A DNA stretch of 64,000 nt from Neoroseomonas marina. Its GTDB lineage: Bacteria > Pseudomonadota > Alphaproteobacteria > Acetobacterales > Acetobacteraceae. Of this stretch, positions 1 to 64,000 are shown in pieces. The notes under the pieces were generated by a model that saw only the letters and a list, made by a program, of their open reading frames with translations, ran no database searches and was not told the DNA's origin. The translations under genes and the position numbers were made by a program. The first letter of the stretch is position 1; every line of letters begins with the position of its first letter. The stretch lies in the NCBI RefSeq assembly GCF_012927745.1, contig NZ_JABBKX010000011.1:62001-126000 (forward strand). The letters are read 5' to 3'.

Positions 1-146
1 CTGCGTCCTCCCGTCAACCCGGCCGGACCCTAGCCGCGAAGCCCGCGCTTGTCCGATCCATAGTGTTCATCGCAGCGACAAGCCGAACTCATTGGCGCCG
101 CCGCCCTGTTCCCGGCATGAAGCGCCCTGAAGAGAGGAGCCGCTCC

Positions 147-1331
147 ATGGCCTATTTCCAGTCCAAGCCCGTCGCCGGCCGCCATTTCCTGCAGATCCCG
201 GGCCCGACCAACGTGCCCGACCGCGTGCTGCGCGCCATGGACAACCCGACCATGGACCATCGCGGCCCCGACTTCGGCAAGATGGGCAAGGCCCTGCTGG
301 AGAAGGTCCGCCACGTCTTCAAGACCGAGGGCCCGGTGGTGATCTACCCGGCCTCCGGCACCGGCGCCTGGGAAGCGGCGCTGACCAACACGCTGTCGCC
401 CGGCGACCGCGTGCTGATGTGCGAGACGGGCTGGTTCGCGCATCTGTGGCACGAGATGGCCGGCCGGCTCGGCATCGTGACGGATTTCGTGAAGACCGAC
501 TGGCGGCGCGGCGCCGACGTCGCGCAGATCGAGCAGCGCCTGCGCGAGGACAAGGCCCACGCCATCAAGGCCGTCTGCGTCGTGCACAACGAGACCTCGA
601 CCGGCTGCACCTCCCGCATCGATGAGGTCCGCAAGGCGATCGACGCCGCCGGCCACCCGGCGCTGCTGCTGGTCGACACCATCTCCTCGCTCGGCAGCAT
701 CGACTACCGGCATGACGAATGGGGCGTGGACGTGACGGTGGCGGGGTCCCAGAAGGGGCTGATGCTGCCGCCCGGCCTGTCCTTCAATGCGATCAGCGCC
801 AAGGCGCTGAAGGCGTCGGAGACGGCGAAGCTGCCGCGGTCCTTCTGGGACTGGAAGCCGATGCTCGCGGCGAACGCCACCGGCTACTTCCCCTACACGC
901 CGGCGACGAACCTGCTCTACGGCCTCGACGCCGCTGTCGACATGCTGATGGAGGAAGGCCTCGACAACGTCTTCGCCCGCCATGACCGCCATGCCGAGGC
1001 CACCCGCCGCGCCGTGCGCCACTGGGGCTTCGAGATCCAGTGCGAGGAGCCGCGGCACTACTCCTCCTCGCTGACCGCGGTGCGGCTGCCGGAGGGCCAG
1101 AGCGCCAACGGCCTGCGCGCGACGATCCTCGAGAAGTTCAACATGTCCCTCGGCAACGGCCTCGGGCAGCTGAACGACCGGGTGTTCCGCATCGGGCATC
1201 TCGGCGATTTCGGCGACCTGCAGCTGATCGGCACGCTGGGCGGCGTCGAGATGGGGCTGCGCGCGGCCGGCGTGCCGCACAAGGCGGGCGGCGTCCAGGC
1301 GGCGATGGACTACCTCGGCGGCAACGCCTGA
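147..1331 (+). CDS. sgaA: Serine-glyoxylate-type aminotransferase (class V, PLP-dependent)
   Basis: A 394-residue class V (fold type I) PLP aminotransferase, expected to transaminate serine or alanine with glyoxylate in the cytoplasm. The N-terminal PGPTNVP motif (residues 19-25) is typical of alanine/serine-glyoxylate aminotransferases. SGTGAWEAAL (70-79) fits the cofactor phosphate-binding turn, VDTISSLGS (176-184) carries the pyridine-nitrogen Asp, and SQKGLM places the Schiff-base Lys at residue 203. The start at 147 is chosen because GAGAGGAG lies about 8 nt upstream; the frame is open further upstream but lacks family similarity there. Length is normal. It could act on serine, alanine or aspartate; the family call is firm and the exact substrate is inferred. 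Confidence 0.93.
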   Translation: MAYFQSKPVAGRHFLQIPGPTNVPDRVLRAMDNPTMDHRGPDFGKMGKALLEKVRHVFKTEGPVVIYPASGTGAWEAALTNTLSPGDRVLMCETGWFAHLWHEMAGRLGIVTDFVKTDWRRGADVAQIEQRLREDKAHAIKAVCVVHNETSTGCTSRIDEVRKAIDAAGHPALLLVDTISSLGSIDYRHDEWGVDVTVAGSQKGLMLPPGLSFNAISAKALKASETAKLPRSFWDWKPMLAANATGYFPYTPATNLLYGLDAAVDMLMEEGLDNVFARHDRHAEATRRAVRHWGFEIQCEEPRHYSSSLTAVRLPEGQSANGLRATILEKFNMSLGNGLGQLNDRVFRIGHLGDFGDLQLIGTLGGVEMGLRAAGVPHKAGGVQAAMDYLGGNA

Positions 1332-1341
1332 CGCGGGACGC

Positions 1342-2208
1342 TCAGCCGAACAGGATCGGCGCCGCGGCCTCGGCCATCCCGGCATTGGAATGGCCGACGC
1401 CCGGCACCGTCACCACGCGCCAGGCGAAGGGCGCGCCGGCCTCGAGGGCCGCGCGCCGCGCCTGGTCGAAGAAGTGCCAACCGCGCGCGAAGCGATGGCT
1501 GCCCTGCGCGACGGCCCAGGGCTGGCGCGGCAGGCTGGGGTGATTGGGGTCGGTGTCGGCCTCGCCCAGGTGCAGCACGACAGGCCGCGCGAGAACCGCG
1601 CGCAGGACGGCCGGATCGGCCGCCGTCCCGCCAAGCCCTTCCGGGAAGGGCCGATCGAAGCGCGGCAGCGTGTAGGATCCCGCATTGGCGATCATCACCG
1701 CCTCGACGCGCGGCGCGCCGGTCAGGAGCGTGTAGCGATGCGTGAACTGCGCGCCGGCCGAATGGCCGTAGAGGATGAAGCCGTCGCGCTGCGCGCCCGC
1801 CATCGCCATCGCCGCCAGCACCACGCGATCGAAGGCATGGAAGGACCAGGCCGCCGACGGGGTCGCCCGTCCGGCGCCATCCTGCAGGTTGCCGAAATTG
1901 TACCAGCGCGTGCCGGGGAACTTGTCCTGTCCGAACTCGGGAACCAGCAGCAGGACGCCGTGACGGTCGGCCAGATCGCGCCATTCGTCCCGATACCGGT
2001 CCGCGTCGCGCCGCAATCCATGCAGCACGACGGCGACCTTGCCGCCCGGGCCCCAGGACGCCGGGCGATGGTACCAGACGGGCATGGGCCCGGGTGTCGC
2101 TCCGGTGGCTTCCGCCACCTCCACGCGACCACTGCCGACCGCGATCTCCGCCGCACGCGCAAGCCCTGGCGCGGCGAGCGCGCCGAGGATCACCGCGCGG
2201 CGGCGCAT
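1342..2208 (-). CDS. Secreted alpha/beta hydrolase (PHB-depolymerase/esterase-like)
   Basis: A 288-residue alpha/beta-hydrolase with an N-terminal signal peptide (residues about 1-20, ending LARAA). VVLHGL (60-65) forms the oxyanion-hole region and GHSAG (148-152) is the nucleophile elbow with Ser150. A downstream DTDPNH stretch and a C-terminal VPGVGHS segment fit the catalytic Asp and His. The arrangement resembles esterase and PHB-depolymerase-like proteins, but no substrate-binding domain is visible. The start at 2208 sits 1 bp after the stop codon of the upstream Bug receptor gene, so the two are probably co-transcribed and the ester substrate may be related to the receptor's ligand (inference). 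Confidence 0.85.
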   Translation of the reverse strand: MRRRAVILGALAAPGLARAAEIAVGSGRVEVAEATGATPGPMPVWYHRPASWGPGGKVAVVLHGLRRDADRYRDEWRDLADRHGVLLLVPEFGQDKFPGTRWYNFGNLQDGAGRATPSAAWSFHAFDRVVLAAMAMAGAQRDGFILYGHSAGAQFTHRYTLLTGAPRVEAVMIANAGSYTLPRFDRPFPEGLGGTAADPAVLRAVLARPVVLHLGEADTDPNHPSLPRQPWAVAQGSHRFARGWHFFDQARRAALEAGAPFAWRVVTVPGVGHSNAGMAEAAAPILFG

Positions 2209-2209
2209 C

Positions 2210-3196
2210 TCAGTCGACCTGCGCGCCGGAGCGGCGCACCACCTCCGCCCATCGCGCCACGTCCGCGCGGAGCGTCTGGGCGAACTGCTCGGGCGTGTTC
2301 GGCGCAACGGGCGGCGTGATCGCCTGGTTGTTGATGAGCCACTCGCGGAATTCAGGTGTGGAGATGATCCGGTTCACCTCCTGGTTCATCCGCCGCACGA
2401 TCGGCTCCGGCAGGCCCGCCGGGCCGAGGATGCCGTACCAGGTGGAAGTGTCCATCGGCGGCAGGCCGCAGGCCTCGGCGACCGTCGGCACGTCCGGCAG
2501 CGCGGCCAGACGCTCACGCGTCAGAACGAAGATCGGCCGCACCTGCCCCTGGCGGATCGGGCCCATCGCCGCGCCGGACTGGTTGAAGAACAGGTCGGTA
2601 TCGCCGGCCAGCAGCGAGGCCATCGCCCCCGGCTGCCCGCGATAGGGCACGTGCAGCACGTCGAGGTTCGCCGCCGCAGCGAACTGCGCCCCGGCCAGGT
2701 GCGTCGAGGCGCCGTTGCCGGTCGACCCGTAGGACACCGCCTGCGGCCGCGCGCGCGCCGCGGCGAGCACGTCCTGGCAGGTCCGCAGGTTCGGCCGCTT
2801 CTCCGGGCTGACGATGAGCACGTTCGGCACGTCGCCCAGCAGCACGACAGGCGTGAAGTCGCGGATCACGTCGAAGGGCAGCGAGCGGTAGAGCGCCGCG
2901 TTGATCGCATGCGTCCCTGCCGTGCCGAAATAGAAGGTGTAGCCGTCCGGACGCTGCTTCGCGACGTAGTCCGATCCGATGTTGCCGCCCGCACCGGTTC
3001 GGTTGTCCACCACGACAGGCTGGCCGAGGACGCGCGACAGCGGTTCGGCGAGGCGCCGGGCATAGATGTCGGTGCCCGCCCCGTTCGGGAATCCGCCCAT
3101 CAGGGTGATGGGGCGTGATGGCCAGGCATCCTGCGCGATCGCCGGCAGGGCGGTGGTGGCAGCGATGGCGGCGGCCATCAGCGAACGACGCAACAT
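2210..3196 (-). CDS. Tripartite tricarboxylate transporter substrate-binding protein (Bug family)
   Basis: A 328-residue periplasmic receptor of the Bug/TctC family. It has a cleavable signal peptide (about residues 1-21, ending ALPAIAQ), then the typical WPSRPITLMGGFPNGAGTD-type start, VVDNRTGAGGNIG in the first lobe and a PYRGQPGAM motif in the middle. Length matches the family. A good ribosome-binding site (AAGGAG) precedes the start at 3196. No TctA or TctB membrane genes are nearby, so this is an orphan receptor, as is usual for expanded Bug families. The gene is followed immediately by the secreted hydrolase. The ligand, probably a carboxylate, cannot be read from the sequence. Confidence 0.93.
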   Translation of the reverse strand: MLRRSLMAAAIAATTALPAIAQDAWPSRPITLMGGFPNGAGTDIYARRLAEPLSRVLGQPVVVDNRTGAGGNIGSDYVAKQRPDGYTFYFGTAGTHAINAALYRSLPFDVIRDFTPVVLLGDVPNVLIVSPEKRPNLRTCQDVLAAARARPQAVSYGSTGNGASTHLAGAQFAAAANLDVLHVPYRGQPGAMASLLAGDTDLFFNQSGAAMGPIRQGQVRPIFVLTRERLAALPDVPTVAEACGLPPMDTSTWYGILGPAGLPEPIVRRMNQEVNRIISTPEFREWLINNQAITPPVAPNTPEQFAQTLRADVARWAEVVRRSGAQVD

Positions 3197-3254
3197 GGTT
3201 CCCGGTCTCCTTGCTTCCAGAACGGCACAGGCTGGGCCAGGCCACGAGGGATGC

Positions 3255-3260
3255 TAGCCT
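3255..3260 (+). promoter_or_regulatory. Candidate -10 hexamer of a leaderless transcript (TAGCCT)
   Basis: TAGCCT lies 8 nt before the ATG at 3269. No well-spaced Shine-Dalgarno precedes that ATG. The same arrangement recurs at other gene starts in this window. Confidence 0.4.
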
Positions 3261-3268
3261 GCCCGGCC

Positions 3269-4018
3269 ATGAACGCATCCTCCCCTGCCCCGAGCCTCGC
3301 GCGGATCGCGCGCGGCGGGAAGTCCGTCTACGGCGCGCCGCTCGGCATCATCATGCTCGAGACGCGCTTTCCCCGAATTCCCGGCGACATCGGCCATGCA
3401 GGAACCTGGCCATTCCCGGTGCTGTATCGCGTGGTCGCCGGTGCGACGCCGGAACGGGTGGTGCTACAGGGGGCGAAGGGCCTGCTGCCGGACTTCATCG
3501 CGGCGGCGAAGGACCTGGTCGCCATGGGCGCAGAGGCGATCACCACCTCCTGCGGCTTCCTCTGCATCTTCCAGAAGGAAATCGCGGCGGCGGTCGGCGT
3601 GCCGGTCGCGACGTCGTCCCTGCTGCAGGTGCCCTGGGTGGAGGCGCTGCTGCCGCCCGGCAAGCGCGTGGGCGTCGTCACGGCGAGCAAGGCGTCGCTG
3701 ACACCGGCGCATTTCGCCGCCGCCGGCATGGCGCCGGACACGCCGGTGATGGGCATCGAGACCGGGCGGGAGCTGTTCCGCGTGCTGGTGCGCCAGGACA
3801 AGCCTGACCTCGACATCGACGCGGCCGAGCAGGACATCCTCGAGGCCGGCCGCGCGCTGGTCGCGGCGCATCCGGAAGTCGGCGCGATCGTGCTGGAATG
3901 CACCAACATGCCGCCCTATGCGGCAGCGCTGCAGGCCGCGCTCGGCCTGCCGGTGCATGACATCCTCTCGCTCGGGACGTGGCTCCAGGCCGGGACCCGG
4001 CCGCGCCGCTTCGCCTGA
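3269..4018 (+). CDS. Aspartate/glutamate racemase family protein
   Basis: A 249-residue cytoplasmic protein of the Asp/Glu/hydantoin racemase superfamily. The two expected cysteines are present: Cys95 in TTSCGF and Cys211 in LECTNMPPY, each at the end of a beta strand as in cofactor-independent racemases and related maleate isomerases. An in-frame ATG at 3251 is also possible, but its AGGG would be far too close; at 3269 a TAGCCT hexamer sits 8 nt upstream, suggesting a leaderless start. The gene is transcribed away from the Bug receptor gene. It could be an amino-acid racemase, hydantoin racemase or arylmalonate-decarboxylase relative; the substrate is unknown. Confidence 0.85.
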   Translation: MNASSPAPSLARIARGGKSVYGAPLGIIMLETRFPRIPGDIGHAGTWPFPVLYRVVAGATPERVVLQGAKGLLPDFIAAAKDLVAMGAEAITTSCGFLCIFQKEIAAAVGVPVATSSLLQVPWVEALLPPGKRVGVVTASKASLTPAHFAAAGMAPDTPVMGIETGRELFRVLVRQDKPDLDIDAAEQDILEAGRALVAAHPEVGAIVLECTNMPPYAAALQAALGLPVHDILSLGTWLQAGTRPRRFA

Positions 4019-4852
4019 TCAGCCCTTGAAGAGGCTGAGCAGCGACTGCGGCGCCTGGTTGGCGATGGACAGGGACTGGGTGCCGAGCTGCTGGCGGATC
4101 TGCAAGGCCTGCAGTCGCGCCGATTCCTTCGCGAGGTCCGCGTCGATCAGCGCCCCGAGTCCGGAATCGAGCGCATCGAGCTTGTCCCGGTTGTAGGCGA
4201 TCTGGCTGTCGACATAGCGGCTGTCCGAGCCGAACTGGTTCAGCGCGTTGGCGATGACCGTGTTGATCGTCGGCCAGTCCCCGCCCGCCGCGATGGCTGC
4301 CTGCGCGGCGGCCGCATCGGCCGGGGCGGCCGCCACCACCATCGTCCCGGCGCCGTCCACGGCCGTGAGCGTGTAGGTCGTGCCGGCCTCGTTGCGGGTG
4401 GTGGTGATGTCCCCGCCCTCGGGCGGGGTGATCGAGATCAGCGTGCGCCCGTTGTAGGTCGCGTCCGCCAGGAAGTTCTGGATCTGCGTGCGCAGCGCCT
4501 CGTACTGGGAGTTGTACTGCGTGCGCTGGTCGGCGTTCAGCGTGTCGTCGGCGAGGCGCACCAGGGTCTCGCGCACCTTGATCATGGTGTCGGAGACCTT
4601 GTTCAACCCGGCCAGCGCGGTGTCGAGCACGCCCTTCACGCCGCCGAGCTGTTCGTTCGCCGCCGTCAGGCCCGCGACGTCGGCGCGCACCGATTGCGCC
4701 ACCGCGAAGGCCGCGCCGTCATCCTTGGCGTCGGACACGCGATAGCCCGTCGAGACGCGCTTCTGGGTCGCGTTCAACGCCTCATTGGTACGGTTGAGCG
4801 ACTGCAGCGCCACCATGGCGCCGACATTCGTGTTCACGGAGTTGAGGCTCAT
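4019..4852 (-). CDS. fliC: Flagellin
   Basis: A 277-residue flagellin, the subunit of the external flagellar filament. The N-terminal D0/D1 helix begins MSLNSVNTNVGAMVALQSLN and includes ALNATQKRVSTGYRVSDAKDD. The C-terminal D1/D0 helix includes RDKLDALDSGLGALIDADLA and ends LLSLFKG. The variable central domain is short (about residues 130-190), so this is a compact flagellin. The start at 4852 follows GAAGGGAAG; the frame is open upstream but has no family similarity. No other flagellar gene lies nearby, so it is a lone filament gene, insulated from the upstream cold-shock gene by a terminator. Confidence 0.94.
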   Translation of the reverse strand: MSLNSVNTNVGAMVALQSLNRTNEALNATQKRVSTGYRVSDAKDDGAAFAVAQSVRADVAGLTAANEQLGGVKGVLDTALAGLNKVSDTMIKVRETLVRLADDTLNADQRTQYNSQYEALRTQIQNFLADATYNGRTLISITPPEGGDITTTRNEAGTTYTLTAVDGAGTMVVAAAPADAAAAQAAIAAGGDWPTINTVIANALNQFGSDSRYVDSQIAYNRDKLDALDSGLGALIDADLAKESARLQALQIRQQLGTQSLSIANQAPQSLLSLFKG

Positions 4853-4951
4853 CGGGATCTTCCCTTCGGCTCGGCCGGATCTTCCCGCCGTCGACTCACT
4901 CTGGCGCGCAAGCATGAAAGGATCGCTAACGACGCCCGGGATCCCGAAACG

Positions 4952-4985
4952 AAAAAGCCCCGCGACCTTGCGGCTGCGGGGCTTT
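4952..4985 (-). terminator. Rho-independent terminator after the double cold-shock gene
   Basis: A ten-base-pair stem (4954-4963 with 4976-4985, core GCCCCGC/GCGGGGC) is followed on the minus strand by TTTTT. It lies 18 bp beyond the stop codon of the cold-shock gene and separates it from the flagellin gene. The flanking A/T runs could also let it act on the other strand. Confidence 0.8.
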
Positions 4986-5003
4986 CGCGGACCGATCGGG
5001 AGA

Positions 5004-5762
5004 TCAGTCCTTCATGTTCACCGCCTGGCGGCCACGCTGGCCGTCGCGCACCTCGAGCGAGACCTTCTCGCCCTGCTGCACGTCCTGCTTGCCGGCGCGC
5101 TGCAGGACGGAGGAGTGCAGGAACACGTCCTGGCCGCCATCGTCCGGCGTCACGAAGCCGAAGCCGCGGACCTGGTCGAACCACTTGACCGTGCCGTTGA
5201 TGTCGTAGGTCGGCCCACCCTCGTCGCGGCCGAAGTCGCGGCGCGGCGGACGGTCGCCGAAGGAACGCGGGCCGCGGTCGCCGAAGCCACCGCCGCCGCC
5301 ACCGAAGCCGCCGCCGCCGAAGTCGCGACGCGGCGGACGGTCGCCGAAGCCGCCGCCGCCGCCGAAGTCCCGGCGCGGGGGACGGTCGCCGAAGCCGCCG
5401 CCACCGCCGCCGAAGTCCCGGCGCGGGGGACGGTCGCCGAAGTCACGACGCGGGGGGCGATCACCGAAGCCACCGCCGCCGCCGAAATCGCGACGCGGCG
5501 GGCGAGCCCCGCCGCCTTCGCCGCGCTTCAGCTCGACGATGCGGGTGACGAGGCGCCGGCCCTGTCGGTCGGTGCCGATCTCACAGACGAGCTTGTCGCC
5601 GGTGTCGGGCGTATCGATGCCCGCCTCGGTCAGCGCCGAGGCATGAAAGAAGACATCGTTCCCATCGGGGCCGAGAACAAAGCCAAAGCCTTTCCGGCCA
5701 TTGTACCACTTAACTTCGGCCTCGATCGGGCCGGAGCCACCCTGGTTGTCGTATTCAGACAC
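5004..5762 (-). CDS. Double cold-shock-domain RNA-binding protein with Gly/Arg repeat linker
   Basis: A 252-residue protein with two cold-shock domains joined by a long low-complexity linker. Domain 1 is about residues 12-80 with RNP motifs KGFGFV (24-29) and DVFFHAS (36-42). Domain 2 is about residues 187-252 with RGFGFV (199-204) and DVFLHSS (212-218). The linker (81-183) holds six PPRRDFG motifs spaced by glycine runs. Two-domain cold-shock proteins are usual in alphaproteobacteria and bind single-stranded nucleic acids; this linker is unusually long and arginine-rich. GTG at 5762 is preferred (peptide MSEYDNQ); a GTG at 5780 is an alternative. A strong terminator follows. Confidence 0.9.
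   Translation of the reverse strand: MSEYDNQGGSGPIEAEVKWYNGRKGFGFVLGPDGNDVFFHASALTEAGIDTPDTGDKLVCEIGTDRQGRRLVTRIVELKRGEGGGARPPRRDFGGGGGFGDRPPRRDFGDRPPRRDFGGGGGGFGDRPPRRDFGGGGGFGDRPPRRDFGGGGFGGGGGGFGDRGPRSFGDRPPRRDFGRDEGGPTYDINGTVKWFDQVRGFGFVTPDDGGQDVFLHSSVLQRAGKQDVQQGEKVSLEVRDGQRGRQAVNMKD
5214..5522 (-). repeat. In-frame repeats encoding PPRRDFG plus glycine runs
   Basis: This imperfect tandem repeat lies inside the cold-shock gene. It encodes six copies of PPRRDFG, mostly followed by four to six glycines and FGDR. Unit length varies from about 9 to 29 codons. Codon use inside the repeats is uniform, which points to expansion by recombination or slippage. Confidence 0.9.
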
Positions 5763-5870
5763 GTTCCTGCAGGTCCACACAAAACACGCGAGCCTGCGGG
5801 ATGCAGGGCCGCTAACTGTCAGGATGGCACCAGCGCCCCTTGAATGCGAGAGAAATCCGCTGGCCGCCGG

Positions 5871-7133
5871 TCAGGCGAATCGGCGGGGATCGTAGGGCCC
5901 GATGGGAATCTCGGGCGCCTGTCCGGCCAGCAGGGCGGCGACCACCCTGCCCGTCCGCGCCCCGGCGACCAGCCCGGTGTGCCCATGCCCGAAGGCGTGG
6001 ATGATGTCCGGGGATGCGCTGGACAGCCCGAGGCAGGGCTTCCCGTCCGGCATGGACGGCCGGTGCCCCAGCCAGACCTTGACCCGGTCGGTCGGCAGGT
6101 CCCGCGGCAGGCCCGGGAAGCAGCGCAGCAAGTGGTCCCGGAGGATCTCGGCCCGCTTCCAGTTCGGCGCGGCCTCGAGGCCCGCGATCTCCACCTGGCC
6201 GGCGCAGCGCAGCCCGTTCCGGGTCCGCATCACCGACATCTTCCCATCCGAGGGCATCAGCCCATGGCGCGGGGAGACCTCGGGGTCCGCGACCTCGGCG
6301 TGGTAGCCGCGCTCCGTCTCGAGCGGCACGCGGTCCCCCGCGGCGGCGGCGAGCGGCTTGGCATGGGCGCCGGCGGCGAGCACCGCGGCGTCCGCGGCGA
6401 TCTCCCCCTGGTCGGTGCGCACGGCACGCAACTGTCCGCCCTCGATGGCGAAGCCCGTCGCGCGCGCGCGCGCCAGCGTCGCGCCCTGCGCCACGGCATG
6501 GGCGACGAGCGCCGCGGTGTAGGCGCCGGGGTCGGTGCAATGACCGCCCTCCTCCACCATGATCCCGAAGGTGTAGCGGCGGTCGAGGTCCGGTTCGCGC
6601 TGGCGCAGTTCGTCGGCGTCGAGTTCCAGCCAGCGGACGCCGACGTCGTGGCGGATCTGCCAGGCCTTCGCCTCGGCCTCGAAATCCGCGCGCGAAGGAT
6701 AGATGTAGATCAGGCCGCGGCGCTCGATCAGGTGGCCGACGCCGGCTTCCTCGGCCAGCGCCCGATGCAACGCCGGGGCGTCGACGACCAGCGGGCGCAG
6801 GGCGCGGGCGGCCGCGGCCACGCTCTCCCAGGTCCAGCCGGCGCGCAGGTACTGGATCAGCCACGGCGCGACGCGCGGGAAGTAGGACCAGCGGATCGCC
6901 AGCGGCCCCAGCGGGTCCATCAGGAACTTCGGGACCTTCTTCCACAGGCCCGGCACCGCCGGCGGGATGACCGACATCGGACTCAGCCAGCAGCCATTGC
7001 CGTAGGAGGCCGATTGCTCGCCCCCAGGTTCCGCCGGATCGACGATGGTGACGCGATACCCCGCCCGGACCGCCTCCACGGCCGAGCAGGCGCCGACGAT
7101 GCCGGCGCCGATGACGACGACATGCCTGGTCAT
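5871..7133 (-). CDS. D-amino-acid dehydrogenase-like FAD oxidoreductase
   Basis: A 420-residue flavoprotein of the DAO/DadA family. The N-terminal dinucleotide-binding motif is VVVIGAGIVGACSA (residues 5-18). A GYHAE segment and the C-terminal FGHGHTGLVAGARTGR motif are typical of DadA-like dehydrogenases that oxidise D-amino acids or related amines to oxo acids and pass electrons to the respiratory chain. The ATG at 7133 overlaps the stop of the upstream isomerase gene by 4 bp (ATGA), so translation is coupled. The neighbours are an AtzH/HpxZ-like protein and a DsbA-fold isomerase, which suggests a small catabolic operon. Sarcosine or other N-alkyl amino acids are possible substrates. Confidence 0.88.
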   Translation of the reverse strand: MTRHVVVIGAGIVGACSAVEAVRAGYRVTIVDPAEPGGEQSASYGNGCWLSPMSVIPPAVPGLWKKVPKFLMDPLGPLAIRWSYFPRVAPWLIQYLRAGWTWESVAAAARALRPLVVDAPALHRALAEEAGVGHLIERRGLIYIYPSRADFEAEAKAWQIRHDVGVRWLELDADELRQREPDLDRRYTFGIMVEEGGHCTDPGAYTAALVAHAVAQGATLARARATGFAIEGGQLRAVRTDQGEIAADAAVLAAGAHAKPLAAAAGDRVPLETERGYHAEVADPEVSPRHGLMPSDGKMSVMRTRNGLRCAGQVEIAGLEAAPNWKRAEILRDHLLRCFPGLPRDLPTDRVKVWLGHRPSMPDGKPCLGLSSASPDIIHAFGHGHTGLVAGARTGRVVAALLAGQAPEIPIGPYDPRRFA

Positions 7134-7780
7134 GATGCGCGCGTCTTGCCGATCACCTTGGACGGGCCGGACTGCACCTCCACGCCCGCGAGGTACTGGT
7201 CGAGGAAGAACAGCCGGTCCTGTCCCCACAGCCAGATGTCGCCGCAGAAGAAGGTCGGCGCGCCGAAGACGCCGCGCTGCACCGCCTCCTGGTCGTTGCG
7301 CTCCCATTCCGCGAGGATCGACTGGCTCTCCTCCTCCCGGTGCAGGGCGTCGCCAGGAAGGCCTTCCTCGTCGGCAATCGCGATGCGGACCTTGGGGTCG
7401 GCGATGTCGCGTTCCTCGACCCACAGCGCGCGCAGCATCGCGTGGGACAGCGCCATCGCATCCATCCCCCGCGCCTGCGCGGCCATGACCATGCGGCCCG
7501 CCGGGCGCTGGTCGGTCGGCGGATAGTGCTTTGGCTTCAGCTTGAGCGGCATCTTCAGGAAGCGCGACCAGCGGTCGAGCTCCAGCGCGTGGTAGTCCTG
7601 CCGCGGCTCGGGGCGCGTCCGCAGCGGGATGCCGCCGGTGTGCTTGATCACCAGGCGGAAATCATAGGGCTTGAGCACGAGCGTGGCGCCATGGCGCTTC
7701 ACGATCTCGGTCAGCTGTGGCCCGCCGAGGTACATCCACGGCGAGGACAGCGTGTAGAAGCATTCGACCGTCTGGCCCAT
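7130..7780 (-). CDS. 2-hydroxychromene-2-carboxylate isomerase family protein (DsbA fold)
   Basis: A 216-residue thioredoxin-fold protein of the HCCA isomerase/kappa-class glutathione-transferase family. It opens with a VECFYTLSSPWMYLGG strand-helix, where SSPW replaces the CxxC of true DsbA proteins. It has a central inserted helical domain and the family's GVFGAPTFF segment followed by LWGQDRLFFLDQYL near the C-terminus. It probably performs a glutathione-dependent isomerisation in aromatic catabolism, but family members are diverse. The ATG at 7780 is preferred because AAGGGG lies about 9 nt upstream; a GTG at 7789 overlapping the upstream stop is possible. The gene is coupled to its downstream neighbour by an ATGA overlap. 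Confidence 0.85.
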   Translation of the reverse strand: MGQTVECFYTLSSPWMYLGGPQLTEIVKRHGATLVLKPYDFRLVIKHTGGIPLRTRPEPRQDYHALELDRWSRFLKMPLKLKPKHYPPTDQRPAGRMVMAAQARGMDAMALSHAMLRALWVEERDIADPKVRIAIADEEGLPGDALHREEESQSILAEWERNDQEAVQRGVFGAPTFFCGDIWLWGQDRLFFLDQYLAGVEVQSGPSKVIGKTRAS

Positions 7781-7785
7781 GGCGC

Positions 7786-8220
7786 TCACCCCTTCTGCGT
7801 GCGGCCGGGATCATGCCCCGCGAGCAGCGAGACATGGGCGGAGACGACGCGCCAGCCATGTTCGGGCAGGCGGGCCATGATCTTGGTCTCCCGCCCGATC
7901 AGCCCGGTGCCGACGCGTTCGTATTCAAGATGGGTGCAGGCGAAGTCGCGCCCGAAGGCAGTGATGTGCACCTTGCGCGTGATGCGCGGCGCATAGGACT
8001 TCACCGTCGACCGGAAAGCACGGATGGCATCGATGCCATACAGGATCTCGGTGACGCCGAAGCGGACCGTGCGCGGGTCCGGCCAGAAGGAGGCGTCGAG
8101 AACGTCGGTGTCGTTCGAGGCGATCGCGGCTTCGTAGCGGTCGAAGACCGCACGGGCCTCGGCGATCACATCAGGGTTGTCGATCTCCACGGCGGGGCTC
8201 CCGGATTCGGGGGAAACCAT
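7786..8220 (-). CDS. AtzH/HpxZ-like NTF2-fold protein
   Basis: A 144-residue protein with an NTF2/SnoaL-like cone fold. The segment RTVRFGVTEILYGIDAI, then ITAFGRDFACTHLEYER, and a C-terminal WRVVSAHVSLL resemble the AtzH/HpxZ group (DUF3225). These small proteins accompany amidases of carboxybiuret or oxalurate breakdown. No amidase is adjacent here, so the partner is unknown. It is the first gene of a compact set with the isomerase and D-amino-acid dehydrogenase (gaps of a few bases or overlaps). It could be a scaffold or a small enzyme. Confidence 0.75.
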   Translation of the reverse strand: MVSPESGSPAVEIDNPDVIAEARAVFDRYEAAIASNDTDVLDASFWPDPRTVRFGVTEILYGIDAIRAFRSTVKSYAPRITRKVHITAFGRDFACTHLEYERVGTGLIGRETKIMARLPEHGWRVVSAHVSLLAGHDPGRTQKG

Positions 8221-8255
8221 GCCGTCACGGTGCGGGCTTGGCGAGAGGGGAAGAC

Positions 8256-8278
8256 GGAGAGGGGCGCCGCCCCTCTCC
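8256..8278. other. Perfect 10-bp inverted repeat in the coxM / AtzH-like gap
   Basis: GGAGAGGGGC pairs with GCCCCTCTCC around a 3-nt loop. It lies between the end of coxM and the start of the next minus-strand gene. It has no T-run of its own and may work with the second hairpin 14 bp away to attenuate read-through, or belong to a dispersed intergenic repeat. Confidence 0.6.
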
Positions 8279-8292
8279 GAACCTCACCTCGC

Positions 8293-8312
8293 AAAGGGCC
8301 GAAAGGCCCTTT
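8293..8312 (-). terminator. Possible terminator after coxM
   Basis: AAAGGGCC and GGCCCTTT form a perfect 8-bp stem with a 4-nt loop, 12 bp beyond the coxM stop. The T-tract is only the TTT of the stem, so termination would be weak. Confidence 0.45.
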
Positions 8313-8324
8313 GAACCCCGGTCG

Positions 8325-9116
8325 TCAGCCGGCGGCGGCGATGGCGCGCTTCGCCATTACGCCCACCAGGTGCGCGCGGTATTCGGCGCTGCCGTGGATG
8401 TCGCCGTTCAGGCCATCGGCGGACTGCTTCACGCCGGCGACGGCGTCGGCGGACCAGTTGGCCGCAAGGGCCTTCTCCATGTCCGCCTGGCGGAACACGC
8501 AGGGGCCGGCGCCGTTGACGGCGACCCGGACGGCGCCGCCGGTCTTGGCGACGAAAACGCCGGCCATGACATAGCGGCTCGCCGGGTTCTTCATCTTGGC
8601 GTAGCCGGCCTTCTCCGGGATCGGGAACTCGATCGCGGTCAGGATCTCGTCCTGCTCAAGCGCGGTCGTGAACATGCCCTGGAAGAAGTCGTCCGCGGCG
8701 ATCTTGCGCTTGGAGGTGTGGATCGTCGCCCCGAGGCCAAGCACCGCGGCCGGATAATCCGCCGCCGGGTCGTTGTTGGACACCGACCCACCCAGCGTGC
8801 CGCGGTTGCGCACCTGTACGTCGCCGATATGGGAGGCGAGATAGGCGAGCGCCGGGATCGCGGCCTTCACCTCGGCGCTGGTCGCCACTTCGGCGTGGCG
8901 TGTCAGCGCGCCGATGACGATGGCGTTGCCGACGCGCTTGATGCCCTTCATCTCGGCGATGCCGGACAGGTCCACGACCGCCGAGGGCTTGTTCAGCCGG
9001 TGCTTCAGCGCCGGGATCAGCGTGTGGCCGCCCGAGATCGCCTTGGCGTCCGGATCGGCCAGCAGCTTGACGGCGTCGGCGACCGTGGCGGGCTTGTGGT
9101 AGGCGAAATCGTACAT
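8325..9116 (-). CDS. coxM: Molybdenum hydroxylase FAD subunit (CoxM-like)
   Basis: A 263-residue medium subunit of a xanthine-oxidase-family molybdenum hydroxylase. It binds FAD and passes electrons from the iron-sulfur subunit to the acceptor. FAD-binding motifs are SGGHTLIP (28-35) and RNRGTLGGSVSNNDPAADYP (103-122). The domain order (PCMH-type FAD domain, then the CO-dehydrogenase flavoprotein C-terminal domain) and the length fit CoxM/CutM. It lies 12 bp after coxL, so the three subunits S-L-M are one transcription unit. The usual accessory genes (coxD/E/F/G) are not in this window. Confidence 0.92.
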   Translation of the reverse strand: MYDFAYHKPATVADAVKLLADPDAKAISGGHTLIPALKHRLNKPSAVVDLSGIAEMKGIKRVGNAIVIGALTRHAEVATSAEVKAAIPALAYLASHIGDVQVRNRGTLGGSVSNNDPAADYPAAVLGLGATIHTSKRKIAADDFFQGMFTTALEQDEILTAIEFPIPEKAGYAKMKNPASRYVMAGVFVAKTGGAVRVAVNGAGPCVFRQADMEKALAANWSADAVAGVKQSADGLNGDIHGSAEYRAHLVGVMAKRAIAAAG

Positions 9117-9128
9117 GGTCTGACCCCC

Positions 9129-11519
<2,391 letters not shown>

Positions 11520-11589
11520 GACCTGTCCCCTCCCTTGAAGGGCTTTTCCGTTGCTTCGGCCCGGGATTTGCCGGTGCCGGTCTTCCTTG

Positions 11590-11607
11590 GGGCGCCCGAC
11601 GGCGCCC
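11590..11607. other. Intercistronic GC hairpin between coxS and coxL
   Basis: GGGCGCC and GGCGCCC form a perfect 7-bp stem with loop CGAC in the 99-bp gap between coxS and coxL. It has no T-run. It may tune the relative levels of the two messages. Confidence 0.5.
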
Positions 11608-11618
11608 GGGGCGCGGCC

Positions 11619-12122
11619 TTATTCGGCCGCGCGCGCGATCTCGCTCCGCTTGCCGTGCATGACCTCGGCCGCGGCGGCGATCGCCTTGACGATGTTGTGG
11701 TAGCCCGTGCAGCGGCAGAGGTTGCCCTCGAGACCCTCGCGGATCTGCTGCTCGGTCAGGCCCTCGGGGTGCTTCTGCACCAGGTCGATGGCCGACATCA
11801 CCATGCCCGGCGTGCAGAAGCCGCATTGCAGGGCGTGGTACTCGCGGAAGGCTTCCTGCATCGCGTGAAGGGTGCCGTCGGCCTTGGCCAGGCCCTCGAT
11901 CGTCGTGACGTTCGCCCCGTTCGCCATCACGGCGAGGGTGGTGCAGGACTTCACGCTCTCCCCGTTGATGTGAACGACGCAGGCGCCGCACTGGCTGGTA
12001 TCGCAGCCCACATGGGTGCCGGTGAGGCGCAGCGTCTCCCGCAGGAGCTCAACGAGGAGGGTCCGGCCCTCCACTTCCGCCGTGTGGGTCTGGCCGTTCA
12101 CGGTCAGTGTGACCTGCGGCAT
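11619..12122 (-). CDS. coxS: Molybdenum hydroxylase [2Fe-2S] subunit (CoxS-like)
   Basis: A 167-residue small subunit carrying two [2Fe-2S] clusters. The plant-ferredoxin-type cluster uses Cys40, Cys45, Cys48 and Cys60 ([10 protein letters not shown] ... C). The helical C-terminal cluster uses Cys100, Cys103, Cys136 and Cys138 (CGFCTPGM ... CRCTGY). All eight ligands are present, so the protein should be functional. The ATG at 12122 follows GGGGAG with good spacing and matches the family N-terminus. It is first in the coxS-L-M unit, the order seen in many form II systems. Confidence 0.94.
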
Positions 12123-12212
12123 CGCGCGTCTCCCCAGAAAGTCCGGTTTGGATGTCGGGCATGTGGCGCCCGGCCGTCGGGGCGCAAGCCTCGCCTCGCC
12201 GCCCATGCCTCG

Positions 12213-12422
12213 TCAAGCGTCGCTGGCGGGGCCCCGCTGATTCCGCGTCAGCAGCATCAGGATGAGCAGCACCGGCGTCGCCACGGCCCAGACGGGCCCC
12301 AGCACAGGCAGCAATCCCAGCGGCAGCACCAGCACGCGCAGGACGGGCGAGGCCGGCGATGCCTCCTCGATCAGCAGCCCGGCGACGAGCATGACGAGGC
12401 AGATGGCCGCGACCGCCTGCAA
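12213..12422 (-). CDS. Small predicted membrane protein
   Basis: A frame of at least 69 codons (TTG start at 12422; an internal ATG lies at 12380). It encodes two hydrophobic segments: about residues 3-18 and a longer, proline-interrupted stretch of about 27-58 (LRVLVLPLGLLPVLGPVW onward), ending in a polar tail. Third codon positions are almost all G or C, as in neighbouring genes, so it looks coding. It begins about 68 bp after the dppF-like gene and may be the last gene of that operon. No homologue is recognised. No clear ribosome-binding site is seen, and coding character continues upstream of the TTG, so the start is unsure. Confidence 0.4.
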   Translation of the reverse strand: MQAVAAICLVMLVAGLLIEEASPASPVLRVLVLPLGLLPVLGPVWAVATPVLLILMLLTRNQRGPASDA

Positions 12423-12489
12423 GGCCCAGAAGGCCCGGCGGACCAGGAGCGCGACGCCGCCCGCGGGCGGCGCCGTCTGTCCCCCGCGG

Positions 12490-13517
12490 TCAGTGATGCG
12501 CGATCACCGCCGCGCCCCGGGCACCCGCGAGCGGGTTCTCGGCCGCGGGCCGGTCGTGCAGGTGGCAGGCCGCGAAGTGGCCATCCTCGGTCTGCCGCAG
12601 CTCCGGTTCGTCCTGCCGGCACCGATCGAAGGCATACGGGCAGCGCGTATGGAAACGGCAGCCCTTCGGCGGCTTGATCGGGGACGGCACGTCGCCCTTG
12701 AGGATGATGCGCTCGCGCGCCGCGCCTGGCTCGGGCACCGGCACGGCCGACAGCAGGGCCTCGGTGTAGGGATGCTTCGGGGCCGCGAACAGCTGACGCC
12801 TCGGCGCCACCTCCACGATCTTGCCGAGGTACATGACCGCGACGCGGTGCGTCATGTGCTCGACGATCGCGAGGTCGTGGCTGATGAACAGCAGCGCCAG
12901 GCCGAGTTCCTTCTGCAGGTCCTGCAGCAGGTTCACGATCTGCGCCTTCACCGACACGTCGAGGGCCGAAACCGCCTCGTCGCAGATGATCAGGTCGGGT
13001 TCGGGCGCGAGCGCGCGGGCGATGCAGATGCGCTGGCGCTGCCCGCCCGAGAACTCGTGCGGCCAGCGGTTCACCGCGTCCCGCGGCAGGCGCACGCGGT
13101 CCATCAGTTCACCCACGCGGCGTTCGAGGTCCGCCGAGTCCTTGGCCAGGCCGAAGTTGCGGATCGGTTCTGCCAGAAGGTCCCGCACCCGCATGCGCGG
13201 ATTGAGCGAGGAGAACGGGTCCTGGAAGACCACCTGCATCCGCCGGCGCATCGGCCGCAGCGTGCCGGGCGCCATGTCGTCGATGCGCTGCCCGTCGAGC
13301 ACCACCTGCCCGGCCGTGATGTCGAACAGCCGCAGGATCGCCTTGCCGACCGTCGACTTGCCGCAGCCCGATTCACCGACGAGGGAGAGCGTCTCCCCCT
13401 TGGCGATCGAGAAGGACACGCCGTCCACCGCATAGACGTAACCCGTGGTGCCGCCGAAGAAGCCAGCACGGATCGGGAAATGCTTCTTGAGGTCGTTGAC
13501 CTCGAGGATCGGCGTGC

Positions 13518-13521
<4 letters not shown>
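12490..13521 (-). CDS. dppF: Peptide-type ABC transporter ATP-binding protein (DppF/OppF-like)
   Basis: A 343-residue ATPase of the oligopeptide/dipeptide importer family. Walker A is GESGCGKST (49-57), the Q-loop is VVFQDP (97-102), the ABC signature is FSGGQRQR (157-164) and Walker B is LIICDE (177-182) followed by AVSALD. The C-terminal oligopeptide-transporter extension has the [14 protein letters not shown] cysteine pattern of this family. Its ATG overlaps the preceding dppD-like stop by 4 bp. It is the last recognisable component of the SBP(x5)-B-C-D-F array, and couples ATP hydrolysis to import through the adjacent permeases. Confidence 0.93.
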
Positions 13522-14507
<986 letters not shown>

Positions 14508-14512
14508 CTGAA

Positions 14513-15439
14513 TCAGAGCCTCTTGGCCATGCGCGGATCGAGCGCATCGCGCAGACCGTCGCCGAGGAGGTTCACCGCAAGCACGGTGATGGACAGGAAC
14601 ACCGCCGGGAAGAAGACGATGTAGGGCTTCACCTGCCACAGGGCGCGGCCCTCGGCCATGATGTTGCCCCAGGACGGGATGATCGGCGGCGTGCCGGCGC
14701 CGATGAAGGACAGGATCGATTCCACGATCATCGCCGAGGCGCAGACATAGGTCGCCTGCACCGTCATCGGCGCGATGGTGTTGGGCAGGATGTGCCGCCA
14801 GATGATGACCGGCGTGCGCGTGCCGCAGGACACCGCCGCGTCGACATAGGGCTGTTCGCGCAGGCTGAGGACCACGCCGCGCACGAGGCGCGACACGCGC
14901 GGGATCTCCGCCACGGTGATGGCGAGGATCACGTTGCCGACCGAACCGCGGGTCAGCGCCATCAGGGCGATGGCGAGCAGGATCGACGGGATCGACATCA
15001 ACCCGTCCATGACGCGCATGATGATGCCGTCCGCCCAGCGCACGAAGCCCGAGATCAGGCCGATGGCCAGACCCGCGACCGAGGCGAAGAAGGCGACCGC
15101 GAAGCCGACGATGAGGGAGACGCGGGCGCCGTAGACGACGCGCGAATAGACGTCGCGCCCCAGCATGTCGGTGCCGAACCAGTACATCGCCGAGGGTTCG
15201 CGCGTGCGCCGCGCCGGCGCCAGCGCCGTCGGGTCGACGGTCCAGAGCAGCGGCGCGAAGACCGCCATCAGGATCATCAGCAGCACGATGGTGCCGCCGA
15301 TGGCGATGGACGGGTTGCGGTACATGAAACCCCAGAGGCCCTTCCGGACCTTCACGGGGGGCATGATGTCGGGCGTCGGCGCCGCGGCCTTGACGGCCTC
15401 CGGCGCGACGTCGCCCGGGCTGAGAACGGAAGCGGACAT
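14513..15439 (-). CDS. dppC: Peptide-type ABC transporter permease (DppC/OppC-like)
   Basis: A 308-residue inner-membrane permease. It has the extended cytoplasmic N-terminus of DppC-type proteins, a first membrane helix near residues 45-68 (IGGTIVLLMILMAVFAPLLW), and the DMLGRDVYSRVVYGARVSL segment. The EAA loop is VDAAVSCGTRTPVIIWRHILPN. About six membrane segments are visible. The start at 15439 overlaps the dppB stop by one base (TGATG), showing tight coupling. Together with the B subunit it forms the translocation pore. Confidence 0.92.
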   Translation of the reverse strand: MSASVLSPGDVAPEAVKAAAPTPDIMPPVKVRKGLWGFMYRNPSIAIGGTIVLLMILMAVFAPLLWTVDPTALAPARRTREPSAMYWFGTDMLGRDVYSRVVYGARVSLIVGFAVAFFASVAGLAIGLISGFVRWADGIIMRVMDGLMSIPSILLAIALMALTRGSVGNVILAITVAEIPRVSRLVRGVVLSLREQPYVDAAVSCGTRTPVIIWRHILPNTIAPMTVQATYVCASAMIVESILSFIGAGTPPIIPSWGNIMAEGRALWQVKPYIVFFPAVFLSITVLAVNLLGDGLRDALDPRMAKRL

Positions 15440-16380
15440 CAGTACCGGATCCTCGGGTCGAACAGGGTGTAGAGCAGGTCGATCGCCAGATTGACCAGCA
15501 CATAGACGAAGGAGAACAGCAGCACGACGCCCTGGATGACGGGGTAGTCGCGCCGCAGGATCGCATCCACCGTCAGGCGTCCGAGGCCGGGAATGGCAAA
15601 GACGCTTTCGGTGACGACCGCGCCGCCGATCAGCAGCGCGATGCCGATGCCGATGACCGTCACGATCGGCACGGCCGCATTCTTGAGGGCGTGGAGGAAC
15701 AGGATCGACGTCTGCCCCGCGCCCTTGGCGCGCGCGGTGCGGATGTAGTCCTGCTGCAGCACCTCGAGCATGGTCGCGCGCGTGATGCGCGCGATCAGCG
15801 CGATGTAGACCGACCCCAGGGCGACCGCGGGCAGGATCAGGTTCTCGATCCAGGGCACGAAGCCCTGCGAGAACGAGGTGTATCCCTGCACCGGCAGCCA
15901 ATCGAGCTCGAGCGCGAAGATGTAGGCCAGCAGGTAACCGACCACGAAGACCGGCACCGAGAAGCCCAGCACCGCGAAGCCCATGACGGCGCGATCGATC
16001 CAGGTCCCGACCTTCCAGGCCGCGACCACGCCCATCGGCACCGCGATCGAGACCGCGAGGCAGAGCGTCACGATCATCAGCGACAGCGTCGGTTCGATGC
16101 GCTGCTTGATCATCGTGACGACCGGCAGGTTGGTGAAGATCGACACCCCGAGGTCGCCCCGCATGATGTCGAACACCCAGGATCCGAACCGTACCAGGTA
16201 CGGCCGGTCGAGACCGAGGCTCTGGCGGATGCGTTCGACATCCTCCGGCGTGGCCTGGTCACCCGCGATCACCGCCGCCGGGTCGCCAGGGGCGATGTAG
16301 AGGAGACTGAAGACGAAGAGCGCAACGATGGCCATCACCGGGATGGTGGCCAGCACGCGCCTGACAACATAGGCGAACAT
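15439..16380 (-). CDS. dppB: Peptide-type ABC transporter permease (DppB/OppB-like)
   Basis: A 313-residue inner-membrane permease. An N-terminal membrane helix (about residues 9-30) is followed by the DppB-type periplasmic stretch with LGLDRPYLVRFG and GDLGVS. The EAA loop is DYIRTARAKGAGQTSILFLHALKN. The C-terminus LFDPRIRY is characteristic of the B subunit. About six membrane helices are visible. It starts 25 bp after the fifth solute-binding protein gene, so receptor and transporter genes are very probably on one message. Confidence 0.93.
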   Translation of the reverse strand: MFAYVVRRVLATIPVMAIVALFVFSLLYIAPGDPAAVIAGDQATPEDVERIRQSLGLDRPYLVRFGSWVFDIMRGDLGVSIFTNLPVVTMIKQRIEPTLSLMIVTLCLAVSIAVPMGVVAAWKVGTWIDRAVMGFAVLGFSVPVFVVGYLLAYIFALELDWLPVQGYTSFSQGFVPWIENLILPAVALGSVYIALIARITRATMLEVLQQDYIRTARAKGAGQTSILFLHALKNAAVPIVTVIGIGIALLIGGAVVTESVFAIPGLGRLTVDAILRRDYPVIQGVVLLFSFVYVLVNLAIDLLYTLFDPRIRY

Positions 16381-16405
16381 GATCGCGGATTACCCGTTCA
16401 GTGGA

Positions 16406-17998
16406 TCAGGACTTGGAAACGCCCCAGACGAAGGGAATTGGACCCTTCACGATGCCGGAGACATTCCGGCGCCAGGCCTGGTAGCCAACGAAGAAGCCGG
16501 TCGGGCAGTAGACGACATTCTCGACCGCGGCGCGGTTCAGGCGACCGATCGCCGCACGCTCCTGCTCGATACTCGTCGCGGCGAGCCAGTTCGGAACCTC
16601 GGCCTCGACCGCGGGCACGTTCGGCCATCCGAACCAGGCACCATCGCCGTTCGCGCGAACGGCGTTGTAGATCACCGGATTGATGGCGTCCGCGCCGGCG
16701 TGCCAGGTGTGGAACATGCTCCAGCCGCCCTGGTTCGGCGGGTTCTTCATCGCGCGGCGCTGGCCGACCGTGCCCCAGTCCGTCGCGACGAAATCGACGT
16801 TCATGCCCAGCCGCTTCAGCAGGTCGGCCGTGACGTCGCCGAAGGCCTTCGTGATCGGCTGGTCCTGCGCGACGATGCAGATCACCGGCTCGTTGTTGTA
16901 GCCGGCCTCGCGCAGCAGCTGCTTGCCGCGCTCGAGGTTCGCGGCCTTCATCATCTCGCCGCCTTCCTCGGTATAGAGCGGCGTGTTCGGCGTGAAGAAG
17001 CCGCCCAGCGTCTTCCACAGCGCGGGGTCGTCGCCGACCAGCGCGCGCATGTAGTCTTCCTGGCGCAGCGCGGTCATCACCGCCTGGCGTACCTTCACGT
17101 TGTTGAAGGGCGGGTGCAGGTGGTTCATCCGGAAGGATCCGATATTCCCCAGCGGATCCGCGATGTCGACCATGATGTTGCGGTTGCGCCGCAGCACCGG
17201 CACGAGGTCGGTGATGGGGTTCTCCCACCAGTCCACCTCGCCGTTCTGCAGGGCGGCGGACGCGGTCGCCGGGTCGGGCATCACCACCCATTCGACCCGG
17301 TCGATGAGCGCACGCTTGCCGCCCGCGAGCCAGGAGGCCGGCTCGTTGCGCGGCACATACCCGTCGAACTTCTGGAACACGGCCCGCGCGCCCGGCACCC
17401 ATTCGTTGCGCACGAAGCGATAGGGGCCGGAGCCGACATACTCGTTGATCTGCGTGAAGGAGTCGGTCTTCGCGATCCGCTCCGGCATGATGAACGCCAT
17501 CGGCGTCGCATTCTTGCCGAGCGCCATCTTCATCTTCGTGAAGGGCGCCTTCAGGCGCCAGCGGAAGGTCCGGTCGTCGACCGCGACCAGTTCCTCGTTC
17601 AGCGCGCGCAGCAGCTGACCCATCGGGTCGCGCGGCATCCAGCGGGTGAGCGAGGCGATGACGTCGACCGAACGGACCGGTTCGCCGTCGTGGAACCGCA
17701 GGCCCTCGCGCAGCTTGAAGGTCCAGGTCTTGCCGTCCTGGGACACTTCCTCGCCTTCGACCATCTGGCGCTGCGGCTCAAGTTTGTCGTCGAAGCCGTA
17801 CAGCGTGTCCCACACCAGCACCGCGGCGTTGCGGACGACGTACTGCGTACCCCAGATGGGATCGAAGTTGGCGAGGTTCGCCTGCGGCACGAAGCGCAAC
17901 GTGCGTGCCGCTGCGCCCTGCGACAGCGCCGGCGCGGAAATGCCGCCCGAGGCGCCGATCGCCACCGCGCCCGCCTTGAGGAACGTCCTGCGGTCCAT
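16406..17998 (-). CDS. ABC transporter solute-binding protein, family 5 (array member 5)
   Basis: A 530-residue extracytoplasmic receptor of the peptide/nickel-binding family (SBP_bac_5). The N-terminus begins MDRRTFLKAG, a twin-arginine-like signal, and is processed near residue 28. The family core is present: SQDGKTWTFKLREGLRFHDG, GSGPYRF, NHLHPPFNNVKVRQAV and WFGWP. It is the last of five tandem paralogues and lies directly upstream of dppB, so it is the receptor most tightly linked to the permease. A GGGAG ribosome-binding site precedes the ATG. The ligand is unknown; family members bind peptides, opines, glutathione or metal chelates. Confidence 0.93.
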   Translation of the reverse strand: MDRRTFLKAGAVAIGASGGISAPALSQGAAARTLRFVPQANLANFDPIWGTQYVVRNAAVLVWDTLYGFDDKLEPQRQMVEGEEVSQDGKTWTFKLREGLRFHDGEPVRSVDVIASLTRWMPRDPMGQLLRALNEELVAVDDRTFRWRLKAPFTKMKMALGKNATPMAFIMPERIAKTDSFTQINEYVGSGPYRFVRNEWVPGARAVFQKFDGYVPRNEPASWLAGGKRALIDRVEWVVMPDPATASAALQNGEVDWWENPITDLVPVLRRNRNIMVDIADPLGNIGSFRMNHLHPPFNNVKVRQAVMTALRQEDYMRALVGDDPALWKTLGGFFTPNTPLYTEEGGEMMKAANLERGKQLLREAGYNNEPVICIVAQDQPITKAFGDVTADLLKRLGMNVDFVATDWGTVGQRRAMKNPPNQGGWSMFHTWHAGADAINPVIYNAVRANGDGAWFGWPNVPAVEAEVPNWLAATSIEQERAAIGRLNRAAVENVVYCPTGFFVGYQAWRRNVSGIVKGPIPFVWGVSKS

Positions 17999-18080
17999 TC
18001 ACCGTCTCCCTTGTGTCATCCGGGCCAGCCCCTGATGCCCGTCTTGAAGTCACATTGCATCAATAACGTGCGGCCGACCA

Positions 18081-18113
18081 GCGGCCCGGCGGGGTCTACC
18101 CCCGCCGGGCCGC
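18081..18113. other. Strong intercistronic hairpin between array members 4 and 5
   Basis: GCGGCCCGGCGGGG pairs perfectly with the bases at 18100-18113 (14 bp, loop of 5 nt) in the 168-bp gap between two receptor genes. There is no T-run on the minus strand, so it is more likely an mRNA-stability or pausing element than a full terminator. Confidence 0.65.
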
Positions 18114-18166
18114 GGCCTGGCGTCCGCTCGCACCGTCAATGCAGCACGGGGCGTGCCAGAGCCCGC

Positions 18167-19753
18167 TCAGGTCTTGCTGATGTTCCAGAAGACCGTCGCA
18201 GGGGCACGGAAGACACCGCTGACGTTCCGCCGCCATACGGAAGGCTGCCAGTAATAGCCGAGGGGGATGTAGTACATGGCCTGCATCGCCTCACGGTTGA
18301 GCGCCTCGGCAATGCGGCGCCCCTCGGCCGGGTTGCCGCCCTTCTCGACCCATTCGGCACGCAGGCGCTCGACTTCGGGGACGTCCGGCCACCCGAACCA
18401 GGCATCGTTGCCGTTCGCGCGCAGGAACAGATGGAAGACGGGCAGCGCCAGGGACTGGCCCGAGGAGGTGGTGTGGATGATGCTCCACCCGCCGCGCTCC
18501 ACCGGCTCCTTGCTCGCCCGGCGCTGGATCAGCGTGCCCCAGTCCGCCGAGATGAGCTCGAGATTCATGCCGAGGCGGCGAATGATGTCCGCCGTCATCA
18601 ATGACAGCGCATTGATCTGCGGGTAGTCGCCCGGCGCGATCAGGACGACCTTCTCGCCGTTGTACCCCGCGGCCTGCAGCGCGGCCTTGGCGCGTTCGAT
18701 ATTGCGCACCTTGAGCACGTCGCTGCCCACCTCATTGGCAAGCGGCGTATCGCAGGTGAACACGCCTTCGCATGCCCCCCAGCCGGCCGGGTCGTCGCCG
18801 GCCACCGCACGCAGGTAGTCGCGTTGATCCACCGCCATCGCGACCGCCCGACGGATGGCCGGGTTGTTGAAGGGCGGCTGCAGCGTGTTGAAGCGGCAGA
18901 TGCCATAGGTGCCGTCGGTCAGGCGCTGCTCGACCACGACCCCGCGGTTCCGCCGCAGCATCGGCAGCAGGTCGTGCAGCGGATACTCCCAGTAGTCCTG
19001 CTCGCCCTGCGCCATGGCGCTGCCGCTGGTGGCCGGGTCCGTGATGATCGTCCATTCGACGCGATCGAGCCGCGGCACGCGTCCGCCGGCGAGGCCGTCC
19101 ACCGCCTCCTGCCGAGGCACGTACCGCTCATTCTTCGCCCAAACGGCGCGCTGGCCGGGGTTCCACTCGTCGCGCAGGAAGCGGAACGGGCCGGAACCGA
19201 CCGTCTCGCGCACCTGCTGGAAGGCATCGGTGCGCGCGATGCGCTCCGGCATGATGAAGCAGGGGAACTGCGTCTGGCCGAGCGCCACCAGCAGCAGCGG
19301 CGTCGGCTTGTGCAGGCGGAAGCGGAAGCGCCGGTCGTCGAGCGCCGTCAGCTCCGCGACATTCGGCCACAGCACCTGGGTGAAGGGATCGCGCCGCCGC
19401 CAGCGGTCGATGGAGGCGACGCAATCCTTCGCCAGGACCTTCTCCCCGTCATGGAAGACGAGGCCCTCGCGCAGCGTGAAGGTCCAGGTCAGGCCGTCCT
19501 GGGAAATGTCCCAGCCCTCGGCCATCTGGGGCTTCACCTCTCCCTTTCCGTCCGTCGCGCAAAGCTGGTCATAGACCAGGAAGGCGTGGTTGCGGGTGAC
19601 GACCGCCGTCGTCCACACCGGGTCGAGGCTGGTGAGGTTCGCCTGGGGGATGACGCGCAGCGTGCGCGCCGCAGCCCCCTGCGACAGCGCCGGCGCCGAC
19701 ACGCCGGCCGTGGCAATGCCGGCCGTGGCGCCGAGGAAGGTCCTGCGTTCCAT
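18167..19753 (-). CDS. ABC transporter solute-binding protein, family 5 (array member 4)
   Basis: A 528-residue paralogue of the neighbouring receptors. The signal begins MERRTFLGAT and shares the SAPALSQGAAARTLR processing region with array member 5, so these two look like a recent duplication. Core motifs are SQDGLTWTFTLREGLVFHDG, GSGPFRF, NTLQPPFNNPAIRRAV and WFGWPDVPEVE. The FHDGEKV stretch and NTLQ in place of NHLH hint at a different ligand pocket from its neighbours. It starts 12 bp after member 3 and is followed by a 168-bp gap with a strong hairpin. Confidence 0.93.
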   Translation of the reverse strand: MERRTFLGATAGIATAGVSAPALSQGAAARTLRVIPQANLTSLDPVWTTAVVTRNHAFLVYDQLCATDGKGEVKPQMAEGWDISQDGLTWTFTLREGLVFHDGEKVLAKDCVASIDRWRRRDPFTQVLWPNVAELTALDDRRFRFRLHKPTPLLLVALGQTQFPCFIMPERIARTDAFQQVRETVGSGPFRFLRDEWNPGQRAVWAKNERYVPRQEAVDGLAGGRVPRLDRVEWTIITDPATSGSAMAQGEQDYWEYPLHDLLPMLRRNRGVVVEQRLTDGTYGICRFNTLQPPFNNPAIRRAVAMAVDQRDYLRAVAGDDPAGWGACEGVFTCDTPLANEVGSDVLKVRNIERAKAALQAAGYNGEKVVLIAPGDYPQINALSLMTADIIRRLGMNLELISADWGTLIQRRASKEPVERGGWSIIHTTSSGQSLALPVFHLFLRANGNDAWFGWPDVPEVERLRAEWVEKGGNPAEGRRIAEALNREAMQAMYYIPLGYYWQPSVWRRNVSGVFRAPATVFWNISKT

Positions 19754-19765
19754 GATCCCTGCCCC

Positions 19766-21358
19766 TTACGTGCGCCGGATGTTCCAGAAGAGCGCGAGCC
19801 CCGGCACGCGGCCGGTCAGGTTGCGGCGGATCGCCGTCATCGACATGTACGACCCGATCGGGACGTAGGGCAGGTCATCCATCGCGACCGTCTGCATCTC
19901 GCGCGCGAGGCGCTGTTCGGTCGCGAGGTCCGGCGCCTCGAACCAGGCGTCGCGCAGTTCCTCGAGCCGCGGGACGGTCGGCCAGCCGAACCAGGCATTG
20001 GCCCCATTGGCACGCATCGGGAAATGCGCCGCCGGGTCGACGAAATCCACCGAGGAGAAGGAGGTGAACAGCATCGACCAGCCGTTGCGCTCCACCGGCT
20101 CGCGCGACGCGCGGCGGGTCACGGTGGTGCCCCAGTCGGACAGCGCGATGTCGGCATTGAAGCCGAGCCGCCGCACCAGATCCGCGCCGACCTGCGTCAT
20201 GGCGGCGGGGGCGAGGATGTCGGTCGGCCCGATCAGTCGCATCAGCTGGTTGGTGTAGCCGGCCTCGCGCATCAGGGCCTTGGCGCGGTCGATGCTGCGC
20301 GGACCCATCAGGGGCGCGAGCCCGGCATCGTTCGCGAGCGGCGTGCCCGGCGTGAACAGGCCAACCCCGGTGCGGTAGATCGAGGCATCGGTGCCCACCA
20401 CCGCCTGCATGAAGTCCTCCTGGCTGATTGCCGGAAGGATCGCCTGGCGCATCTTCTTGTCGTTGAAGGGCGCATGCAGGTGGTTGAAGCGCAGGATGCC
20501 GGTCAGCGGCAGCGGGTCGATCGCCTCGATCGCGATGCCGCGGTTCCGGCGCAGCAACTGCTGGATCTCGGGCGGCGGCTGCTCGTACCAGTCGATCTCG
20601 CCGGTCTGCAGCGCCGCCGCGGCGGTCGAGGCGTCGGTGATGATGTTCCACTCGACGCGGTCGAAATGGGCGATCTTCGGGCCCGCGGTCAGGCTCGGCG
20701 TACCGGAGGACAGCGGCACGTAGTCGGCGAAGCGTTCGTAGACGACGAGGCTGCCGGAATTGAACTCGTCCGCCTTGAACTTGAAGGGGCCGGAGCCGAT
20801 CGCCTCGCGCACCTGCTGGAACGCGTCCGTCTCCGCAAGACGCTGCGGCATGATGAAGGCCGGGCTGTTGGAGACCTGGCCCAACGCCTTGAACAGGAGC
20901 GGGAACGGCCGCTTCAGCTTGAAGCGGAGCCGGCGGTCGTCCACGACCTCGAGCGACTCCACAACCGTCGCGAGCTTCTGCCCGAACGGGTTGCGCTTCA
21001 TCCAGCGCGCGATCGACGGTACCGCGTCCTGCGCGCGCACCGGTTCGCCGTCGTGGAACTTCAGCCCCGGGCGCAGCGTGATCGTGACGGTCTTGCCGCC
21101 ATCGTCGAGGACATGGCCTTCCGCCATCTGCGGCTGCGGCACGAAGTTCGCGTCGAGGCCATAGAGGCTGTCGAAGATCATGTGCCCGTGGTTGCGGGTG
21201 ATGTTCGCCGTCGTCCAGATCGGATCCAGGCTCGTCAGATTCGCCTGCGGCACCATCTTGAGGACGCGGTTCTGCGCAGGTTGCGCGGTCGCGAATCGCG
21301 GCAGCGCCCCCGCGGCCCCAGCCACGGCGGAGGCCTTCAGCAGGTCACGGCGGTTCAT
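19766..21358 (-). CDS. ABC transporter solute-binding protein, family 5 (array member 3)
   Basis: A 530-residue receptor with a signal peptide starting MNRRDLLKAS (twin-arginine-like, without the classic F) and ending near FATAQ. Core motifs are ITLRPGLKFHDGEPVRAQD, GSGPFKF, NHLHAPFNDKKMRQAI and WFGWPTVPRLEEL. GGGAG precedes the ATG. It shares the LPRFATAQPA-type processing region with array member 1, which suggests a second duplication pair. The ligand is unknown. Confidence 0.93.
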   Translation of the reverse strand: MNRRDLLKASAVAGAAGALPRFATAQPAQNRVLKMVPQANLTSLDPIWTTANITRNHGHMIFDSLYGLDANFVPQPQMAEGHVLDDGGKTVTITLRPGLKFHDGEPVRAQDAVPSIARWMKRNPFGQKLATVVESLEVVDDRRLRFKLKRPFPLLFKALGQVSNSPAFIMPQRLAETDAFQQVREAIGSGPFKFKADEFNSGSLVVYERFADYVPLSSGTPSLTAGPKIAHFDRVEWNIITDASTAAAALQTGEIDWYEQPPPEIQQLLRRNRGIAIEAIDPLPLTGILRFNHLHAPFNDKKMRQAILPAISQEDFMQAVVGTDASIYRTGVGLFTPGTPLANDAGLAPLMGPRSIDRAKALMREAGYTNQLMRLIGPTDILAPAAMTQVGADLVRRLGFNADIALSDWGTTVTRRASREPVERNGWSMLFTSFSSVDFVDPAAHFPMRANGANAWFGWPTVPRLEELRDAWFEAPDLATEQRLAREMQTVAMDDLPYVPIGSYMSMTAIRRNLTGRVPGLALFWNIRRT

Positions 21359-21424
21359 GTCAGTCTCCCAGCCTTAAAGCGGCCGGCATCAGACCAGCCG
21401 CGGCCGGGATCGGCAACCCTCGGA

Positions 21425-23014
21425 TCAGCCCTTCTGAACGTTCCAGAACAGGGGCAGCCCCTTGAGCAGGCCCGAAATGCCGCGCCGATAGGCGGTTGCC
21501 TGGAAATACTGGCCGAGCGGCAGATAGGCCCCCTCGCGAAGGGCCTCGGCCTGAATCTGGCGCGCGAGGCCCTGCTGGGCCGCGAGATCCGGCGCGTCGA
21601 ACCACTGCGTGCGGAGTTCTTCCATGCGCGGCATGGTCGGCCAGCCGAACCAGGCGCGTTCGCCATTGCCGCGCAGCGCCTGGTGCACGCCCGGATTGGC
21701 CGTGTCGATGCCGGACCAGAAGGTGAAGAACATGCTCCATCCGCCCTCGGACGGCGGGGCACGGTTCGCACGGCGGCGCACCAGCGTCGCCCAGTCGTCG
21801 GCGACAAGCTCGACCTGCATGCCCACGCGGCGCAGCAGATTCGCCCCGGCATTGGCGATCGCCGCCAGCGTGGGAAAGTCCGTCGCGGCGAGCAGCACGA
21901 CCTTCTCGCCCGCATAGCCGGCCTCGGCGATCTCGCGCTTCACCTTGTCGATGTCGCGGCTGCCGGTGAGGACCGACAATCCTTCATCATTCGCGAGCGG
22001 CGTGCCGGGGCCGAAGATGCCGACATCGTCGCGCCACAGGCTGCGGTCGGCCCCGACGACCGCGGTCATGAACTCTTCCTGGTCCACGGCGCCGAGCAGG
22101 GCATGGCGGATCGCCATCCGATCGAAGGGCGGATGGAGGTGATTGAAGCGCGCCATCCCCACGAAGCCTGTCGGGTCGGGGATCTCCATCACCACCGCGC
22201 GGTTGCCGCGCAGCGCGGCCTGGCGATCGACCGGCGGGTTCTCCCACCACTGCGCCTCGCCGGCGATCAGCGCATTCGCCGCCGTGCCGGAATCGGGCAT
22301 GGCGAGCCATTCGACACGGTCGAGATGCACCCGCTTCGGACCCGCGGTCCAGGTGGTGACACCCTCCGCCCGCGGCACATAGTCGGCGAAACGTTCATAG
22401 ACCGCGCGGCTGCCGGGTTCGCGCTCCGCCGCGACGAAGCGGAACGGACCGCTGCCGATGATCTCGGTGACCGGCTGGTTCGGCGGGGTTGCCGCGATCC
22501 GCTCCGGCATGATGAAACAGACGGGCGGCGTCACCTTCGCCAACGCATCGAAGAGCAGGGGGAACGGGCGCTGCAGGCGGAAGACGATGCTGCGCTCATC
22601 GGGCGCGACGATCTCCTCCGTCCGCGCCATCAGCACCTGGCCCATCGGGTCGCGCGCCGCCCAGCGACGGATCGATGCGACGCAGTCGGCGGCCCGCACC
22701 GGTTCCCCATCGTGGAACTTCAGGCCCTCGCGCAGGCGGATGGTGACGCGTCGGCCGTCATTCTCGACGGCGTGGCTCTGCGCCATCTGCGGTTCGGCCG
22801 CATAGTCCTGGTTCAGGCCATACAGCGTGTCCCAGACCGCGAAGCCATGGTTGCGCGTGGCCGCGGCGGTCGTGACGATCGGATCGAGCACGGCCGGGTC
22901 GGCCTGAGGAATGAACTTCAGGACGCGCGAGGCACCGGAGGTCCCCTGCCCCAGCGCAGCCCGCGCAGGCGTGGCGGCCGATGCCGCCGCGGCAAGGAAA
23001 TGGCGTCGCTTCAT
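21425..23014 (-). CDS. ABC transporter solute-binding protein, family 5 (array member 2)
   Basis: A 529-residue receptor with a signal peptide beginning MKRRHFLAAA. Core motifs are IRLREGLKFHDGEPVRAAD, GSGPFRF, NHLHPPFDRMAIRHAL and WFGWPTMPRMEEL. The upstream part of the open frame is not homologous to the family, and the start at 23014 gives a normal signal peptide. It lies in a run of five same-strand paralogues with short gaps. The ligand is unknown. Confidence 0.92.
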   Translation of the reverse strand: MKRRHFLAAAASAATPARAALGQGTSGASRVLKFIPQADPAVLDPIVTTAAATRNHGFAVWDTLYGLNQDYAAEPQMAQSHAVENDGRRVTIRLREGLKFHDGEPVRAADCVASIRRWAARDPMGQVLMARTEEIVAPDERSIVFRLQRPFPLLFDALAKVTPPVCFIMPERIAATPPNQPVTEIIGSGPFRFVAAEREPGSRAVYERFADYVPRAEGVTTWTAGPKRVHLDRVEWLAMPDSGTAANALIAGEAQWWENPPVDRQAALRGNRAVVMEIPDPTGFVGMARFNHLHPPFDRMAIRHALLGAVDQEEFMTAVVGADRSLWRDDVGIFGPGTPLANDEGLSVLTGSRDIDKVKREIAEAGYAGEKVVLLAATDFPTLAAIANAGANLLRRVGMQVELVADDWATLVRRRANRAPPSEGGWSMFFTFWSGIDTANPGVHQALRGNGERAWFGWPTMPRMEELRTQWFDAPDLAAQQGLARQIQAEALREGAYLPLGQYFQATAYRRGISGLLKGLPLFWNVQKG

Positions 23015-23054
23015 TCTCGGGCCTCGGCTCACCGGGCCCCTTCTGGCCGGATCG

Positions 23055-23081
23055 CCCGGCGCCTTGCAAGGGGGCGCCGGG
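23055..23081. other. Intercistronic hairpin between array members 1 and 2
   Basis: CCCGGCGCC and GGCGCCGGG form a perfect 9-bp stem with a 9-nt loop in the 83-bp gap. It has no T-run and resembles the other GC-palindromes found in gaps of this minus-strand block. Confidence 0.6.
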
Positions 23082-23097
23082 CATTCACGGACCCGTG

Positions 23098-24693
23098 TCA
23101 GGCCCGCCGGACGTTCCAGAACAGCGGCGGCTGGCCCTTCAGGATGCCGGTCAGGTTCCGGCGATAGGCGGTCGGCTGGTAGTACATGCCGGTCGGCACA
23201 TAGGGCACTTCCTGGAAGGCGATGCGCTGCATCTCCGTGGTCGCCGCCAGCGCCGCGGCCGCGTCCGGCGCGTCGAACCAGGCGTTGCGCTGGGCCTCGA
23301 TGGCCGGGATGGTCGGCCAGCCCGGCCAGGCCGCGTCGCCATGGCCGCGGATCGAGGCGTGGCTCGCCGGGTTCCAGTGGTCCACGCCCGACCAGAAGGT
23401 GAAGAAGCCCGACCAGCCGCCCTGCTCGAGCGGATTCTTGCTCGCGCGGCGCTGCACCACCGTGCCCCAGTCGGCCGAGACCAGGTCGACATCGAAGCCC
23501 ATGCGGCGGAACAGGTCCGCACCCACCAGGGTCGCGGCATTGATCGAGGCCAGGTCCGTCGCGTTCATCAGCACCAGCTTGGCACCCATCGCGCCCGCCG
23601 CCTGCAGCTCCGCCCGCGCGGCATCCACGGACTTCTTCAGCCGGTCGATGCCGACGGTCGAAGCCGAGGGGGATTCGGGCGCGAAGTAGCCGATGTTCTC
23701 GCGCTTCAGCGTCTGGTAGCCCGGCACGGTCGCATCGCCGATCACCGCCGTCATGAAGTCCATCTGGCTGATGGCGGTGATGACCGCGCGGCGCACCGCG
23801 GGATTGTTGAACGGCGCGGTCAGGTGGTTCGGGCGGAAGATGCCGATCAGTCCGGTGGCATTGATCACGTCGACCGCGACGTTGCGGTTGCGCGCGACCA
23901 GCGGGAAGAGGTCCGCGGTCGGCTGCTCCCACCAGTCGATCTCACCCGATTGCAGCGCGGCCGCGGCGGTCGAGGCGTCGGGAATGATGCGCCATTCGAC
24001 GCGGTCGAAGTTCACCACCTTCGGGCCGGCGGTCATCGACGGCGTGCCATTCGGCACCGGCACGTAGTCGGCGTTGCGCGTGTAGACGACGTTCGACCCC
24101 GGCACCCATTCGTTCTGCACGAAGCGATAGGGGCCCGAGCCCACCGCCTCGGTGATGTTGGTGAAGGGATCAACGTTGGCGAGCCGCTCGGGCATGATGA
24201 AGAGGCAGCTCGTCGTGACCTTCGAGAAGGCCTCGAGCATCTTCGGGAAGGGCCGCGACAGCTTGATGGTGAAGACGCGGTCGCTGTCCTCGGTCATGTC
24301 GGCGACGCGGGCGATCAGCTCCTGCCCGAAGGCGTCGCGCCGGCCCCAGCGCTTGATGGAGGCAATGCAGTCCCGCCCGCGCACCGGCGTGCCGTCGTGG
24401 AACTTCAGCCCCTCGCGCAGGGTGAAGCGCCAGAGCAGGCCCCCGTTCTCGACCACATGGCCCTGCACCATCTGCGGCACGGGCTCGAACTTGTCGTTCA
24501 TGCCGTAGAGCTGGTCGAAGACCAGGAAGGCATGGTCGCGCGCCACGAAGGCGGTGTTGGTGAAGGGGTCGATGTTGGGCAGGTTGGCGTGCGGGACGTA
24601 TTTCAGCGTGCGCGCCGCGGCCGGCTGCGCGATGGCGAAACGCGGCAATGCGGCGGCAACGGCCGCGGCGGCCAGCAGGTCGCGTCGGAACAT
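23098..24693 (-). CDS. ABC transporter solute-binding protein, family 5 (array member 1)
   Basis: A 531-residue receptor, the first of the five in transcription order. The signal peptide begins MFRRDLLAAA and ends near FAIAQ. Core motifs are FTLREGLKFHDGTPVRGRD, GSGPYRF and NHLTAPFNNPAVRRAV. The late motif reads WPGWPTIP where the other members have WFGWP, a distinctive change. CGGAGAAAG precedes the ATG, and a TAGGCT hexamer about 33 nt upstream is a candidate -10, so the array may have its own promoter in the 137-bp gap after the aldehyde dehydrogenase gene. Confidence 0.93.
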   Translation of the reverse strand: MFRRDLLAAAAVAAALPRFAIAQPAAARTLKYVPHANLPNIDPFTNTAFVARDHAFLVFDQLYGMNDKFEPVPQMVQGHVVENGGLLWRFTLREGLKFHDGTPVRGRDCIASIKRWGRRDAFGQELIARVADMTEDSDRVFTIKLSRPFPKMLEAFSKVTTSCLFIMPERLANVDPFTNITEAVGSGPYRFVQNEWVPGSNVVYTRNADYVPVPNGTPSMTAGPKVVNFDRVEWRIIPDASTAAAALQSGEIDWWEQPTADLFPLVARNRNVAVDVINATGLIGIFRPNHLTAPFNNPAVRRAVITAISQMDFMTAVIGDATVPGYQTLKRENIGYFAPESPSASTVGIDRLKKSVDAARAELQAAGAMGAKLVLMNATDLASINAATLVGADLFRRMGFDVDLVSADWGTVVQRRASKNPLEQGGWSGFFTFWSGVDHWNPASHASIRGHGDAAWPGWPTIPAIEAQRNAWFDAPDAAAALAATTEMQRIAFQEVPYVPTGMYYQPTAYRRNLTGILKGQPPLFWNVRRA

Positions 24694-24726
24694 CGGAACT
24701 TTCTCCGTTCGGTGAAGCCGAGGGGG

Positions 24727-24732
24727 AGCCTA
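24727..24732 (-). promoter_or_regulatory. Candidate -10 hexamer (TAGGCT) for the receptor/transporter array
   Basis: TAGGCT on the minus strand lies 33 nt upstream of the first receptor ATG and ahead of its CGGAGAAAG ribosome-binding site. The -35 region is only weakly conserved. The hexamer matches those seen at other starts in this window. Confidence 0.35.
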
Positions 24733-24830
24733 GCGGCGCGCGCTCATCCGATCCAGCGGGGGCCGCGCCCCTTCCGCGCGGCCGGACGGGACCGGTATGC
24801 ACGCTCTGGACGGGCGGCGGGCGGGCCGAC

Positions 24831-26357
24831 CTAGTACCCCGCCGGCCGGTGCCCGAAGCCGAGCGCCGGGGTTTCCGCGGTGTCGATCCAGACCGCCTTG
24901 GACTGGGTGAGCTCCGCCAGCACCTCCGCCCCCGAGGACCGTCCGTAGCCCGAGGCCCCGAACCCGCCGAAGGGCACCGAGACATGGATGGTCCGGTAGC
25001 CGTTCACCCAGAAGGTGCCCGCGCGCACCGCCGCCGCGACCCGGTGTGCACGGCCGACGTCGCGCGTCCAGACCGCCCCGGCCAGGCCGAATCGCGTGTC
25101 GTTGGCCAGCGCGATCGCCTCCGCCTCGTCGTCGAAGGGAATGGCGGCGACGACCGGCCCGAAGATCTCCTCCTGCGCCGGCCGGGCGCCGTTGGTCAGG
25201 CCCGCGAGCACCGTGGGCGGCACCCAGAAGCCCTCGGCCGGCAGGCCCGCGGGCGGCGATGCGGCGATCACCTCGGCACCTTCGGCCGCGCCTGCGCCGA
25301 CCAGGGCGCGGACATGGTCGAATTGCCGTGCGTTCGCGACCGGGCCCATCTCGGTCGCGGCATCGAGCGGATCGCCCATGCGGATGCGCCGCGCCGCCAC
25401 GGCCATGGCGGCGACGAAGCGGTCATGGACGGATCGCTGCACCAGCAGGCGCGATCCGGCGACGCAGGATTGCCCGCTGCCGGCGAAGATCGCCTGCTGC
25501 GCGCCCTGCACCGAGGCCGCGAAATCGGCGTCGTCGAAGACGATGTTGGCGCTCTTGCCGCCGAGCTCGAGCACGCAGGGAATGGTCCGCGCCGCGCAGG
25601 CCGCCGCGACCGCCGCACCCGAGGCCGGGCCGCCAACGAAGGTGACGCGCGCCACCTCGGGCGCGCCGAGCAGCGCCGCCCCGGTCCCCTGCCCCGGCCC
25701 GCAGATCACCTGCACCAGGCCGCGCGGCAGCCCCGCCTCGAGGCACAGCCGCCCCAGCGCGAGGGAGGTCAGCGGCGTGAATTCGGACGGCTTCAGCACC
25801 ACCGCGTTGCCCGCCGCCAGCGCCGGGAACACGTTCCAGCCGGCGGTGAACAGCGGCGCGTTCCACGGCGTGACGGCCAGCACCACCCCGTAGGGCTCGC
25901 GGCGGACGATGACGGTGTGGCCCGAGGGCACGGGCACCGTGCGGCCCTCGATCTTGTCGCACCAGCCGGCCCAGTACTCGGCCATCTCGGCGACGCGCGC
26001 GGCCTCGGCGCGGGCATCGCGCAGCGGCTTGCCGGACTGCGCGGATTCGAGGCGGGCCAGCGCCTCGGCATCGCGCCGGACCAGGGCGCCGACAGCCCAG
26101 AGGCGCCGCCCACGCTCGGCGGCCGACAGCGCCATCCACGCGCGCTGCGCCCGCGCCGCGCCGGCGCAGGCCGCCGCGACCGTCGCGGCATCCGCCGCGG
26201 CATAGTCCAGCAGCGCGGACCCCGTCGCCGGATCGGTCAGCGCGACCCGGTCGCCGCTGCCTTCCACGACCTCGCCATCCACGAGGCTCCCGGCGCGCCC
26301 GCCGAGCAGCGCGTCGAGACCGGACAGCAGCGTGTCCCTGGCGGCGAAGGCGGTCAT
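24831..26357 (-). CDS. NAD(P)-dependent aldehyde dehydrogenase
   Basis: A 508-residue cytoplasmic aldehyde dehydrogenase. Visible motifs are VTPWNAPLF in the cofactor-binding region, LELGGKSANIV with the general-base Glu, and GSGQSCVAGSRLLV with the catalytic Cys. They are followed by EEIFGPVV and the C-terminal PFGGFGASGYGRSSG. Length is normal. The ATG at 26357 overlaps the stop of the upstream dehydrogenase by 4 bp (ATGA), so the two enzymes are translationally coupled. They could act in sequence on an alcohol or hydroxy acid. It resembles betaine-aldehyde or semialdehyde dehydrogenases; the substrate is unknown. Confidence 0.92.
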   Translation of the reverse strand: MTAFAARDTLLSGLDALLGGRAGSLVDGEVVEGSGDRVALTDPATGSALLDYAAADAATVAAACAGAARAQRAWMALSAAERGRRLWAVGALVRRDAEALARLESAQSGKPLRDARAEAARVAEMAEYWAGWCDKIEGRTVPVPSGHTVIVRREPYGVVLAVTPWNAPLFTAGWNVFPALAAGNAVVLKPSEFTPLTSLALGRLCLEAGLPRGLVQVICGPGQGTGAALLGAPEVARVTFVGGPASGAAVAAACAARTIPCVLELGGKSANIVFDDADFAASVQGAQQAIFAGSGQSCVAGSRLLVQRSVHDRFVAAMAVAARRIRMGDPLDAATEMGPVANARQFDHVRALVGAGAAEGAEVIAASPPAGLPAEGFWVPPTVLAGLTNGARPAQEEIFGPVVAAIPFDDEAEAIALANDTRFGLAGAVWTRDVGRAHRVAAAVRAGTFWVNGYRTIHVSVPFGGFGASGYGRSSGAEVLAELTQSKAVWIDTAETPALGFGHRPAGY

Positions 26358-27211
26358 GCGGTCGCCCCCTCGAAGATCGCGGCGGAGAGGCGATTGAAGT
26401 CCTCGACATCGGGCACGGCACCGGACAGCGCCTCCCAGGCAGCGGCGGCGCGGGCCGTTGCGTCGAGCGGCGCGCCGACCGCCTCGGCCAGGGCGACCGC
26501 GAGGCGCACGTCCTTGCGCATCAGCCCGGCGCTGAAGCCGGAATCGAAGGTCCCGCTCGCGATCCAGCGGGGCCAGTTGATCTCCGTCGCGGCGGAACGC
26601 CCGGTCGCGCCGTTCAGCACCGGCAGCAGGGCCTCGGGCGCGACGCCGGCGCGGGCACCGAGGCGCAGCGCCTCCCCCGCCACCACCAGGTTGGTCGCGA
26701 CCATCAGGTTGTTCACCAGCTTCGCCACCTGGCCCGCGCCCGAGGCGCCGATATGCAGGATCTTCGTTGCGACGCGATCGAGGTCCGGCCGAGCGCGGTC
26801 GAGGGCGGCTGCCTCCCCCCCGATCATCATCGCCAGCGTGCCCGCGGCCGCTCCCGCCGGTCCGCCCGAGACCGGCGCGTCGAGATAGGCGCAGCCCGCC
26901 GCCGCAACCCGTGCCGCGAAGTCGCGAACGGCGCCCGGCGAGAGCGTCGAGGTGTCCGCGATCACCGCCCCCGCCGGCAGCCCGGGCAGCAGCGCTTCGA
27001 GAACGGCCGCGACGGCCGCCTCGTTCGGCAGGGAGAGCAGCACGACCGCATCGGCGATCCCGCCGAGCCCTTCCGGGACCACCGCCCCGGTCGCTTCCGC
27101 CGCCGCGCGCTTCGCGGGATCGAGGTCCCAGGCCGGGGGCGCCAGCCCGAGGCCGCGCAGGCGGGTGACCATCGCCATGCCCATGTTGCCGAGACCCACC
27201 ACCGCGACCAT
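26354..27211 (-). CDS. NAD(P)-dependent beta-hydroxyacid dehydrogenase (3-hydroxyisobutyrate dehydrogenase family)
   Basis: A 285-residue protein with the N-terminal Rossmann motif VAVVGLGNMGMAM (residues 2-14). It has the family substrate-binding stretch DAPVSGGPAGAAAGTLAMMIGG, and the catalytic Lys in GQVAKLVNN. The C-terminal helical domain includes FSAGLMRKDVRLA. It oxidises or reduces short beta-hydroxy acids or semialdehydes such as tartronate semialdehyde. The start at 27211 gives the canonical N-terminus. It is coupled to the aldehyde dehydrogenase downstream and divergent from gtrA. Confidence 0.9.
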   Translation of the reverse strand: MVAVVGLGNMGMAMVTRLRGLGLAPPAWDLDPAKRAAAEATGAVVPEGLGGIADAVVLLSLPNEAAVAAVLEALLPGLPAGAVIADTSTLSPGAVRDFAARVAAAGCAYLDAPVSGGPAGAAAGTLAMMIGGEAAALDRARPDLDRVATKILHIGASGAGQVAKLVNNLMVATNLVVAGEALRLGARAGVAPEALLPVLNGATGRSAATEINWPRWIASGTFDSGFSAGLMRKDVRLAVALAEAVGAPLDATARAAAAWEALSGAVPDVEDFNRLSAAIFEGATA

Positions 27212-27284
27212 GCAGCACCCCGTGCGGACGACGCCGCGGAAGGTGGCAGCGGGGCCGAGGCTGGGCAAGCCGCGCCGGCCGCCC

Positions 27285-27290
27285 TACACC
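27285..27290 (+). promoter_or_regulatory. Candidate -10 hexamer of a leaderless transcript (TACACC)
   Basis: TACACC ends 8 nt before the GtrA ATG. No purine-rich ribosome-binding site lies between them. It is one of the weaker members of the recurrent pattern. Confidence 0.3.
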
Positions 27291-27298
27291 CCTCCCCC

Positions 27299-27751
27299 AT
27301 GACGGAAATCCCGATCATCGGCCCGGCGCTGACACGGCTGCTCGGCGCCCCACGCGCCGCGTTGCTGCAGCAGTTCCTGCGCTTCGGGGTCGTCGGGGTG
27401 ATCGGCTTCGTGGTCGATACGGCGGTGCTCTATGCCGGGCTCGCGCTCGGCGCGGGCCTTTATCTGGGCCGCGCGGTTTCCTACGTCGCGGCGGCGACGG
27501 CGACCTGGGCGCTCAACCGCGCCTGGACCTTCCGCGGGCGCGGCACCGGCGGGCCGATCCACCGGCAATGGCTGCTTTTCGTGGTGGTCAATCTCGGCGG
27601 CTTCGTCCTCAACTACGGGACCTACGCGCTGCTCGTGACCTTCGTGCCGACCGTCGCCGCGCACCCCGTGCTGGGCGTCGCCGCCGGTGCCCTCGCCGGC
27701 ATGTTCGCCAATTTCGCGCTGTCGCGGCAGATCGTCTTCCGCGACGGCTGA
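27299..27751 (+). CDS. GtrA-family membrane protein
   Basis: A 150-residue inner-membrane protein with four hydrophobic segments and the GtrA motifs QFLRFGVVGVIGFVVD at the first helix and ALNRAWTFRGR between helices 2 and 3. GtrA-like proteins are thought to help move lipid-linked sugars across the inner membrane for surface-polysaccharide modification. The gene ends 5 bp from the convergent GT2 glycosyltransferase gene, a common pairing in which the GT2 enzyme makes the polyprenyl-phosphate sugar. The start at 27299 lacks a ribosome-binding site. Confidence 0.87.
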   Translation: MTEIPIIGPALTRLLGAPRAALLQQFLRFGVVGVIGFVVDTAVLYAGLALGAGLYLGRAVSYVAAATATWALNRAWTFRGRGTGGPIHRQWLLFVVVNLGGFVLNYGTYALLVTFVPTVAAHPVLGVAAGALAGMFANFALSRQIVFRDG

Positions 27752-27756
27752 CCGCG

Positions 27757-28959
27757 TCAGGCCTCCGGCCCCTTCGCGCGCATCATGCCGAGCAGGGCGA
27801 CGAAGAACGCCCCGAAGGCGAGTTGCAGCCCGAGCAGCATGGACGTCACCGAGGCGATGGTGACGCGCATCGCGGCCATGCCGGTGAGCGGCCCGAAGCG
27901 CTCGGCGCCCCAGATCGCCACCGCCGCGACGCCCAGGCCCAGACCCAGCACCACCAGCACCGCCGCGACGATCAGGGCCGGCTCGAGTCCGAAGCGCCGC
28001 AGCGCGGCGGTCAGGCGCGGGTCTTCGGGCACGACGCCTTCCTGCGCGCCATAGATCCGGGCGAAGACCCAGAACTGCACGGCCTGGAACCCCATGACCA
28101 TGGCGCCCGAGGCATAGAGCAGAGTGTGGACGTCCAGCGTCACCCGGCCCAGATGCAACGACCCCGGCAACAGCAGCGCCATGCCGACGGCACCGAGCAG
28201 GAACAGCGCGGCACCCGGGTAGAGGAACAGCCAGCGCGGACAGAAGGCGAGCAGGAAGCGCAGGTGCCGCCATCCGTCCCGCCAGGAGCGCAGATGCGGC
28301 GGGCGCGACCGCCCGTCCGGGGATAGGGTCGTCGGCACCTCGGTGATGCGCAGGCCCTTCACCGTCGCCTTCACCACCATCTCGGAGGCGAACTCCATCC
28401 CCGGCAGCCGCAGGTCGAGCGCCAGCATCGCGTCGCGGTTGAAGCCGCGCAGCCCACAATGGAAGTCCCGCACCGGGCTGTGGAAGAAGACCCGCCCCAC
28501 CGTCGAGAGCACTGGGTTTCCGAGGTAGCGATGCAGGGGCGGCATGGCGCCCGGCTTGATGCCGCCGCGGAAGCGGTTGCCCATCACCAGTTCGTAGCCC
28601 TCGCGCAGCTTCGCGACGAAGGGGTCGAGCGCCGTGAAGTCATAGGAATCGTCGCTGTCGCCCATGATGACGTAGCGCCCGCGTGCGGCCCGGATGCCGG
28701 CGATCAGCGCCGCGCCGTAGCCGCGCTCGGGCACGGGTAGGACGCGCGCGCCAAGCCCTTCGGCGATGGCCTGACTGCCATCGGCGCTGCCGTTGTCGGC
28801 GACCAGGACCTCGCCGCGGACGCCGCTGCGCGCGAGGTAGTCCATCGCCTTGCGCACGCAGACGCCGAGGGTCTCCGCCTCATTCAGGCAGGGCATGAGG
28901 ATCGTCAGTTCCACCGTGCCGCCGTCCGATGCCGAGCCTGGCCGCGTCGCCGTATCCAT
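27757..28959 (-). CDS. GT2-family glycosyltransferase with C-terminal membrane helices
   Basis: A 400-residue enzyme. The GT-A domain spans about residues 15-240 and shows LTILMPCLNEAETLG, VADNGSADGS and the nucleotide-sugar/metal motif MGDSDDSYDF. The C-terminal region holds about four membrane helices, from LFLYPGAALFLLG to the last hydrophobic stretch ending FFVALLGMMR. This architecture fits a dolichyl/undecaprenyl-phosphate hexosyltransferase. It would charge a lipid carrier with a sugar at the cytoplasmic face, with the convergent GtrA protein as probable flippase. GCAGGA precedes the ATG. The sugar is unknown. Confidence 0.88.
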   Translation of the reverse strand: MDTATRPGSASDGGTVELTILMPCLNEAETLGVCVRKAMDYLARSGVRGEVLVADNGSADGSQAIAEGLGARVLPVPERGYGAALIAGIRAARGRYVIMGDSDDSYDFTALDPFVAKLREGYELVMGNRFRGGIKPGAMPPLHRYLGNPVLSTVGRVFFHSPVRDFHCGLRGFNRDAMLALDLRLPGMEFASEMVVKATVKGLRITEVPTTLSPDGRSRPPHLRSWRDGWRHLRFLLAFCPRWLFLYPGAALFLLGAVGMALLLPGSLHLGRVTLDVHTLLYASGAMVMGFQAVQFWVFARIYGAQEGVVPEDPRLTAALRRFGLEPALIVAAVLVVLGLGLGVAAVAIWGAERFGPLTGMAAMRVTIASVTSMLLGLQLAFGAFFVALLGMMRAKGPEA

Positions 28960-29076
28960 GTTGTCCTGCCGCTCCCGTTACGGCGCGCTACCGCAGGTCG
29001 GAGTCCCCGTCCAGCGGCCCGCACTTGCTTCTTTCATCTAGATTTCGTGATTCCGAGGGCAATAGTGTCGGGGGCG

Positions 29077-29113
29077 GCCTGCGCCGCAGGCGGTCCGGGG
29101 GTCGGCTGCCCCC
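29077..29113. other. Two leader hairpins upstream of the type I secretion genes
   Basis: GCCTGC/GCAGGC (29077-29091, loop GCC) and GGGGG/CCCCC (29097-29113) form two adjacent stem-loops in the 198-bp gap between the GT2 gene and prtD. They lie 26 bp before a GTG with a good ribosome-binding site. They could be a leader structure or part of a dispersed palindromic repeat. Confidence 0.5.
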
Positions 29114-29138
29114 GAGCGCCGACGACAGGGAGAAAGCC

Positions 29139-29195
29139 GTGACCGCGCCCATATCCGATGCCGCAGCCGAGGACCCCGCGGCGCGTGGTCTCTGA
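29139..29195 (+). CDS. Possible 18-codon upstream ORF overlapping the prtD start
   Basis: A GTG at 29139 preceded by AGGGAG at ideal spacing opens an 18-codon frame ending TGA at 29195. The prtD-frame ATG at 29158 lies inside it in another frame and has no ribosome-binding site of its own. This could be a coupling leader peptide, or the true prtD N-terminus separated by a frameshift or sequence error. Confidence 0.35.
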   Translation: MTAPISDAAAEDPAARGL

Positions 29196-30936
29196 GATCC
29201 GACCGTTGCCGGGGGAGACGGCCCTTGCCGCCACGCCGCTGGCCCGCGCGATGGCCGCCTGCCGGCGGCAGCTCATGGCGGTCGGTGTCTTCAGCGGCGT
29301 GGTCAACATGCTGCAGCTCACCGTCTCGCTGTACATGATGCAGGTGTTCGACCGGGTGCTCGCCACCCGCAACGTCAACACCCTCGTCTACCTGACGATC
29401 ATCGCCATCGCCGCTCTCGGCCTTCTCGCGGTGCTCGAGGCGGTGCGCACCCGCGTCATGCAGCGCATTGGCGGCTGGATCGAGGCGAAGGTCGCCCCCG
29501 AGGGCTTCGCCCGCGCGGTCGAGAGCCAGCTGCGCGGCCGCCCCTACCGGATGGAGGCGCTGCGCGACCTCGCCACCTGCCGGACCTATCTCGGATCGCC
29601 GGCGTCGCTGTCGCTGTTCGACGTGCCCTGGGTGCCGGTCTTCCTGCTCGTCATCTTCATCCTGCACCCCCTGCTGGGCGTGGTCGCCCTCGGTGGGGCG
29701 CTCATCCTGCTGGCGCTGACGCTGCTGAACGAGGTCGCGACCTCGAAGCTCCTGCGGGAGGCGAACAGCGCCGGCCTCGCCAGCCAGCGCCGCGCGGAAT
29801 CGATCGTCCGCAACGCCGAGGTGATCGACAGCATGGGGATGCTGTCGGCCGTGCTGGCGCGGTGGCAGGCGAGCGTGGCCCGCACCGCCGAACCGATGAA
29901 CCGCGCGCTCGACCGCGGCGCGCCGCTGCTGGCGCTGACCAAGTTCGCGCGGCTCGCGGTGCAGGTCGCGGTGCTCGGCGTCGGGGCCTGGCTGGTGCTG
30001 GAACAGCAGCTGACCTCCGGTGCATCGATCGCCGCCTCGATCATCATGGGTCGGGCGCTGGCGCCGGTCGAACAGATGATCGGCGGCTGGCGACAGCTGG
30101 TGCAGGCGCGCCAGTCCTGGAAGCGGCTGCAGGCGTTCCTGGTGCTGCCGCGCCTTCGCCCGCCGGGCATCGCGTTGCCGGCCCCGCACGGGCACCTTTC
30201 GGTGGAGCGCGTCACCTTCGGTTTTCCCGGAACCAACGTCCCGGTGGTCAAGGGCGTCACCTTCGCGCTCGAAGCCGGCGAGAGCCTGGCGGTGATCGGC
30301 CCGTCGGCCGCCGGCAAGACGACGCTGATCCGGCTGCTGACCGGCACGCTGCAGCCGGCCTCGGGCGCGGTGCGGCTCGACGGCGCGGATGTCCACGCCT
30401 GGCAGCGGGAGGATTTCGGCCAGTATGTCGGCTACCTGCCGCAGGATGTGGAGCTGTTCGACGGCACGGTGCTGGACAACATCGCCCGCATGGCCGAGGC
30501 GCCGGCCGAAGCGGTATTCGATGCCGCGCGCCTCGCCGGCTGCCATGACATGATCCTGCGCCTGCCCAAGGGCTACGAGACCGAGATCGGCGAGGGCGGC
30601 CAGCATCTCTCCGGCGGGCAGCGCCAGCAGATCGGCCTCGCCCGCGCGATGTTCGGCGGTCCGCGATTCGTCGTGCTCGACGAACCCAACAGCAATCTGG
30701 ACGGCGATGCCGAAGGCGCCCTGCTGCGCGCCCTGCATGAGTTGCGCCGGCGCGGCACGACCGTCGTGCTGGTCTCCCATCGCCCGGTGCTGGTGCAGGG
30801 GGTCGAGAAGGTCCTGCTGCTGCGCGACGGCGCCGTCGAGATCTTCGGTCCGCGCGCCGAGGTGATGAAGCGCCTGATGAAGCCGGCCCAGCCGACGCCG
30901 ATCGCGGCACAAGCGGGCCGGGAGGCGCAGGCATGA
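29158..30936 (+). CDS. prtD: Type I secretion ABC transporter (PrtD-like permease/ATPase)
   Basis: A 592-residue fused exporter: a six-helix membrane domain (about residues 35-320) followed by the nucleotide-binding domain. Walker A is GPSAAGKTT (381-389), the ABC signature is LSGGQRQQ (484-491) and Walker B is FVVLDEPNSNLD. It has no N-terminal peptidase-like domain, which matches the PrtD/AprD group that exports RTX-type proteins rather than HlyB. Its stop overlaps the adaptor start by 4 bp. No RTX substrate or TolC gene is in the window. The start is uncertain because a well-placed GTG lies out of frame at 29139. Confidence 0.9.
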   Translation: MPQPRTPRRVVSEIRPLPGETALAATPLARAMAACRRQLMAVGVFSGVVNMLQLTVSLYMMQVFDRVLATRNVNTLVYLTIIAIAALGLLAVLEAVRTRVMQRIGGWIEAKVAPEGFARAVESQLRGRPYRMEALRDLATCRTYLGSPASLSLFDVPWVPVFLLVIFILHPLLGVVALGGALILLALTLLNEVATSKLLREANSAGLASQRRAESIVRNAEVIDSMGMLSAVLARWQASVARTAEPMNRALDRGAPLLALTKFARLAVQVAVLGVGAWLVLEQQLTSGASIAASIIMGRALAPVEQMIGGWRQLVQARQSWKRLQAFLVLPRLRPPGIALPAPHGHLSVERVTFGFPGTNVPVVKGVTFALEAGESLAVIGPSAAGKTTLIRLLTGTLQPASGAVRLDGADVHAWQREDFGQYVGYLPQDVELFDGTVLDNIARMAEAPAEAVFDAARLAGCHDMILRLPKGYETEIGEGGQHLSGGQRQQIGLARAMFGGPRFVVLDEPNSNLDGDAEGALLRALHELRRRGTTVVLVSHRPVLVQGVEKVLLLRDGAVEIFGPRAEVMKRLMKPAQPTPIAAQAGREAQA

Positions 30937-32318
30937 GCGACCTGTCCACCCTGCCGCCGGCCCGGGACGTCGCCGAACAGCGCACGCCGCTTCCGCCGAT
31001 CCGCCTGGCGCTGCCGGCCCTCCCCGAACCGCCCGCGGCGCCGCGCACGCGCGGTGCCATCCTGTTCGGCTTCGCGGCCATGCTGGTCTTCTTCGGCGCC
31101 TTCGCGGCCTGGTCGGTGCTCGCCCCGCTGTCCGAGGCCGCGATCGCGCCCGGCATGATCAAGGTCGAGGGCACGCGACGGACCATCCAGCACCTCGAAG
31201 GCGGCATCGTGCGGGAGATCCTGGCGCGCGACGGCGACCGCGTGCGGGCGGGCCAGTTGCTCATGCGCCTGGACGACGTGCGCGCCGCCGCCGACCTCGA
31301 GGCGCTGCGCAGCCAGCGCTGGGCCTACCTGGCCCAGGATGCCCGGCTGACGGCCGAACTCGAGGACCGGCTCGACATTCCCTTCCCGGCGGAATTGCTG
31401 GCCGCCAATGAGCCACGCGCGGCGGACGGCATCGCCGGACAGCGCGCGGTCCACGAGGCGCGGCGCGCGGCAATCCTCAGCCAGGTGGCAGTCCAGGACG
31501 CAAGGATCGCCCAGCAGGACGCCCTCATCGCCGGCGTCGGCGGCCAGTTGCGGGCGCAGCGCAGCCAGCTCGAGCTGATCCGGCGCGAGGAGGAGCTGAC
31601 CCGCACGCTGGTCCAGCAGGGGCTGCAGCGCCTGCCCACCCTGCTCGCCCTGCAGCGCACCGCCGCCGGGCTGGAAGGGCAGATCGAGGACCTCCAGGGC
31701 CAGATGGAGCGCGCCCGCCAATCGATCGCCGAGGCGCGCAGCACCATCGACAGCATCGTCGGCCAGCGCCGCCAGGATGTCGCGGCCGAGCAGCGCGATG
31801 TGCGCACACGCCTCGCCGAGGTCGAGGAACGCCTGCGCGCGGCACAGGACGTCGCGGTCCGGCGCGACATCGTCGCCCCCGAGGACGGAACCGTCCTGAA
31901 CCTGCGCCTGTTCAACATGGGCGCCGTGGTGCGGCCCGGCGACCCGGTGATGGACCTCGTCCCGGCGCGCGATCGCCTGATCGCCGAGGTCAATCTGCAA
32001 CCCTTCGACATCGACGTGGTCCATCCCGGCCTGCTCGCCGAGGTGCGCCTGCCGGCCTTCAAGCAGCGCCTGGTGCCCTACCTGCACGGCCACGTCACCT
32101 TCGTCGCGCAGGACGTCACGATGGATGAGCGCACGCGCCAGACCTATTACCGCGTGCACATCCTGATCGACGCCGACCAGCTCGAACGCCTCCAGGGCGT
32201 GCAACTTGTCCCCGGCATGCCGGTCGAGGCCATGATCCAGATCGGCGAGCGCAGCTTCCTGCGCTACATCACTCAGCCGCTGCGCGACAGCTTCGCGCGG
32301 GCCTTCCGCGAACAATAG
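30933..32318 (+). CDS. prtE: Type I secretion membrane-fusion (adaptor) protein, HlyD family
   Basis: A 461-residue periplasmic adaptor. A cytoplasmic N-terminus of about 40 residues precedes one membrane helix (ILFGFAAMLVFFGAFAAWSV). The lipoyl half-motif APGMIKVEGTRRTIQHLEGG follows, then a long coiled-coil hairpin rich in Gln, Arg and Glu (about residues 130-300). The second lipoyl half is DIVAPEDGTVLNLRLFNMGA, and the C-terminal beta domain contains PGMPVEAMI. It bridges the PrtD ATPase to an outer-membrane TolC-like channel. It is translationally coupled to prtD. Confidence 0.92.
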   Translation: MSDLSTLPPARDVAEQRTPLPPIRLALPALPEPPAAPRTRGAILFGFAAMLVFFGAFAAWSVLAPLSEAAIAPGMIKVEGTRRTIQHLEGGIVREILARDGDRVRAGQLLMRLDDVRAAADLEALRSQRWAYLAQDARLTAELEDRLDIPFPAELLAANEPRAADGIAGQRAVHEARRAAILSQVAVQDARIAQQDALIAGVGGQLRAQRSQLELIRREEELTRTLVQQGLQRLPTLLALQRTAAGLEGQIEDLQGQMERARQSIAEARSTIDSIVGQRRQDVAAEQRDVRTRLAEVEERLRAAQDVAVRRDIVAPEDGTVLNLRLFNMGAVVRPGDPVMDLVPARDRLIAEVNLQPFDIDVVHPGLLAEVRLPAFKQRLVPYLHGHVTFVAQDVTMDERTRQTYYRVHILIDADQLERLQGVQLVPGMPVEAMIQIGERSFLRYITQPLRDSFARAFREQ

Positions 32319-32335
32319 GACGAGGACACGCCAGC

Positions 32336-32656
32336 ATGGCCGATATCCGCCCCACCGTCTTCTGCGACGGCGTCATCGAGGCGCAGGTCGCCCATGGCGT
32401 CGCGCGCATCTCGCTCGCGGTGACCGGCAGCGACGGCAAGGCCCTGCCCTGCGCCACGCTCTGCGTGCCGGTCACGCAACTGCCTGGGCTGGTGAACGGC
32501 ATGGGCAACCTGCTGCGCCAGATCGAGGAGCGCGTCCGCGCCCAGGTCGCGCAGCAGCAGGCGCAACTCCAGGCGCAGCAGGGCGCCGCTCAGCCGGCGG
32601 AACAGCCCGCCGCCGACGGATCCCAGCCGACCGGTGCCTTCCGCTTCGACAGCTGA
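32336..32656 (+). CDS. Small hypothetical protein downstream of the type I secretion genes
   Basis: A 106-residue soluble protein, not recognised. Residues 1-55 look like a compact beta-rich domain (TVFCDGVIEAQVAHGVARI, ending VPVTQLPGLV). Residues 60-85 are a Gln/Glu/Arg-rich helix, and the C-terminus is a low-complexity Ala/Gln/Pro tail. GAGGAC lies upstream of the ATG, and the gene follows the adaptor by 17 bp on the same strand, so it is probably co-transcribed. It might be an accessory protein of the secretion system. No signal peptide is visible. Confidence 0.7.
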   Translation: MADIRPTVFCDGVIEAQVAHGVARISLAVTGSDGKALPCATLCVPVTQLPGLVNGMGNLLRQIEERVRAQVAQQQAQLQAQQGAAQPAEQPAADGSQPTGAFRFDS

Positions 32657-32659
32657 AGG

Positions 32660-34090
32660 TCAGAGCGCCACGCCGGGCCATTCGTCGCCGGTGATCTCCG
32701 GCTCGTCGAAGGCGGCGAGCCGTGCGGCGTGCACCGCGACATCCGCGGCGAACAGCCGCGCACAGATTCCCTGCGCCAAGCGTTCCGCACCGGCGCCGAT
32801 CGCCGGGATGTCGCCGGTCAGTTTCCCGTGGCTCAGCGTCGCGGCGAAGTTCAGGCAATGCAGGCGGGCGAGGTGCGGCGCGGTGCCCGGCACCCGCTCG
32901 GTGAAGGCGAAGGCCTCGTCGAGCCAGGGGTTGAGGCCGAGTGCCGCGTCGCGTTCCTCGGGTGGCGGCACGTAGACGTCGCGCCAGAGGCGGATCTGCT
33001 CGGCCACGTCGGCGAGTTCCGGCCGCATCCCCGCATCCTGGAGGAAGCCGGTGCCGAGGATGACGAAATCGGCGCGGATCTCCCCACGCGGCGTGGCGAG
33101 GCAGAGTGCTTCGCCCTCCAGACGCACCCCCTCCACGCCCGCGCCCGTGAGCAGCGTGGCGTTGGCGTGCGCGCTGACCCGGCGCACGCTTTCATGCGGC
33201 GGCGGGGTCTGGCGGCGCTCGACCGTCAGGGCGAGGCGCCAGCGCCATTCCGCCGGCAGGCCGTGCCAGCCATGCCAGGTGCCCCGCCCTTCCAGCGCCT
33301 TGCCGGAGTTGACCCGCGGCAGGGATGTCCGCCGCAGCAGCATGGTCATCCGCCCGCAGCCGGCCTCGAGTGCGGCCGCGGCATTGTCGAAGGCCGACGC
33401 GCCCGCGCCGATCACCACGACATGCCGCCCGGCAAGGGCGTGGAAGTCGATCTCGTCGGCGGAATGCGCCCAGAAGCGATCCCGCCAATCGGGCTGAAAC
33501 CCGTCCAGGATGCGCGGACCGCCCAGCCCGTCGCGTCCGGTCGCAAGGACCACGTGCCTGGCATGGGCCGTGGCGCCATCCGACAGATCCAGTCGGAACA
33601 GCGCACCCTGCGGGACGATCCGGACGACGCCGATGCCGTTGCGGACGTCGAGCCCGGAGACGCGGCGGTACCAGCGCAGGTAGTCCATCCACATCCCGGT
33701 CGGGATCTTGCCGAGCGCATCCCACGCCTCGGCGCCGTGCTGCGCCTCGAACCAGGCGCGGAAGGTCAGGCCCGGCAGGCCGAGCGCGGGTCCGGCCAGT
33801 TGCTTGGGGCTCCGCAGGGTCCGCATGCGGGCATAGGTCGCCCAGGGGCCCTCCAGCCCCTCGGGCGCGGGATCGAACAGCGCGACCCGGCCCACGCCTT
33901 CCCGCCGCAGCGCGAAGCCGACGGCAAGTCCCGCCATGCCGGCGCCGAGCACCGCGACGTCCAGTGCGATCGCTCCGTCCGGGCCCATGGTCGGCGGCAC
34001 CCAGCCGGTCGAAGGTTCCTGGAGGCGTTCGAGGTCGGCGGCGAGGCTCGCCTCGAGCGCGGCGAGACCGGGGGCGCGGAGATGCTGCAT
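32660..34090 (-). CDS. FAD/NAD(P)-binding oxidoreductase, flavin monooxygenase-like
   Basis: A 476-residue protein with two dinucleotide-binding motifs: VAVLGAGMAGLAVG near residue 45 (FAD) and HVVVIGAGASAFDNA near the middle (NAD(P)H). This layout resembles flavin-containing monooxygenases and ornithine/lysine N-hydroxylases. DFVILGTGF near residue 345 is the third typical motif of that superfamily. The substrate is unknown. It converges with the secretion-linked gene. A TAAGGT hexamer 6 nt before the ATG and no ribosome-binding site suggest a leaderless start. Confidence 0.85.
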   Translation of the reverse strand: MQHLRAPGLAALEASLAADLERLQEPSTGWVPPTMGPDGAIALDVAVLGAGMAGLAVGFALRREGVGRVALFDPAPEGLEGPWATYARMRTLRSPKQLAGPALGLPGLTFRAWFEAQHGAEAWDALGKIPTGMWMDYLRWYRRVSGLDVRNGIGVVRIVPQGALFRLDLSDGATAHARHVVLATGRDGLGGPRILDGFQPDWRDRFWAHSADEIDFHALAGRHVVVIGAGASAFDNAAAALEAGCGRMTMLLRRTSLPRVNSGKALEGRGTWHGWHGLPAEWRWRLALTVERRQTPPPHESVRRVSAHANATLLTGAGVEGVRLEGEALCLATPRGEIRADFVILGTGFLQDAGMRPELADVAEQIRLWRDVYVPPPEERDAALGLNPWLDEAFAFTERVPGTAPHLARLHCLNFAATLSHGKLTGDIPAIGAGAERLAQGICARLFAADVAVHAARLAAFDEPEITGDEWPGVAL

Positions 34091-34096
34091 CGCATC

Positions 34097-34102
34097 ACCT
34101 TA
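34097..34102 (-). promoter_or_regulatory. Candidate -10 hexamer of a leaderless transcript (TAAGGT)
   Basis: TAAGGT on the minus strand ends 6 nt before the ATG of the flavin monooxygenase-like gene, which lacks a Shine-Dalgarno. Confidence 0.4.
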
Positions 34103-34153
34103 GAGCCAATTCCGGTCACCGGCACCGGCCCTTCGCCGCCCAACGTCCGTGCC

Positions 34154-34552
34154 TCAGGCCGGCGAGGCGAGCGGCTTGTCCTTCTCCACCGTGAAGGTCA
34201 CCGCGGCCTTGCACCCGGCCGCCCCGGCGCGTTCGACATGCGGGCGGGCATTCGGGATCAGCAGGCTGTCGCCGGCCTTCAGCGTCGCCGCCGGCACGCC
34301 GTCGATCACGAGTTCCAGCTCGCCCTCCAGCACCAGGCCGGTGGTCACGCCCGGATGGGTATGGCGCGGATTGCCCCCATTGGCGGGGAATTCGACCATG
34401 ACGAGATGGGTGACCATGTTGGTCCCCGGTACCTCGGCCGATTGCAGGATGGTGCGTCGCGTCGCGGCGGGCTGCGCACCCGCCTCGCGGGTCGCGACAC
34501 CGATCGCCGCGCAGATCGCGCAGCCGGCGAAAACCCTGCGTCCCAGTGCCAT
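34154..34552 (-). CDS. Secreted cupin-domain protein
   Basis: A 132-residue protein with an N-terminal signal peptide (about residues 1-26, including CAICAAIGVA) and a single cupin barrel. Motif 1 includes RHTHPGVTTGLVLEGELEL with two His ligands and a Glu; motif 2 is around LLIPNARPHVERA with a third His. Small exported cupins of this type are mostly of unknown function. The start at 34552 follows GGGAGGAAG. A TAGGCT hexamer about 28 nt upstream is a candidate -10, so this gene appears to have a conventional leader. Confidence 0.85.
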   Translation of the reverse strand: MALGRRVFAGCAICAAIGVATREAGAQPAATRRTILQSAEVPGTNMVTHLVMVEFPANGGNPRHTHPGVTTGLVLEGELELVIDGVPAATLKAGDSLLIPNARPHVERAGAAGCKAAVTFTVEKDKPLASPA

Positions 34553-34579
34553 GCGCTTCCTCCCTTGCTGGCAACGCGA

Positions 34580-34585
34580 AGCCTA
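34580..34585 (-). promoter_or_regulatory. Candidate -10 hexamer (TAGGCT) for the cupin gene
   Basis: TAGGCT on the minus strand lies 27 nt upstream of the cupin ATG, ahead of a strong GGGAGG ribosome-binding site. Confidence 0.35.
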
Positions 34586-34732
34586 GCGCCATTTCGCGGG
34601 GGAAACAGCGGGTCTGCGTGGCTTCACAACGCCGCGACATTGATCTGGCCCATTGCGGGGAGCCCGGGCGAAGCGCATCCGTGCGCCGCGACCCGCATTG
34701 CGGGCGCCCAGACAGGCACAGGAGCAGAAGAG

Positions 34733-35104
34733 ATGGAACGGAGCACGCCGCATCAGGCCGCCCCCCGGACCGGAAGCCTGGATTTCGGCCTGGCCGCCCT
34801 GCCGAACGGCGAGGCCGTGGCCCGCGCCGCGACCACCATGATGAAGGAGGGCATGGACTTCATCAGCGATCGGCTGCGCGCCGACTCGCGCCTGTTCGAA
34901 CAGGCCTGCGGCTGCGGCAACATCGCGGACCTCGCGGCCCTGCAGCAGCAATGGATGACCGAGGCGGTCCGCGCCTATTCCGAGGTGACGAACCGCATGC
35001 TCACCCAGGCCCTCGCCGCCGCGACGCCCGCCGAGACGACGGAAGCCGCGGGCGAGCCCGAAGGCCCGCCGTCGCACGCCGGCAAGCAGGCGGCGGCCGC
35101 CTGA
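34733..35104 (+). CDS. Phasin-like protein
   Basis: A 123-residue, mostly helical soluble protein. The central segment ARAATTMMKEGMDFISDRLRADSR and the following QQQWMTEAVRAYSEVTNRM resemble phasin-family helices that coat polyhydroxyalkanoate granules. Ends are low-complexity, and the C-terminus is Ala/Lys-rich. The start at 34733 follows AGGAGCAGAAG. It is divergent from the cupin gene. Phasin assignment rests on composition and helix pattern; a generic helical stress protein is the alternative. Confidence 0.7.
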   Translation: MERSTPHQAAPRTGSLDFGLAALPNGEAVARAATTMMKEGMDFISDRLRADSRLFEQACGCGNIADLAALQQQWMTEAVRAYSEVTNRMLTQALAAATPAETTEAAGEPEGPPSHAGKQAAAA

Positions 35105-35110
35105 CGGGGC

Positions 35111-36262
35111 TCAGCTCCCCGCCAGCGCCCGCTTCGCCGTCTCGGCGAGGAACTTCGCCGCGACGGGCAGGATGTCGTCGTTGAAGTCGTAGCGCGGGTG
35201 ATGAAGCTCGCGTCCGTTCTCGGCCGGCCCGTTGCCGATCCAGACGAAGGCGCCCGGCACCTCGCGCAGGAACCAGGCGAAGTCCTCGCCGGTCATGGCG
35301 GGCAGCACGTCGCGGCGCAGGTCCGTCACCGCGGCCGCGGCATCGGCCGCGAGGTCCCGTTCCGCCGCGTGGTTAGCCGTGACGCCGACGCCGGCGCGGA
35401 AAGAGAAGGTCGCGCGCACGCCGAAGGTCTGCGCGATGCCGTCGGCGATCCGCGCGAGGCCCTGTTCGATCGTCGCCTGGTCCTCGTCCCGCAGCCAGCG
35501 CGCAGTGCCCTTCAGCGTGACACGGGCGGTGATCTGGTTCTGCGCCTCGCCACCCTCGACCACCGTGACGGACACGACGCCGCCGGTCAGCGGATCGAGG
35601 TTGCGCGCGACGATCGACTGGATCGCGACGATGGCGTGCCCGGCGGCGATCATCGGATCGCGCGTCAGGTGCGGCAGCGCGGCGTGGCCGGCATGGCCGT
35701 CGAAGACGATCTCGAACCGCGCCCCGGCGGCCATCACCGCGCGGTCGTGCACGCCGATGGTGCCCGCGGGCAGGCCCGGCCAGTTGTGCCAGCCGAAGAT
35801 GCGCTCCATCGGGAAGCGCTGGAACAGCCCGTCGGCGATCATCTTGCGCGCGCCGCCGCCGCCTTCCTCGGCCGGCTGGAAGACCAGGCGGACCGTCCCG
35901 GTCCAGTTGGGGTCGTCGAGCAGCACCTTCGCCGCGCCGAGCAGCGCGGTGGTGTGCCCGTCATGCCCGCAGGCGTGCATCACGCCGGGCACGGTGGATT
36001 TCCAGGGCAATTCCTCGCTCTGCTCCTGGATGGGCAGCGCGTCCATGTCGCCGCGCAGGCCGACAGAGCGGTTGCCGCCGCCCCGCCGCAGCGTGGCGAC
36101 GACGCCGTGACCGCCGATACCCTCGGCGATCTCGGTGACGCCCATCTCGCGGAGACGGGCGACGACGAAGGCGGCGGTCTCGCCCTCGTGAAGCGTGAGG
36201 CCCGGGTTCGCGTGCAGATGGCGTCGCCAGGCTGTAAGGGTCGCGGGAAGATCGGTGCTCAT
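35111..36262 (-). CDS. M20-family amidohydrolase (hippurate hydrolase-like)
   Basis: A 383-residue metallopeptidase-fold amidohydrolase of the M20D group, which removes acyl groups from amino acids or peptides. Metal-site motifs are GLRGDMDALPIQE, HACGHDGHTT with the Cys and His ligands, and QPAEEGGGGA with the catalytic Glu. The dimerisation domain follows and the protein ends with a late MTGEDFAWFL. Length is normal. The ATG at 36262 overlaps head-to-head with the tamA ATG on the other strand, so its control region lies within tamA; TAGGGT lies 9 nt upstream. Confidence 0.92.
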   Translation of the reverse strand: MSTDLPATLTAWRRHLHANPGLTLHEGETAAFVVARLREMGVTEIAEGIGGHGVVATLRRGGGNRSVGLRGDMDALPIQEQSEELPWKSTVPGVMHACGHDGHTTALLGAAKVLLDDPNWTGTVRLVFQPAEEGGGGARKMIADGLFQRFPMERIFGWHNWPGLPAGTIGVHDRAVMAAGARFEIVFDGHAGHAALPHLTRDPMIAAGHAIVAIQSIVARNLDPLTGGVVSVTVVEGGEAQNQITARVTLKGTARWLRDEDQATIEQGLARIADGIAQTFGVRATFSFRAGVGVTANHAAERDLAADAAAAVTDLRRDVLPAMTGEDFAWFLREVPGAFVWIGNGPAENGRELHHPRYDFNDDILPVAAKFLAETAKRALAGS

Positions 36263-38147
36263 GATTTCACCACCCTATCCCGGTGCCCTGCGCAGCACCA
36301 CCGCCCGCGGGGCCTTCTTCGCCGCCCTGGCCCTGGCATTGCCGGCGGCGGGGCTGGCGCAGGAAGCAGCCCCGGAACCGCCCTCGGTCCCCTACACGGC
36401 CGAGGTGACGGCGCCCGATTCGGATGCCCTCGCCGCGCTCGGCAACGCGGTGGCGCAGACCGTGACCCTGCGCGAACGCGCGCCGACGGACGCCTTCGGC
36501 CTGATCGGCCGGGTCCGGGCCGACCTGCCGCGCCTGCAGGATGCGATGCGCGCCGAGGGCTACTGGGGTGGGTCGGTCGCCGCGACGATTGCGGGCCGGC
36601 CGCTGGACGATCCCGCCCTGCCCGCCCTGCTGCAGGCGGCGACCGCGCCGGTGCCGGTGGTACTGACGCTCACCCCGGGGCCGCTCTACCGCATCGGCCG
36701 CGTCACCGTGACGGTCCAACCGCCCGATGACGCCCCCGCGGTACTGGCCGCCGTGACCGAATCGGGCCTTGCGGAGGGCGAGCCCGCACGGACCGCGACG
36801 GTGACGGCCGCCGAAGGTGCGATGACCGACGCCCTGCGGCGTGGCGGCCACCCGACCCCACGGATCGAGGACCGCGAGATCTGGGTCGATCACGACCGCC
36901 GCGCCATGGACATCACCTGGCGCATCGCGACAGGCCCCGTCGCGACCTTCGCCCGTCCGACCGTGACGGGGGAGGTCCGCACCAATGCCGGCCTGTTGGA
37001 ACGCACCGCGGCCCGCCAGATCGAAGGGCGCGAGTACTCCCCCGCGACGCTCGAACGCGGCCGCCGCGCCCTCGTCGCCCTCGGCGTCTTCGACAGCGTG
37101 CGGGCGGAACCGGCGACGGAACTCGTGCCGGGCAACCGCCTGCCGGTCACCTTCCACGTCACCGAACGGCCGCTGCGGGCGATCGGCGGCACCATTTCGT
37201 GGGAGACCAACTACGGCCTCGGCATCAGCGCCTTCTGGGAACACCGCAACCTGTTCGGCGGCGCCGAACGGCTGCGCCTCGAAGCCGAGGCGACGCGTCT
37301 GACCGAGACCGACGCGCCCGACGCCACCTACCGCGCCTTCGCCACGCTCACGGTGCCCGAGGTCCTCGGCTACGACGCGCGCCTGATCGCCCGCGTCGGC
37401 GCCGTGCGCGAATTCCTCGACGCCTATGACCGCCAGGCCGTGGTCGCCTCCGCGCTCGCGGAGCATTCGCTCTCCCCGCGGCTTGCCGTCCAGGCCGGGC
37501 CGACCTTCGAAGCGGGGCGCATCGGGCGCGACGGGAACCTCGATCCCTATTCGCTGCTCGGCGTCGTCGGCGGCGTGCGCTGGGACGGCACGACGAGCCT
37601 GCTCAACCCGACCTCCGGCCAGCGGGCGAGCGTCACCGCGACGCCGTACTGGTCGATGCAGGACGGCAGCACCTTCACGCGGTTGCTCGCGACCGGCAGC
37701 ACCTATTTCGATGTCTCGGGCGATGGCGGCAGCGTGCTGGCACTGCGCGCGGCAGTCGGATCGGTGGTCGGCGCCTCCTTCGACCAGATCATCCTCGACA
37801 AGCGCTTCTACGCCGGCGGCGGCGGATCGGTGCGCGGCTACACCTACCAGTCGATCGGGCCGCGCGACGCCCAGAACCGGCCGCTCGGCGGCGCCAGCCT
37901 GCTCGAACTGAGCGCCGAATGGCGCCAGCGCATCTCCGGCCCCTGGGCGGCCGTTGCCTTCGTCGACGCCGGATCGGTCAGCGAGGACGTGATGCCCGGC
38001 ACCGGCACCATGCGGATCGGCGTCGGCGGCGGCATCCGCTACAACACCGCCATCGGGCCCATCCGCGTCGATATCGGCATGCCGCTCAATCCCCAGACGG
38101 GCGATGCGGCCTATGCGCTCTATGTCGGCATCGGGCAGGCCTTCTGA
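36261..38147 (+). CDS. tamA: Outer-membrane translocation and assembly module protein TamA
   Basis: A 628-residue Omp85-family protein. A signal peptide (about residues 1-33, ending AAGLAQ) is followed by POTRA-like domains (about 45-300). The 16-stranded Omp85 barrel then contains the conserved LDKRFYAGGGGSVRGYTYQSIGPRD region with the RGY motif and ends with the aromatic residue of VGIGQAF. With TamB it helps insert outer-membrane proteins or transport phospholipid across the periplasm. The start at 36261 follows GGGAAG at 10 nt. The stop overlaps the tamB start by one base. Confidence 0.92.
   Translation: MISPPYPGALRSTTARGAFFAALALALPAAGLAQEAAPEPPSVPYTAEVTAPDSDALAALGNAVAQTVTLRERAPTDAFGLIGRVRADLPRLQDAMRAEGYWGGSVAATIAGRPLDDPALPALLQAATAPVPVVLTLTPGPLYRIGRVTVTVQPPDDAPAVLAAVTESGLAEGEPARTATVTAAEGAMTDALRRGGHPTPRIEDREIWVDHDRRAMDITWRIATGPVATFARPTVTGEVRTNAGLLERTAARQIEGREYSPATLERGRRALVALGVFDSVRAEPATELVPGNRLPVTFHVTERPLRAIGGTISWETNYGLGISAFWEHRNLFGGAERLRLEAEATRLTETDAPDATYRAFATLTVPEVLGYDARLIARVGAVREFLDAYDRQAVVASALAEHSLSPRLAVQAGPTFEAGRIGRDGNLDPYSLLGVVGGVRWDGTTSLLNPTSGQRASVTATPYWSMQDGSTFTRLLATGSTYFDVSGDGGSVLALRAAVGSVVGASFDQIILDKRFYAGGGGSVRGYTYQSIGPRDAQNRPLGGASLLELSAEWRQRISGPWAAVAFVDAGSVSEDVMPGTGTMRIGVGGGIRYNTAIGPIRVDIGMPLNPQTGDAAYALYVGIGQAF
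36272..36277 (-). promoter_or_regulatory. Candidate -10 hexamer (TAGGGT) for the M20 amidohydrolase gene
   Basis: TAGGGT on the minus strand ends 9 nt before the amidohydrolase ATG and lies inside the first codons of tamA. It fits the leaderless pattern, although a weak GGTGG is also present. Confidence 0.35.
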
Positions 38148-41100
38148 TGCGCCGGATCCTCCGCATCACCGGCTTCCTGCTGCTGGCGCTGCCGGTGCTG
38201 CTTCTCGCGATCCTCGGCGGCGGCGTGTTCTGGGCGAACACCGAAGGCGGACGGGCGACGATCGCGCGGCTGGCGTCCGAGACCGTCCCCGGCCTGCATG
38301 TCGAAGGGCTGACGGGCCCCCTGCCCGGCCGCATCGGCGTCGCGCGCCTGACCATGTCCGATGCCGAGGGCCCCTGGCTGGAGCTCGAGGATGCGCGCAT
38401 CGCGCTCGACCTGATGGCGCTGGTGCGGCGGGAGGCGCGCATCGAGGTGGTGACCGCCCGCCGGGTCGCCCTGCTGCGCCTGCCGCCCGGCGACGGCACG
38501 CCGCCCCCGCCGCCCGATCCCGACGCGCCGCTGATCCCCGCGGTGCCCGATCTGCCCGTGGCGCTCCGGCTCGATCGGCTGGCGGTGGAACGCATCGAAC
38601 TCGGCGCACCCGTCATCGGCACGGCCGCCGTGCTGTCGGTCGATGGCGAGGCGGCCCTGACCGCCGGGCGACTGTCGGCGCGCGTCGAGGCACGACGGAT
38701 CGACACGCCCGCCGAGGTCCGGCTGACGCTGGACCTCGCCCCCGGCTCCGACCGGCTGATGGCGCGGCTGGACGCCTCGGAGCCGGCTGGCGGACTGCTC
38801 GCGACGATGATCGGCCTGCCGGACCGCGCGGCGACGGCACGGATGGTGCTCGACGGGCCGGCCAGCGGCGCGCGGCTCGACCTGCAGGCGTCGCTCGGGG
38901 CGGACATCACCCTCGCCGCCGAGGGCCAGGTCAGCGCCGCGGCGGATGGCGCGGCCGCGGCGGCCCTCACGCTGCGCGTCGCCGCCGCCCCGCTGCTGCC
39001 CGAGGACCTTCGCGCCCCGGCCATGCCGGCCGAGATCGCGGTCGACGCCGGCATCGACGCCGCGCGGCGGGTCGCGCTGCGGCGCCTGGCCGTGCAGGTG
39101 CCGGCGGGTCGCATCGAGGCCTCGGGCCGCGCCGACCTCGCCGCGGAAACCCTCGACATCGCCCTGCGCGCAGCGATCGGGGAGAGCACGCTTCTCGGCC
39201 CGCTGCTGCCGCCGGTCGCGCGGTGGGACGCGGTCACCGCCGAGATCCATGCGGACGGCGCGATGCGTGCGCCACGGGTGAGCGCCGACATCGCCCTCTC
39301 GGGCTTCGGCAGCGAGACGCCGCAGCTCGTCGCCGCCCTCGGACCGACGCCGCGCCTGAACCTGCGCGCCGTGGCGCCCGACCGGATCGAGGCGCTGACG
39401 CTGATCGGCACCGTCCTGCGCGTCGAAGCCGAAGGACAGGTCGGCGAGACGCTCGACGCCACGCTGCGCGCGCAGGTCGCCGACCTCGCGCCGCTTGTGC
39501 CCGGCCTCGCCGGCGCATTGCAGGCTGAACTGCGCGCGACCGGGCCGCGCAGCGATCCTTCGCTCGCGCTGACCGCACGCGGGGAACGGGTCGAGCGCCA
39601 AGGCCAGGTGCTGGAAGCGCCGGAGGTGACGCTCTCGGTCGCGACGCCGCTCACCGCGCCGCGCGCGGAAGGCCGCGCCACCGCGGTCTTTGCGGGCCTG
39701 CCCGTGTCGCTCGACCTGCATGGCGTCCCGGACGGCGAACGGCTGCGCCTGGAACGCCTGATCGCCGCCTTCGGTCCTGCGCGCCTGCAGGCGCAAGGCG
39801 TGGTCGATCCGCATGCGGCCACCTTCGTCGGGTCCGCGGCGCTCGATGTCGAGAACCTTGCTCCTTTCTCCGCGCTCGCCGGCACGCCGATGGCGGGGCG
39901 TGTCGCGCTGCGCAGTACGCTCGACCTGCGTGAGGGCGTGCAGGGCTTCGACGCGACGGTCGAGGTACCCGGCGCGACGATCGGCGGCACGCCGCTCGGC
40001 GGCACCCTGACGGCCCGCGGGACGCTCGCTGCGCTGGAGGCGACGCTCGAGGCACGCGCGATGGATGCGCGCCTAACCACCCGCGCGCGCGTCGCCCAGG
40101 ACGGCGATACGCGGCGCATCGAGGTCCCCGACCTGCTGCTGCGTCGCGGCGCCGACAGCCTGCGCCTGACCGCCCCGGCGCGCCTCGGCATCGGCGGCGA
40201 CGGGGCCATCGCGATCGAAGCCTTGGCGCTCACGACCAGCCGGGGCGGCACGCTGCGGGCGGAAGGCCGCTGGGGGCCCGAAACCGCCGACATCCGCGCC
40301 AACCTCGCCGCCCTGCCCGTCTCCGCCATCGCTGCGCTGGCCGCGCCGGAACTCGCGGTGCAGGGCAACATCAGCGCCGAGGCCAGGATCACCGGCCCTG
40401 TCGCCGATCCCGCCGCCCGCTTCCGGCTGGAAGGCACCGGCCTGGGGTCGACCGATCCGTCGCTGCGCGGCCTGCCGACGGCACGGCTGGTGATCGAGGG
40501 AACCGCCGCAGCCCGCAGCGCCGAAGCGCGGCTCGATCTTTCCGCCGGCCAGGCGCTGCGCGCGACGGGCACCGCCCGCCTGCCCGGCGGCTTCGAACCG
40601 CGGTCGCCCATCGCCGCGCGGCTCGATGCCAACGCCGATCTCGGCGCCGTCGCCGGGCCGCTGCTGGCTGCTGGGGCTCAGCGCGTGAGCGGTCGCGTGA
40701 CGCTCCAGGCCGAAGCGGCCGGCACCGTTGGCGCACCACGTGCGACCGGACGGCTCACCCTCGCCGACGGGTCGTTCCGCGATCTCGCCCAGGGCGTGAC
40801 GCTCACGGCCATCGCCGCGACGCTGCGCGGGGACGGCGACCAGGTCACCATCGAGCGCTTCGAGGCGCGTACCCCCGGCAACGGGACGATCGGCGCGACC
40901 GGCACGCTGTCCCCCGCCGCGCCGGGGCTGCCGGCGGAGATCAGTATCACGGCGCGCAATGCGCGGCCGCTGCGCTCCGACATCGTGACCTCGGTCTTCG
41001 ATGCCGATCTGCGCCTCGTCGGGCGCATCCTGCAGGATTCGCGCCTCACGGGCCGCATCGGCATCCAGCGCGCCGACATCACCGTGCCGGAGCGCCTGCC

Positions 41101-41941
41101 GCAGGGCGTGCAGCGTCTGGACGGCGTGCGCGAGCGCGGCCGGCGGCCGCCGAACACGCCGCCGCTCGCGCCTCCCGCGCCGGCGTCGGCGGCGTCACCG
41201 GGGCCCGACATCGGGCTCGAGATCGCGGTCGAGGCGCCGCGCGCCGTCTTCGTCCGGGGCCGCGGCATCGATGCGGAGTTCGGCGGCACGCTGGGCATCG
41301 GCGGCACGGCCGCGGCGCCGGCGGTCACCGGCGGGCTGAACCTGCGGCGGGGGAGCATCTCGGTCTTCGACCGCCGGCTCGAGTTCCGTCGCGGCACGGT
41401 CGCCTTCAACAGCGGCACGCTGACGCCGACACTCGACTTCCTCGCCACGTCCAGGGCACGGGAGGTGACGGCGAACGTCACGGTGACGGGGGCGGCCAAT
41501 GATCCGAAGATCGAGTTCTCCTCGAGCCCCGAGCTCCCACAGGACGAGATTCTCGCACGCCTCCTGTTCGACCGGCGCGCCAGCGAGCTGAGCCCGTTCC
41601 AGCTCGCGCAGCTCGCGCAGGTGCTGGCTGGCGCCGCCGGGATCGAGACGCCGGGCGCCGGCGGCATCCTGGACCGCATCCGGCGGACGCTGGCGCTCGA
41701 TCGCCTGTCCGTCGGGGAGGAACGGAACCGCCAGAACACCCGCACGGAAGGGGCGTCCCTCGAAACGGGGCGCTACGTGGCGGACGGCGTCTACCTTGGT
41801 GTCCGCCAAGGGACGGAAGGCGGCCCGCCGCGCGTCGGGGTGCAGGTGGACCTGCTGCCGCGCGTCCGCGTCGAGGCCGAGACCGGCGGCAACAGCGCCG
41901 GCGGCGACCGCGTGGGGCTGTCCTTCGAATACGAATACTAG
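38147..41941 (+). CDS. tamB: Translocation and assembly module protein TamB
   Basis: A 1264-residue AsmA/TamB-type protein. An N-terminal membrane anchor (FLLLALPVLLLAILGGGVFW) is followed by a very long beta-rich periplasmic domain built of repeating strand pairs, and the C-terminal TamB (DUF490) domain with FDRRLEFRRGTVAFNSG and a final FEYEY. It spans the periplasm and pairs with TamA. Length is normal for alphaproteobacteria. The start overlaps the tamA stop (TGATG), so the two are translationally coupled. A proline-rich insert (PPPPPDPDAP) near residues 116-125 is a linker. Confidence 0.92.
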   Translation: MRRILRITGFLLLALPVLLLAILGGGVFWANTEGGRATIARLASETVPGLHVEGLTGPLPGRIGVARLTMSDAEGPWLELEDARIALDLMALVRREARIEVVTARRVALLRLPPGDGTPPPPPDPDAPLIPAVPDLPVALRLDRLAVERIELGAPVIGTAAVLSVDGEAALTAGRLSARVEARRIDTPAEVRLTLDLAPGSDRLMARLDASEPAGGLLATMIGLPDRAATARMVLDGPASGARLDLQASLGADITLAAEGQVSAAADGAAAAALTLRVAAAPLLPEDLRAPAMPAEIAVDAGIDAARRVALRRLAVQVPAGRIEASGRADLAAETLDIALRAAIGESTLLGPLLPPVARWDAVTAEIHADGAMRAPRVSADIALSGFGSETPQLVAALGPTPRLNLRAVAPDRIEALTLIGTVLRVEAEGQVGETLDATLRAQVADLAPLVPGLAGALQAELRATGPRSDPSLALTARGERVERQGQVLEAPEVTLSVATPLTAPRAEGRATAVFAGLPVSLDLHGVPDGERLRLERLIAAFGPARLQAQGVVDPHAATFVGSAALDVENLAPFSALAGTPMAGRVALRSTLDLREGVQGFDATVEVPGATIGGTPLGGTLTARGTLAALEATLEARAMDARLTTRARVAQDGDTRRIEVPDLLLRRGADSLRLTAPARLGIGGDGAIAIEALALTTSRGGTLRAEGRWGPETADIRANLAALPVSAIAALAAPELAVQGNISAEARITGPVADPAARFRLEGTGLGSTDPSLRGLPTARLVIEGTAAARSAEARLDLSAGQALRATGTARLPGGFEPRSPIAARLDANADLGAVAGPLLAAGAQRVSGRVTLQAEAAGTVGAPRATGRLTLADGSFRDLAQGVTLTAIAATLRGDGDQVTIERFEARTPGNGTIGATGTLSPAAPGLPAEISITARNARPLRSDIVTSVFDADLRLVGRILQDSRLTGRIGIQRADITVPERLPQGVQRLDGVRERGRRPPNTPPLAPPAPASAASPGPDIGLEIAVEAPRAVFVRGRGIDAEFGGTLGIGGTAAAPAVTGGLNLRRGSISVFDRRLEFRRGTVAFNSGTLTPTLDFLATSRAREVTANVTVTGAANDPKIEFSSSPELPQDEILARLLFDRRASELSPFQLAQLAQVLAGAAGIETPGAGGILDRIRRTLALDRLSVGEERNRQNTRTEGASLETGRYVADGVYLGVRQGTEGGPPRVGVQVDLLPRVRVEAETGGNSAGGDRVGLSFEYEY

Positions 41942-41947
41942 CGGGGC

Positions 41948-43447
41948 TCAGCCCCTCACATAGCCCAGCCAGTCCCACCAGGTCGCGGTCAGCAGCAGGA
42001 TCAGCACATAGCCGATCCCTGTGAGGACGATGCCCGACCGCATGAAGTCGCGCGCCTGGAAGGCGCCGGTGCCGAAGGCGACCATGTTCTGCGGCGCGTT
42101 CACCACCAGCATGAAGCCGAAGGAGATGGTGAACTGCAGGACCATCGTCAGGCCGACCACGTTCACCGGCACGCCGGCGCGCGCGACCTCCTGCAGCACG
42201 GAGATGACGATCGGGATGAAGGCGGCCGACAGCGCGGTGGCCGAGGCGAAGCCCAGATGCACCACGATCAGGAAGGCCGCCATCACCGCCACGACCACGA
42301 AGGGGGTCGCGTGGCGCAGCGCGAAGAGGTCGACGATCTGGTTCGCCATCCACCCCGCCCCGCGCGTCTGCACCAGCACGGTGCCGAGTGCGATGCCCAC
42401 CGAGAACAGGATCAGCGTGCCCCAGGGCACGGCGGTCTGGGCCTGCTTCCAGCTCATCACCCCGATGCGCGGCAGCAGCAGCACCGTGACCACCATGATG
42501 GTCGAGGAGGCGGTGTCCAGGGCGTGCAACTTCGTCTCGGTCGCCCAGAAGCCGAGCAGCACGATGGCGGCGAGCAAGGTGCGCTTCTCCGCCCCGCTCA
42601 TGGGTCCCAGCGCCTGCAGGTCACGCGCGATAGAGTCCGCCCCGCCCGAGGCGACCTCGGCCTCGGGCGTGTGGAAGCGCCACAGCACGACGAAGACCAC
42701 CGGCGTCATGATCAGCCAGAAGGGTGCCGCAGCCATCAGCCAGTCCAGCCAGGTGACATGCGCACCCGGAATCGCGCGCCCGATCAGGCCGAGGAAGGTC
42801 GCGTTCTGCGCCGCAGCCGTCAGCACGCCGATGTTCATCACCGAGCAGATCTGCGCCGAGCCGATCATCAGCAGCGCGGCGAGCCGCGAATCCCGCTGCA
42901 TCCCGAAGGCCGCGATGATGCCGAGCACGATGGGCACAACGGCTGACACGCGCGCGGTCGCGGACGGCACCAGGAAGGCGAGCAGGATGCCGACCGCGAG
43001 CGTGCCCGCGAAGATCCCCTGCGGCTTCGTGCCGACGCGCGAGAGCGTCGCGAGCGCGATGCGCCTGTCGAGCCCCGTCGCCGTCACCGCCGCGGCGAAG
43101 ACGAGCGCGGCCGCGACGAGGGCAACCGCGTTGTTGGCGAAGCCGGCGATCGCCATGTCCCGCGCGCGGGCGATGCCGATGACCTTGGTCGGGTCCTGCA
43201 TGTCGGGCGCGGTGCCGACCAGCAGGATGATGCAGGTGCCGATCAGGAAGGCCGAGACCGTCAGGTCCACCGCCTCCGTCACCCACAGCACCACGGCAAA
43301 GAGCAGGATGCCGATGGCCCGCTGCCCGGCGACCGGCAGACCGGCCAGAGGAGGCGCAAGCACCGCGGCGGCCAGCACCGCGAGCGCGAGTCCGAGGCCG
43401 ATCCACCGCCGTGCCCCGTCCCCAGCCTCCGCCGCTGCCGTCGCCAT
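41948..43447 (-). CDS. SLC13/DASS-family anion or dicarboxylate transporter
   Basis: A 499-residue inner-membrane transporter with about 12 hydrophobic segments. Diagnostic parts are AFLIGTCIILLVG, the SNT-like re-entrant region around LVPSATARVSAVVPI, the PWGTLILFSVGIALG stretch and the late VVNAPQNMVAFG. This family imports di- or tricarboxylates or sulfate with sodium. It converges with tamB (6 bp) and starts after AAGGGGCGAG. There is no partner gene. The ligand is not determined. Confidence 0.9.
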   Translation of the reverse strand: MATAAAEAGDGARRWIGLGLALAVLAAAVLAPPLAGLPVAGQRAIGILLFAVVLWVTEAVDLTVSAFLIGTCIILLVGTAPDMQDPTKVIGIARARDMAIAGFANNAVALVAAALVFAAAVTATGLDRRIALATLSRVGTKPQGIFAGTLAVGILLAFLVPSATARVSAVVPIVLGIIAAFGMQRDSRLAALLMIGSAQICSVMNIGVLTAAAQNATFLGLIGRAIPGAHVTWLDWLMAAAPFWLIMTPVVFVVLWRFHTPEAEVASGGADSIARDLQALGPMSGAEKRTLLAAIVLLGFWATETKLHALDTASSTIMVVTVLLLPRIGVMSWKQAQTAVPWGTLILFSVGIALGTVLVQTRGAGWMANQIVDLFALRHATPFVVVAVMAAFLIVVHLGFASATALSAAFIPIVISVLQEVARAGVPVNVVGLTMVLQFTISFGFMLVVNAPQNMVAFGTGAFQARDFMRSGIVLTGIGYVLILLLTATWWDWLGYVRG

Positions 43448-43515
43448 GTGCTCGCCCCTTCCCCGACCTTGGCGCGGAGGATCGCTTCAGACGCGGGGGC
43501 GTGCCTTGACGCGCA

Positions 43516-44670
43516 TCAAGCGGGCGGCGCGCCCAGCGCCTCGAGCACCGCGGCGCGCTTCTCCATCCACCAGCCATGCTGCGGCGGCCAGCAGGCGAAG
43601 ATATCCTCCGTCGTGCCGGGTTCGAGGACGGCGCGGGCCATGAGCGCCCAGTTCGGATTGTTCATCGCCTCGCGCCCCACGGCGACGAGGTCGGCCTCGC
43701 CGTTCGCGAGCACCGCCTCGGCCTGGTGCGGGCCGATGATGAGGCCGACGGCCATGGTCGCGAGGCCGACATCGCGGCGGATCTCGGCCGCATAGGGCAC
43801 CTGGAAGCCGAAGCCGCGCGGGACGCGTTTGCTGCCCGTTGCCGACCCACCGATGCCGCCCGAGGAGCAGTCGACCACATCGACCCCGAGCGGCCGCATC
43901 GCGCGCGCGAAGGCGATGCTGTCGGCCATCTCCCAGCCGCCCTCCATGCCGTCCACGGCCGAGATGCGCACGAAGACGGGGCGGTCCTCCGGCCAGGCCT
44001 CGCGCACGGCGCGGATCACCTCGAGCGGGAAGCGCATCCGGCCGGCCAGGTCGCCGCCGAAGCCGTCGTTGCGCGTGTTCGACAGCGGCGAGAGGAACTG
44101 GTGCAGCAGGTAGCCATGGGCGCAATGGACCTCGACGGCCTCGAAGCCGGCGGCGTGGGCGCGCTTCGCGGCGGCGGCGAAGGCATCGCGGATGCGCGCC
44201 ATGCCCCCGGCATCGAGGGCGGCGGGCGTCAGGTGGCCCTCGGCGATCGGCTTCGCGACGGCCGAGACGATGTCCCAGGTCGTCTCGCCCTTGGCGAATT
44301 CCCGGGCGCCGAGCGGCCCGTTGCCTTCCCAGGGCCGCTGCATCGACCCCTTGCGCCCGGCATGGCCGAGCTGGATCGCCGGCACCGCGCCCTGGGCCTT
44401 GATGAAATCGACGATGCGCTTCAGCGGCGCGACGTGGTCATCCGACCAGAGGCCAAGGTCGCCATGGGTGATGCGCCCGTCGCGCAGCACGGAGACGACC
44501 TCGGAGAACACCAGGCCGAAGCCGCCGACCGCGAAGCGGCCGAGCTGGACCATGTGCCAGTCGTTCGCCATGCCCTCGACCGCCGAGTATTGGCAGAGCG
44601 GCGGCACCACGGCGCGGTTGGGGATGGTCAGACCGCGCAGCATCAGCGGCGAGAACAGCAGCGATCCCAT
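43516..44670 (-). CDS. Old Yellow Enzyme-family NADH:flavin oxidoreductase (YqjM-like)
   Basis: A 384-residue FMN-dependent TIM-barrel ene-reductase. PLCQYSAVEGMANDWH near the N-terminus has the Cys typical of the YqjM class, and AIQLGHAGRKGS carries the flavin-contacting residues. HCAHGYLLHQFLSPLSNTRN contains the His and Tyr of the active site, and VGREAMNNPNW is the C-terminal phosphate-binding region. AGGAGG precedes the ATG at 44670. It reduces activated C=C bonds or acts in xenobiotic detoxification. It follows znuB by 53 bp and may be read through from the zinc operon. Confidence 0.92.
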   Translation of the reverse strand: MGSLLFSPLMLRGLTIPNRAVVPPLCQYSAVEGMANDWHMVQLGRFAVGGFGLVFSEVVSVLRDGRITHGDLGLWSDDHVAPLKRIVDFIKAQGAVPAIQLGHAGRKGSMQRPWEGNGPLGAREFAKGETTWDIVSAVAKPIAEGHLTPAALDAGGMARIRDAFAAAAKRAHAAGFEAVEVHCAHGYLLHQFLSPLSNTRNDGFGGDLAGRMRFPLEVIRAVREAWPEDRPVFVRISAVDGMEGGWEMADSIAFARAMRPLGVDVVDCSSGGIGGSATGSKRVPRGFGFQVPYAAEIRRDVGLATMAVGLIIGPHQAEAVLANGEADLVAVGREAMNNPNWALMARAVLEPGTTEDIFACWPPQHGWWMEKRAAVLEALGAPPA

Positions 44671-44723
44671 GCGGGGACGTCCTCCTGGGGCGGTTGGTTG
44701 CTCCCAGGATGGAACGGGTGGCG

Positions 44724-45593
44724 CTACCCCGCCAGATGCCGCCGCCGCAGCAGGCGCGGCAGCAGGCCGTCGACCGGGCCGATCAACACCGACACGGCCC
44801 AGGCGCCGCCGGCGACGAGCACGATGGCTGGTCCGCTCGGCACATCCGCGTGGAAGGACAGCACGAGGCCGGCATAGGAGGAGACCAGCGCGAGGCCGAC
44901 CGCGGCATAGGCCATGCCCGAGACCTCCCGCGCCCAATGCCGAGATGCGATGGCGGGCAGCATCATCAGCCCCACCGCCATCAGCGTGCCGAGCGCCTGG
45001 AAGGCGGACAGCACGTTCACGACGACCAGCGCCTGGAAGACCATGTGCCACAACCCGCCGCGCGCGCCGGCGGCAGCGGCGAAGGCGGGGTCGAAGCATT
45101 CCAGGACCAGCGGCCGCCAGGCGAAGGCCAGAACTGCCAGCGTCACCGTCGCGACCCCCGCCATCAGCAGCAGCGCCGGGTCGTCCACGCCGAGAACGGA
45201 TCCGAACAGGATGTGCGTGATGTCCGCCCCGCCGCCCCCGCCCATCGAGATCAGCGCCACGCCAAGCCCGAGCGCGAGCAGGTAGAGCGCGGCAAGCGTC
45301 GCGTCCTCCCGCCCGCCGGTCGCGCGGGACAGCGCCCCGGCGCCGACGGCGACAAGCAGCCCCGCGACCAGCCCACCGAACCACAGCAGCGGCGCCGAGA
45401 ACCCCGCCAGCAGGAAGGCCAGCGCCACTCCGGGCAGCGCGCCGTGGGCCAGCACATCGGCCGTGAGGCTCATCCGCCGCAGCACCAGGAAGACGCCCAG
45501 CACCGGCGCCGAGACCGACAGCGCAAGGCATCCCACCAGCGCCCGCCGCAGGAAGCCGAAATCGGCGAAGGGGGCGATCAGCAGATCGTACAT
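44724..45593 (-). CDS. znuB: Zinc/manganese ABC transporter permease (ZnuB-like)
   Basis: A 289-residue inner-membrane permease of the ABC-3 family. It has about eight hydrophobic segments, an RMSLTADVLAHGALPGVALAF segment containing the conserved SLxxDxxxHxxLPG pattern, and a late GTLMAVGLMMLPAIASRHWA. It forms the pore for Zn or Mn import with the ATPase encoded upstream. It is separated from znuC by about 350 bp of repeats, unusual because these genes normally abut. No znuA receptor gene is in the window. Confidence 0.9.
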   Translation of the reverse strand: MYDLLIAPFADFGFLRRALVGCLALSVSAPVLGVFLVLRRMSLTADVLAHGALPGVALAFLLAGFSAPLLWFGGLVAGLLVAVGAGALSRATGGREDATLAALYLLALGLGVALISMGGGGGADITHILFGSVLGVDDPALLLMAGVATVTLAVLAFAWRPLVLECFDPAFAAAAGARGGLWHMVFQALVVVNVLSAFQALGTLMAVGLMMLPAIASRHWAREVSGMAYAAVGLALVSSYAGLVLSFHADVPSGPAIVLVAGGAWAVSVLIGPVDGLLPRLLRRRHLAG

Positions 45594-45620
45594 GTCAGGC
45601 GATCAGCCCCATGACCAAGG

Positions 45621-45758
45621 CGGCCCGATGCGGCGGCATCGGGCCGGGAGCGCAAAGCGCGACCGCGCCCAGACCGCCCGCTGCGCCCAGCGCAGCAGTC
45701 CACGGCGCGCAAGCCAAGCCGGCGTACGCCGGCGGCGGCGCCTGAGGCCCAAAACAAG
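45621..45758. repeat. Structured tandem repeat, unit 1 (138 bp)
   Basis: First of two adjacent 138-bp units between znuC and znuB. It opens with the hairpin CGGCCCGATGC/GCATCGGGCCG (loop GGCG), has an internal CTGCGC/GCGCAG hairpin and a tail hairpin CCGGCG/CGCCGG, and ends CTGAGGC plus an A-rich spacer. No gene is supported here. Confidence 0.9.
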
Positions 45759-45896
45759 CGGCCCGATGCCCTGCATCGGGCCGGGAGCGCAAAGCGCGAC
45801 CGCGCCCATACCGCCCGCTGCGCCCAGCGCAGCAGTCCACGGCGCGCAAGCCAAGCCCGCAGATGCGGGCGCCGGCGCTTGAGGCTCCAAATAAAC
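45759..45896. repeat. Structured tandem repeat, unit 2 (138 bp)
   Basis: Second 138-bp unit, nearly identical to unit 1 in its middle about 85 bp. The head hairpin has loop CCT. The tail hairpin is CCCGCA/TGCGGG, differing from unit 1 on both arms so that pairing is kept. Confidence 0.9.
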
Positions 45897-45945
45897 CGGC
45901 CCGGGGCGCCGCCTCGGGCCAGGGGCGCCGGCGCCTGAGGCAAGC
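45897..45945. repeat. Truncated third copy of the structured repeat
   Basis: About 49 bp. It has a head hairpin starting CGGCCCG and closing CGGGCC with altered but still pairable inner arms, joined directly to the tail GGCGCCGGCGCCTGAGGC. The middle about 90 bp of the full unit is missing. It ends at the znuC stop codon. Confidence 0.75.
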
Positions 45946-45946
45946 A

Positions 45947-46696
45947 TTACGCCGCCCGATGGCAGTGCTCGGCCTCTTCCGACCAGGCCTCGGCCATCAT
46001 GCGCGCCTTCAGGCGATTGGCGGCGGACAGCGCCTCGGCCGTCGGGCCCCAGGCGATGGCGTCGCGCGCCAGCAGCAGCGTCTCGGGGAATTCGCGGGCA
46101 ACGAGGTCGAGGTCGTGCAGCACCGCGATCACCGTCCGCCCCTGCCCGTGCCAGTCGCGCACCAGGCGCAGCAGGTCGGCCGAGGTCTTGGCGTCCACGG
46201 CGTTGAAGGGTTCGTCCAGCAGCAGGATGTCGGCGTCCTGCACCAGCAGGCGGGCGAACAGCAGCCGCTGCGTCTGCCCGGCGGAGAGCGTCCCGACCGG
46301 CCGCTTCTCGAAACCGCCGAGGCCGACCGCGGCCAAAGCATGCTCCGCACGCAGCCGATCCTCGGCAGACACGCCGCGGAAGGCGCCGATGCGCGGCCAC
46401 AAGCCCTGCATCACTACGTCGCAACAGGCGATCGGAAAGGCGCGGTCGAGCGCGGCCAACTGGGGCAGCAGCGCGATCCGGGCGGTGCCCTCGGCGGTAA
46501 TGCGCCCGCTCTCCGGCTTGTGAAGACCGGCCAGCGCCCGCAGCAGCGTCGTCTTGCCAGCCCCGTTGGGCCCGACGACGGCGGTCAGGCTGCCCGGCGC
46601 GAAGCGGCCCGAGACGTGGTGCACGGCCGGCCGCTGCCCGTGGGTCAGCGTCAGGTTCTCGAGCGTCAGGCCCGCGGGGAAGCGATGCGTGCTCAT
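45947..46696 (-). CDS. znuC: Zinc/manganese ABC transporter ATP-binding protein (ZnuC-like)
   Basis: A 249-residue ATPase. Walker A is GPNGAGKTT (42-50), the signature is LSAGQTQRLLFARLL and Walker B is ILLLDEPFNAVD, followed by the H-loop VLHDLD. The signature Gly-Gly is replaced by Ala-Gly (LSAGQ), as in some Znu/Mnt ATPases. A C-terminal His-containing tail (EEAEHCHRAA) may bind metal. The ATG at 46696 overlaps the stop of the preceding 38-codon ORF by 4 bp. It energises ZnuB. Confidence 0.91.
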   Translation of the reverse strand: MSTHRFPAGLTLENLTLTHGQRPAVHHVSGRFAPGSLTAVVGPNGAGKTTLLRALAGLHKPESGRITAEGTARIALLPQLAALDRAFPIACCDVVMQGLWPRIGAFRGVSAEDRLRAEHALAAVGLGGFEKRPVGTLSAGQTQRLLFARLLVQDADILLLDEPFNAVDAKTSADLLRLVRDWHGQGRTVIAVLHDLDLVAREFPETLLLARDAIAWGPTAEALSAANRLKARMMAEAWSEEAEHCHRAA

Positions 46697-46809
46697 GCCG
46701 CCAGCGCCCAGGCGACACCCGCCCACAGCACTGCCGCCACGCCGCCCGCCAGCATCAGGCGGGACGCGGCTCCGGAGGAGAGCGCCAGGGGGTCGGGAAG
46801 GCCGAACAT
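46693..46809 (-). CDS. 38-residue single-pass membrane protein at the head of the zinc-uptake operon
   Basis: An ATG at 46809 opens a 38-codon frame whose stop overlaps the znuC ATG (ATGA). The peptide begins MFGLPDPLALSSGAASRL and continues as one hydrophobic helix (LMLAGGVAAVLWAGVAWALAA) to the C-terminus. Third codon positions are GC-rich as in genes. It lies directly downstream of an AT-rich operator-like sequence, so it would be the first gene of the operon. It is not recognised; it may be a small subunit or regulator of the transporter, or simply a coupling leader. Confidence 0.6.
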   Translation of the reverse strand: MFGLPDPLALSSGAASRLMLAGGVAAVLWAGVAWALAA

Positions 46810-46830
46810 GATACGATATGATGTAACACT
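46807..46830 (-). promoter_or_regulatory. Possible Zur-type operator/promoter of the zinc-uptake operon
   Basis: An isolated AT-rich patch in otherwise very GC-rich DNA. The minus strand reads TGTTACATCATATCG, about 10 of 15 matches to the TGTTATAATATAACA-type Zur box of alphaproteobacteria, overlapping the ATG of the 38-codon ORF. Binding here would block both this operon and possibly the divergent gene. Confidence 0.45.
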
Positions 46831-46863
46831 ACGATCCCGCTGGGCAAGGCGCCCGTCGCACCC

Positions 46864-46869
46864 TATCTC
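46864..46869 (+). promoter_or_regulatory. Candidate -10 hexamer of a leaderless transcript (TATCTC)
   Basis: TATCTC ends 8 nt before the ATG of the DUF445 gene, which lacks a Shine-Dalgarno. Confidence 0.4.
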
Positions 46870-46877
46870 CGCGACCC

Positions 46878-48158
46878 ATGCAGGGCAGCCCCGCGACCGA
46901 CCCCGACGCCGACCTCCGCCGCGGCCTGCGGCGCCACCGCATGCTGGCCACGGGCCTGCTCGCCGGCATGGGCGGGCTGCTGGTCGGCACCTACTACATG
47001 CCCCCGGGCTACTGGACCGAGCTGCTGCAGGCCTCCGCCAAGGCAGGCGTGGTGGGTGGCCTGGCCGACTGGTTCGCGGTGACGGCGCTGTTCCGACACC
47101 CGATGGGCATCCCCATCCCGCATACCGCGATCGTGCCGAACCAGAAGGAACGGCTCGGCCGGGCGCTCGGCCGCTTCGTCTCCTCCCATGTGTTCACCGA
47201 GGCCGAGGTCCGCCGCGTCATCGGGCGGCTCGACCTCGCGCGCATCGTGCAGAAGTTCCTGGCCGACCCGGCGGCGTCGAAGCCGGCCGCGGCGGCGCTG
47301 GCGCGCAGCCTGCCGAAGATGGTCGAAAGCCTCGAGGACGGGCGCGCGCGCCGCCTGCTCGTGCGGCTGCTGCCGCGCATCGTCTCAGGCCCTGCCGGGG
47401 CGCGGCTGGTCGCGCGCGTGCTGCGCGCCTTCGTCGCCTCCGGCCGGCACCAGGAGGTGTTCAGCCTCGCCATCGGCCAGCTGAAGGTGCTGATGGCCGC
47501 GCGCGAGGAGGCTTTGCGCACAGCGATTGCGACCCGGGTACGGGCCGAGGGCGGCGCGGTGATCGGCTGGCTCGCCGGGGCGACGGTGGCGAAGCGCGTG
47601 CTGCATGCCATCAACACCGAGCTCGACAAGGTCGAGCCCGAGGATTCCGACCTGCGCGCCGCCTTCGCCGAATGGCTGGGGCACGAGATCGAACGGCTCG
47701 AGACCGATCCCGAGCGCGCCGCGGCGATCGGCCGCGTGCTGCGGGAGGCGCTGGCTCATCCCTCCGTCGCCGCCTGGCTGCTGGATGTGTGGGCGCGTCT
47801 CCGGGCCGCGCTCGTCGCCGACGCCCAGCGTCCGGACGGACGGACGGTCGCGCTGCTGACCGGCGTCTTCGCCAATGCGGGCACGCTGCTCGCCGAGGAC
47901 GCCGGCGCGCGGGAGAGGCTGAACCGCGCGACCGAGGGCGTGCTCATCACGCTGCTGCCTTCCGCACAGGCCCAGCTGTCGGACTTCATCGCCACCGTCG
48001 TCGGCAACTGGGATGCCAAGGCGGCGGCAGAGAAGATCGAACTGCGCGTCGGGCGCGACCTGCAATACGTCCGCATCAACGGCACGTTGGTCGGCTTCCT
48101 CGCCGGCGGGGCGCTGTTCGCGCTGCTGACAAAGGTCTTCGGCGGCGTCGCGCACTGA
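46878..48158 (+). CDS. DUF445-family membrane protein
   Basis: A 426-residue protein of the DUF445 (YjiN-like) family. It has an N-terminal hydrophobic segment (MLATGLLAGMGGLLVGTYYM), then KAGVVGGLADWFAVTALFRHPMG, the family's most conserved motif, and PHTAIVPNQKERLGRALGRFV. The centre is a long helical region, and a C-terminal membrane helix (LVGFLAGGALFALLTKVF) closes the protein. The function is unknown; it is an inner-membrane protein with a large helical soluble part. It is divergent from the zinc operon with 68 bp between the start codons. Confidence 0.9.
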   Translation: MQGSPATDPDADLRRGLRRHRMLATGLLAGMGGLLVGTYYMPPGYWTELLQASAKAGVVGGLADWFAVTALFRHPMGIPIPHTAIVPNQKERLGRALGRFVSSHVFTEAEVRRVIGRLDLARIVQKFLADPAASKPAAAALARSLPKMVESLEDGRARRLLVRLLPRIVSGPAGARLVARVLRAFVASGRHQEVFSLAIGQLKVLMAAREEALRTAIATRVRAEGGAVIGWLAGATVAKRVLHAINTELDKVEPEDSDLRAAFAEWLGHEIERLETDPERAAAIGRVLREALAHPSVAAWLLDVWARLRAALVADAQRPDGRTVALLTGVFANAGTLLAEDAGARERLNRATEGVLITLLPSAQAQLSDFIATVVGNWDAKAAAEKIELRVGRDLQYVRINGTLVGFLAGGALFALLTKVFGGVAH

Positions 48159-48168
48159 CCCCGCGAGA

Positions 48169-48654
48169 TCAGCGCCCGAGCCGCACGAGGCCATGGATGA
48201 GGCCCACCACTGCGCCCGCGGGGAAGCCGATCGCGCCGAACAACAACCCGAACACGCCGACGCCGATGGCGCAGTTCCCGCTGCTGCCGGGCCGCGTGCA
48301 GTCCGGATTGAGCGCCGAGTTCGCGAGTCCGAGCAGCACGCCGCCGATGAGCCCGATCGCGCAGAAGATCGCCGCATAGAGCAGCATCCGGCCGAACATG
48401 CCCGCGACCGTTCCCCTGGCACGCGGATCCCCGGCCAGGATCTGCGCCTGGTAGCCCATGGCCTGCACCGCATCCCGCAGCGCCCGCGCCGGCGCGGCCG
48501 AAGAGATGGCGATCCGCCCCCGGGCCCAATCCGTCCAGACCTGCGCCGCCGGGTCGAGCCGCCGGATCGCGTCCTGCACCGCCGCCTGGTCCGCCGGCAC
48601 ATGGAGGCCCGACAGGCCCAGGATCACCGCCCCCGATGGTGGCTGCATCGTCAT
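48169..48654 (-). CDS. Small membrane protein with ferredoxin-like N-terminal domain (twin A)
   Basis: A 161-residue protein, not recognised. Residues about 8-72 follow a beta-alpha-beta-beta-alpha-beta pattern like a heavy-metal-associated domain (AVILGLSGL ... GRIAIS ... AVQAMGYQAQIL), but the usual CxxC is absent (DQAAV). Two membrane segments follow (about 88-110 and 125-155). They are joined by a loop with two cysteines in NPDCTRPGSSGNCAIG. The adjacent upstream gene encodes a paralogue with the same layout. Start codons at 48654 or 48648 are both possible. Function is unknown. Confidence 0.75.
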   Translation of the reverse strand: MTMQPPSGAVILGLSGLHVPADQAAVQDAIRRLDPAAQVWTDWARGRIAISSAAPARALRDAVQAMGYQAQILAGDPRARGTVAGMFGRMLLYAAIFCAIGLIGGVLLGLANSALNPDCTRPGSSGNCAIGVGVFGLLFGAIGFPAGAVVGLIHGLVRLGR

Positions 48655-48688
48655 CCGAAGCGGCCCCTGCCCTCTGCCCCCGGACGCA

Positions 48689-49168
48689 TCATCGCCGGCG
48701 GCGGCGCAGGAAGGCGAGCGCGAAGCCGATGGGCGCACCGAGCAGGGAGGTGCCGATCGCGATCATCGGGATGCCCATCGCGCAGCCTCCGGAATCCCCC
48801 GGCGCATTGCAGGACGGATCGAGCATCAGCGCCGCGATTCCGAGGGCCGCGCCGACCAGACCGCCAAGCACGAAACCTGCGAAGGTGAAGCCGATGACGC
48901 GCAGGATCATCTCGCCGATGCCGCGCTCCGGCGCGGTGGGCACGCCATGCAGCAGCGCAGCGATGAAGCCGGCATCCTGCACGGCGCGGCGCAGCGCTTC
49001 GCCCGGCACGACCGACTGCACGGCGACCATCCCCTGCGGCCAGTTGGTCCACAGCCGCGCGGCGGGGTCGTCGCGGCGCAACGCCTGCTCGACCCGCATC
49101 CGGTCGAGCGCCCCGCGCACGCCCTGCACCGACAGCACGACCGCGTCGGGCGGCGGATCGCCGGTCAA
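48689..49168 (-). CDS. Small membrane protein with ferredoxin-like N-terminal domain (twin B)
   Basis: A 159-residue paralogue of the downstream gene. The N-terminal domain (AVVLSVQGV ... GMVAVQS ... AVQDAGFIAALL) again lacks CxxC. The two membrane segments flank a DPSCNAPGDSGGCAMG loop whose two cysteines align with those of twin A. The best start is a TTG at 49168, which overlaps the deaminase stop (TTGA), so it is coupled to that gene. An arginine run closes the C-terminus. It is an unrecognised family; an electron-transfer or sensing role is conceivable but unproven. Confidence 0.72.
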   Translation of the reverse strand: MTGDPPPDAVVLSVQGVRGALDRMRVEQALRRDDPAARLWTNWPQGMVAVQSVVPGEALRRAVQDAGFIAALLHGVPTAPERGIGEMILRVIGFTFAGFVLGGLVGAALGIAALMLDPSCNAPGDSGGCAMGIPMIAIGTSLLGAPIGFALAFLRRRRR

Positions 49169-49638
49169 TAGGGCACCTTGTCGGCCTGGGCGTCCCAGAG
49201 GCGGAAGGCCTCGATCGCCTCCGCCGCCAACAACCGCCGCAGCGGCAGGCGCCGCGCCGGAAGCGGCCGGCACACCTCCTCGTAGATCGCCGCATCGTCG
49301 AAACCGATCGCCGCGGCATCGGCACGGTCATTCGCGTAGACGATCTCCCCGATGCGCGCCCACCAGATGGCGCCGAGGCACATCGGACAGGGCTCGCAGC
49401 TGGTGTAGATGACGGCGCCGGTCAGATCGTGGGTGCCGAGCGCCGCACAGGCGCGGCGTATGGCGACGACCTCGGCATGGGCCGTCGGATCCTGGTCCGG
49501 CACGACGGCGTTGCGGCCTTCGCCGACCACCAGGCCGTCCTTCACCACAACAGCGCCGAAAGGACCTCCGCCCGCCGCGGCCCCCTGGCAGGACAGCGCG
49601 ATTGCCCGTCGCATGAAGGCCGCTTCGTCCACCGGCAT
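49165..49638 (-). CDS. guaD: Guanine-deaminase-like nucleoside/base deaminase
   Basis: A 157-residue zinc-dependent deaminase of the cytidine/deoxycytidylate deaminase fold. HAE (54-56) supplies the zinc His and catalytic Glu; SCEPCPMC (80-87) supplies Cys84 and Cys87. The segment DPTAHAEV and the C-terminal AAIGFDDAAIYEEVCRPL match GuaD-type guanine deaminases more than tRNA-adenosine deaminases. The ATG at 49638 gives the family N-terminus; one at 49665 is possible. It produces xanthine from guanine. It precedes and overlaps twin B. Confidence 0.85.
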   Translation of the reverse strand: MPVDEAAFMRRAIALSCQGAAAGGGPFGAVVVKDGLVVGEGRNAVVPDQDPTAHAEVVAIRRACAALGTHDLTGAVIYTSCEPCPMCLGAIWWARIGEIVYANDRADAAAIGFDDAAIYEEVCRPLPARRLPLRRLLAAEAIEAFRLWDAQADKVPY

Positions 49639-49842
49639 CGTCCCGAACCATCCGACCGCCACCATAGCCGGGCACCGTGGCACCGACGCAACAGGTCCCC
49701 GGCAAAGAAGCGCCATACAGCCATCGGGCGAATACGAATCGGGAAAGGACAACCATCGCGAGAACAAGATACTGGGGCTGCACCATGCGTGATCCACCAG
49801 ATCTGGTGTTCACACAAGGTCAGTGCCTCATCTCGCAAGCAA

Positions 49843-49871
49843 TTGATTACACTGATTCTTTACCCTTAGAC
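49843..49871 (+). promoter_or_regulatory. Candidate sigma70-type promoter of the 87-residue protein gene
   Basis: TTGATT (49843-49848), 17 nt spacer, TTAGAC (49866-49871). It lies in an AT-rich stretch and is followed by GGGGGAA just before the ATG at 49900. Confidence 0.5.
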
Positions 49872-49899
49872 TCAGGCGCCGCTCCGGTTTGGGGGAACA

Positions 49900-50163
49900 A
49901 TGAGCAGCATTCTGATCGCCTCTCTTCATCAGGAAGAGGTCGCACTTCTCGAGGAACTCCGCGCATCGACGATGTTCCGTCGGTACGAGGAAATTCGCCG
50001 CCTTCTCACCCTGTATGACGTGCCGCGCCCCGTCGGGGCCGAGCTCGACGCCATGCTGGCCGAAGTCGAGGCCAAGGCCCTGCCGGACCGCGCTCGCCGG
50101 GCGGCGACCTCGTCCATCCTGGCAAGCCTGGGATCGGAGATGCGGCGCGCCGAAGTCGCCTGA
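49900..50163 (+). CDS. Small helical hypothetical protein
   Basis: An 87-residue soluble protein, not recognised. It is almost wholly helical and charged (HQEEVALLEELRAS, FRRYEEIRRLLTLY, ELDAMLAEVEAKALPDRARR), with heptad-like Leu spacing that suggests a coiled coil or dimer. It has its own well-formed promoter candidate and a GGGGGAA ribosome-binding site 6 nt before the ATG. No signal peptide or membrane helix is seen. Confidence 0.75.
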   Translation: MSSILIASLHQEEVALLEELRASTMFRRYEEIRRLLTLYDVPRPVGAELDAMLAEVEAKALPDRARRAATSSILASLGSEMRRAEVA

Positions 50164-50224
50164 CAGCAAGCGGCGGTGCGGCGCCGCAGCGATCGCCCCG
50201 CTGCCGCCGCGGCGCATTCCGTTC

Positions 50225-50230
50225 TAGCCT
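50225..50230 (+). promoter_or_regulatory. Candidate -10 hexamer of a leaderless transcript (TAGCCT)
   Basis: TAGCCT ends 6 nt before the ATG of the LLM oxidoreductase gene, with no Shine-Dalgarno between. Confidence 0.45.
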
Positions 50231-50236
50231 GCCGCC

Positions 50237-51289
50237 ATGACCGGCTTCACCCTGTCCGTCCTCGACCAGTCTTCCGTCGCCTCGGGCCGCACGCCGGGCG
50301 AGGCGATCCGGGAGACCCTGGCCCTCGCCCGACATTGCGACGCGCTGGGCTTCCGTCGCTACTGGTGCGCGGAACACCACAACAGCGCATCGCATGCCGG
50401 CGCGGCACCCGAGATCCTGATCGCGGCCATCGCCGCGACGACGCAGCGCATCCGCGTCGGTTCGGCCGGGGTGATGCTGCCGCACTACTCCTCCCTGAAG
50501 GTCGCCGAGCAGTTCCGGGTGCTCGAGGCCATCGCGCCGGGGCGCATCGACCTTGGCGTGGGCCGTGCGCCGGGATCGGACGGGCGCACCGCCTTCGCGC
50601 TGAACCCGAATGCCAACCAGGCTGCCGACCGCTTCCCGGCGCAGGTCATGGAGGTCATGGGCTGGCATGGCGACGGGCTGCCAGAGAACCACCCCTTCCG
50701 GAGCATCGTCGCCCAGCCCAACGTCGCGACGCGGCCGGAGATGTGGATCCTCGGCTCGTCCGACTACGGGGCGCAGGTCGCGGGGTATTTCGGCCTGCCC
50801 TACTGCTTCGCGCATTTCTTCTCGGATGGCGGCGGATCGGAGCAGGCCATCGCGGTCTATCGCGAATCCTTCGAGCCGAAGCCCGGCATGCCCGGCCGGC
50901 TCGCAGCGCCGCATCCCGCGCTCGGGGTCTATTGCCTGGTGGCGGACACGGAGGCCGAGGCGAAGCGCCTGTTCCGCTCGCGCGAACTCTGGCGGCTCAA
51001 GCGCGACCGGGGGCTCTACCTGCCGCTGCCGAGCGTCGAGGAGGCGGAGGCGTACCAGTATTCCGACCTCGAGTTCGCCCGCGTGGAGAAGATGCGCGAG
51101 GGCGCGATGGTCGGCACGCCGGAACAGGTGAAGACGAAGCTCGAGGCGCTGTCGGCGGCGCACGGCGGCATCGCCGAATTCGCCGTCATCACGCATTGCC
51201 ACGACCCGGTCGCGCGGCGCCGGTCCTATACGCTGCTGGCCGAGGTGTTCGGCATCAGGGCCGACGGCGTGCCGCTGGCCGCCGAATAG
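50237..51289 (+). CDS. LLM-class flavin-dependent oxidoreductase (MsnO8-like)
   Basis: A 350-residue luciferase-like TIM-barrel monooxygenase. It starts LSVLDQSSVASG, the N-terminus of the MsnO8 group, and contains RYWCAEHHN, TQRIRVGSAGVMLPHYSSLKVAEQFRVLE (20-residue core GSAGVMLPHYSSLKVAEQFR) and RIDLGVGRAPGSDGRT. It uses FMNH2 or F420-like flavin to oxygenate a small substrate; which one is unknown. No flavin reductase is adjacent. Confidence 0.9.
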   Translation: MTGFTLSVLDQSSVASGRTPGEAIRETLALARHCDALGFRRYWCAEHHNSASHAGAAPEILIAAIAATTQRIRVGSAGVMLPHYSSLKVAEQFRVLEAIAPGRIDLGVGRAPGSDGRTAFALNPNANQAADRFPAQVMEVMGWHGDGLPENHPFRSIVAQPNVATRPEMWILGSSDYGAQVAGYFGLPYCFAHFFSDGGGSEQAIAVYRESFEPKPGMPGRLAAPHPALGVYCLVADTEAEAKRLFRSRELWRLKRDRGLYLPLPSVEEAEAYQYSDLEFARVEKMREGAMVGTPEQVKTKLEALSAAHGGIAEFAVITHCHDPVARRRSYTLLAEVFGIRADGVPLAAE

Positions 51290-51301
51290 GCTGTGCGGCG
51301 G

Positions 51302-51613
51302 CTACCGCCGGACGAAGACGAAGCGCACGGCCTGCGGGGCCACGCCGTCGCGCCGGGCCCGCCGCGACCGCAACCAGAGAGAGCCCGCGCCCAGCGCACC
51401 GGCCACGATCGCCACCGGCACGAGGATGCCGATCGCGAGGATCGCAAGGCCGGCGAGCAGCAGCCCGCCGGTCGCGGCCGCAACGAGCACGCCCCAGGCG
51501 CCGAGACGCTCCAGCAGGCGGTCGAAGGTCCCCACCGGACGCGAGGGCTCCGTGTCGCGGAACTCCCCTTCCGGCGTCATGTCGAGGACAGGCGGGCGGC
51601 GATGTGGGTCCAT
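51302..51613 (-). CDS. Small membrane protein of unknown function
   Basis: A 103-residue protein. The N-terminal about 40 residues are polar (TPEGEFRDTEPSRPVGTFDR). Two hydrophobic segments follow (about 43-64 and 66-82, separated by little more than a turn), with a basic cytoplasmic tail (LRSRRARRDG). An in-frame ATG at 51580 is an alternative start. It resembles no named family that I recognise. It lies convergent with the LLM oxidoreductase gene. Confidence 0.7.
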   Translation of the reverse strand: MDPHRRPPVLDMTPEGEFRDTEPSRPVGTFDRLLERLGAWGVLVAAATGGLLLAGLAILAIGILVPVAIVAGALGAGSLWLRSRRARRDGVAPQAVRFVFVRR

Positions 51614-51657
51614 GGTGCTTCAGACGTGGCCCATCGATCCGTGCGGATCAAGGGCCG

Positions 51658-52149
51658 TTACGATCCGTGACGCAGGGCATCGAGCCGCGCGAAGACCTCC
51701 GCCCGCGGCAGGCCCGTCAGGTCGTGATGCGCTTCCGCCGCCAGCGTCCGGCGCTGCTCCGGCGGGACGTGCCCCAGCACCGCCTGCGCCACGGGCGCGG
51801 GGGCGATCACGGCGAAGCTGTCGGCCTTGCCGCTCCGCAGGGCGGCGACCAGGTCCTCGGCCATGCGGCGCGCCAGGTCGCGCTTGGCATGCTCCTTCGG
51901 GCTGTCGTCCTTGTTGTCGTATTCCATCGCGCTGCGCGCGGTGGCGCCGGCCCCGGCGAAGGCGCGACCGGGCTTGTCCTCGCCCTGCGCCGAATCCTTG
52001 AGGCGGGCGCCGGGTTCCTCCCAGGACATCAGGGCATCGTACCCGCTCTCGCCGAGGCGCTTGAGATAGGCCTTGCCGTGGCTGCCATTGGCCACGAGGA
52101 AGATGCGGCGGGCATGGCCGCCCTCGATGCTGGTGTCATGCTCGGTCAT
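51658..52149 (-). CDS. Host-attachment family protein
   Basis: A 163-residue soluble protein of the host-attachment family (Agrobacterium AtsE-like). It has the family pattern: an N-terminal strand RIFLVANGSHGKAYLKR, an acidic variable loop, then KEHAKRDLARRMAEDLVAALRSG, DSFAVIAPAPVAQAVLGH and a closing LTGLPRAEVFARLDA. The fold resembles eRF1/Rossmann-like domains. The biochemical role is unknown; the family name comes from an attachment phenotype. It stands alone. Confidence 0.85.
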   Translation of the reverse strand: MTEHDTSIEGGHARRIFLVANGSHGKAYLKRLGESGYDALMSWEEPGARLKDSAQGEDKPGRAFAGAGATARSAMEYDNKDDSPKEHAKRDLARRMAEDLVAALRSGKADSFAVIAPAPVAQAVLGHVPPEQRRTLAAEAHHDLTGLPRAEVFARLDALRHGS

Positions 52150-52219
52150 GGCGTCCTCCGTTCGGATCGTTCCTGCCCCCGCCGCGGCCGGCGGGACTTG
52201 ATCCGTCGCAAGGTAACCG

Positions 52220-52645
52220 TCAGTCGGGCCGAACGATCAGCGTGGTGCCTTCGACACCTTCCACGCGCACCCTGGTCCCGGCCGGGCTGTCCGACACGTC
52301 CCGCGGCAGGCGGGCCGCCCAATCGGAATCGCCCACCCGCACCCGCGGGCCCGACAGGCCGGGTTCGGTGAGGACGCCGAAACGCCCGACCAGACCTGCA
52401 TCCGGCGTGTTCACCCGGGGGCGGGGATGCTCGGAGCGACGCAGACGCAGCGCCGCGGCGATCCCGGCCGCCAGCAGGACGATGAACACGGTCACCGTCA
52501 GCCAGAAGGGCGGGGTCGCCAGCAGCAGCATGAGCCCGGTGCCGACCGCGGCCAGCCCGATCCACAGCAGGAACACGCCGGGCAGAAGGGTTTCCGCGCC
52601 GAGCAGCACCAGCCCGACGAGGATCCAGATCAGCGCTGGGTCCAC
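52220..52645 (-). CDS. NfeD-like membrane protein
   Basis: A 141-residue short-form NfeD protein: two or three membrane helices (ILVGLVLLGAETLLPGVFLLW and onward), a linker, then a soluble OB-fold (VGRFGVLTEPGLSGPRVRVG ... TRVRVEGVEGTTLIV). NfeD proteins pair with SPFH proteins in membrane microdomains. A GTG start at 52645 overlaps the qmcA-like gene by 16 bp, so the two are translationally coupled. Confidence 0.88.
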   Translation of the reverse strand: MDPALIWILVGLVLLGAETLLPGVFLLWIGLAAVGTGLMLLLATPPFWLTVTVFIVLLAAGIAAALRLRRSEHPRPRVNTPDAGLVGRFGVLTEPGLSGPRVRVGDSDWAARLPRDVSDSPAGTRVRVEGVEGTTLIVRPD

Positions 52646-53640
52646 GGCGACGGCACCTCCGGCATCGGCGGGGCCGAGGGACGCGGCGGCGGTGTTCCAC
52701 CCCCACCGCCGGCCGGTGCCGGCCCACGCAGCAATTCCATCGCCTGGGTGATCCCGCCGGCCATCGCACTGGCTTCCATCGGCACGATCACAAGCTTCTG
52801 GGCGTTGTTGCCGGCCAGCACCTCGAACGCCTTCACGTATTTGTCGGCGATGAAGTAGCGCAGCGCGTCGGTGCCGGCGCCGGCGGCGACCTCGGCCACC
52901 ATGCGTGTCGCGGCCGCCTCGGCCTCGGCCAGGCGCTCGCGTGCCTCGGCGTCGCGGAAGGCCGCCTCGCGACGGCCCTCGGCGGACAGGATCAGGGCCT
53001 GCTTCTCGCCCTCGGCGCGCTTGATCTCGGCCTCCCGTTCGCCCTCGGCCTTGGCGACGGTGGCGCGACGCTCGCGCTCGGCGGTCATCTGCAGGTTCAT
53101 CGCGCGGATGAGGTTGTCCGGCGGCTCGATCTTGCGGATCTCGACGCGGCTGACCTTCACGCCCCACGGGTCGGTTGCCCCGTCCAGGATCGTCAGCAGC
53201 GAGGAATTGATGCGTTCGCGACCCGACAGCGTGGCGTCGAGTTCCATCTCGCCGATCACGGCGCGGATGTTGGTCATCGACAGCGCGGTCAGCGCGATGC
53301 CGAGGTCCTGGACGGCATAGGCCGCCTTCGCCGGATCCATGACGCGGTAGTAGACGATGCCGTCCACCGCGACCGTCGCGTTGTCGCGCGTGATGACGGC
53401 CTGCTCGGGGATGTCGAGCACCTGTTCCTGCACGTTCACACGCCGGCCGATGCCGTCGATGAACGGGATGATGAAGTTCAGGCCCGGCCCGAGCATGCGG
53501 GTGAAGGCACCGAAGCGTTCCACCGTCCAGACCTCGCCCTGCGGCACGGTGCGGATGCCGCGCGTCGCGGTGAGCACCGCGAGGAACAGCAGGACGACGA
53601 GGACGATCGAGGACGCGGAGATGATGCTGAACATATCCAT
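52630..53640 (-). CDS. qmcA: SPFH/Band 7 membrane protein (QmcA/stomatin-like)
   Basis: A 336-residue inner-membrane protein. An N-terminal helix (IVLVVLLFLAVLTA) anchors it. The SPFH domain (about residues 25-185) contains TVPQGEVWTVERFGAFTRML and ATDPWGVKVSRVEI; a charged coiled coil (AERERRATVAKAEGEREAEI onward) follows, and the tail is Pro/Gly-rich. Such proteins organise membrane microdomains and modulate membrane proteases. The start at 53640 gives the normal N-terminus; TATCGT lies 8 nt upstream and no ribosome-binding site is seen. Confidence 0.92.
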   Translation of the reverse strand: MDMFSIISASSIVLVVLLFLAVLTATRGIRTVPQGEVWTVERFGAFTRMLGPGLNFIIPFIDGIGRRVNVQEQVLDIPEQAVITRDNATVAVDGIVYYRVMDPAKAAYAVQDLGIALTALSMTNIRAVIGEMELDATLSGRERINSSLLTILDGATDPWGVKVSRVEIRKIEPPDNLIRAMNLQMTAERERRATVAKAEGEREAEIKRAEGEKQALILSAEGRREAAFRDAEARERLAEAEAAATRMVAEVAAGAGTDALRYFIADKYVKAFEVLAGNNAQKLVIVPMEASAMAGGITQAMELLRGPAPAGGGGGTPPPRPSAPPMPEVPSPWTQR

Positions 53641-53648
53641 GGCGGGCG

Positions 53649-53654
53649 ACGATA
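53649..53654 (-). promoter_or_regulatory. Candidate -10 hexamer of a leaderless transcript (TATCGT)
   Basis: TATCGT on the minus strand ends 8 nt before the qmcA-like ATG, with no Shine-Dalgarno between. Confidence 0.45.
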
Positions 53655-53745
53655 CGCCCCCCGGGCCCGGAACGGAACGACGCCCTTGCGACCTGGCGCA
53701 CAACCCGGAAGCATGGGCTGAAGCCTTTCAGGGAACGGAACCGCC

Positions 53746-54528
53746 ATGAGCGCCTGCAACACCCCGCTGACCGTGGATCTCACCGGCCTTCGGGTCGCGA
53801 TCAGCGCCGGGGCCGGCGGCATCGGCCGCGTCATGGCCGATGCCTTCGCTTCCCGCGGTGCCCGCGTCTTCGTCTGCGACGTCGATGACGAGGCTCTGGC
53901 CACCTGCCCGCATCCGAAGATGCGCGCCGACATGGGGGAGACCGCCGATTGCGAACGCTTCGTGGACGAGGCGGCCGCGCAGCTCGGCGGTCTTGACGTA
54001 CTGGTCAACAACGCCGGCATCGCCGGCCCCACCGCCCGCGTCGAGGACGTGACCCCCGAGGCGCTGGAAGCCACGCTGCGCATCGACCTTGCGGCGATGT
54101 TCCACTGCGCGCGTCGCGCCGTGCCGCATCTGCGCGCCGCCGGCCGCGGGTCGATCGTGAACCTCTCCTCGGCCGCCGGGCGCTTCGGCTTCCCGCTGCG
54201 CAGCCCCTATGCCGCGGCGAAATGGGGCGTGGTCGGCTTCACCAAGTCGCTGTCCATCGAGCTCGGCCCCGATCGCATCCGGGTCAATGCCATCCTCCCG
54301 GGCCTGGTCGCCGGCGACCGGATCCGGCGCGTGATCGAGGCCAAGGCCCAGGCCCAGGGCGTCGCCTTCAAGGAAAAGGAGGGCGAGCTGCTGAAGGACG
54401 TCTCGATGCGGACCTATGTGACGCAGCACGACATCACGAACATGGCGCTCTACCTGTGCTCCCCCTTCGGCGCGACGATCAGCGGCCAGGCGCTGGCCAT
54501 CGACGGGGACCTGCAGCGGCTGGGATGA
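53746..54528 (+). CDS. Short-chain dehydrogenase/reductase
   Basis: A 260-residue classical SDR. The cofactor motif is SAGAGGIG (20-27, with Ser in place of the usual Thr), NNAG is at 88-91, the catalytic Ser is in NLSS (139-142), and YAAAK gives Tyr155 and Lys159. The Asp near residue 45 in VCDVDD suggests NAD(H). The late segment ISGQALAIDGD is typical. AGGGAAC precedes the ATG. It is likely co-transcribed with the MaoC gene downstream, so it may act on a hydroxyacyl or hydroxy acid. Confidence 0.92.
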   Translation: MSACNTPLTVDLTGLRVAISAGAGGIGRVMADAFASRGARVFVCDVDDEALATCPHPKMRADMGETADCERFVDEAAAQLGGLDVLVNNAGIAGPTARVEDVTPEALEATLRIDLAAMFHCARRAVPHLRAAGRGSIVNLSSAAGRFGFPLRSPYAAAKWGVVGFTKSLSIELGPDRIRVNAILPGLVAGDRIRRVIEAKAQAQGVAFKEKEGELLKDVSMRTYVTQHDITNMALYLCSPFGATISGQALAIDGDLQRLG

Positions 54529-54543
54529 CGGCCCCCGCTGGCG

Positions 54544-54549
54544 TAGGGT
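54544..54549 (+). promoter_or_regulatory. Candidate -10 hexamer of a leaderless transcript (TAGGGT)
   Basis: TAGGGT ends 8 nt before the MaoC ATG at 54558. If real, the MaoC gene can be transcribed apart from the SDR gene. Confidence 0.35.
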
Positions 54550-54557
54550 CGGCGCCG

Positions 54558-55004
54558 ATGACCGACCCGATCCGCTCCCTCGACGACCTCGCGCCCGGCA
54601 TGGCGTGGGACCTCGGCACGCTGACCCTCTCGCTCGAGGAGGTGGTCGCCTTCGCGTCGAAGTACGACCCGCAATACTTCCACCTCGACGCCGAGACGGC
54701 GAAGGAGAGCATCTTCGGCGAACTGGTGGCGAGCGGGCTGCACACCCTCTCGGCCGTGTTCGGGCGCGTGATGGGCAGCGGGTTGCTGTCGGCGGTCTCC
54801 CTCGGCGGCAACCAGATCGATACCAAATGGCCGGCGCCGTTGCGGCCCGGCGAGGAGATCGCCATCCGCACCGAAGTCGTGGAGGTGCGGCCGTCGCGGA
54901 CCGGCCGATCGCTGGGCATCGCGAAGTTGCGGCATACGGCGCGGCGGCTATCGGACAACGTGATCGTGCTCGACGCGCTGGGGACGCATTTCCTCAGGCG
55001 CTGA
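54558..55004 (+). CDS. MaoC-family dehydratase (hot-dog fold)
   Basis: A 148-residue protein with the MaoC/R-hydratase pattern: DLAPGMAWDLGTLTLSLEEV, then FASKYDPQYFHLD, where Asp and His fit the hydratase active site, and ELVASGLHT. It probably hydrates or dehydrates an acyl-CoA or an acid thioester. An ATG at 54525, overlapping the SDR stop by 4 bp, is an alternative start that adds 11 residues; 54558 gives the usual N-terminus. The SDR and MaoC genes form a plausible two-step unit. Confidence 0.87.
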   Translation: MTDPIRSLDDLAPGMAWDLGTLTLSLEEVVAFASKYDPQYFHLDAETAKESIFGELVASGLHTLSAVFGRVMGSGLLSAVSLGGNQIDTKWPAPLRPGEEIAIRTEVVEVRPSRTGRSLGIAKLRHTARRLSDNVIVLDALGTHFLRR

Positions 55005-56253
55005 GGCGCCGTTCCGTCACCGCGCCGTCCGCCAGCGCGACCGACACCAGCACCGGATCGGCGATGTCCGGCGCGCCATTCCCGGTCATCAGCACCAGGT
55101 GGCGTGGGCCGGGCAGGACGCTGCGCACCGCGGCCATCGGCAGCGTCGCGCGCCACAGCACGCGCCCATCGGGCGCGATGCGTATCAGCCCGAGGAACTG
55201 GTCAGACCCCGCGTGCAGCAGCAGAAGGCTCTGCGGGTCCGACGCCAGGATCGGCGCCGCGGTCCCGGCCGTCAGGAAGCCCGCAGAGTTCAGCCCCGTC
55301 ATCCCCGCGACCAGCGCGAGGTCCAGCAGTCGTTCGGCCTGCCCCCAACGGTCGGGCATGTTCGCGGGCCAGCTGGGCGGCGCGGCCGAGGCCAGGCGCA
55401 CGGCGCCCCGCCACAAGGCCTGGCCCGTGCCCGGCGGCGGGCCGGCGGGGGACAGGAAGCGCCCGTCCTGGCCGCGCGGCGGCAGCGGCGGGATCAGCTT
55501 CTCGGTCGCCGCCGGCAGGCCGAGCCAAGCCTCGCCGAGACGCGCCTCGTTCACCCGGAATGCCGTCGGACCACCCTGCCCGACCGGCGCCGCCGCATTG
55601 ACCGCCGGCAGGGGCCGGTCCGCCGCGCCCTGGGCGACCGAAGCGTGGAAGTCGCGGGGGTCGATCCGCCAGGCGGGCCAGTTCGGCGCCACCTGCAGCA
55701 ACAGCGCATCCGCCACGCGCCAGGCCGAGCGGGAGGTCGCATCGGCAACCGGCAGGCCGGGATTGAGCTCGGCCAGACCCGGCTGGTCCGCCAGCACCCG
55801 CCCGTCGACCGCCGAGAGCGCGCCGATGCCGCCGAGCCAGGTCCAGATTGTCGCTCCCTGCTCGGCCATCAGCCCTGCGTCGCGCAGCGCACCGAGAGGC
55901 ACCGAGGCGAGGTAGGCCTCGAAGCGCGGCGCGAGCGTTGCGGCGTCGAGTGCCAGCAGGTCGATCCGCTCGCGCGGCGGCGGGGCATCAGGCGGATCGG
56001 TCGCGTCCTGCTCGGCGCGCCGCGTCAGCAGGAAGACGCTGTCGTCCTGGCCCACCCGTGCGCGGAGCAGCGGGGGCAGCAAGCGACGGGGGCCATGGCG
56101 CTGCGGCGGCGGAGGCCCCTCCGGCCACAGCATCCAGGCGGTGCCGGCGATGCCCCCGAGCAGCAGCGTCCCGGCCGTGCCGAGCACGACCCGGCGTCCG
56201 AGCGACATCGGCTGACGACCTGGCAGGACAGGTCCGGGCGGGGCGCCATTCAT
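54994..56253 (-). CDS. Membrane-anchored periplasmic protein of unknown function
   Basis: A protein of about 419 residues from the start at 56253 (ATGs at 56328 and 56208 are alternatives). A membrane segment (VVLGTAGTLLLGGIAGTAWML) follows a short N-terminus, and the rest is extracytoplasmic. It contains repeated short strand patterns, such as RIDLLALDAATLAPRFEAYL and FLGLIRIAPDGRVLWRATLP, like blades of a beta-propeller of PQQ/WD type. The family is not recognised with confidence; it may be related to PA2928-type proteins. It overlaps the MaoC gene end by 11 bp and follows a small secreted protein gene. Confidence 0.75.
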   Translation of the reverse strand: MNGAPPGPVLPGRQPMSLGRRVVLGTAGTLLLGGIAGTAWMLWPEGPPPPQRHGPRRLLPPLLRARVGQDDSVFLLTRRAEQDATDPPDAPPPRERIDLLALDAATLAPRFEAYLASVPLGALRDAGLMAEQGATIWTWLGGIGALSAVDGRVLADQPGLAELNPGLPVADATSRSAWRVADALLLQVAPNWPAWRIDPRDFHASVAQGAADRPLPAVNAAAPVGQGGPTAFRVNEARLGEAWLGLPAATEKLIPPLPPRGQDGRFLSPAGPPPGTGQALWRGAVRLASAAPPSWPANMPDRWGQAERLLDLALVAGMTGLNSAGFLTAGTAAPILASDPQSLLLLHAGSDQFLGLIRIAPDGRVLWRATLPMAAVRSVLPGPRHLVLMTGNGAPDIADPVLVSVALADGAVTERRLSA

Positions 56254-56290
56254 CGCGACGGCGATCTCCGGCCGCCGGCGCTCCGCTGCT

Positions 56291-56527
56291 TCAGCGGCAG
56301 AGGCAGGTCCACCCTGCCCCGCCGACATCGCGTTGCGCGGAGAATTGCGCGTCGGAGAGGAAGCCGAGCTTCGGCCCCATCCGGCAGACGCCCGACCCGC
56401 GCGCGATGCGCCTCTGGTCCGGACTGCGGCCGACCGCCGCGATCCGGCTGCTGGCGCAGTGGACGTCGTCATCGGCCTGCGCGGCGACGGGGGCGACCAG
56501 CGCGGCCACGGCGAGGGCGAACCTCAT
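56291..56527 (-). CDS. Small secreted cysteine-containing protein
   Basis: A 78-residue protein. The signal peptide is MRFALAVAALVAPVAAQA (cleavage near residue 18). The mature part of about 60 residues has four cysteines (HCASS, VCRM, TCLC), which could form two disulfides in the periplasm. GGAGGAG lies at a good distance before the ATG at 56527. No family is recognised. It lies 37 bp upstream of the membrane-anchored protein gene on the same strand, so the two are probably an operon. Confidence 0.72.
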   Translation of the reverse strand: MRFALAVAALVAPVAAQADDDVHCASSRIAAVGRSPDQRRIARGSGVCRMGPKLGFLSDAQFSAQRDVGGAGWTCLCR

Positions 56528-56609
56528 GCCTGGACTCCTCCGGTGGGACGGCACGGCGAGGATGGGCTTCCGGGCAGGCGCGCCGCAAGGCCGGAACGAT
56601 CCCCTGGCC

Positions 56610-57605
56610 CTACTCCACGCGCGCGCCGGAAACCTCCACCAGGCGCCGCCAGCGGGGCGTTTCGCTCGCGATCATCGCGGCCAGGGCCATCGGGCTGTCG
56701 CTTGGCGCGGGGTCGTAGCCCAGCGGGCGTAGGGCATCGCGGAAGGATGGCTGGGTCGCCACCTGGCGGATGCCGGCGAACAGACGCCGCACCTCGGCCT
56801 CCGGCGTCGCGGCTGGGACCATCATCGCGTTCCAGGACCGGATATCGATGTCGCCGAGGCCGAGATCGGCATACTCGGCAAAGGACGGCACGTCGGGCAG
56901 CAGGCCGAAGCGCCGCTTGCTGCTCACGCCCAGCGCACGCAGCCGGCCCGCCTCGACATGCGGGATCAGCGCCGTCGGCAGGTCCGCCGCCCCGTCCAGC
57001 ACGCCGGCGACGGCATCCGTCGTGGCCTGCGCGCCGCCGCGATAGGGCACCTGGGTGATGGGCGCGCCGCTGGCCGATTCCAGCGCGGCGAGCGTGAGGT
57101 GGCTGACCGTGGCGACGCCCGAATGCGCAAGGCGCATCGCGCCGGGATTGGCCCGCGCCCAGGCCAGCGTGCTGCGCAGGTCGGTCCAGCCGCGCTCGTT
57201 GGCGCGCTGGGCATTCACCACCAGCAGCACCGAGGCATCGGTGATCTGCGTGACCGGCCGCAGGTCGCGTACCGGGTCGAAGGGCATGGAGCTTTGCAGG
57301 AAGGGCGCGGCGCAGATTGTCGCCGCGCCGATGATGCCGATCATGGTCCCGTCCGGCGGTCCCTTCGCGACGGCGTCGGCGCCGATCAGCCCGCCCGCGC
57401 CGCTGCGATTGTCCACCACCACAGGCTGGTCGAGCACTGCCGGCAGCCGATCGGCCAGCACGCGGCCGAGGCTGTCCACGCCACCTCCGGGCGGAAAGGG
57501 CACCACGACGCGCAACGGGCGCCGCGCGCCCTGCGCCCGCAGCACGCCGGGCGCGGCGAGAAGCGACGCGCCCGCAAGGAGGATCGAGGATCGGCGGGGG
57601 ATCAT
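56610..57605 (-). CDS. Tripartite tricarboxylate transporter substrate-binding protein (Bug family)
   Basis: A 331-residue Bug/TctC receptor. The signal peptide is MIPRRSSILLAGASLLAAPG and is cleaved after LRAQG or nearby. LRVVVPFPPGGGVDSLGRVL, VVDNRSGAGGLIGADAVAKG and VPYRGGAQATTDAVAG are diagnostic. The start at 57605 follows GGGAG and lies 16 bp after the amidohydrolase stop, so the receptor and the amidohydrolase are one unit and may share a ligand such as an N-heterocycle or amide (inference). No TctA/TctB genes are present. Confidence 0.92.
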   Translation of the reverse strand: MIPRRSSILLAGASLLAAPGVLRAQGARRPLRVVVPFPPGGGVDSLGRVLADRLPAVLDQPVVVDNRSGAGGLIGADAVAKGPPDGTMIGIIGAATICAAPFLQSSMPFDPVRDLRPVTQITDASVLLVVNAQRANERGWTDLRSTLAWARANPGAMRLAHSGVATVSHLTLAALESASGAPITQVPYRGGAQATTDAVAGVLDGAADLPTALIPHVEAGRLRALGVSSKRRFGLLPDVPSFAEYADLGLGDIDIRSWNAMMVPAATPEAEVRRLFAGIRQVATQPSFRDALRPLGYDPAPSDSPMALAAMIASETPRWRRLVEVSGARVE

Positions 57606-57621
57606 GCGGGTCGTCTCCCGG

Positions 57622-59034
57622 TCAGGCGTGGGCGGGTGCGGCGCGACCTGCGCGCTCGGCGACGCTGCGCGGGATGCGGCCGCGGCGCAGCGCTTCCTGC
57701 CAGACGCGCTCGATGGCCGCCGCACCACGGCGCGTCACGGCGCGTTCGTCCGCGACGGTCACCCGACCGTCGCGGAGCAGTTCGCGGCCCTCGACCATGA
57801 CGAGGGAGAGGTCGGCCGCGCTTCCGTTCGTCACGAATGCCTTCAGCGGGTCCCAGACCGGCTGGTAGCGCGAGGAGGAGAGATCGATCGCGATCAGGTC
57901 CGCCCGCGCGCCGGGCGCGACGACGCCGAGGTCCGGCCGCCCGAGCGCCAGCGCCGCGTCGCGCGTCGCCGCGCGCAGCACGCGCGGGGCCGACAGGCCG
58001 TGCGGCGCCGCCGACTGCACCTTGGCGAAGATGGAGGCGGTGCGGAGTTCCTGCACCATGTCGAGCGTCACGCCGTCCGTGCCGATGCCGAGGCGCACGC
58101 CCGACGCCTCGAACCGCGCGAGGGGCACGAAGCGGCCGCTGCGGGCGAAGGCGAGCGGGCAGGATGCGATCGCCGCTCCGCCCGCGCGGGCCAGCTCGAG
58201 CTCGTCATCCGTCGCGTACATCGCATGCGCGAGCACCACCCCTTCACGCAGCAGGCCGAGGTCGCGCAGATGCTCCATCGGCGCCTTGCCGTGGCGCTGC
58301 CGGACGATCTCGACCTCGTGCAGGTTCTGGGCGGCGTGGATGGAGACGATGGTGTCCATCTCCCGCGCCTTGGCCTCCACGCGCCGCAGCAGGTCCGGGG
58401 TGCAGGAATCCGGGCCATGCGGGCCGAAGCCGACGCGGGTGCGGCCACGCGGGCCTTCGTCATGCGCCTCGATCAGGCGGACGATGGCGTCGAAGCCGGG
58501 ATCCGCGCTGCCTTCGGGGCGATAGAGCGGCGTGCCGTCGGGGGCCATGTCGAGGCCGGGCGTCGAGAACAGGTAGGGGCAGGAATAGCTGCGCAGGCCG
58601 AGGCCCCGCGCCCGCGCGATGAAAGGCGCCTGCTGAAGCCGATAGACGTCGAGCACCGTCGTCATGCCGCAGCGCAGCCCTTCGAGCAGCGCCATCTCGG
58701 CGGCGTCCCCGACCTCCGCCTCGGTCATGATCTCGGCGGCGAGGTCGCCCATCGGCATCAGCAGCGAGAAGACGATGTGGCCCGGCAGGTCGCCCGGCGC
58801 GATGTCATCCGCCAGGCCGCGGAACATCGGGCCGGACATGGCGTGGTTGTGCAGGTTGATCAGGCCGGGCAGCAGCAGCGAACCGGGCAGGTCGATGCGG
58901 CGCGCGTCGATGGCGGTGCCGTCGGGCAGGACATCGAGAATGGCGCCGTCGGCGCCGACCAGCACGGCATGGTTCTCGCGCAGGCCGCCTTCCGGGCACC
59001 ACACCCAGCGCGGCGCGAGCAGCGTCATCGACAT
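57622..59034 (-). CDS. Amidohydrolase-superfamily deaminase (TRZ/ATZ-like)
   Basis: A 470-residue TIM-barrel metal-dependent hydrolase of the chlorohydrolase/cytosine-deaminase group. Metal-site motifs are LPGLINLHNHAMSG (the HxH, here HNH), SIHAAQNLHE, VVLAHAMYATDDE and GIGTDGVTLDM with the catalytic Asp. A PGARADLIAIDL segment closes the composite domain. These enzymes deaminate or dechlorinate triazines, guanine, S-adenosylhomocysteine or related compounds. Start at 59034 or 59028. It is followed by the coupled Bug receptor. Confidence 0.9.
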   Translation of the reverse strand: MSMTLLAPRWVWCPEGGLRENHAVLVGADGAILDVLPDGTAIDARRIDLPGSLLLPGLINLHNHAMSGPMFRGLADDIAPGDLPGHIVFSLLMPMGDLAAEIMTEAEVGDAAEMALLEGLRCGMTTVLDVYRLQQAPFIARARGLGLRSYSCPYLFSTPGLDMAPDGTPLYRPEGSADPGFDAIVRLIEAHDEGPRGRTRVGFGPHGPDSCTPDLLRRVEAKAREMDTIVSIHAAQNLHEVEIVRQRHGKAPMEHLRDLGLLREGVVLAHAMYATDDELELARAGGAAIASCPLAFARSGRFVPLARFEASGVRLGIGTDGVTLDMVQELRTASIFAKVQSAAPHGLSAPRVLRAATRDAALALGRPDLGVVAPGARADLIAIDLSSSRYQPVWDPLKAFVTNGSAADLSLVMVEGRELLRDGRVTVADERAVTRRGAAAIERVWQEALRRGRIPRSVAERAGRAAPAHA

Positions 59035-59126
59035 CCCGACATCCCCCGGCGGCAGGCCGGCGGTCCGGCATTGCCTCTCCGCAACGATGCGGCGGCGGGC
59101 GGCCCCTGTCGAGGCCCCGAAACGCA

Positions 59127-59160
59127 GGACGGCGCGGAGGGTCTCCCCTCCGCGCCGTCC
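59127..59160 (-). terminator. Strong hairpin terminator after fusA
   Basis: GGACGGCGCGGAGGG (59127-59141) pairs perfectly over 15 bp with 59146-59160 around loop TCTC. On the minus strand it lies 26 bp beyond the fusA stop and is followed by TGCGTTTC, a weak T-tract. Confidence 0.7.
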
Positions 59161-59186
59161 CGTGAGACCCGTTCAGGCCGGGATGA

Positions 59187-61268
59187 TCAGGCGGACTTCG
59201 CCATGATCTCGTCCGCGACGTTGCGCGGCACCGGATCGTAGTGGTGGAACTGCATGGAGAAGGACGCACGGCCCTTCGTCATGCCACGCAGGTTGGAGAT
59301 GTAGCCGAACATCTCCTTCAGCGGGACATGCGCACGGACGATGACCGAGGTGCCGGCCATGTCCTGCGACTGGATCACGCCGCGGCGGCGGTTCAGGTCG
59401 CCGACGACGTCGCCGACATGGTCCTGCGGGGTGGTCACCTCGACGTCCATGATCGGCTCGAGGATGACCGGGCCGGCCTTCTTCATGCCTTCGCGGAAGC
59501 AGGCCTTGGCGGCGATCTCGAAGGCCAGCGCCGAGGAGTCGACGTCATGGTACTTGCCGTCGACCAGCGAGTACTTGAAGTCCACCGTCGGGAAGCCGGC
59601 GAGGACGCCGGTGTCGGCCTGGACCTTGATGCCCTTTTCGACCGCCGGGATGTACTCCTTCGGCACCGCGCCGCCGACGACGCCGTTCACGAACTCGATG
59701 CCCGTGTTCCGCTCCTTCGGCTCGAAGATGATCTTCACTTCCGCGTACTGGCCCGAGCCGCCCGACTGCTTCTTGTGGGTGTAGGTCTCGGTGTGCGGCT
59801 TGGTGATCGTCTCGCGGTACGCGACCTGCGGGGCGCCGATGTTGGCGTCCACGCCGTATTCGCGCTTCAGGCGGTCCACGATGATCTCGAGGTGCAGCTC
59901 GCCCATGCCGGACAGGATGGTCTGGCCGGTCTCCTGGTCGGTGCGCAGGCGGAGCGAGGGGTCCTCGCCGGCCAGCTTCTGCAGGCCGAGGGTCATCTTC
60001 TCGATGCCTTCCTTGGTCTTCGGCTCGACCGAGATGTCGATGACCGGGACCGGGAAAGCCATGCGCTCCAGCACCACCGGGTCGGCGGCGTCGGCCAGGG
60101 TGTCACCCGTGCCGGTGTCCTTCAGGCCCACGAAGGCCGCGATGTCGCCGGCGAAGACTTCCTTGATTTCCTCACGCTTGTCGGCGTGCATCTGGAACAT
60201 GCGGCCGATGCGCTCGCGCTGCCCCTTCGTCGTGTTCATCACCATGTCGCCCTGCTTGAGGACGCCGCGGTAGACGCGCACGAAGGTCAGGTTGCCGTAC
60301 TTGTCGTTGATGATCTTGAAGGCGAGGCCGGCGAAGGGCGCGTTCTCGTCCGCCGGGATCACGCGGCGCTCGGCGGTGTCGTCCTGGCCTTCCTCGGGGG
60401 CGACCTTGATGCCCTCGATGTCGACCGGGGACGGCAGGTAGTCGATCACCGCGTCCAGCAGCGGCTGCACGCCCTTGTTCTTGAAGGACGACCCGCACAC
60501 CACCGGGCGGAACTCGCCGGTGATGGTGCCCTTCTTGATGGCGCGCTTCAGGAGCTCCACGGGGACGTCGCCGTCCTCGAGGTACTTCTCCATCGCCTCG
60601 TCATCGGCGGCGACCACGGTGTCGAGCAGCTTCTCGCGGTACTCGGCGGCCTGGTCCTTGAGGTCGTCCGGGATCTCGACCTCGTCGTACTTCGCGCCGA
60701 GGTCGTCGCCCTGCCAGACCAGCGCCTTCATCTCGACGAGGTCGACCACGCCCTTGAGGTTGTCCTCGATCCCGATCGGGATCTGCAGCGCGACCCAGTT
60801 GATGCCGAGCTTCTCGGTCAGCGTCGCCGCCGCGCGGAAGAAGTCCGCGCCGGTGCGGTCCAGCTTGTTGATGTAGATGATGCGCGGAACGTTGTAGCGG
60901 TCGGCGAGGCGCCAGTTCGTCTCGGACTGCGGCTGCACCCCCGCCACGCCCTCGATCACGAACACGGCGCCGTCGAGCACGCGCAGCGAACGGTTCACCT
61001 CGATGTTGAAGTCGATGTGGCCGGGCGTGTCGATGACGTTGATGCGGTGGCCCTTCCACTCCGCCGTCACGGCGGCGGAGGTGATGGTGATGCCGCGCTC
61101 ACGCTCCTGTTCCATGTAGTCGGTGGTGGTGGCACCGTCATGGACTTCGCCGATCTTGTGCGACTTCCCGGTGTAATAGAGGATGCGCTCGGTCGTGGTG
61201 GTCTTGCCGGCGTCGATATGCGCCGTGATCCCGATGTTTCGGATCTTCTCAAGCGGGGTGCGCGCCAC
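59187..61268 (-). CDS. fusA: Translation elongation factor G
   Basis: A 693-residue EF-G, the ribosomal translocase. GTP-binding motifs are AHIDAGKTT (16-24), RGITI (58-62), DTPGH (80-84) and NKLD (134-137); domains II-V follow, including the domain IV loop [15 protein letters not shown]. Length and motifs are canonical. The start is a GTG at 61268 preceded by GGAGG 6 nt upstream. The gene stands alone, without rpsL, rpsG or tuf beside it, and ends at a strong hairpin. Either the str operon is split in this organism or this is a second copy; the conserved sequence favours a fully functional factor. Confidence 0.95.
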
Positions 61269-61481
61269 GATGGGCCTCCATAAGCAGAAATGGGCGCCCA
61301 CGCCGAAGCCTTCGCCCCGCGCCGCCCTCAGGTCTCGCCGATCAGTCGGTCGCGGCTATCTGCTCTGTCCGGGCGCGGTTTGCAAGCGCAACATGGCCGA
61401 AAGGTCACGCGCCGCCCGTTTCCCGGCCATGTCGTCCAGGCAAGTCACGCTTTGTCGCATGTCCGGAAAGGATGGATCGCG

Positions 61482-61487
61482 TAGCAT
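61482..61487 (+). promoter_or_regulatory. Candidate -10 hexamer of a leaderless transcript (TAGCAT)
   Basis: TAGCAT ends 6 nt before the ATG of the DUF1800 gene, with no Shine-Dalgarno between. Confidence 0.45.
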
Positions 61488-61493
61488 GCCCGC

Positions 61494-62795
61494 ATGGACC
61501 TGAAGGCCGCCATTGCCGCCGTCCGCTTCGGCCAGGGACGCCGCCCCGGCGACCCGATCCCGACCGACCCGGTCGCCTGGCTCGATTCGCAACTCGCGCC
61601 CGGCCTGCCCGGTCCCGCGCTGCCCGAGGACCTGCCGAAGGATCTCCCCGCCCTCTATCTCGCCGCGGCCGAGGACACCGAACGCCTGCGGACCGGCGGC
61701 CAGGGGCGTCCGAACCAGCAACTGATCAACCGCGCGGAGACCACCGCGGCCCTCGGTCTCGAGATCGCCGGCGACCAGGGCTTCCGCGAAAGACTGGCGT
61801 CGTTCTGGACCAACCACTTCTCGATCGCCCGATCCCGCGTGCAGTACGTCGCCGGGCATTATGTCAGGGAGGCGATCCGCCCCCACGTCACCGGCCGCTT
61901 CGAGGACATGCTGATGGCGGTGGTCCGCCACCCGGCCATGCTCGGCTACCTCGACAACACGGCCTCGGTCGGGCCGAACAGCCCGGCGGGACAGCGCGGG
62001 CGCCGGGGACTCAACGAGAACCTGGCCCGCGAGGTGCTGGAACTGCATACCGTCACCCCGGCCTCGGGCTACGGCCAGGCCGACGTCACCGCCTTCGCGG
62101 CGGTGCTGACCGGCTGGAGCTTCGATGGCGCCCGCCCGCCCTACGGCTTCCTGTTCCGACCCAACGCCCACGAGCCCGGCGAGAAGACCGTCCTCGGGCG
62201 GCGTTTCGCCGAGGGGGAGCAGGGCGGGATCGCCGCCCTGCACTTCCTCGCCAACCACGACGCGACCCACCGCCACCTCGCCACCAAGCTCGTGCGCCAC
62301 TTCGTGGCCGACGATCCGCCGCCGGCAGCGGTGCAGACCATCCATGGCGTGTTGCGCGACACCCGCGGGGACCTCGGCGCCGCGGCGAAGGCGCTGGTCC
62401 GGCTGGAGGCGGCCTGGGATCCGCCCCTCGGCAAGTTCCGTTCGTCGCATGACTACGTCGTCGCCGCCCTGCGCGCGCTCGAGGCCCCGATCGAGGTCGC
62501 CGACAGGGCCTTCGGCGGCCTCCAGTATCTCGGCCAGCCGATGTGGAATCCGCCGGCACCCATCGGTTTTCCGGATACGAGCCGCGACTGGGCCGCGCCG
62601 GAGATGATGGTCCGGCGCATCGAATGGTCGAACGGCATCGCGACCCGCGGGGCAGGCCGCGACGCCGCCGCCCTGGCCGAAGCCGTCCTCGGACCGCTCT
62701 GCCGCCCGGAGACTTTGCGGGCGGCCAGCCGCGCCGGATCCGCCCGCGACGCGCTGACCCTCGTCCTCACCAGCCCGGAATTCCACCGCCGATGA
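61494..62795 (+). CDS. DUF1800-family protein
   Basis: A 433-residue protein of the DUF1800 family. Typical parts are FWTNHFSIAR, YVREAIRPHVTGRFEDMLMAV and PAMLGYLDNTASVGPN. NENLAREVLELHT follows, then YGQADVTAFAAVLTGWSF. No clear signal peptide is seen. DUF1800 proteins nearly always sit next to DUF1501 proteins, as here, and their function is unknown (an extracytoplasmic or secretion-related role is discussed). The stop overlaps the DUF1501 start by 4 bp. Confidence 0.92.
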   Translation: MDLKAAIAAVRFGQGRRPGDPIPTDPVAWLDSQLAPGLPGPALPEDLPKDLPALYLAAAEDTERLRTGGQGRPNQQLINRAETTAALGLEIAGDQGFRERLASFWTNHFSIARSRVQYVAGHYVREAIRPHVTGRFEDMLMAVVRHPAMLGYLDNTASVGPNSPAGQRGRRGLNENLAREVLELHTVTPASGYGQADVTAFAAVLTGWSFDGARPPYGFLFRPNAHEPGEKTVLGRRFAEGEQGGIAALHFLANHDATHRHLATKLVRHFVADDPPPAAVQTIHGVLRDTRGDLGAAAKALVRLEAAWDPPLGKFRSSHDYVVAALRALEAPIEVADRAFGGLQYLGQPMWNPPAPIGFPDTSRDWAAPEMMVRRIEWSNGIATRGAGRDAAALAEAVLGPLCRPETLRAASRAGSARDALTLVLTSPEFHRR

Positions 62796-63991
62796 GCGCG
62801 CACCAGCCCGCCTTCGGGCGCCGCACCGCCCTGCTCGGCCTCGCCGCGGCCCTCACCCTGCCCCGCGCCCGCGTCGCCTTCGCCGAGGCGCCGGGCGAGG
62901 CCCGGCTGGCCGTGGTGCTGCTGCGCGGCGGGCTCGACGGGCTGTTCGCCGTGCAACCCTATGGCGAAGCGGATTTCCGGGAACTGCGCGGCGGTCTCGC
63001 CCTGCCGGAACCGGGCCAGGAGGGCGGGCTGCTCGACCTGGGCGGCCGCTTCGGACTGCATCCCCGCCTGACCCAGATCCACGCGATGTATCTGGCGAAC
63101 GAGGCCCTGCCCATTCACGCGGTGGCGGGGAACTGGCGGTCCCGCAGCCATTTCACCGCCCAGGACCTCCTCGAATCCGGGGCAGACCACCTGATGTCGA
63201 GCGGCTGGCTGAACCGGGCGCTGTCCACCCTGCCGGCGCGGCCGGGCGCGCAGCCGACGGGGCTCTCGGTCGGGACGGACCTGCCGTTGATGATGCGCGG
63301 GCCGACACGGGTCGGGACCTACGCGCCGCGCGGTGCGGGCACGCCGCCGCCGGATCTCCTGGCGCGCATCGCCGAGCTCAACGCGGCCGACCCGGTCGCG
63401 GGGCCGGCCATCGCGGAGGGCCTGCAGGCGCGCGGCTACGCCATCTCGACGCTCGGGATGGACGCCACGGCCCGGCCACAGCCTGGGGGCGCCTTCCGCG
63501 CCCTGGCGATCGCCGCCGGCCGGCTGCTGGCCCAGCCCGACGGACCGCGCGTCGCGGCCTTCGAGCTGAATGGGTGGGACACCCATTCGGCCCAGGCGAA
63601 CCGGCTCAACGCGCCCCTGTTCCAGCTCGACGAGGGTCTGGGTGCCCTGAAGGAGGCCCTGGGCGAGCACTGGCGCCGAACGGCGGTGCTGGTGGTCACC
63701 GAGTTCGGCCGCACGGTGCGCGTGAACGGAACCGGCGGCACCGATCACGGCACCGGCGGCGTCGCCTTCGTCCTCGGCGGGGCCGTGGCGGGCGGAAAGG
63801 TCGGCGGGGCTTGGCCGGGCCTGGCCCAGGGCCGGCTGTTCGAGAACCGGGACCTGGCGCCGACGACGGATCTGCGCAGCCTCGCCAAGGGATTGCTGCG
63901 CGACCATCTCGGCCTTCCCGGCCAGGCCGTGGCCCGCGCCTTCCCGGGCAGCGAGGCCGCCGCGCCCATGGCCGGCCTGCTCCGCGCCTGA
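62792..63991 (+). CDS. DUF1501-family (sulfatase-fold) protein
   Basis: A 399-residue protein with a twin-arginine-like signal (FGRRTALLGLAAALTLPRA), so probably exported folded. The core shows LAVVLLRGGLDGLFAVQPY near the start, then AFELNGWDTHSAQ and VVTEFGRTVRVNGTGGTDHG, the DUF1501 motifs that resemble alkaline-phosphatase/sulfatase metal sites (Asp, His, Thr-Glu-Phe-Gly-Arg). It is coupled to DUF1800 by ATGA. The gene ends 9 bp before the window edge and appears complete. Confidence 0.92.
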   Translation: MSAHQPAFGRRTALLGLAAALTLPRARVAFAEAPGEARLAVVLLRGGLDGLFAVQPYGEADFRELRGGLALPEPGQEGGLLDLGGRFGLHPRLTQIHAMYLANEALPIHAVAGNWRSRSHFTAQDLLESGADHLMSSGWLNRALSTLPARPGAQPTGLSVGTDLPLMMRGPTRVGTYAPRGAGTPPPDLLARIAELNAADPVAGPAIAEGLQARGYAISTLGMDATARPQPGGAFRALAIAAGRLLAQPDGPRVAAFELNGWDTHSAQANRLNAPLFQLDEGLGALKEALGEHWRRTAVLVVTEFGRTVRVNGTGGTDHGTGGVAFVLGGAVAGGKVGGAWPGLAQGRLFENRDLAPTTDLRSLAKGLLRDHLGLPGQAVARAFPGSEAAAPMAGLLRA

Positions 63992-64000
63992 GCGGGCGTC

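Follow-up and report, generated by a model that had tools for sequence, protein, structure and literature searches.

What occupies the spacer between znuC and znuB of Neoroseomonas marina, and is it there for the sake of this operon? An earlier, sequence-only reading of the 64,000-nt stretch analysed here (the window) had noticed tandem structured units at this place, and proposed either a control element of a zinc-uptake operon or a mobile REP/RAYT-like cassette. The array is probably one site of a dispersed family of structured intergenic repeats belonging to Neoroseomonas and its near relatives. We favour, with reasonable but by no means full confidence, an explanation in which non-autonomous repeats have spread, been remodelled and acquired orientation-dependent roles in expression.

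The spacer contains two full units, each at a pitch of 138 bp, and one 46-nt mini-unit, all antisense to both genes. Their features, with window coordinates, are as follows.

44724–45593, minus strand: permease (znuB / AztB-like); Pfam ABC-3; NCBIfam AztB 233.8 bits, cut-off 280
45620–45748, plus strand: unit 1, full element of 129 nt, antisense to the operon; covariance-model match G000:C3:107620-107748, 110.7 bits
45621–45646, plus strand: head hairpin of unit 1, 11-bp stem
45718–45733, plus strand: tail hairpin of unit 1, GCCGGC-GTAC-GCCGGC
45749–45757, plus strand: A-rich linker CCAAAACAA between units 1 and 2
45758–45885, plus strand: unit 2, full element of 128 nt; covariance-model match G000:C3:107758-107885, 130 bits
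45759–45783, plus strand: head hairpin of unit 2, 11-bp stem, followed on the minus (mRNA) strand by CTTGTTTTGG, terminator-like
45855–45870, plus strand: tail hairpin of unit 2, GCCCGC-AGAT-GCGGGC
45881–45884, plus strand: GAGG of unit 2, without Shine-Dalgarno use here
45886–45895, plus strand: A-rich linker TCCAAATAAA after unit 2
45896–45941, plus strand: mini-unit of 46 nt, head hairpin fused to the tail end CGCCGGCGCCTGAGGC, without the middle
45947–46696, minus strand: ATP-binding subunit (znuC / AztA-like); Pfam ABC_tran; NCBIfam AztA 217.7 bits, cut-off 220

The two adjacent 138-bp units of the earlier description are borne out, with starts at 45620 and 45758, the mini-unit beginning at 45896 and the 138 bp including the A-rich linkers. 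Units 1 and 2 align without gaps at 89% identity over 129 nt (TRF score of the array, 469), and their tail hairpins differ yet pair, as had been seen. A short third unit is also present, but it is no plain truncation: the head hairpin, with one G-T wobble, is joined directly to the last ~16 nt of the tail, a form that recurs at other sites. Zinc is the probable, not proven, substrate of this ABC transporter operon, because the best NCBIfam models, AztA and AztB, both score below their cut-offs. Elsewhere in the window, a separate tandem repeat array (periods 15, 45, 48 and 75 bp) lies at 5251–5498.

Extent of the family

Copies of the unit are dispersed through the genome. A BLAST search of the N. 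marina genome (G000) with one unit, a check that the sequence-only reading had proposed, located 38 places, among them units 1 and 2 of the window; the best 40 of 228 candidates were scored, and two of the 40 rows were self-matches of hairpins. A covariance model, R1, was built from an alignment of 26 own-genome copies, without four that were cut or odd (L012, L024, L025, L030), and matched the same genome 49 times at E ≤ 0.01 with 150 candidates scored. Copies rarely intrude on genes; the overlap with a called gene exceeds 30 nt at only 1 of 94 sites. Short, similar copies present in large numbers in spacers and seldom in genes are what defines a small dispersed intergenic repeat, and such repeats are known from several bacterial groups.

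The family is concentrated in one genus. R1 matches at E ≤ 0.001 occur in 34 of 35 genus genomes with a two-humped spread: 16 genomes hold from 9 to at least 99 matches (at least 99 in G007, a single contig), and the other 19 hold 0 to 6. Across the Acetobacteraceae, with 11 candidates scored per genome and stricter filters, matches at E ≤ 1e-6 came from 19 of 299 genomes, spread over 6 of 102 genera. A core pattern matched at least 111 stretches of named genomes, the matches listed coming from Neoroseomonas, Roseomonas, Falsiroseomonas, Rhodovarius, Acetobacteraceae MAGs, Rhodospirillales MAGs and one Peregrinibacteria MAG contig. The model did not confirm the last at 1e-7, and it may be chance or a binning error. 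In one other genus, g45, three species each carry a single copy (one match each at 1e-6); most of its head hairpin is missing, and a 6S RNA gene is close by on the other strand.

Searches of reference collections returned no known counterpart. No Rfam 15 covariance model fell on the element in the window region or in 13 loci, three of which adjoin 6S RNA. Plasmid and phage collections, from which the records closest to the window's genome may be absent, gave no blastn match at E ≤ 1e-5, and we found no description of this repeat in the open-licence literature.

Two spacers followed across the genus show how differently individual sites can behave. Of 30 znuC-znuB loci, 29 were readable: 8 contain the element, 7 a second insert, 7 a third, and 7 only 9–21 nt, the other inserts being sorted by eye. 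The element is antisense in G000, G010, G013, G006 and, as a weak copy, G009, and in sense in G007, G011 and G033, so that one spacer varies in both orientation and content among species. The second insert, palindromic and different (CCAAAGGCC...GGCCTTTGG, GGAGGGGC...), is found in seven other species; the third, in seven loci of a sister group, is a repeat whose ACTAGAGCGGTTTCCG... and TTTGGTCGCATTTTCCGAGCC... units occur one to three times. Among 30 dapA-smpB loci, R1 matches in 14, all from element-rich genomes (14 of 16) and all in sense before smpB. The other two element-rich genomes give no model match there, G006 having a 549-nt dapA-smpB gap and G034 no adjoining dapA. In 14 other genomes this spacer measures 32–33 nt; in the 14 such sister-group loci it carries a small hairpin of its own and then TTGAGAC or similar before the ATG, which loosely resembles the tail of the element. 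From the genus-wide contents of both spacers, the dapA-smpB site is old and kept, and the znuC-znuB spacer has been filled at least twice.

These distributions bear directly on the suggestion that the array controls the zinc operon. Its position between znuC and znuB speaks for that idea, but dozens of copies adjoin unrelated genes, and relatives fill the same spacer with the element in either orientation (8 of 29), with other inserts or with almost nothing. We consider a zinc-specific role very improbable, the least likely of the explanations weighed here.

Fold, covariation and probable exchange between copies

A copy comprises ~128 nt and an A-rich tail of ~10 nt. On the plus strand, its 5' part consists of the head hairpin (11 bp), a GCGC-nnn-GCGC hairpin and a GC-rich helix around a variable region; the 3' part runs through AAGxCAAG, the tail hairpin (6 bp) and zCC-GyC-G..TGA-GGw to ~10 A-rich nt. 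In 133 of 137 matches, those with full flanks, A makes up 0.57–0.72 of positions +4 to +9. The tail loop is GGAT in 146 of 221 readable copies and GGAC in 29.

Head and tail stems vary among copies and mostly remain paired. The tail stem, readable in 221 of 242 unique sequences, shows 51 arm combinations, with 179 copies fully complementary and 1245 of 1326 cells Watson-Crick; the head stem, readable in 196 of 242, shows 81 arm combinations, with 116 copies fully complementary and 2038 of 2156 cells Watson-Crick. Across the 26 own-genome copies, paired cells amount to 96.6%, compared with 87.1% after shuffling, and covariation scores 0.238, compared with 0.078; none of 500 shuffles reached either value, and sliding the partners lowered the covariation score to 0.032 or less. 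What is supported of the sequence-only reading is a structured, dispersed intergenic repeat with paired changes, REP- or ERIC-like in kind. Counts of G-T against A-C cells (head 33 vs 22, tail 14 vs 8) single out no one RNA strand clearly.

Two further helices lie at the 3' end. Among 181 of 242 copies readable here, x-y is C-G in 118, G-C in 58 and other in 5, and z-w is C-G in 102, G-C in 56, G-T in 8 and other in 15. The main x,y,z,w types (CGGC 56, GCCG 55, CGCG 42) fit pairing of x with y and of z with w. An association of x with z exists as well but breaks down in the third type, CGCG. The x-y helix (GxC/GyC) spans the tail hairpin, and the z-w helix (zCC/GGw) uses the GG of the terminal GAGG. 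Because the z-w helix crosses the x-y helix, the two would form a pseudoknot or be mutually exclusive.

Comparison with the related genome G010 shows how copies change in place. Leaving out the weakest matches (9 of 49 and 5 of 59), N. marina has 40 copies at 34 sites and G010 has 54 at 37. For 31 of the 34 own sites a G010 locus agrees on either side of the element, with flanks 87–98% identical and one site, S24, bearing only a weak copy; this comparison is tilted in favour of sharing, since it was given mostly loci that carry the element. The agreement makes an assembly artefact, which could have undone the sequence-only reading, unlikely. S32 has other DNA in G010, and S11 and S29 also fall outside the matched set. 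Seven G010 sites are without an own match; four can be viewed in G000, two as decayed remnants (judged by eye) and two as other DNA. Units in arrays are separated by 9–12 nt, save for two wider gaps, of 18 nt and, in an inverted pair, of 50 nt, and tandem growth proceeds by whole units: N. marina against G010 has 2 plus the mini-unit against 1 at znu, 1 against 2 at S09, S10 and S27, and 1 against 3 at S33.

At four shared sites the whole tail stem has been replaced between flanks that are 92–97% identical (L026/L274, L004/L259, L050/L257, L282/L270). Exchange between copies is therefore likely, and template-switch correction of palindromes can likewise yield paired changes. Head types are also characteristic of species, with CGGAT in 26 of 33 CECT 9278 copies and CGGCC in 27 of 38 own copies. 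The paired changes reported earlier are real, but the conclusion drawn from them, that they imply selection on structure, is weakened: where exchange occurs, covariation is weaker proof of selection.

Gene context and putative roles in expression

The element is placed non-randomly with respect to genes. We called genes with a simple caller trained on 29 window ORFs and retained 181 distinct sites after dropping those of mixed orientation or without a gene on both sides; these sites are not independent, because one gene may be represented by several orthologs. At 139 sites the copy runs antisense to the gene on its tail side, 89 of them with same-direction neighbours and 50 convergent; 37 are sense and 5 divergent. 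Against 290 element-free gaps of at least 60 nt (168 same-direction, 30 convergent, 92 divergent), divergent spacers are rarer with the element (5/181 vs 92/290) and convergent ones commoner (50/181 vs 30/290).

Sense copies end at a fixed distance from a start codon. The called start lies 7–13 nt past the element at 32 of 37 sense sites, 17 of them at 9, and GAGG, the Shine-Dalgarno core, can therefore serve as such in these copies. A start codon 6–11 nt past the element is found at 30 of 37 sense and 4 of 5 divergent sites, compared with 13 of 139 antisense ones (4/50 convergent, 9/89 same-direction). Shine-Dalgarno-like words precede 26 of 56 window genes where 17.2 are expected; in the 8 nt upstream of window starts the frequency of A is only 0.145, and the host therefore does not habitually use an A-rich spacer. 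Proteins encoded downstream of ten sense sites include SmpB, DnaJ, EVE, DctM, isochorismatase and ABC_tran, with no common theme.

Antisense copies lie close behind genes instead. A tail-side stop codon falls within 45 nt at 115 of the 139 antisense sites. Read in the antisense direction, the 9 nt that follow the outermost head contain at least 5 T at 23 of 139 antisense sites, at 0 of 39 sense sites and in 0 controls, and T-runs occupy 33 of 41 inner linkers.

Under the explanation we favour, copies would be retained where their signals agree with neighbouring genes. The 3' end of a sense copy (GAGG and the A-rich spacer) would act as a putative ribosome-binding site for the next gene, and the hairpins and T-rich linkers of an antisense copy after a stop codon as putative REP-like 3' ends or partial terminators. 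These roles are read from sequence, and two results count against them: T-runs appear at only a minority of antisense sites, and the terminator-like match in the window (45783–45759) is within chance, at 1 against 0.7 expected in shuffles. An effect of the window copies on operon mRNA is plausible. Because they are antisense, the GAGG of unit 2 is not used as a Shine-Dalgarno sequence, and uneven expression of znuC and znuB would be expected rather than zinc sensing.

A bolder proposal, which we regard as tentative, makes the repeat a mobile orientation-coded expression cassette: the sense copy would be a translation-initiation module with its Shine-Dalgarno sequence in a small pseudoknot or two-state switch, the antisense copy a 3'-end or attenuation module, and the family a means of tuning operon output across whole genomes of a genus, spread without a Y1 transposase or reverse transcriptase. 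Slightly less probable still is that the copies are only selfish or neutral MITE-like DNA, their stems kept by copy exchange and palindrome correction and their positions by purifying selection against harm to genes. Whole-stem replacement, species-specific head types, the mixed functions of downstream genes and the other inserts in the znu spacer of relatives all suit such DNA. The fixed 7–13 nt distance at sense sites, however, shows that a ribosome-binding function is exploited, or at any rate tolerated, for at least the 3' end, and the x-y pair spans a hairpin rather than forming a plain palindrome.

The family makes the question of whether dispersed repeats set gene expression directly testable. 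A genome can supply dozens of copies, related species differ in whether a given spacer contains one, a single operon shows the element in either orientation, and the signal is simple: a GAGG at constant spacing ahead of the start codon.

Possible mobilisation and relation to known repeats

The machinery that would have moved the copies is probably neither a Y1 transposase nor a reverse transcriptase. A RAYT master transposase had been suggested, and hairpins at both ends and an intergenic, tandem, dispersed arrangement would suit a REP- or REPIN-type element moved on single-stranded hairpins by such a Y1 enzyme. The Pfam Y1_Tnp profile, however, matches 1 of 35 genus genomes (G005, not element-rich) and none of the 16 element-rich ones, single-contig G007 with its wealth of copies included, and units of ~128 nt far exceed the 20–40 nt given for REPs in PMC3733652. 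This origin is accordingly hard to credit. We give marginally less weight to a retroposon-like element copied via RNA and entering by its A-rich 3' end. That end, the polarity of the element and the joining of tandem units at A-rich linkers speak for it; against it, RVT_1 occurs in 9 of 35 genus genomes but only 3 of the 16 element-rich ones, being absent from G000, G010 and G007, and there is no target duplication, the shared-word value for 148 single copies being 3.24 against 3.30 when shuffled. Distribution across the element-rich genomes argues against both Y1 and RVT_1 as drivers.

Non-autonomous repeats remain our preferred reading; they would have spread through machinery of another kind, perhaps a system of a family other than Y1 or RVT_1, and would have been remodelled by exchange among themselves. 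Mobility itself is something we infer, since no site of G000 or G010 showed a fresh insertion cleanly matched by an empty locus.

Known repeats share some of these traits. ERIC (IRU, RU-1) is described in PMC2229807 as a 127-bp intergenic repeat with terminal inverted repeats, TA ends and target duplication, co-transcribed with its neighbours and affecting mRNA stability in an orientation-dependent manner. Our element resembles it in approximate length and intergenic place, but on that description differs in having different hairpins at its two ends, a 3' end of GAGG and A-rich spacer, and no target duplication (no excess of shared words in the 148 single copies). CIR, the CcrM-associated intergenic repeats of alphaproteobacteria, appear in the same source as ~110 bp with two hairpin arms, a linker and conserved GANTC sites. 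Place, hairpin arms, host and length are alike, but GANTC lies inside 3 of 238 copies and within 25 nt after the element in 25, which sets the element apart from CIR. GANTC is enriched about four-fold after the element relative to a control stretch without being a conserved part, and 16 of 238 copies end their A-rich tail with AAGACTC, which contains it.

REP/BIME and REPIN with RAYT are likewise intergenic, hairpin-forming and often downstream of genes, but no Y1 transposase accompanies our element in the 16 element-rich genomes, and its ~128-nt unit is several times longer than the 20–40 bp palindrome stated in PMC3733652. TAACTGA direct repeats of Beggiatoaceae, as described in PMC4679880, are dispersed and directly precede the start codons of genes with unrelated functions; they are heptamer repeats, whereas ours is a folded 128-nt element ending in GAGG. 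We read the array as one site of a new non-autonomous repeat family, intergenic and of the ERIC and CIR kind yet outside the definition of either, with putative orientation-dependent expression signals. The family is ordinary in kind; what is unusual is a GAGG end placed as a ribosome-binding site, with two covarying helices there.
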